Origin: Pigoraptor vietnamica | Lineage: Eukaryota; Opisthokonta; Filasterea | Assembly (NCBI GenBank): GCA_943704525.1 | Contig: CALSCQ010003051.1 | Coordinates: 1 to 32,362 of the forward strand | Direction of reading: 5' to 3' | DNA length: 32,362 bases | In this document: positions 1 through 32,362 of the stretch, piece by piece | Layout: the number at the start of each line of letters is the position of its first letter | Numbering within the stretch: position 1 is the first letter of the stretch | Translations under genes and position numbers: made by a program | Notes under the pieces: model-generated | Databases searched by the model: none | Told to the model about the DNA's origin: nothing | Seen by the model: only the letters and a program-made list of their open reading frames with translations

Positions 1-221
1 GTTTGTGTGTGTGTTTGTGTGTGGAAAGAGACCGCGGGGGGGGGGGGAGAACGGCCGTAGCGGACGTGACGTGTGCATGGAAGTCAACTGCATCGCGATA
101 ACTCACTCGGCGGTGAGAGGGGGCCGCGGGGACTGCGCGTCCCCCGGAATTAACGTCATAATCATGTCCTGTGCACATGGCGCGTGAGGTGTGAGGCACG
201 ATAATGCAGCACCAAGCCCTC

Positions 222-303
<82 letters not shown>

Positions 304-406
304 CGCACACACACCAAGTTCGTTTCCACGGCTCCATTTCAGCACTTTGGAGTCATCACATAGAAAAAGCACCTACACCTACGCAACACGCGCGCCACGT
401 ACGTAC
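1..406 (-). other. Intron of the USP9X-like gene, entering from the left edge
   Basis: The donor GTACGT lies at 406-401 on the minus strand. No acceptor or continuing exon is visible, so the next exon is beyond the window. The stretch contains a (CA)39 tract and a G-run near position 40. I see no convincing coding sequence here. Confidence 0.5.
224..301. repeat. (CA)39 microsatellite
   Basis: Pure CA dinucleotide run of about 78 bp. It reads as (TG)n on the coding strand and lies inside an intron of the USP9X-like gene. Confidence 0.97.
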
Positions 407-588
407 CCTAATGTCTGCAAGACCCAAAACGCGCTTCTCCAGATAAGGGGAGCAAAAGTACTTGAAGGCTATTTCCAGCCGAAGCTTCGCGAGTTGTGCG
501 GCGCCGTCCACGTAGTCCACGGAGCTCAGCAGCGTACCCATCCACGAGAGAATCATAACAAGCACCTGTGTGCAGAGCGGAAAGCAGG

Positions 589-619
<31 letters not shown>

Positions 620-2455
620 TGAGAACACTTCGGCCGCACCAACTATTGCGGTATTGTCTCCGTAGCAATAGGCACAGGCCCATGCACTGGCACACGTGCA
701 ACACGCACACAGGCGCGCACAGGCACAGGCGCAGGCACACCCCGCATCCAGAAAGCGATTCGTGCTCCTCCCACCTTCTTGTCTTCGTTCCTAATGTCAT
801 CGTCAGTCAGCCCGAGGAGCATCGCAAACACAGACTCCTTCACGCTCTGCACGACCTCGCGGAGATGGCGCGGCTCGATGTAATTGCGCGCCTGCGCCAA
901 TAGAAATACATCAGGACATCAGGCAAAGCAATGAACGCTGGCGAGAACAAAAAAAAGAATTAAAAAAAGGAGATCGCGCGAATTAGTCCATTGCACGAAT
1001 TGACATCCAACACGCACGCAAGCAGTAACACTACATATCAAACATGCCCGTAATTGTGAACCAATAATCCCCCAATTCCACACAGCCACAATTAACACGC
1101 AAGACGATCCCGTTCCGGCACGGGGCGACACAACTGCAGATATCCTTAGCGTCACGCAGAAACCCACTTTGAAGATGGGCCTGAGAAGGGCGCGCAGCGA
1201 CTGGAGGGTCATGTGGCGATGCTCGGCAAGGCGTGTGAGAATGCTCCGAACGCCATGCTCGCGAATGAACAGGCGGACATTCTCTGCGTACAGCCGAGAA
1301 ACGCCCAAGTCCTCCCTCGTGTTGTCGATGAAGGCGGCGTCGTCGTCGGAAAATCCGCCCTCGTCGTCCGACTTGTCGTAACGGAGAGACACGATTTGCT
1401 GTGAAGAAAGAAAAAAAAAAACACAGCGCACGGTTCAGATTCCAGAGCAACAGCAGACAAGCGTTACAACAGCGCGAGGGCCACGAAGACTCTAGAGAGA
1501 AGGAACCAGAGCAAAGACACAAGAGGCTTAAAGTAAGGGGGTTAGCGTACAAAGAGGGAAAAAAGAAGAAAACATAAGAAACGACGGGATGGGTACCAAG
1601 ATGACGGCGTAACCAACCTCTTTCCGAGGGCTCGCGAGAATTGTCGCCGTCCCGTTGTGCTTGTAGAAGTCGCAGCGGTCGTTGAACAGCGGCGCGCACG
1701 CGTCGAGCAGCGAAAACTCGTCCTGGTGAATGAGCTCGATCGCCATCCGGAGGCACTTTTGAAAAAACGAGTTGATGCGCGCGGCCAAATCGTCCGGGAA
1801 CGCATCGCTGTGGAAGGCGGAATGCAGTGAGACGGGCGCAAGGCACACGTGTGGATGCGTTATGAGCCATGGAACCTGGTGGGTCCAGTATACCAATAGC
1901 GAATAGAGCTATCGCGTGCGCGTATAACGCGACACGTGGGGTATAAGATAGGCTTAGACCCACGGCCAACGTGTGTGCTGAGGGCAACGTTTGTGCATGA
2001 GAGCAACGCGTGTGCATGAAGGCAACGTGTGTGCATGAGCGCACGCCACATACAGCAGCAGACAGAGAAACTCTGAACATCGGGCACAGCTTCAAACACA
2101 TCGTCCCAATGGACCTCCCAAATGAGAAAGTGAGAGGGACGCGCACAGCACACATGGCGATCGAACACTGTGAATAACACGGGCGAATACCCACAAGCGC
2201 TTCGTGAGCGCGACGATGAACGCTGGCACCGCGTTGTCGAAAAAATGGGCCGCGAAGGGATGATCGAGCGACTCGCGGCTGAGGCGCACCAACAACTGGT
2301 CGATGGAATTAACCGTAGGGCCGATGGATGCGTCTGTGAAGAGGGAATTGGTGAGGGACACACACCCCCACACACGCCATGTCCCTGAACTTGCACAACA
2401 ATTTCATGCGTCCTTCGAACTGTAGCAGGAAGAGTCGGACTAGCAGATCGCGCGC

Positions 2456-2486
<31 letters not shown>

Positions 2487-2600
2487 TGCGCGCGCGCTGT
2501 TAAGGGAGGTCCACGCACCGTTGCGGAGGATGTCTTCCATGTTCTCCGTCTCGCGCTTGAAATTTTCGAGGCGATCAGCCTCCGACATGGCATGCGCCAT
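407..2600 (-). CDS. USP9X/FAF-like ubiquitin C-terminal hydrolase, N-terminal part (partial, runs off left edge)
   Basis: Seven exons read on the minus strand: 2600-2519, 2439-2374, 2333-2195, 1807-1618, 1398-1168, 891-775 and 565-407, all with GT-AG introns and matching phases (328 codons). The start ATG at 2600 follows an in-frame TGA. The product is acidic and helical. Remembered resemblance to the armadillo-like N-terminal region of USP9X/FAF includes LLDACAPLFNDRCDFYKHNG, LLRPIFK followed by a helix and LTDDDIRNEDKK, then AAQLAKLRLEIAFKYF and LEKRVLGLADIR near the last exon. An acidic Ser/Asp stretch (SDDEGGFSDDD) sits near the start of exon 5. In that family this region precedes the Cys-protease domain that removes ubiquitin; the catalytic domain would lie beyond the left edge and is not visible. 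USP24 or USP34 are alternative relatives. The short first exon could be preceded by non-coding exons. Confidence 0.62.
597..619. repeat. Poly(G)23 homopolymer, read as poly(C) by the gene
   Basis: An uninterrupted run of 23 G on the plus strand. On the coding (minus) strand it is C23, about 30 nt upstream of the acceptor at 566, so it appears to form part of the intron's polypyrimidine tract. Confidence 0.95.
2449..2496. repeat. (CG)n(TG)n(CG)n alternating purine-pyrimidine tract
   Basis: Roughly 48 bp of strict purine-pyrimidine alternation: about ten CG units, then TG units, then CG units again. It lies in intron 1 of the USP9X-like gene, just upstream of the TAG acceptor at 2441-2440. Such tracts are classic Z-DNA-prone sequence. 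Confidence 0.93.
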
Positions 2601-3699
2601 GCTTACGGTTCACGGGATCCCGCGCGCGGGGACCCCGCGAACGGCGGGTTGCAAAAAATACGCTGTAATTCACAGCACAGGCGTTAGCGGATGCACTGAG
2701 ACAACGAGCGAGTGTGGCCACATCAACTTCCACATAATAACAGTCACAGTACCAAAAGCAAGGCAAAGTCACATCGAGCGCGCACAAGGCAATCCGACCA
2801 ACACGCGACACCACGCGCACATCGCACCTGCACGACACGGCAAGTTTGCCAAAGTCTTCACAATCTTCAAGCTCGTTGAGCAGCCTCACTCACAGTACAC
2901 GCGGCAAATTAACAGCACGCTCATGGCACGCATGCAGAAAATGAACGCGAGACGATGAAAACGCTGAAGAGAAGTGAAAAACAAACGGCGATTAGCCGCG
3001 ATTACGCGAGCGGCGACTTAACGCGCCACCCTTTGTTACAGATGCGGCGGAAACGACCTCTTCGGTTAATCAGATGCGCATCGTCGCACGACACGGACAC
3101 ACTGGGCGAGCGAAGCGACAGTGCAGAGAGCGTGTGTGCGCGTGCAGCCAGCTGGGAGAGTCAAGGAAGTCGGGGAGAGTAGCTAGAGTGTGCGTGGAAC
3201 ACTGTCGCACACACACGCACACACAGGTGACTGGGACTGTCTCGGACTCACTCGTGCAGAATAATGTGAAATGAGGAGTGAAAATGGCCAGATTTATGCG
3301 AAATTTACAAATAAACAGTGGATGGTTGCTGTTAATTGAGTTATCGTTCGCAAACACAGCCAAAAAACAGCAGAAATTTCACTTTGATTTCTTCGACGAA
3401 CTTCATCCGAGACTCATAGATTGAAAACTGTCAAAATTCGATCATTCTTCAAATTATGAGGCCCGTGCGAAACGGCTTACGCAAGCCGGTTTTTTTTTTT
3501 GGCGCGCTTTCCTTCGTTGGGTCGATGATACTTACAACCCACGGTGGAGGTGCTTGTACGTCGTTGCCGTAACACTTTTGAGGTTAGGTTCCCTCCTTGT
3601 AACGATCGAGCCCTCTGCGACATCTCGATGACATGTTCGACAGTAAATCGTCACACAACAGCAAATGTAGTGTGTTATTCTTGGTCCACTTTTTTTTCT
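2601..3699. other. Intergenic region between the USP9X-like gene and the amine oxidase
   Basis: Both flanking genes are on the minus strand, so this holds the 3' flank of the amine oxidase and the presumed promoter and 5' UTR of the USP9X-like gene. About 3260-3510 is AT-richer than its surroundings and has a T-run near 3491. A potential non-coding 5' exon (donor GTGCGA after a CAG near 2830, minus strand) is possible but unproven. I see no other gene. Confidence 0.5.
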
Positions 3700-5052
3700 C
3701 TACGGCTTCAGCAAGCCCTCCACCTCGGCTGCCGCACGCAAGCCCGACTCGATCGCGTTGTGAACACAGGCCGAGCACTTGAGACCGGTCGCTTCTCCAG
3801 CAAAGAAGATGCGCGAGTGTGCAGGGGCCGCCAGAATCGCTCGCATGCCGTGGGCGCGATAAGTTGCGCCGGTGTAACCGCCGCGCACAAAGGGGTTCGA
3901 CGCCCAATTGGCCACTCGACCGTGGCCTGTATACGACGTTGTGGCGGGTGCCGTGTCGCTTGCAGAGCTGCATACATCAGTGTTGAGAACGATGAGCGAT
4001 CTTTACACTTCACAGTACAAACGAATTCAGCGGTCGATTTTTAGGACGATAGAAAACTGCAGCAAATTTCAGAGTCGAACGGTAAAATCCAAGCGCGAAC
4101 AGAAAGCGAAAGACAGCCAAGCCCCACCCAAACATGGCGTCGAGCTGTGCGAGGAACATCCTAATAACGCGCTCGTCGTCCCATTCGGCGCGTTCGTGCA
4201 CGCGTGAACCGGCGCAGAAACCGGCGGCAATGTACTCCTTCCCTGCACGGCCGAGGCCTTTTTTGTGAGTTTCGTATGAAAACGACAAAGGCATTGTGTG
4301 AAAAAGGAAGCCAACAAGCTCAACTGTATCGTATAAAGACGAAAAAAAAAAAAAATGCAGTGCAAAAAAAGCCACAACCAACTCGACGCACCTTGCGATG
4401 AGGGAAGGTCGCGCACCGTGAACCAGAGTTGCGGCATGAAAGCCGTGACGTCAGTGGCGAAGACGAGGCCGACGTCCGCGGGCCAAACTTGGCGCGAAAG
4501 GCGCACAAAGACTTTCATGGCGGGATGCATTGCTATGGTCTAATGGTGCAAAAAGTCAGAACACAATGCACACAGGTACACACACGCACGCACACACACA
4601 CACACTCACCCGCACACACAAACACACACACACCGGCGCGCACACACACACACACACACACACAGAACACACACACACACACAGAACACACACACACGCA
4701 TACACACACACACACAGTAGACGCACCTTAGCAGCATTCGTTTTCTCCTCGGAAAGAGGCGGCTCAAACTGAATGTCACCGTCGCGCAGCACGGACAAAG
4801 GAACCGTGACCACAACCGCCCTCGCTACGATGCCGGCAGTCGCTTCGCCGCGGCGTTTCACGTGCACGGTCCCCAGTGCGCCGTCGACTGAGATGGATGC
4901 GACGGGCCAATTCATACGCACGTCGGCACTCTTGAGCCGGTTCATATAGTAATCGATCAGTAACTTGTACGAGCCCGCGAGCCTGGGAAGCAACCACTCA
5001 GACAAAGTGCTAGCCTCGAAAGGGCGGCACATATGCACGCAGGCACACACAT

Positions 5053-5094
<42 letters not shown>

Positions 5095-5097
5095 CAC

Positions 5098-5148
<51 letters not shown>

Positions 5149-5989
5149 AAAAAAAAATACCTGTAATTGTCGGCACCATAGTCCCAGTTGCTATCCTCGC
5201 GAGTCGATTCGGCCGCCCCACAGTCGTCCCACGTGACTGCGTTGTACTGAAGAAAGATGGCTTCAAACACGCGCCGCGCAGGCTCACTCATCCCGATGGA
5301 TTCCGACAGACGACGCGCGTTCTGGTCGCGCCCTTGATGCACTTCGGACGGGTCGTACGTGCAGAAGCGCAGCCATGCGTCTTTGGCCTCCACAATGGCA
5401 GGGTCATCCGAGCCGTGAAGGGACAGCATCGCGTGCCCGTTCCACACTTTCTCCTGGTCTGCGGCCCCTTTCTCGAATATTTTCCACGCCGGTCGCATCT
5501 CCCACCCTTCCTGCACACGATGAGCGCGTCACGTCGATTAAAGATTCCAGATGCCCCACACGCACACACGCACACGCACACACACACGCACACACACACA
5601 CACACACGCACACACACACGCACACACGCACACACACACGCACACACACACACACACACACGCACACACACACGCACACGCACACACACACACGCACACA
5701 CACACACACACACGCACACGCACACGCACACGCACACACACACACGCACACGCACACACACCTTTGCTGCTATCGTGTGCGTGACATTCCGTCCGCCATG
5801 CACAAACTCGCCGCCGAGTTCGATGAGACCGCCATCGTCGCCCAACCGCGCCTGCTTCAGCCGTCCACCGATGTAATCCTGCGCCTCCACGAGGGCCACC
5901 GTGAGGCCCGCTGAAACGAGTGCATCTGCAGCCGAGAGACCGGCGACACCGCCGCCGACCACAACGACGTCCACAGACGGCGAAGACAT
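3700..5989 (-). CDS. Flavin-containing amine oxidase (polyamine oxidase/MAO/LSD1 superfamily)
   Basis: Six exons on the minus strand: 5989-5762, 5510-5161, 5009-4727, 4539-4392, 4242-4128 and 3967-3700, phase-consistent, giving 463 aa with stop TAG at 3702-3700. The N-terminus has the FAD dinucleotide-binding motif [17 protein letters not shown] (Gly-x-Gly-x-x-Gly, residues 12-17) and a following acidic residue in [10 protein letters not shown]. Mid-protein [19 protein letters not shown] is the usual flavin amine oxidase motif. Lys296 in [14 protein letters not shown] sits where the family's conserved flavin-contacting Lys lies. The C-terminus carries RGGYTGA and RIFFAGEAT (GEAT 432-435), the second FAD-contact motif. 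The enzyme should oxidise a C-N bond of an amine with O2, giving aldehyde or imine and H2O2. Substrate is unknown. No signal peptide or terminal membrane anchor is evident, so it is probably soluble. It is divergent from the channel gene at 6649. Confidence 0.9.
4569..4716. repeat. Interrupted (CA)n microsatellite in amine oxidase intron 3
   Basis: CA-rich tract broken by CG, GAA and similar interruptions. It fills most of the intron between the donor at 4726 and the acceptor at 4540 (minus strand) and reads TG on the coding strand. Confidence 0.95.
5042..5146. repeat. (CA)n microsatellite in amine oxidase intron 2
   Basis: Two long CA runs separated by a short AACACAAC interruption. It lies between the donor GTATTT at 5160 and the TAG acceptor at 5010 on the minus strand. 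Confidence 0.96.
5559..5760. repeat. (CA/CG)n microsatellite in amine oxidase intron 1
   Basis: About 200 bp of CA units with regularly scattered CG units. On the coding strand the repeat starts at the 5' splice site itself (donor GTGTGT at 5761), so donor and microsatellite are one continuous tract. Confidence 0.96.
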
Positions 5990-6648
5990 GTTTGCTCTCC
6001 TTCGAACCGTGCTGGTGTTTAGAGTTGAGCAGTTTTTTGGTGTTTGTTTTTACGTTACGATTGTGTTACCCAAGTGTAACACGGAACCCAATTTTTCCGA
6101 AGTGCATCTTCCAGCCCAGTCACACCTCGAACACTCTGCGTGGCGAGGCTTGTCATTGCACCGCAGTCCGTCGCCTTTAAGTCATAACGGCGCATTTCGA
6201 AAGCGCATTTCCATGCGGGCTTGAAGAGGGGCGCGGCGTGTCTCTGTTTGTGTGCTGTTCTGTTGAAGTGCCGCGCGTGTATGCCACTAAACCAAGCGCC
6301 GGAGCCGAGCGCCGCTTCGTTCTCTTTCCTTCGTTCTCTTTCCTCCCATGTCCGCGCCTCGGCACGCGCTGCGCATGCAGTCACGCGTCGAAGATCGCAC
6401 TCCTCACAAGCCTTACGCCTCGACATGGCTGTGGATGATGCCGTGTGCGAAACGGCCTGCACCCAAATGCCTTTTCCCCAAGCCGTCGCTTTTGTTCAAG
6501 ACTTCGGGTCTGCTTTTATTTACTGTTTCGTGCCGCCAACTTGGCACATTATAGCACTCGATCCCCTTTGTGTATGTGCTCTCGTGTCAGCTCTGAAGAC
6601 CGCTGTCATCGCCGCCCGATTTGATGTGTCTGTTCCCCTGACGCAAAA
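5990..6648. promoter_or_regulatory. Divergent promoter region, amine oxidase (-) and OSCA-like channel (+)
   Basis: This 659 bp gap lies between two divergent start codons and must hold both promoters and 5' UTRs. It has pyrimidine-rich stretches around 6319-6350 but no TATA box I would defend. Short reading frames here look like chance and have no recognisable product. Confidence 0.5.
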
Positions 6649-8131
6649 ATGAGCAACTCGACAGACACTTCGACGACTGCCATTGGCGTGGATGCGTTTT
6701 TGGTTACGCTTGCGATCAACGGCGTAATTTGTGTTGTTGCACTCGTCGTTTTTGAATTGTTGAGGCATCGAATTCCCGGCATATACGAGTCCAGGCGCCG
6801 CTTTGTCTCGCCGTCGAAGCGTTTTCCGGAGGGGTCGCGCGTTCCGTTCTCGTGGTTGCACGAGGCGCTGGTCACTCCCATCGACGTTGTGTTCGAGAGG
6901 TGGGGTTGCTTTGCGCGCGTTGCATGCGTGTGTGACGATGACAGACGTGCGTCTGAGGAGCAATGACGCACACTGCACGTGACCGACCCAAGTATTTATT
7001 GCTTTGCTGACGGCGATCTTTCTTTCTCTTTGGCAGGTGCGGCTTGGACGCGGCTTGCATAGTGCTGGCCAACTTCACGGCGCTCAAGATATGCGTGCTC
7101 GTGCTCGGCTACGCGCTCGTCGTTCTCATTCCGGTCAATTATTACGGCGGGTTGGGACTCGACGGGTTCGCGCGGATCGCCCTCTCCAACGTCGACGAGG
7201 GGTCGTCGCTGCTGTGGGCGCATTTCGTGTCGGCGTATCTCTTCACGGGAATTACCCTTGCAGTGCTGTGGCGGTCGCACGCGCGCTTCGTGCGACTGCG
7301 ACAGCAGCACCTCTGCGCGACCAAGTGCCCTTCGGTGCGGAGCGTGCTCGTCCTCGATCTTCCCCGCTCTCTCGCGACGAGCGGTCGCCTCTTCGCGTAC
7401 TTTGACCGCCTCTTTCCCGGCGCCGTCGAGTCGTCGTGGGTGTCCCTGCCGCTGCACAGGCTCTCCAGGAACGTCGAGCGCCACGGGGCCGCCGAAAGGT
7501 CCCTTCACCGAGCCCGGGCCGTTAGGAAGCTCCAACCGGACGACGCACCGCCCCCCTCGCGTCGCAAGTGGCATATCTGCGGGCCGAGCGAACCAGTGAT
7601 ACCACCACTGTGCGAAGAGGTCAACAGGCGCGCCGAGAAGGTCCGCGTGTTGAGAGAGAGCTACAGGGAGCTCGACGTCAACGACATTGACGACGGCGAC
7701 GGCCGCGACGGAGACAGCGAGTGCTCGCAAGATTCGCGTTCGTCGCGGGAGCTTAAGCATCACCGCTCTGGTTTCGTCACGTTTCGCACGCGTCGCGCGG
7801 CAGCCGTGGCAGCGCAGTGCGTCCTCACCTCGCGCCCCTTCTCAATGCTCGCCGAGCCCGCGGCGGCGCCGTCGGCAGTGCTGTGGGACAATGTGCCTCT
7901 GGTGAAGGCGGAGCGGTCGGCGCGCGCAGTCATCTTCTTTGCCGCATTTGTGGCGCTCGTGCTGTTTTGGACGATCCCGGTGGCGTTTGTTGCGTCGCTC
8001 ACCACGCTCGAGGCGCTGTCTGCCCGGCTCCCTTTCCTGGAGCCAATCGTGGACGCTTCACCGGCACTCAAGGGATTCTTGCAGGTGCGGTGATGCTGCC
8101 GGTGCGCAATTGTGGTGGTGGTGGGGGTGTT

Positions 8132-8198
<67 letters not shown>

Positions 8199-9632
8199 GG
8201 GATGTGGGGAGTACGTAGGCGCATCGGAGTCGCCATGTTTCGTTTCGCACGACTCGTTCTGACGTTGCACCCCCCTCGTTACACCCCCCTTCGTTCCTAT
8301 GCTCTTCGCCTGCAGGGTTTTCTGCCGACCCTCGCGTACATTGTCTTTTACGCGCTGCTTCCGACCATTCTGTTGGCCATGTCGCGTGCGGAGGGCGCGC
8401 GCTCCCTGCCCCAACTCGAAAAGATGCTCGCCAACAAGATGTTCGTGTTCTCCCTCGTCAACGGCTTCCTCGCGCTCAGCATCTCCGGCGCGGTCTTCGA
8501 ACAGATCGACGACATCGTGTCCAAGCCCACGTCCATCCCCTCGCTCCTCGCAAAGTCCATCCCCGTACAGGCCACCTTCTTCATCAATCTCGTCATGACG
8601 CGAGCCCTCGGCGGCCTCTCGCTCTCCCTACTGCGAATCGGCCCGCTGGTGGTCACGTGGCTCAAGCTCAAGTGGCTCGCGAAGACGCCCAGGGAGCGAT
8701 TCGAGGCGAAGCATCCGGGGCCCTTCGGCATCGGCCTGGCGTACGCCGACGTTTTGTTCGTGTTTGCCGTGACCGTGTGCTATTCGACGATGAGTCCCAT
8801 CATTCTCGTCTTCGCCGTGACCTACTTCACCCTCTCGCTCGCCGTCACCAAGCGTCACGTTATGCGCGTGAACGTTCCGGACCACGAAGGCGGCGGCGTG
8901 GCGTTCCCCTCCTTCCTCGGGGGTATGTCCGTCGGACTCGTCGTCTATCAGCTTACGCTGACGGGCATTTTTGCGATCAAGCGCGCGCCCATACAGGCGG
9001 CGCTGACCCTCGCGTTGCCTGTCATTACGTACGCGGCCGTGCTGCAGTGGCGCTCTGCGTTTGGGCGCGCCTCCGTGCACGTGGCACTCGAGCGCACGAA
9101 GCTGCCCGGCGACTCCGCGGGTGCAGACAGCGCAGGCTCCTTTCCCTCGTACCTTCCAGGTCGCTTTGACGGCACGCAGGGCGGCGAGTGGGAAGGGGAG
9201 TGCACGTCGTCGGGCTGCGGTGAAGACGCGACGCCGGGCGCCGTTTCTCCGTACGTCCATCCTGCGCTCGTGGTCAAGGTGAGCCCGGCCGCTGACGATG
9301 ACAGCGACGTCGGTCCGGATCCCGAGGCGGAATTGGCGCGCGCATTCTCGGACGACGTGCATTCTGAAGGCGAGGAGGGACCGTCGCGTCAGCGGGGCTC
9401 CAATGTCGGAGCGCCGGCACAGGTGGTCGCGCAGTCGCTTCCTGTGCCTATCGCGGACAAGAGAGCGGGCGACTACATGGTTCCCGATGCGCGGTCATCG
9501 TCGATCCCGAACGCGAGCACTGGCGACGAAGACTCGGATGATGAGAGCCGCGTTGGGCGGACGACGCGCGTGTTGACGGCCGACGACGACAAGGCCGCCG
9601 ACTGCGTGGTCGAGTTTGAGATTGAGGAGTGA
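6649..9632 (+). CDS. OSCA/TMEM63 (CSC1-like, DUF221) mechanosensitive cation channel
   Basis: Three exons: 6649-6899, 7037-8084 and 8316-9632 (871 aa). The start ATG follows GCAAAA. The first exon gives an N-terminal membrane helix (about residues 14-38) and the family's first loop. The junction makes FERCGLDAACIVLANFTALK, a typical OSCA motif. Residues about 170-365 form the charged cytosolic insert, ending in AVLWDNVPLVKAERSAR, the family's W-x-N block before the pore region. The C-terminal multi-pass block follows (for example FLPTLAYIVFYALLPTILL, SLVNGFLALSISGAVFEQI, FFINLVMTRALGGLSLSLLR, TMSPIILVFAVTYF). Known relatives are membrane-tension-gated, Ca2+-permeable channels. After the last helix there is an unusually long Ser/Asp/Glu-rich tail (about residues 700-871), perhaps regulatory. 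Subcellular membrane cannot be told from sequence. Confidence 0.92.
8136..8196. repeat. (TG)n microsatellite in channel intron 2
   Basis: About 60 bp TG run, preceded by a GGTGGTGG stretch, inside the intron 8085-8315 of the OSCA-like gene. Confidence 0.97.
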
Positions 9633-9790
9633 AGTGCCGGCTTTCGGACTCCAGCGGCACTATTTGATTCGAAAACGGCACATCGCGATGCCCAATGCGG
9701 CATCTGGTAAAAACGGGCTTGTTAAGTTTGAACGGCGGCACATCACTGTCATGATCTTTTTGCTAGCAACAGTCGGCGCCGGCACACCTA

Positions 9791-9825
9791 ATCTAAACCA
9801 TAGTGCCCAAGCCGCTCAGAAGCCA
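9791..9825 (+). repeat. 35 bp direct repeat, copy 1
   Basis: Identical to 9928-9962 (begins ATCTAAACCATAG, ends CTCAGAAGCCA). It abuts and slightly overlaps the outer end of the foldback's left arm. Both copies are preceded by GGCGCCGG, at 9775 here and 9907 for copy 2, which suggests the duplicated unit was originally longer. Confidence 0.95.
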
Positions 9826-10069
9826 TTGAAAGACGGTTCTGTTCAATTGGTGTTGCGTAAGACGGACGATTGAGATCGAGATTTGGCAAAAGACTGGCCG
9901 GCGTGTGGCGCCGGTGGGATTAGCGCCATCTAAACCATAGTGCCCAAGCCGCTCAGAAGCCAGTGACACGGCGCTAATCCCACCGCCACAGCCAGTCGTT
10001 TGCCAAATCTCGATCTCAATCGTCCGTCTTACGCAACACCAATCGAACAGAACCGTCTCTCAATGGCTT
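9820..10069. repeat. Near-perfect ~105 bp inverted repeat (foldback) with ~42 bp loop
   Basis: The left arm (9820-9927) and right arm (9969-10069) are reverse complements. Outer ends are AAGCCATTGA and TCAATGGCTT. Over about 100 bp I count three base differences plus two small indels near the loop. The loop holds the second copy of a 35 bp direct repeat. I see no clear target-site duplication flanking the arms and no coding capacity. It could be a MITE-like foldback element, a product of template switching, or a transcribed hairpin. Confidence 0.93.
9928..9962 (+). repeat. 35 bp direct repeat, copy 2 (in the foldback loop)
   Basis: Perfect copy of 9791-9825, lying between the two arms of the inverted repeat. 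Confidence 0.95.
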
Positions 10070-10287
10070 AAAATGCTGGCCAAACTTTCTCAGTTGAAAA
10101 ATTTATCTAAGTCGTTGCGACTGTGCCACGTTACCACCCCTGTCTGTTTTGACGGTCAGTTCGACTGCTGACACGAATCAGTAAGTGCGCGGCACCGACT
10201 GAGAATATCATGATCCTCAACTTTGAACATCATTCTAAACAATCACCGGGGATGCCCAGTAATGCCCGCAAACACTGTGACAACTGA

Positions 10288-10309
10288 GGGCCGGCCGCGC
10301 GGCCGGCCC
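10288..10309. repeat. 22 bp perfect GC palindrome
   Basis: A perfect self-complementary stretch made only of G and C, centred on CGCG between 10298 and 10299. Function unknown. Confidence 0.9.
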
Positions 10310-11060
10310 GGGGACCGTATCCCGGGAGTCCGAGTGGCCGCGGAATGGCGGCCGTCTTCCAATGCACGCATAAATCTGAACCCGTTCACTAAAGGGGATC
10401 GTCGCCGGTTGCCGTGGTGGTTTGTGGTGCGATTTTTCTGCCGTTTCGGCACAACGACCTGGCGTCGTCCAAAACTGAAACTGAGAACGGAAGCCGGCCG
10501 CCGGCGGTCAGTTGGCAGAACGGCCACAGCCAAAGTCCAAATATGGCAGGTCCACTGCCAGTTTGACAGTTCGTGACATGAGCTGACAGAAAAGGAAATA
10601 TTTCCACTACTTAATAACAATTTCAAAATCGCAAATACCGCTGATTGAATGATACATGATTTAGTCTATTTGAAATGGAGTAATTAGCACGTGGGACGGC
10701 GCTGCTCACGCCCACCGGCCCCTTCAGCACACCCGCAAATCGCCGCAAATCGCAGACTCGAATTGACATGTATTGAAAGAATTGCCCGCGAAATCGACGC
10801 CCCGTCAATTCAATTGTCACCGCGCGAATCCTCCGTGTCCCACCCGTGCTTTTCAAATTGAAACAGCCCCCAATTTTTCGTCAAAAGAGGCCGATTTCCC
10901 ACTTTGGCAGCACCCGCAAACTCCCTTTGTAACCGGCGTAAATTCGGTCGAATGGACCCCGCCCCCTTTTCGCCCTGTGCGAGGCGATTGTTCCCACGCG
11001 CCTTTTGCGGGCTTGCAGCTGCTGTGGCCAGTCCCACTCTCCGCACATTCCTCCCTGCTC

Positions 11061-11116
11061 ACTTTCTCTCTCTCCCTCTCTCTCCCTCTCTCTCCCTCTC
11101 TCTCCCTCTCTGCAGG
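11061..11116 (+). promoter_or_regulatory. CT-rich tract ending in TGCAG upstream of the giant gene
   Basis: Tandem TCTCTCCC-type octamers run for about 50 bp and end in CTGCAG. This may be a promoter pyrimidine tract or the polypyrimidine tract and acceptor of an intron in the 5' UTR of the giant gene, whose ATG is about 270 bp downstream. The sequence does not decide between these. A short upstream reading frame starts at 11124. Confidence 0.4.
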
Positions 11117-11386
11117 CAGTCCATGTGCGTCTTCCAGCTCGGCATGAAGACTGCTGACCCACGGAAATAGGGGGATCATACGACGCTTTATAGCACACGA
11201 CAGCGTCTGCGGGCTGCTCCTTGCCTCGCGCTGTCTGGCTCTGTTCTGCGTTAGAACTCAGTCGTTAGCACAAGCGGAGTGTGTGGGCGATCCCGGCTCT
11301 TCACGTAGGGACGCTCCCCTCTGGACGCTCGCAGAGCACCCACCCTTCTCTCCGGTTCACACGCGCGCGGGCGCGGTTTGTGGGAG

Positions 11387-14300
11387 ATGGCGTCTCAGCG
11401 GGTGTTTCTCCGCTTGTGCGTCCTTGCCCTCCTCGCTCTCTCGGCGCTGCCCCTTCGCGCGTCGGCCGATGATGCCGTTCCCGGTGACGAGGTGTGGGAT
11501 TTCGATTACGACGACGAGGCTCGCCGTGAACTTGAGCGCCGCTTCGACAACAACTTCATCGCGTCGACGGCGCATCCCACCGCGACGCCTTCTATTTCGC
11601 CCAAGGCCACCAAGACGGCGCATCCCACGTCCACGAGCGTTCCCACGAGCGTGCGTTGCTTCCGGTCCGGCCTGAACATCACCGGCCAGGCTGCGGAGGA
11701 ATTCATCAAAAAGTGCACGTCGTACAACGAGCCGCCGTACTTTCTCGTGCCCAACGCGACCCTGCCGTCGATCTACGAGGACATTCCCGACATCTTCAAC
11801 GACGGTGTCACGGTGGCCTCCCTCGGCGCGCTCGCGGTGGACGACGTCGACGTCCTGTACGTCCTCGATTCGGGCACCATCCTCGGCGTCCCCACGCTCT
11901 TCAAGATGCTTGACCTCGCCCTCCAGAGCTTCGCGTTCGATTGGTCCACGTACTCGACGGGGCTGAACGGCATGAACGGCACGGCGGCGGATCTCATCGC
12001 CAACGCGGTGGAGGGGGCCCTCGAGGCCACCGAGACGGCGTCGGACGACTCGATCAAGGAGGCTGTCGTGTTTGCGATCGAGCACCTCGCCGAGATTGCC
12101 TTCACCACGCTTCCTAAGAGTGGCGGCCGCCTGCAGGCGACCAACTCGACGATCAGCAAGTACCGCGACATCGTGGAGGGCGAGCTCATGGGCCCGTGGA
12201 CGAAGGTCCGCCTCGTCCCCGCGGCCAACTTCAACGGCCGCGCCGAGTTCACCGTCCTCGCGCACGACCGCAACCCGATCATCCGCGTGCAGAACGGCTC
12301 GTCCTTCTTTTCGCCCAACTCGCTCAAGGTCTACTGGCCCGTCACCCCCGTCAACGACCGCCCCGTCGTCGACACGACCAAGTTCGACCCGAGCAAGGAC
12401 GTCGTCTTGGCACCGGCCAACCCGTTCGCCTCGACCGCCGAGGTGGCCTCGATCTTCCTCCGCAACCTCACGCAGTTCGGCACCGACGTGGACGGTGACA
12501 CGCTGGGCATTGCTGTCATCGCCGTCGACGACGCACATGGCGCGTGGATGTACCAGAACCTCTTTCCCACGCCGGGCGACTGGATTGTGCTCAGCTCGCA
12601 GCTCATCTCCACGCGCTCTGCCGTGCTGCTCTCGGAGACCGTGCGCATCCGCTTCGTCCCGGAGGCTAGCTATCTCGGCAATGCCACCCTCACCTACCGC
12701 CTGTGGGACAAGACCCAGGGGACGGCCTTCTCCACGTTCGACGTCGCCGTGCACACGGCCCCGTCCGACTCTGTGAACCGCCGCGACATCACGGTCGTCT
12801 CGCGCCGCAAGGGTTGCGACGGCGTCGTCGACTCGCGCGCTGCCAACGACGCCTGCGGCACGTGCAAGGGCGATGGCTCTACTTGCCCCGGCTGCGACAG
12901 TGTCATGGGTTCGAACAAGAAGGTCGACCAGTGCGGGCAGTGCGGGGGCGACGGGACGTCGTGCCTCGGCTGCGACAAGCGCCCCAACTCCGGGCTCGTC
13001 TTCGACAGCTGCAACCAGTGCGGCCGCAACAACGCCGACAAGGACTGCAACGGCGACTGCTTCGGCGGGGCGTCCGTCGACTCGTGCGGCATCTGCGCGG
13101 GCGGCAAGACGGGTCGCATTCCCAACGCTTCGAAGGACTGCTTCGGCACCTGCGGCGGCACGGCCGTCATCGATGCGTGCGGCGACTGCACGATGGGGCT
13201 CACGGGTCACGCGTACAACTACCGCATGGACTGCAACAACAAGTGCGGCGGCAACGCCGTTGTGGACCGCTGCGGCATCTGCACGTCCGTCACCGACGAG
13301 TCGAAGAAGAAGTACATCGACTGCGCCAGCAAGTGCTTCGGCAAGGCCTTCCGCGATGGGTGCAACGATTGCGTCGGTGGCACCACCGGACTTGTGGCGA
13401 ACCACAACAAGGACGTGTGCGGCGTCTGCGGCGGCAACGGCCAGTCCTGCCTCGGCTGCGACGGCGTCCCGAACTCCGGCAAGAAGAAGGATCGCTGCGA
13501 CCAGTGCGGTGGCGACAACAGCGGGTGCACGGCGACGACGACCGTCTCCCCCGACGTCGTTCCGTCGACCACGGGCTATATTGTGGACGTCTACGGTGCC
13601 GGCTTCGTTGCCACAGGCGGCGCAGTCAACAACCGCTGCGAGATCCGCACGTCGGCCGATGTTCTCGTCGCCTCGAGCACCGCGTCGACCTTCGTCGATA
13701 ACGGCCACGTCAAGTGCACGCTTCCCGACAACATCCCCGCCGGCATCAATTACCGCGCCTACGTTCTCTATGACGGCGCGTCCAAGACTGCTACCTTTGC
13801 CACGTTCAGCGTCTACGACACGAATGCCGTGACCGCCATCGCCGCGACGTCCGATCTCACGACCGCGACGCCTGCCGTTACGCTCACCGCCAACACCGTG
13901 ACGGACAACATCGCCTTGCTCAAGTGCGTTGTTGTCAACACGGAGGGAACCCTCCCCGCGACCGTCCCTGCCGATGCCGTCATCGTGTCTGCGACGCGCG
14001 CAAGCGCGACGACGGCGACGTGCATGCTTCCCGCCGTCACCAGCTCGCGCAAGGTCACCGTCTCGCTCACGTACAACGGCATCGACCTCATTCCGTCTAC
14101 GGCAAAGTTTACGTACCAGGCGGCGGCGCCCACGATCGTGTCGGCGCGCTTCCAAAACAGCGGCAACGGCGCGACGCTCACGTTCTCCGGTCCCATTCGG
14201 TTCCCCGTCAGTGCCAACTGCGCGAGCATTCTCGACGCGACGACGCGCAGCCTCCTCGGTGTTGGTCCCGCGTGCAAGACACAGTCGGCGAGCGTGATTA

Positions 14301-17300
14301 ACGTCGTCTACGGCGCCAACGCGACCGTCGCGGTCGGTGCCACCTTCACGCTCGCTTCCGAGAGCATCCAGGCTCTTGACGAGAAGTACGCGCTCTACTC
14401 GTCCGGCAGCACCACGCTCCTTGGCCCGCTCAACCCCAACACGCCCGTCGTGCGCCTCACGCTCCCATCGGTCACCGGTATCTGCGACAGCCTCACAGTC
14501 CGCTACACGATCGTGTCTGGCAGCGCAGGACGTGCGCTTACGCTCGAGTGGGTCGTCCAGGCCAACGACGGCAGCGACACTTCGGCCATCGTGACGGCGC
14601 TCACCAACTCCGCTTCGAAGGGCGTCGCGTTCGTTGACAAGTCGCTGCTCACCTTCGGCATTGAGTACGCGGTGATCCTTCGCGCGACGAACATCTTCGG
14701 CAGGGCGGGCGTTGCGCAGGGCACGTTCACGACGTCGAACCTCCCCATCCCGACGGTGATCATCGACGGTCTCTCGACGCAGACCATCTACCGCTACAAG
14801 CACAACCAGTTCACGGCCACTGCGCGCCTCCCAGGCTGCATCACGACCACGGGTGGCCGCATCGAGTACGAGTGGACGGTTAGCAGCGACTCGTCAATCT
14901 CCCTCGGCAACGAGGTCCGCCGCAACGTCCTCCACGTGGACCCGTTCACGTTCGTCGCCGACCGGACGTACACGCTCAGCGTCGTCGCAACGATCCGCGG
15001 CCTTGGCGATCCCGCGAGTGGCTCTGCCTCCGTGACCGTCAACGTCCTCTCGTCCCCGCTCACGTCGTGGATTGTCGGTGGTGAGACCAAGCAGATCCCC
15101 GCCAGCAAGGCCCTTCGCGTCAGTGCCAACTGCGCCGATCAGGACAACGCCGGCGACTGCGCCTCGCGCGCCACCTTCCTGTGGACGTGCGCCCTCCTCG
15201 ACGACGACAAGGTCACCGAGCTGCCGTGCACGACGGACGCCGGCGACGAGCTCTTCTCCGTCGCCAACGGCATCAACCCCAAGGCGCGTAACCTCGACGT
15301 CCCCGCCAACTCGCTCCAGAGCGACTCGACGTACATCTTCCGCATTGTCTCGACGGTCGGCACGCGCACGACGACCGCCACGAGCACGGTACACGTGCTC
15401 TCGAAGGAGCCACCGAAGGTCACGATCATCAGCCAGCCCGTTGACCGTGTTGCTTCCAACAAGAAGCTCCGCATGCGTGTTGCTGTCACCTCGGACACCG
15501 ACTACACGATCGCGTGGACGAGCGTGTCGAGCGGCGGCAGCGCTGTCGTCGATCTGACCGCCGCGGGCGCCGTCTGCAACGAGAACGGTGCTCTTGACGC
15601 CGAGACGCTGTGCATCAGTGAGAACACGCTCGACGACGGTGCCACGTACACTTTCCGCGCGACGGCGACCAACACGGACGGCAGCACGTTCGCCGAGATC
15701 ACGGTCGTGACGGCGGCGGCACCCTCGGCCGGTTACCTCGTCATCACGCCCGACTCGGGAACGGCCATGGAGACCCTCTTCACCGTCTCGTCCGTCAACT
15801 GGATCGGCGAAACCGATCTCCGCTACACGCTCTCCTACGTGTCCAACACGACGTCGGGCGCGGAGCGCTTCCTCACCGACCGCCGTGCCAACTCGGATTC
15901 GGACCTGTACCTCCCCCTCGGTGACGCTGACGACGGCTACAAGCTCAAGGTGTGGGTGACGGTTACGGACGCGAACGGGGCCTCGGGACGCGCCTCGTAC
16001 ACCGTCGTCGTGAGCCCGCCCACGGGCGCGACGGGCACGGCCGCGGACTTCAAGACGTTCGCCAACACGTACCTCAGCGGCAGCTCGCAGGCATTGCTGG
16101 ACGCCGGACTCCTCTCCGATTTCATCAGCGCGCTCGACTCGATCGTTGAGGCGCTCCACGCGCGCACGGGCGATGCCGCGTGCGAGGCGGACGTCGTCGA
16201 GGTGCTCGTCGCCATCACGTCGAGGGTCGCGACCCTCATGGAGATCGCGCCGCTCACCGACGAGAACATCCACCGCATCATCGCGATTCTCAGCAAGATG
16301 ACCAAGAAGTACGGCTCGTGTCTGGACAAGTCCACGCGCGACACGCTGCAGGCTGCCATCAACAAGTCGGTGCTCTCGGCCGTCGCGGGCGACCAGGGCG
16401 CGAGCGGCTACCTCGAGGACCAGCCGGCGCAGGACGCCATTGACGCCAGCGAGCGCATCTCGTCCAACACGACCACAGACTACGTCGACGTCCTCCGGCA
16501 GGTCGGCCGCGCGTACTCGAACAGCGCAGGACCCAACGAGGGTGCCAAGACGATCGTTTCCGAGTCTGGCGGCACGACTGTGATGGTGGAAGGCCACTCG
16601 TACGACCCGAACACCGCGCCGGCCAACTCCACGTTCCGCGGCGCGTGCGCTCAGTCCGGAAACACGACCGAGTGCGCGACGGTGATCTTCCCCAAGGACG
16701 CGCTCGACGCGATCGCCAAGAACGTCACCGACGCGAGCTGCGATCCCGACGAGGAGGACTGCGACGCCAAGCTCAACCAGCTGTACATCGACATGCAGTC
16801 GAATCCCGTCGGCAACTCCGGCACCGCGAAGAACTTCCAGCAGACCGCGACCGCCGAGTTCTCGTTCGTCAACTCTCGGACGGGCGAGTTCGTCCCGGTC
16901 AACAACCTCCCGTCGCCGTTCGATGTGGCCCTCATCCGGCGTGGCTCGAAGCAGGGAACGACCAAGGTCCCCACGCGCGTCGTGTGCCAGTACTTCGACA
17001 CAATCAAGAAGAAGTGGATCAGCGCGGGCCTCACCGCCAGGGTCAAGGGCACCAAGCAGGTGTTCTGCAGGACGTACCACGCCACGCTCTTCGGCGCTGT
17101 CGAGAGCAACGACACGAGCTCCCTGAGCCCGCCGGCCGCTTCGTACACGCGCTTCAGCCCCGCCATCAACAACATCGACGAGGGCGGCTCCTTCAGCGCG
17201 CGCGTCTCGGCGACCGTCGGCGCCAACAACGTCTCCCAGCAGTGCTGCGGCATCGTCTGGCAGGTCAACAACGGCTCGAGCTCCACCGGCTGGATCAACA

Positions 17301-20300
17301 TTGACCAGTCCGTGTTCGCGAGCGTGGCGACCGTGACGCCGAACAACCTCGGAACCACGTTCATCGCGACGAGCACGCTCTCGTTCAAGGAGGTGTATTC
17401 GACGTTCCAGCTCTACCGCTTCCGCGCCGTTGTTACGGACGAGATCGCCCTCAAGACGGAGATGACCCCGTTCAAGCTGACGATCGCCTCGGACAGGTTC
17501 GCCATGCTGCAGGCGTCGCAGGCCAACGTGCTCGCCGCCAAGGCCGTCAAGGAGTACTGGACGGCGCCTGACAAGGACTACCCTGCGTTCGAGCGCACGA
17601 TGTTCCGCGTCGCGGACAACACGGCCGCAAACCGCATGTTCCTTGCGGTCACGCGCAACATCGCCGAGCAGACGATCAACGTCGACGCCACGTCCGTCGT
17701 GGGCCCCGACAGCGCCTTTGACGTCATCTCGGAGTATGTCGTCGTTTCCTTCGACACGCGCCCGATCGACCAGGAGCCCTTCGAGACGGACTTCGCGACC
17801 GCCGTGAGCGCCGCGATGAAGACAGCCTACCCCACCGGCGTGTTCGTCACGCACATCGTTTCGAGCTTCCCCGACTCTGGCGTCGGCATCGACGTCCAGT
17901 TCTACGTGCGCGACTACACCACGGGCAAGGCCGTACCCAAGGCAACCGTCGCCGCCGTCGTTGCGGCTGGCGATGCGAACTGCGGCATGTTCGCTGCGTA
18001 CCCGACGACCCTCGGCGCGTACTGCAACATCGTCGTCGCCACGAAGAGCGTCTTGACCGTCTACGCGCCCGAGAACCACTACCTCGTGAGCCTCGGCGAT
18101 GACCCGTACACGCCTGGCGTCAAGCGCTCGGCCATCTCTTCGGACAGCTTCCACTGGACCCTCGAAAAGGTCGACGGCATGAACGGCCTGACCTACAACG
18201 AGACGGCGCCCTTCAGCAGCAGCCAGCGCTACTTCCTCCGCAACGTCGTCGGCGGCTACCTCGCGATTACCTTCGGCGGCGAGTCGCCCGTGTTCTCGTT
18301 CGTCTCGACCAACGCGACGGCCACCATGTTCGCCATGAGCACGCAGCTCACGTACTACATCACGGACCGCGTCAAGGGCTCGTCGGGCGCGTCTTCCAAC
18401 GCCTGGACGTCGGTTCGCTGCTCCGACTACTCCCCCAACCCGGAGAACACGGAGGCCCAGAACGTCGTCGACTGCGTGTTCGCCGAGGACAACCCGACGT
18501 ACCGCCGCCTCGAGTTCGACCTCGGCGGCGACTTCGGCGTCCTCAACGTCATCTTCTACCTCGGCACGTTCCCCTTCCCCATCCAGGGTGAGTTTGACAT
18601 CAACGACGCGACGCGCCCGTTCAACGCCTCCAAGTCGGCGTACACGCGCCTCGAAGTGTGGGCGCGCAGCGAGGGCTCGACAACGTGGTACGACTTCACG
18701 GACGGCGCGAGCTCTGCGACGCTGTCGTGCGGTGCCAACGCGGCCACGCGCCAGACGTTCTGCAGTGTCTCGTATGACGTCATGCGCATCATGCGCAACA
18801 ACTACAAGCTGCTGGGCAACACGGGCTTCCGTTACATCCGCGTGATCTTCGGCGAGATGTCCGTGTTCACGACGTCGCTCTTCTCGAAGGACCGCTACTA
18901 CAGCGTGCAGGAGGTCGAGATCCAGGGCAACTGCATCTGCAACGGCCACTCCAAGTCGTGCGCGATCACCAACGGTGCGTGCTACGACACGATCGCGACG
19001 ACGGGCCAGCCTTCCCCCATCCTCAACTGCCAGCACAACACGATGGGAACGCACTGCACGACGTGCACGAACGGGTTCTACAACAACCCCGCCAACACGG
19101 TCCCCCGCAACGCGTTCAACTGCGACCTCAGCGACAAGACGGCCCTCCGCACGTGCGACGGCCCGTACCTGCCCGACATGACCCCTCCCGAAATCGAGGC
19201 GCGCCGCTTCCAGTACCTCGGCCGCACGAACATCATCGCGTCGACGGCCATCGGGATGTTCAACTACACGTGGCCCTTCGGCGGGCCTTGCATCGCTTGC
19301 CAGTGCTACGGCCACTCGGCGTACGACCAGGGCGCCGACACGGAGCGCGCGTGCAACATCAACTCGGGAGTGTGCGACTGCCTGACGGAGTCCCGCAACG
19401 TCACGGGCGATCACTGCGAGATGTGCGTCCCCGGCTACTGCCGCATGTGCAACGCCACGGTGGGCTCCGGCAACACCACGACGGTGACGAACTGCCGCAC
19501 GAACACGTGCGACCTGTGCGACTGCAACCAGCACTCGCTGTACACGACCACCGGCGGCCTCGACCTCTGCAACGCCGATGGCTGCGCGTGCACGTGCAAC
19601 CCCTCGCACAACGTCACGGGCGCGAACTGCGAGTCCTGCAAGGTGGGCTACTTCAGCGCGACGGGCGACGCCGTGGACGGCACAAAGTGCTACGGGTGCG
19701 AGTGCCACGGCCACAAGTCCTCCTTCAACAACCAGTGCTCGAAGCTCGGCGGCGACTGCAACGAGGCGTACGACGGCACCCCGCAGCCGTGCGAGGGCAA
19801 CACCGAGGGCACCCACTGCGAATATTGCAAGCCGGGCTTCTACCGCCCGCTTAAGGACGGCAAGATCGACCTCTGGGACGACTGCGTCCCGTGCGACTGC
19901 AACGGTCACGGCAACGCGAAGGCGTGGGCCGGTCTTCTCGGCGGCACCGGCGGCGGCAAGACGTCGGTCTGCGATCCCGACGGCGGCGTGTGCAACTGCA
20001 AGGCGGCGGACAACGTCGAGGGCGACAACTGCGAGAAGTGCAAGCACGGCTACTGGAACGCGCAGGGCGACGGCACGAGCGGCGCCACGTGCGCGGCGTG
20101 CCAGTGCAACAGCCACAAGACGGGCAGCAGCAACGAGTGCGAGGCCAAGGGCGGCGATTGCCGGAACGACTTTGACGGCAACAGCCAGCCGTGCGAGGAC
20201 AACACCGACGGTCACAACTGCGAGCTCTGCCTCGGCGGCTTCTACCGCGCCTGCCACGAGCGCGCCGGCATCCCCGGCACCCCCTGCACGACGGCGCTCA

Positions 20301-23300
20301 CCGACGGGTGCATTGCGTGCACTTGCAACGGCCACCAGACGGCGAACGTGACGAGGGACGGGACGACGTACCCCACCTGCAACGCCGTGGGCGGCGCGTG
20401 CACGTGCACGGCGGCGTCCAACTCGGAGAACTACTTCTGCCAGGACTGCAAGCCCAACACGTGGAACGACGTCGGCGACGCTCAGAACGGGCGCGACTGC
20501 AAGCCGTGCGAGTGCTACGGCCACTCGTCGACTTGCAGCAACTTGGGCGTGTGCAGCGCTTGCGCGGACAACACCGAGAACGGCGCGAAGCAGAGGTGCG
20601 ACAAGTGCGTCGTCAACACGAAGCGCGCGAACATCGCCTCGTACAGCGACCCGACGAGCATCTCGGTCCAGGAACAGATGCGCCTCGAGTCTTGCGTGGC
20701 GTGCACGTGCAACACGCACGAGAACGTCCCCGGCGGCACGACGCGCTGCGACGAGTTCACGGGCAACTGCATCTCGTGCAAGGACAACACCCAGAACGGC
20801 GCGAACGGCGAGTGCGAGGAGTGCACGGACGGCCACTTCCGCGGCCTCACGGGTCACTACGTGGCCGCGAGCGACACGTGCCGCGTGTGCGACCTCACGG
20901 GTGGCACCGCCTGCGCCGTGCACACGCTGACGGACGGGTGCCTCGACTGCAACGCGCAGTGCTACGGGCCGAACAAGGGCTGCGACAAGAACACTGGCGA
21001 GTGCACCGACTGCGCTTCGTCCAACGCCGAGGGCTTCCGCTGCGAGCGCTGCAAGGCCGGCTACTTCGGCGACCCCGTGCGCGGCATCCCGTGCCAGCCG
21101 TGCCTCTGCTACCACTCGGAGGCGACGAACTGGGCCGGATACCCCTCGACGATCTTCAACAGCCACGACTACTGCGCCCTCCAGAACAACATCGCCAGCG
21201 CGCGAGAGTGCGTCCTCGACGAGACGCTCCTCACGGCCGCGCTCATCGCGCAGATCACGGGCGGCGCGCCAGAGAAGGCGTACGACGCGATCCGCTGCAA
21301 CTGCCCCAAGGACACGACCATCCCGTCCGGCTACTTTGGCCTGGCGAACGGCACAAAGTACGACGGGCACCAGTGCAGCACGTGCAAGTCGGCCATCTAC
21401 TACGGCCAGCCCACCAAGTGCAAGACGCCCGGCGCCGGCGGCGTCACGACGCTCTCGGTCAACGGGTGCGCCGCGTTCGAGGAGTGCAAGGTGTGCACGT
21501 GCTACGGCAACATTGACGAGACGTTCCTCTTTGAGGAGAACTGCAAGGCGGACGCCGACGGCAGCCTCAACTGCCCCGGATGCCTCGGCCACACGGCCGG
21601 CAAGCAGTGCGAGAAGTGCGAGGACGGATACTACGGCGTCGCGACGCGCCTCGACACGAACGGCGTGATCGGCACGGGCTTCGTGCTAGCCGCCAACGGG
21701 ACGTCGCTCAAGTGCCGCAAGTGCGACTGCAACGGCCAGGCGCTCGACCGCATCCCCGCCACCGCCGGCATCGCGGGCGACATGTGTGAGACGATCGATG
21801 ACGGACAATGGGGCCAGTTTAAGTGCCGGTGCAACACGGCGGCCGGCTACACGGGTCCCAAGTGCCGCCAGTGCCTGCGCGGCTACCAGCTTCGCAAGGG
21901 CTTCAACGACCAGGGCGTCGCCGACCCCGACTACGATTGGTGCGAGCGTGAGTATCCCAGACGCCGAGCGCGACCTGTGCGCCCTAGAGCGGTGTGTTTG
22001 CGCGATGTTTTCTAACGCGAATGGCTTACGCATCCTTCCCCCTCTTCCCGTCCGCAGCTTGCCCGACGTGCGTGCTCAACGTCTACCACGACGCGCTGGA
22101 GCCGCTCGAGGCCACTTTTGCCGAGCTGAAGGACACGGTGGACTATCTCAACGCGACGGTCAACGCCGACACGGACGCCATCGACACCGCGTACAACGCC
22201 CTTCTGGACCAGCAGACACACTTCGACGCCACGGACAAGCCCGCGATTCTCCAGGCGATCTCCACTATGCAGACCAACAAGAACAACGACATGGACATCC
22301 TCTCGCACAAGTTCGACACCCAGTCGACCAACGTCGGCACGCTGGAATCGGCCGTTACCTCGAGGACGACTTCGGTCGGCACGCTCGAGACGGACACGGC
22401 GGCGGACCTGTCCGCGCGCGGCGTGGCCCTGGATAACCTCGCGACGACGTACGGCAACCTCGACACGCAGACGCAGGCGACCCTCGACGCCGTCACCGCG
22501 GCCTCAAACGAGCTGACGACCCGCCGCGATTTGATCAACGGCCAGATTTCGGACACGCGCGACAACATGGACGACATCAGCGACGCCCTCCCCGGTTTCG
22601 CTGCACTTGGGCCGGACGCGCGCGACAAGGTCGACGCCGCCATTGAGGACCTTGCCCAGCGCAACGCCAACGTGCTGAACCCCATTCTCGAGGAGAAGAT
22701 GAAGGTGATCGTGGACGGTCTCGCGTACATCACGCAGCTCCAGGCCGACCTGGAGGCGCGCCTCGACGCCGGGCTCACGGGCCAGGAGAAGGCGTACACG
22801 GACGGCAAGACCGACCTCGTGAACCGTCTGAACCTGCAGAAGGCCGCGCTCGACGCCCTCGAGCTTCAGCTCGCCAACATCGGGACGATTCTCGACGACG
22901 CCAGCGGCTTCGACATCCAGACCGAGTTTAACACGCAGTCGCCCTCCATCATCGCCGGGCTCACGACGGCCCTCACGACCGCGCTCGCGAACCGCAACGC
23001 GTTTGTGGCGCGTCTGAGCACCGCCTTCGACGAGTTCCTCTCGGACGTCCGCGCCTTCCGCACGCGCGCCGAGAACCTTCAGGTCGCCGCCGCGTACCCC
23101 TCGCTCAACACGGCGACGACGGGCACGCCGCTCATGATCGCCAGCGAGGCCAGCAACTCGACGCTCGCGTGCGGCCTCGGCGGCTTCAACTCTGCCATCA
23201 ACTTCAACGGCACGGGCGCGATCAAGATCGACGCGGAGGACTTCCCCGATATCGCTGACGGCGTGACGGTGGCCGGTTGGGTCCGCCAGGTGCCCGGCAA

Positions 23301-24273
23301 CAGCGGCTACTTCTTCTCGCGCTCTGACGCCACCGGCGATCTCCGTTACTACTCGGTGTGGCTCGATGGCCAGCACGACCGCATCACGTTCTTCTACACG
23401 GTCGATCCCGAGGCTGACACGCACACGACGGTCAACGTCAACCTCAAGGCCCCTCTGGACGACAACACGTGGCACCACGTCGCCGTCATCTTCCTCCCTT
23501 CGAACACGGGACGCGTCCTCATCTACGTCGACGGCGTGCGCATCGCGGACATTAACTGCCGCGGCGAGTTCGCTGCCGACCCCGACTCCCCGATCTACTT
23601 CGGTGGTCGCGCGCCCCTCAACGTCTTCTTCTTCCAGGGGCGCATGGAGTCACTCGCCGTGTACCCGACGGCGCTGCCCGGCAGCATCCTCGCGCTCCTC
23701 GTCGCCAACAAGCCCTCGGCGCCCGCGGGTGCCATGACCGTGAACGCCCTCCCTAACTTGATGGCGTTCGGCGGCAGCGACGTCGTGCAGATCACGGCCG
23801 ACCGCCTCTTCACGAAGGCGCCGCTGGGCCTCACCATCTCGGGAGAGATCCTCCAGAACAACAACAACGAGGGGTACATTGCCTCGCGCACGGACTCGAC
23901 GGGTGCGACGCGCTACTACGGCTTGATGGCGGATGGCAAGCGCGACCTCCTCACGCTCTACTACCTCCCGGCGCCGCTCATCTCGGGCTACAAGTCAATC
24001 TCGGTGCCCTTCCGCCCTGACGACGGCAAGTGGCACCAGGTCGCCGTCATCATCAACGGCCGCACTGCGATCTTCTGGGCCGACGGCGCGACCATCGGGA
24101 CCGTGCAGCTCGAGGGAGTGCTCAGGGACACGCAGACGACGACGACGCTTGAGGTCGGTATGCGCAAGCCGGGTTCGTTCGGCTTCGCTGGGCAGATGCG
24201 GAACGTGTTCATCGCGAACACAGCAGTGTGTCCCGAGACCATTGCCGCCTCTCGCCAGTCGCCCATGTCGTGA
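11387..24273 (+). CDS. Giant secreted laminin-like protein (Cys-rich, REJ, GPS-like, LN-like, laminin-EGF, rod, LamG)
   Basis: Two exons, 11387-21947 and 22058-24273, encode 4258 aa. The junction (donor GTGAGT, acceptor CCGCAG, phase 1) creates WCEPCPTCVLNVYHD. Residues 1-29 are a signal peptide (FLRLCVLALLALSALPL). Then come: a cadherin/CSPG-like stretch with TPVNDRPVV near 322; Cys repeats 477-714 of the VDxCGxCxGDG type; an IPT/TIG-like region about 716-805; a REJ-like region about 1020-1545 (LTLPSVTGICDSL, later FTVSSVNWIGETDLRYTLSY); a helical/GAIN-like stretch ending in a GPS-like motif 1867-1906 (C1867, C1894, H1898, T1900); a laminin N-terminal-like region about 2330-2516 (FDLGGDFGV ... 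VEIQGNCICNGHSKSC); many laminin-type EGF repeats to about 3520; a helical rod about 3526-3864; and two LamG-like domains, about 3900-4064 and 4084-4243. No membrane helix follows, so it should be extracellular, as matrix or cell coat. The LN-like and GPS-like calls are the least certain parts. Confidence 0.9.
18370..18940 (+). other. Laminin N-terminal (LN)-like region of the giant protein
   Basis: Residues about 2330-2520. The string FDLGGDFGVLNVIFYL, then LEVWARSEGSTTWYDF, then a Tyr-rich YYSVQEVEIQGNCICNGHSK matches the order of an LN domain (beta strand after DLG, an S-x-x-G-x-T-W-type turn, and the exit into the first EGF-like repeat CxCNGH). The pattern is degenerate, so this could be a generic galactose-binding-like sandwich that enters EGF repeats. 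Confidence 0.55.
18930..21947 (+). other. Laminin-type EGF (LE) array of the giant protein
   Basis: Residues about 2516-3521 have LE signatures throughout: CxCNGH-type starts, CxHNTxGxHC cores and C-x-x-C-x-x-G-(Y/F)-(Y/F/W) ends, for example CQHNTMGTHCTTCTNGFY, CEGNTEGTHCEYCKPGFY and CADNTENGAKQRCDKC. I estimate ten or more repeats, several with irregular insertions, ending at PCPTCV immediately before the rod, as in laminin chains. Confidence 0.88.
21948..22057 (+). other. Single intron of the giant gene (110 bp)
   Basis: Donor GTGAGT and acceptor TCCGCAG, phase 1. It falls exactly between the last EGF repeat and the rod. If unspliced, the upstream frame continues for 22 codons and stops at 22013-22015. 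Confidence 0.9.
23180..24240 (+). other. Two C-terminal LamG/concanavalin-like domains
   Basis: Each domain has the jelly-roll pattern. The first reads INFNGTGAIKI, VTVAGWVRQ, DDNTWHHVAVIF, VLIYVDGVRI and IYFGGRAP. The second reads LTISGEILQ, DDGKWHQVAVIING, AIFWADG and LEVGMRKPG. The W-H-x-V-A-V-I core is shared. They resemble the LamG-like jelly-roll (LamGL/pentraxin-like) class more than classical laminin LG repeats. Confidence 0.8.
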
Positions 24274-24722
24274 GACTGAGGGCGCGACCTCGCCATTCGC
24301 TTCACGTTACGCGCGTTTTCCACATTTCGTCTTTTGTGTTTTGTGTCTCACATCTTTCGCGTGAGTGATTAAGCGCCATCCAGTGTGCGTGTGGTCTGTG
24401 TGTGTGTCCTTTGGTGTGTGTTCCTCCCCGCCCTTGACGGGAACGGCATAAAGAACCGCTCACGCGACAAAAAAAGACAACACAGCAACAACAATAGTCG
24501 AAGTCTAAGAGATGTAACGACTGTAACAGACCGATCAGTGCCACAACCCTCAACGCCGGATACAAAACCGACAGAGATGCAAAAACGCAAAACCTCTTCA
24601 CACGAGAGCAAAGTCGCTCACGTTCTCTTTCGAGTGCACCGCTCTTCCCCTCTCGCTTCTGCACTTGTTTTCGACTTACATAGGGGACACGTCTTCGACT
24701 TACAGAGGAGACGCACACGAAA
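24274..24722. promoter_or_regulatory. Spacer between the giant gene and the acyltransferase
   Basis: This holds the 3' UTR of the giant gene and the promoter of the acyltransferase. TG-rich sequence lies at 24385-24420 and an A-rich stretch follows near 24470-24500. A 24 bp imperfect tandem repeat precedes the acyltransferase ATG. No gene is visible. Confidence 0.5.
24671..24718 (+). repeat. 24 bp imperfect tandem duplication
   Basis: Two units starting TCGACTTACA at 24671 and 24695, followed by TAGGGGACAC and GAGGAGACGC respectively. It lies a few bases upstream of the acyltransferase ATG, so within its 5' UTR or core promoter. Confidence 0.75.
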
Positions 24723-26634
<1,912 letters not shown>

Positions 26635-27085
26635 ATGGGACGCCGTTATTCTGCTGTGCTTGTGTGTCCCCCGCTATTGTCGCAGTGCATTTTTGGACGA
26701 AGCACTGTTGATAAATGCATTAGTGTCTTTCCTCGAACACCACACTTACAGTTTGACACCCACATATACACCCCCCACACCTGCCCACCAACCCACACCA
26801 ACACACCCACCCACCCACCCACACACCCACACACATGCCGAATGTGTGATTGACCATGGACGCGGCAGTAGTGAGCCCGAATGCAGTCCTGACAGAAGCC
26901 GTCTCCTTCCCCAAAAAAGCCACCCGTGTGCGCATCTGCCAGCAATTGGACTGATTTTACAATAGACCGAAATAACTGTCCACATGGCGGCTTTCATTGA
27001 GCCTCGCAACAATTAGGCCTGGTCGCATCACGTCCACTGCGCTGCGGTTGCTGTCGGCTCGGCGGCCACTCGCACGCCGCACGTT
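26635..27085. other. Convergent intergenic region (3' flanks of acyltransferase and redoxin)
   Basis: Two genes end toward each other here. It contains CCCA/CACA-rich sequence at about 26760-26835 and no recognisable gene. GATAAA near 26709 could be a weak polyadenylation-like motif for the acyltransferase. Confidence 0.5.
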
Positions 27086-28314
27086 TTACCACTTGTCGTA
27101 CGACATGGGCCCCTTCATGACGTCTGCGCGGCCTTCTTCCGTAATGGCATCGCCATTGGGGCGCACAATAACCAGCTTGGGGATCCCGCTCACGTGGTAC
27201 TGCAAACAGTCGGCCGCTGGTCAACCAAACGCCACATAAAGCTCAAGTGCTACTGCAGACAGTCGGCGTGAAACGCCACATAGACGCCGCACGGACGCCG
27301 CACTTATAGCGAGACATGCACGTTCCACAAGGCATTCATCGGAGTCCTCGAGAGCCAGTGCATTAGTTCAATTGGCAGACACACACACCTTCTGCTTGAG
27401 CTCCTTCACGAACGGGTCGTCGAGCGCGAGGGTGAGCCACGGGCCATGTGCCTCCTTCATGTACTCGAGCTGGTCGTTTGTGCTGCGGTCGGAGCTCACA
27501 AACACCACCTGCAGCGGACAAGTGCGTCAGTTGCATTGCGAAACGACAGTCAGTCGTGGCCTTGGCTAGTGACCAAAGCAACAAAATCTATCAATAAATA
27601 ATAGCCCAAACATGCCTACCAGCATCAATGACGACACAGCGAGCACTTATAACAAACGAACAACCACATATAGGCCTAACACTGGCGGAAAACGTCCCAC
27701 ACACAGCAATTTCCCAAATAACGAAGCACTTATAACAAGCAAACAACCACAGACAGGCCTAACACTGGCGGAAAACGTCCGCTCAGACAGCCACTTTCAC
27801 CTAAAACGAAGCACTTATAACAAGCGAACAGCCACAGACAGGCCTAACACTGGCCCGCTCAGACAGCCACTTTCACCTAAAACGAAGCCACACTGCGAGT
27901 CGCTTAATTCACTTCGCCAGCGCACCTCAAACTGCTTGCCTTGCTCGCGAATGTGGGCGTGGAAGTCCTTGAGAACCGGCGTGAACATGCGGCAGGGCGG
28001 GCACCTGCGAAGAAAAAAGACGGTCAAATACACTGACATCGCCAGTGCGACTGTGGAAGAGCAGAAAACGTACCAATGGGCCGAGAAGTAGATGGCGACC
28101 TTGGCGCCTGTCAGCGTGCTCGCATCAGCGTCGACAAACTTGCCATTCTCCACGCGCTGTTGTTAAAAGCGTGTCAGACAGCCAGTAGAGTCAGAGTTAG
28201 AGCACTAACACATACGACAACACACGGGCACACAAACACAACAAACATCACACGCGCGTTCCCACACGCCAAGCAACTTACCAAGAGGCGCTTTCCAGCG
28301 AAGAGCTCCGACAT
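27086..28314 (-). CDS. Tryparedoxin/nucleoredoxin-like thioredoxin-fold protein
   Basis: Five exons on the minus strand: 28314-28282, 28156-28074, 28004-27926, 27508-27389 and 27199-27086, phase-consistent, giving 142 aa (TAA at 27088-27086). The start is MSELFAGKRLL. The active site is WCPPC (39-43) within YFSAHWCPPCRMFTPVL, the exact tryparedoxin/nucleoredoxin form. It continues with VVFVSSDRSTNDQ, where the family usually has VSxDRxxxxF, then MKEAHGPWLTLALDD and the cis-proline loop VSGIPKLVIV (Pro112). It is a single-domain, size-typical thiol oxidoreductase, probably cytosolic and acting in disulfide reduction or redox signalling. No signal peptide is seen. The active-site motif is split by an intron between Trp39 and Cys40. 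It shares a divergent promoter with the DAHP synthase. Confidence 0.93.
27643..27886. repeat. Minisatellite, three units of 76-85 bp, in redoxin intron 3
   Basis: Units begin with GCACTTATAACAA at 27643, 27726 and 27811. Each includes AGGCCTAACACTGGC and ends with AACGAA. Unit 3 has lost the GGAAAACGT segment. Units 2 and 3 are more alike (shared CAGACAGCCACTTTCAC) than either is to unit 1. It lies between exons 3 and 4 of the redoxin gene. Confidence 0.93.
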
Positions 28315-28452
28315 CTTCTCAGTTTCACACAGCAATATCGGGTGAATCCTTTTCGGATTTTGAGGCCTTTTTCCCTTCTTTCAGGGTGAGCAGATAGCGA
28401 AACTGGAATGTGCTGGCCCAGTGTCACAGTCACCTGTTTTTTGTTGGGACCA

Positions 28453-28460
28453 TGACGTCA
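28453..28460. promoter_or_regulatory. CRE-type site TGACGTCA
   Basis: A perfect 8 bp palindrome, the classic CREB/ATF-type bZIP core, 208 bp upstream of the DAHP synthase ATG. Only motif identity is shown. Confidence 0.5.
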
Positions 28461-28463
28461 GCA

Positions 28464-28471
28464 TTACGTAA
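28464..28471. promoter_or_regulatory. bZIP-type palindrome TTACGTAA overlapping AACGCGTT
   Basis: TTACGTAA at 28464-28471 is a bZIP half-site palindrome. The next palindrome AACGCGTT (28470-28477) contains the ACGCGT core. Only motif identity is shown. Confidence 0.4.
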
Positions 28472-28488
28472 CGCGTTACACCAAGCAG

Positions 28489-28508
28489 CACGTGATACCA
28501 CGTGATAC
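28489..28508 (+). promoter_or_regulatory. Two tandem CACGTGATAC units (E-box/G-box)
   Basis: A perfect 10 bp direct repeat, each unit starting with the palindrome CACGTG (28489-28494 and 28499-28504). One helical turn separates the two boxes, which suits side-by-side binding by bHLH or bZIP factors. Confidence 0.55.
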
Positions 28509-28512
28509 GAGA

Positions 28513-28519
28513 TGACTCA
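28513..28519. promoter_or_regulatory. GCN4/AP-1-type site TGACTCA
   Basis: Perfect TGACTCA, 149 bp upstream of the DAHP synthase ATG. In yeast and other fungi this is the GCN4/CPC1 site that controls amino-acid biosynthesis genes, DAHP synthases included. Its role here is inferred. Confidence 0.5.
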
Positions 28520-28667
28520 ACCCGCAGTTCGGCCAATTTACCTTTGCTTCGCTTTGCAGAAGCAGCTTTTTTGCCGTCCTTGCTTCGTTAACGCCGTGTG
28601 CAGTTCTTTTTTTTTTTCTGTTTGGAGACACCTCGTGCGTGCTTATACGAACGGGCTGGTCTTCACC

Positions 28668-31600
28668 ATGGCGTGCAAGCGGGATGCGGGCGCGGTAGCC
28701 GGCGATGGACCCTCCACAACAACACCCACGCTCGAGAGAAAGAAGCGGCGGACGACGTCCGAGTGCGCTGAGCTGGCGGATTGGAGCCCCTCGTCGTGGC
28801 GCGCGAGGCCCATCAAGCAGCAGCCGACGTATAAGGACGAAGCGAAGCTGAAGGAGTCGCTCGACACACTGCGCGGTCTGCCGCCCCTCGTGTCCAGCGG
28901 AGAGGTGCGCTTTTTTTGCGTCCTCTGTCACAGTTACTGTTGTTGTTGTGATTTGGGAGTGTGTCAGCTCACTGTACTTTCTGTGCCTTTTCAACCTCAT
29001 GGGATCTGATACTCCACTGCACGTGCTGGCCTCCACACTCCCTCATCGGTTGTGTTTGTGCTTGCACTCAAGCCGTTCCTGTGTTTCTCTCTTCAGATCG
29101 ACGATCTCCGGAGTCAGCTGGCCGAAGTGGCGGATGGCAAGCGCTTCCTACTCCAGGGCGGCGACTGCGCCGAGCTGTTTTCGTACTGCAGCAAGAAGCC
29201 GATTGAGAACAAGCTGAAAATTCTGCTCCAGATGAGCCTCGTTCTCACGTGGGGCGCGCGTACGCCCATTGTCCGCGTGGCTCGCATGGCCGGACAGGTG
29301 CGTTGTGGGTGGCTGTTGTTATGGACGTGGAGGAGGAGGGGCTTATTGCGAGTAAGTCTCAGTCCTTCTTATGGGCAGTTTGGAGGGATCGTAGTCTCTC
29401 TGTTTGTAACGGCCGCAATTTCGTTTTCAGTATGGCAAGCCACGCACAAAAGACACCGAGATGGTCGACGGAGTGGAGGTGCTCTCGTACAGGTGCGTGC
29501 GCGAAGTGCCGTTGTGTGCGTCCGTCGCGTTCACGTTGAAGAGAAGAGACGAAGCTTTTTTATTTTGAGGAAGACAAAGCATATGAAGCATTTCCCTCTG
29601 CTGAACTGGGGCAATACTCTCAGGGGCGACAATGTGAACGGATTCGACAAGAACGACCGCGAGCACGATCCCAGCCGGCTCGTCCAGTGAGTGCTCATCT
29701 ATTGTCGGCCTGTTGCGCGGCTGCGGCGTCACCTTACGTTTCCACACTGCAATGGGGATTGCGTGTTGTACACATGTGTGGACTCATATATTGTGTCATC
29801 GCAGGGCGTACTTCCACTCGGCCGCCACGCTCAACTACGTGCGCGCTCTGCTGGCCGGTACGTCGGCCGTGGCTTGCTCCGTGTTCTTGCGACAGCTGGT
29901 TTTTTTTTTTTTTTTCGTCTTCGTACGCTTCACACGTTCATACGCGGCACATTCCTTCCGTACGCTAGGTGGCTTTGCTGACCTGCAGCACCCCGAGAAT
30001 TGGGCGCTGAAGAACGTCCGCTGCCTTGCCACGCGGCGCGTGTACGAGGACATGGTCAACTCGATGCTCGATTCGCTCCACTTCATGAAGACAATCAAGG
30101 TGCGCGCACGTAATTTGTGTTGTTCACTGCGATGTCATGCAAGCACTTATGTGTTCGTGCGTGGCTGTACCATTCTTCACCGCCCTTGTGTGTTCTTGCG
30201 TGTGGTTGTGCGTTCCTCAAGGTCCTGTGTTCTTGCGCGAGTGCGTTCCTCAAGCGTGCTTATGTGTTGGCGTGGCTGACGCAATGCCCGCCGTCGTGCA
30301 ATTGCAGGCGTCGGAGAGCCGCGGCCTTCAGTCGGTCGACCTCTACACGTCGCACGAGGGGCTCATCCTCAACTACGAGGAGTCGCTGACGCAGCGCGTG
30401 CAGGACAGATGGTACAACGTCGGCGCTCACTTTCTGTGGATCGGCGACAGGACGCGCCAGGTGGGAAGGGTACACTGGGAAACCTCCCTCATTGCTTGTG
30501 CGTGCGCTGCATGTTGAGTTACGCAGGCCTTCTGAATTTTACGTGATGTGTAAACCTTTGTATCACTTGTGCTTTGCGATGGACGGCGCATGTTGAGTTA
30601 CACAGTCCGCTGTAAACCTCTTTATCACTTTTGTTTTGCGCTGAACGGCCGCATGTTAATTGCCGCCCGCTGTTTTTCCATGGATGTGGATTTGGGACAA
30701 GGGAGGCCTCCTTCATAACTTGCGTGAAATGCATGTTCTGCCGTGGGTTGTGTTTTACCCTACGTGGAACTATTTTCCTTGCCGGTGTGCGTGCGCACTC
30801 AGTCCCCTGTTCGATTCTTCGTATCGACAGCTCGACCATGCCCACGTCGAGTACTTTCGCGGCCTCCACAACCCCGTCGGCGTGAAAGTGGGGCCGTCCA
30901 CTGACCCCGCAGAGCTTGTCGAGCTGATCCGGCGGCTGGACCCCCTCCGATTGCCCGGAAAGATCACAATCATCACGCGCTACGGCGTGGGAAAGGTAAT
31001 CTACCTCGTGCCGTAACGCTGTTCGTAGCGCTGTCGCTCGTTGGCTCTCTGCGTGATGTTGGCGCGCGCGATGCTCGCGTGCTTCTCGCCTAGTATAACG
31101 CGCTGCTGTGGTGCCGTCTATATACTGCAACCATATTTGTTGCCGGTGTTGACGAAAATTACGATATTCCCGCGCAGGTGGACGAGTGTCTTCCCAAGCA
31201 CATCCGGGCCGTGACGGAGGCGGGTCTCAAGGTCGTCTGGTGCTGCGACCCCATGCACGGCAACACGGAGACAACTTCGACGGGCATGAAGACGCGCAAC
31301 TTTGACAAGATCCTCGAGGTTTGTTCGAGCCATGTAACCCTCTCCTCAGATGTTCGTCTGCGTTGCAATACTGTAATGGCCGAACGTCTGTAGTTACTTC
31401 AGTGCGCTTATTATGGCCGAAAGTCTGAAACTTTGTATCCGCTCTTTTCGTCCGTTTAGGAACTCCGCCGAACGTTCGCGATCCACAAGATGCACGGTCG
31501 ACAGCTGAACGGCGTCCACTTTGAGCTGACGGGCGATCCCGTAACCGAGTGCACCGGCGGCAGCAGCGACCTCAGTGAGGCCGACCTCGCGCAGAACTAC

Positions 31601-31705
31601 CAGACATTCTGCGACCCGCGGCTCAACTACGACCAGAGCATGGATATGGCCATTCTCATCGCAGAGTATTACCAGAAGGAGCGCAGCATGCACAAGCACC
31701 TCTAG
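28668..31705 (+). CDS. 3-deoxy-7-phosphoheptulonate (DAHP) synthase, class II
   Basis: Ten exons: 28668-28904, 29097-29297, 29431-29492, 29624-29686, 29805-29857, 29969-30099, 30308-30460, 30831-30995, 31178-31318 and 31460-31705; all phases agree, giving 483 aa. It condenses phosphoenolpyruvate with erythrose 4-phosphate, the first step of the shikimate pathway. Class II (plant/microbial AroA_II) landmarks are all present: GDCAE (101-105, metal-binding Cys103), [54 protein letters not shown] (319-323), [12 protein letters not shown] (His382), [14 protein letters not shown] and CDPRLN. The N-terminus (MACKRDAGA...) is polar and lacks an obvious signal or plastid transit peptide, so cytosolic action is likely. 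The ATG context CACCATGG is strong. The end of the last exon is duplicated just downstream. Confidence 0.96.
30509..30650 (+). repeat. Imperfect tandem duplication in DAHP synthase intron 7
   Basis: Two units start with GCATGTTGAGTTAC (30509 and 30588) and share TGTAAACCT, TATCACTT and TTTGCG; a third truncated start (GCATGTTA) is at 30651. Unit lengths are about 79 and 63 bp. Confidence 0.85.
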
Positions 31706-32105
31706 GAGCGGACGTGGGGACCTGGGCGTTGCGTTGCGCCGCTTCAGTCTGTCAATGAACTGGGGGCAATAATGTGTGTGTGGCGTGTACGTGGCCATTC
31801 TCATCGCAGAAGTGTTATCAGAAGGAGTGCACCATGCACAAGCACCTCTAAGGGCGGACGCGGAGCAAACACGCGTTGCGTTGGCCCGTTGGGGCGTTAA
31901 AAGCTTGAACTGGGGGCAATGATGTGAAGAAAGGGATTGCTTCCAATTGTGATTCTCCAAAAGAGGCAAAATCTTAGGCGTCTGATTCTATAAATGACAA
32001 GCGGACATTCTTGAACTCTGAAGGGCCAAAAGCCAAAAACCGGCGGAAGAAAATCAACCGCTTTCGACGAACGGGGAGAGGAAAGAGACCCTCGACTGCG
32101 TGAGA
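31706..32105. other. 3' flank of DAHP synthase with duplicated gene end, then promoter of next gene
   Basis: The first part repeats the end of the last DAHP synthase exon and its 3' flank (see 31793-31926). The rest, 31927-32105, is AT-richer spacer that should hold the promoter of the dehydrogenase. Confidence 0.6.
31793..31926 (+). pseudogene. Tandem duplicate fragment of the DAHP synthase 3' end
   Basis: It copies 31648-31777. GGCCATTCTCATCGCAGA, an AGAAGGAG segment and ATGCACAAGCACCTCTA recur, as do downstream GGCGGAC/GCGGAC, GCGTTGCGTTG and GAACTGGGGGCAAT. An extra base after CATCGCAGA shifts the frame relative to the parent exon, and the copy lacks its own upstream splice site and gene body. 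It is a fragment, not a second gene. It may lie in the 3' UTR. Confidence 0.88.
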
Positions 32106-32175
32106 ATGACGAGTCTAACAATGCGGCATCGCGTGGCCGTTATTGGGGGTGGCTCGCTTGGTCAGCGAATTGCGG
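32106..32175 (+). CDS. Rossmann-fold dehydrogenase, first exon only (partial, cut by right edge)
   Basis: The 23 codons from ATG 32106 read MTSLTMRHRVAVIGGGSLGQ and RIAG up to the donor GTGCGT at 32176 (phase 1). The beta-alpha-beta nucleotide-binding motif Gly-x-Gly-x-x-Gly (GGGSLG) right at the N-terminus fits NAD(P)-dependent dehydrogenases such as the 3-hydroxyacyl-CoA dehydrogenase/lambda-crystallin group. Too little is present to name the enzyme. A second in-frame ATG at 32121 is an alternative start. Confidence 0.62.
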
Positions 32176-32245
32176 GTGCGTACGTTATCAAACGTGCTTG
32201 AGGGAAGCTAGGTGAATGTGTGCGTGCTGGGTGTGTGCGCGTGCT

Positions 32246-32362
<117 letters not shown>

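Follow-up and report, generated by a model that had tools for sequence, protein, structure and literature searches.

A laminin-alpha-like chain behind a polycystin-like REJ half in a probable filasterean-like holozoan

The window, by which we mean the whole 32,362-nucleotide stretch of DNA that was analysed, carries a forward-strand gene of two exons, whose spliced product is 4258 aa long with a single terminal stop. Its features are the following.

11387..21947, + strand: exon 1, one open frame encoding aa 1-3520 plus one base
11387..11470, + strand: signal peptide, aa 1-28 (hydrophobic N-terminus; cleavage site by eye)
12374..12766, + strand: cadherin-like or bacterial-Ig-like domain, aa 330-460 (Pfam on slices: Cadherin_5, Big_9)
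12815..13531, + strand: Cys-rich VDxCGxC repeats, aa 477-715 (evident in the sequence)
13532..14416, + strand: IPT/TIG region, aa 716-1010 (Pfam on slices: TIG 26.6 bits, cut-off 20.9)
14855..16081, + strand: REJ domain, aa 1157-1565 (Pfam REJ)
16082..17101, + strand: presumed GAIN-like region with a terminal GPS-like motif (CRTYHATLFGAV at aa 1894; from the sequence)
17138..17485, + strand: presumed Ig-like domain, aa 1918-2033 (by eye; comparable stretch in paralogues)
17486..18376, + strand: conserved region before LN, aa 2034-2330 (aligned over the window gene and eight paralogues)
18392..18931, + strand: LN-like domain, aa 2336-2515 (hhalign, nine LN sequences, E 1.3e-5)
18932..21943, + strand: laminin-EGF (LE) array, aa 2516-3519 (Pfam EGF_laminin and EGF_LMN_ATRN; netrin and laminin PDB chains)
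21948..22057, + strand: spliceosomal intron, 110 bp, GT-AG, GTGAGT...CCGCAG (junction read uninterrupted in C1306 and C47)
22058..24273, + strand: exon 2 including the stop, open frame
22060..23166, + strand: CxxC and heptad-bearing helical rod, aa 3522-3890 (heptad test, z 3.3)
23167..23721, + strand: LamG-like domain 1, aa 3891-4075 (Pfam Laminin_G_3/Laminin_G_2)
23722..24270, + strand: LamG-like domain 2, aa 4076-4258 (Pfam Laminin_G_3/Laminin_G_2)

The splice junction of the window gene, WCE|PCPTCV, is supported because two paralogues, on contigs C1306 and C47, read the same junction as DYCEPCPQCV in intronless genomic DNA. A single intron position for the whole family was ruled out, since C1306 and C47 lack the one that the window gene and the paralogue on C222 apparently share; for C222 and C1306, exon joins were read by eye. 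The first-pass annotation had proposed that a laminin-alpha-like chain follows a REJ half and that an animal source is unlikely. At the level of sequence analysis this domain order is confirmed, with REJ and LE above the Pfam cut-off, LamG likewise recognised by Pfam, and LN found through profile-profile comparison and not by Pfam.

In the N-terminal half, hydropathy in 19-residue windows is highest at the N-terminus (2.0) and nowhere else in the product exceeds 1.7, and therefore no clear membrane helix is predicted. Pfam on slices detects Cadherin_5 (32.1 bits, cut-off 26.5) and Big_9 (28.6, cut-off 23.6), together with the TIG match that bears out an IPT-like region announced earlier; on the whole of exon 1, Cadherin_5 falls under its cut-off at 24.1 and TIG is unlisted. 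The VDxCGxC repeats are plain to the eye, as had been described, and drew no family above cut-off in the Pfam slice scan. The REJ region was identified as such at 161 bits (cut-off 25), with an E-value of 3.8e-47, and of 1.9e-48 in a second scan. As for the GPS-like motif, it is visible in the window (CQYFD...W...CRTYHATLF) below the Pfam threshold, whereas the corresponding stretch of C222, CRTKHLSLFGG, scores at or above the threshold for Pfam GPS; the window copy has H-A-T where C222 has H-L-S. Neither the presumed Ig-like domain nor the region at aa 2034-2330, which has no assigned fold, matched a family in the Pfam slice scan.

The LN-like region is the part of the order on which Pfam and profile comparison disagree. 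Pfam Laminin_N (PF00055) matched neither the window nor any of the nine related sequences (window included), and a genome scan with the same family, run without a positive control, returned no match. By hhalign, a nine-sequence profile aligned with laminin/netrin LN at E 1.3e-5 (a single-comparison value, as are all hhalign E-values given here for LN), with a probability of 80.6% over 138 columns that cover roughly the last two thirds of the domain only; the comparison with four LN sequences had a similar outcome. Without LE, the LN profile scored 41.7; an F5/8C control profile of only two sequences reached 18.0, reversed LN gave 12.5, and none of 30 column shuffles exceeded 19.0. Scored separately, the LN subgroups were weaker, at 28.7 (E 0.0016) and 21.5 (E 0.022). 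When LE1 was included, 22 of the 24 PDB matches were netrins or laminins, the best one aligning over the LN-LE1 junction. Two AlphaFold models were both too poor for use (mean pLDDT 34.6 and 42.6), and a fold search gave no match at E <= 0.001: its top entry was netrin-4 at 0.019, with staphylococcal adhesins and F5/8C domains close behind, and the netrin-4 match is partly circular because the alignment contained animal LN rows. Among public proteins, the exon 1 region 2040-2760 had no match in 7375 candidates, and the LN-LE alignment had four among 8000 candidates scored (three named fish proteins and one metagenomic). Taken at the sequence level, LN homology is thus found by profile comparison, though missed by Pfam Laminin_N.

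Directly behind the LN-like domain, the LE array holds 120 cysteines in 1010 aa and exceeds the Pfam cut-off for both EGF_LMN_ATRN (2.4e-10) and EGF_laminin (6e-7), in agreement with the long array up to PCPTCV that had been reported; Pfam detects no L4/LF insertion in it. For the putative helical rod that follows, Pfam Laminin_I/II have no match in the window. All six rods submitted to a heptad-window test exceed their own shuffles (z 3.3 to 11.0), with a modest signal for the window rod, the lowest of the six at 3.3, and 5.6 to 11.0 for the five paralogue rods; a true laminin beta chain reached 8.0 and three negatives lay between -1.0 and 1.8. The Fourier power of hydrophobic periodicity in the window rod alone showed no clear peak at 3.5. 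Laminin_II appeared in only one of seven paralogue tails scanned, that of C1349, and below cut-off (17.6 versus 33), while the C1306 rod matches several coiled-coil-type Pfam families, nearly all under cut-off. Finally, both LamG-like domains foreseen at the C-terminus are recovered (Laminin_G_3 6e-26, Laminin_G_2 1.9e-12; two stretches for each).

The window gene belongs to a family of nine LN-like loci on nine contigs of the genome, the other eight being 26% to 45% identical to the window query. The laminin-like part extends beyond the REJ fusion, the LN-like region occurring in all nine, of which only the window gene and C222 have REJ. Because of this distribution, the REJ fusion is best read, on sequence grounds, as a side branch of the laminin-like family; the tree behind this reading was rooted at its midpoint. 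A CxxC and rod are present in all eight genes read beyond the LE array (heptads were scored in six of these rods), and Pfam finds LamG in six of the eight C-termini examined (window, C222, C1306, C47, C567 and C131). The two C-termini where Pfam finds no LamG, C347 and C1349, extend some 400 residues beyond their EGF repeats, whereas in animals the beta/gamma chains terminate with the coil. LE matches are also frequent elsewhere in the genome (at least 40).

Compared with an alpha chain of laminin, the matrix protein beneath animal tissues, the window protein shares predicted secretion and a succession that runs from the LN-like domain through the LE array and a Cys pair to a rod, a candidate coiled coil, and then LamG. 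The order asserted by the first-pass annotation stands, but the likeness is incomplete: LN is unseen by Pfam, L4/LF are missing, there are two LamG domains instead of five, the rod measures about 370 residues, additional domains lie at the N-terminus, and any beta/gamma partner chains are hypothetical. The protein is thus laminin-alpha-like and not a proven laminin. With polycystin-1, a kidney-disease protein, and other REJ proteins it shares a REJ domain followed by a GPS-like motif, which is the polycystin-1 order. This family has a membrane-spanning C-terminal half with PLAT, whereas the window protein shows no PLAT by Pfam and no clear membrane helix by hydropathy, and its Ig-like stretch and laminin-like part come after the GPS-like motif; TIG is known from fibrocystin, not from polycystin-1. 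Netrins, among the top PDB sequence matches, also run from LN into LE repeats but are not known to have a rod or LamG. Their LE repeats are few, and they carry an NTR domain, as in P0005. A 772-aa metagenome protein (P0003) combines LN and LE, both above the Pfam cut-off, with a VWA domain where the window has rod and LamG. The Capsaspora protein CAOG_07351 is filasterean, likely secreted, endowed with LamG and up in aggregates along with integrins, although the account in PMC3870316 names only a LamG domain and a signal peptide for it.

Integrin beta genes lie on C661 and C928, both with DVTGSM, which we take to be a metal-site-like motif. The genome's integrin beta is closest to that of Pigoraptor chileana Opistho-2 (873 bits versus 252 for the runner-up; best copy 55-57% identical to its counterpart), Opistho-2 being the clone name used in PMC7147346. 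At that identity the host is probably a species other than P. chileana. Since its integrin beta groups with Pigoraptor, a filasterean, the host is placed with holozoans, one of the two groups that the first-pass annotation listed for a search, and is probably filasterean-like; the other, an apusomonad host, is rejected on the same gene. Of EF-1alpha, whose insertion serves as an opisthokont marker, only a first exon was found among the best matches, at an apparent contig end. Searches run without positive controls gave no genome match for integrin alpha (PF08441) or the collagen IV C4 domain. Next to the gene, at 29713-30276 of the window, one exon of the class II DAHP synthase named by the first-pass annotation is confirmed (E 3.9e-10), and GC3 is 0.92 for the window gene against 0.93 for the integrin gene.

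We propose, with moderate confidence, that a unicellular holozoan secretes this product as an extracellular adhesion protein, whose core is a laminin-alpha-type chain of common ancestry with animal laminins. One branch of the family would have gained an N-terminal ectodomain of polycystin type, in which TIG and Cys-rich repeats precede REJ and the GPS-like region. Its domains most likely describe an oligomeric adhesive matrix protein. Signal peptide and lack of a clear membrane helix predict secretion, and CxxC and heptad rod would join chains into disulphide-linked oligomers, most likely trimers. By analogy with animal laminin, the LE array may act as a stiff arm presenting an LN-like tip that binds other tips or ligands; at the opposite end, the two LamG domains may bind the cell surface via glycans or integrins. 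Cleavage at the GPS may occur in the copies with REJ and leave the REJ half attached as a non-covalent head, which is likelier in C222 than in the window copy because C222 keeps H-L-S. Adhesion could serve contact between cells, attachment to substrate or attachment to prey. Parallels are the joint rise of a likely secreted LamG protein and the integrin adhesome in Capsaspora aggregates, as described in PMC3870316, and Pigoraptor's sticking to prey and tendency toward aggregates, mentioned in PMC7147346.

Convergence, in which mobile modules (LE, LamG, coiled coil and a jelly roll of the galactose-binding type) were shuffled into laminin order independently of animals, is unlikely. The abundance of LE in this genome, the silence of Pfam Laminin_N, the two LamG domains without L4, and bacterial galactose-binding domains as nearest structural relatives of LN (so presented in PMC6744579) would all suit it, but the LN profile scores LN well above the F5/8C control, small as that two-sequence control is, and the LN-LE1 junction is collinear with netrins and laminins. 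Rather improbable is a secreted protein of netrin or usherin type that stays monomeric, with the rod as a non-oligomerising spacer: the window rod's weak heptads and the netrin chains among top PDB matches agree with it, against which stand the stronger heptads of five paralogue rods, the coiled-coil-type families drawn, nearly all below cut-off, by the C1306 rod, and the CxxC ahead of the rod in every gene read there.

We regard as very improbable that assembly or gene model joined a REJ half and a laminin half belonging to separate genes or transcripts. The gene model was built from genomic sequence, and between aa 2876 and 3500 the LE arrays of window and C222 hardly differ (aa identity 0.89-0.98, versus 0.26-0.51 up to aa 2500), which invites misassembly. 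However, a swap within the array would trade equivalent stretches, one 3520-aa open frame runs from REJ through the GPS-like and Ig-like parts and LN into LE and is diverged in sequence where REJ joins LN, C222 has the identical order within its own frame, and C1306, outside this near-identical pair, has the array-to-LamG order. Scarcely to be entertained is a contaminant contig or a gene acquired from an animal, although Pigoraptor assemblies derive from mixed cultures, as stated in PMC9492541, which would favour it if the present assembly is among them: nine related loci are spread over nine contigs, GC3 matches that of the integrin gene, a class II DAHP synthase exon is the neighbour, and LN divergence appears too great for recent transfer.

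Within the proposed reading of shared ancestry, it is conceivable, and we put it forward tentatively, that the laminin-type chain predates animals: filastereans and animals would have inherited the family from a shared ancestor that also had integrins, where it served single-cell adhesion before basement membranes, and one branch here would have gained a polycystin-like head, from which the GPS may free the laminin-like part. Published statements differ on this point. Several papers put laminin at the animal ancestor or close to it: PMC6040629 counts laminin gamma in a core set of animal-specific families, PMC6792448 assigns Laminin_N to Choanozoa, PMC9453864 dates laminin subunits to shortly before animals, and choanoflagellates and Capsaspora are said to lack an equivalent of animal-type ECM proteins including laminin (PMC6526912). 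Laminin in unicellular holozoans is mentioned in PMC9381480; our literature search found no paper on a REJ-GPS-laminin join. A family of chains with the full order, in a filasterean-like genome that also encodes integrins, would give the question of laminin origin concrete proteins, whose sequence, order and oligomeric state would become testable in a single-celled organism.

The first-pass annotation proposed a laminin-alpha-like domain order behind a REJ half in a non-animal, and we find this arrangement to be real in two genes of the 32.5-Mb assembly (1395 contigs): the window gene (contig C1265) and its paralogue on contig C222. The gene and its surroundings are as follows.

Features of the window
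7044-9632: CSC1/OSCA-type calcium-dependent channel (RSN1_7TM, 5.7e-62), at least two open frames
11387-21947, plus strand: exon 1, one open frame of 3520 residues
14894-21592, minus strand: antisense open frame of 2232 aa
21948-22057, plus strand: intron, GT-AG, 110 bp
22058-24273, plus strand: exon 2, spliced to exon 1 to give a product of 4258 residues
24385-26634: acyltransferase gene (Pfam Acyltransferase and Acyltransf_C), several open frames
29713-30276: class II DAHP synthase of the shikimate pathway, one exon (Pfam)

The intron call is backed by the splice product, CE joined to PCPTCV, because this sequence is uninterrupted in the genomic DNA of two paralogues (C1306 and C47). The antisense frame, without a Pfam match at E <= 0.01, is probably a by-product of GC-rich codon usage. 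The class II DAHP synthase named earlier as a neighbour is indeed there, as one exon.

Several of the proposed domains were recovered by Pfam. The REJ-like region matches REJ at E 3.8e-47, and the laminin-EGF (LE) array (EGF_LMN_ATRN, EGF_laminin) and the LamG-like domains (Laminin_G_3, Laminin_G_2) are above cut-offs. The IPT-like region is found as TIG, above cut-off along with Cadherin_5 and Big_9 when the protein is scanned in slices, although a whole-exon scan leaves Cadherin_5 under cut-off and does not list TIG. The Cys-rich repeats, the Ig-like stretch and aa 2040-2330 are without a Pfam family above cut-off. On the Kyte-Doolittle scale, a hydrophobic stretch lies at the N-terminus and no 19-residue window elsewhere exceeds 1.7. 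The GPS-like motif is visible (H-A-T, versus H-L-S in C222), but Pfam calls GPS only in C222 (25.6 bits in one scan and 22.5 in another, for a cut-off of 22.5).

For the LN-like region, Pfam Laminin_N is silent on all nine family sequences, window included. A profile of this region plus the first LE of the nine sequences gave 24 matches at E <= 1 among PDB sequences, 22 of them netrins or laminins (best 4.5e-10), with printed alignments extending from the end of LN into the first LE; the remaining two are SDR enzymes (E 0.4 and 0.61). To remove the LE share, sequences were trimmed ahead of the first cysteine of LE1. An hhalign comparison of these with nine LN sequences (database proteins P0002-P0005 and five PDB chains) gave a score of 41.7 over 138 columns (E 1.3e-5 for a single comparison, probability 80.6%) and covered roughly the final two thirds of LN. 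Restricting the LN set to four sequences gave 42.3 (E 1.1e-5). Controls reached 18.0 for F5/8C (two sequences only), 12.5 for reversed LN and a mean of 13.2 (maximum 19.0) for 30 column shuffles, while LN itself scored 21.3 against F5/8C. Subgroups alone gave 28.7 (E 0.0016) and 21.5 (E 0.022). AlphaFold models are poor, with a mean pLDDT of 34.6 from the single sequence and 42.6 with four relatives, and a fold search with the latter model returned zero matches at E <= 0.001. From the profile comparisons, the region appears LN-related, short of a proven LN domain. One of the database proteins, P0003 from a metagenome, has a VWA domain after its LN and LE repeats.

A genome search with aa 2280-2530 (LN-like region and first residues of LE1) revealed nine loci including the window, the other eight (C222, C47, C323, C1306, C567, C131, C347 and C1349) being 26% to 45% identical to the query. 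Read by eye, including the exon joins of C222 and C1306, a CxxC and a rod-like stretch follow the last LE in all eight loci followed beyond the array (C323 excluded). Pfam calls LamG in six of these eight C-termini (window, C222, C1306, C47, C567 and C131), not in C347 and C1349. The latter two, nearly identical in the LN tree, are either recent duplicates or two haplotypes. Heptad z-scores were 8.2 for C222, 9.2 for C1306 (presumed second exon), 5.6 for C47, 7.4 for C567 and 11.0 for C347, compared with 8.0 for laminin beta and 0.3, 1.8 and -1.0 for LE array, REJ and LamG; the helical rod proposed for the window has the lowest value of the six (3.3). Elsewhere, C986 bears two LamG domains and a rod-like stretch, and C18 has a 4129-aa open frame with LE repeats, in a region with 5000 bases of N within 20 kb and with no LN match among those listed.

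Is the fused gene an assembly chimera? Compared in blocks of 125 residues, the window and C222 proteins share 0.26 to 0.51 identity as far as aa 2500. The value then rises to 0.57 and 0.64 in two successive blocks and to between 0.80 and 0.98 over aa 2751-3500, where four-fold sites are 0.68 to 0.96 identical. Near-identical LE arrays (window 18932-21943) are therefore flanked by diverged sequence, a pattern that suggests gene conversion within the array. Such near-identity could mislead an assembler, yet only within the array and between two genes of equal order. Among the nine loci, only window and C222 carry REJ. In a midpoint-rooted tree of aa 2052-2565 and counterparts, these two pair with moderate support (93/96) amid REJ-less members, and the fusion is consequently best read as derived. 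C1306, C47, C323 and C567 have their own signal-peptide-like starts and are therefore not apparent fragments of REJ genes; C567 has an additional region between this start and the Ig-like stretch. Other REJ loci are C596, C529, C1019 and C82; in C596, REJ (1.2e-80) is accompanied by a GPS match in an equally long frame.

Integrin beta matches on C661, C928 and C829 are above the family cut-off, with one on C373 under it; C661 and C928 display MDVTGSM and EGF-type repeats. Among the 120 listed of 130 matches to the C661 protein, the best is EukProt Opistho-2@93183 (55% identity, 873 bits), followed by Colp12 (252 bits); Opistho-2 is a Pigoraptor chileana clone and Colp-12 a Syssomonas clone (PMC7147346). 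A tree with 19 of the listed matches groups C661 and C928 with Opistho-2 (100/100). From this single gene family, the genome is probably that of a Pigoraptor-like filasterean, and GC3 of the laminin-like genes (0.91-0.95) agrees with that of the integrin gene (0.93).

As far as the accessible parts of these sources go, the literature is divided on how old laminin is. Laminin architecture has been reported in choanoflagellates and laminin-related genes in further unicellular species (PMC5395295), Laminin_N has been dated to Choanozoa (PMC6792448), and a few unicellular holozoans are credited with some basal lamina elements (PMC8061703). Laminin subunits are also said to arise just before animals, with Dictyostelium lacking them (PMC9453864), at odds with PMC5395295; laminin gamma is treated as animal-specific (PMC6040629), and the portions available report no equivalent in choanoflagellates and Capsaspora (PMC6526912) and no laminin-containing genes in the ichthyosporean Creolimax (PMC4739763). 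In aggregates of Capsaspora, a likely secreted LamG protein and the integrin adhesome increase together (PMC3870316), and GAIN is present in filastereans (PMC12716839). The main text on the Pigoraptor genomes, as available, is without laminin (PMC9492541); further background is found in PMC5560861, PMC4224354 and PMC9381480. Titles and abstract openings, with subscription journals mostly outside coverage, yielded no REJ-laminin architecture.

Animal laminin alpha chains have L4, five LG domains and LN, whereas the window protein shows no L4, two LamG domains and no Pfam Laminin_N match, and for this reason we do not class the family as laminin. Its secretion signal and lack of a clear membrane helix suggest a secreted protein, which may oligomerize via the CxxC and the heptad-bearing rod, make contacts through its LN tip and bind the cell surface by LamG, in a genome that encodes integrin beta; the GPS might be cleaved. 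To conclude, the laminin-alpha-like family is real and comprises several genes of a probable filasterean, two of them with a polycystin-like head; the protein most likely works like a laminin-type adhesive chain.
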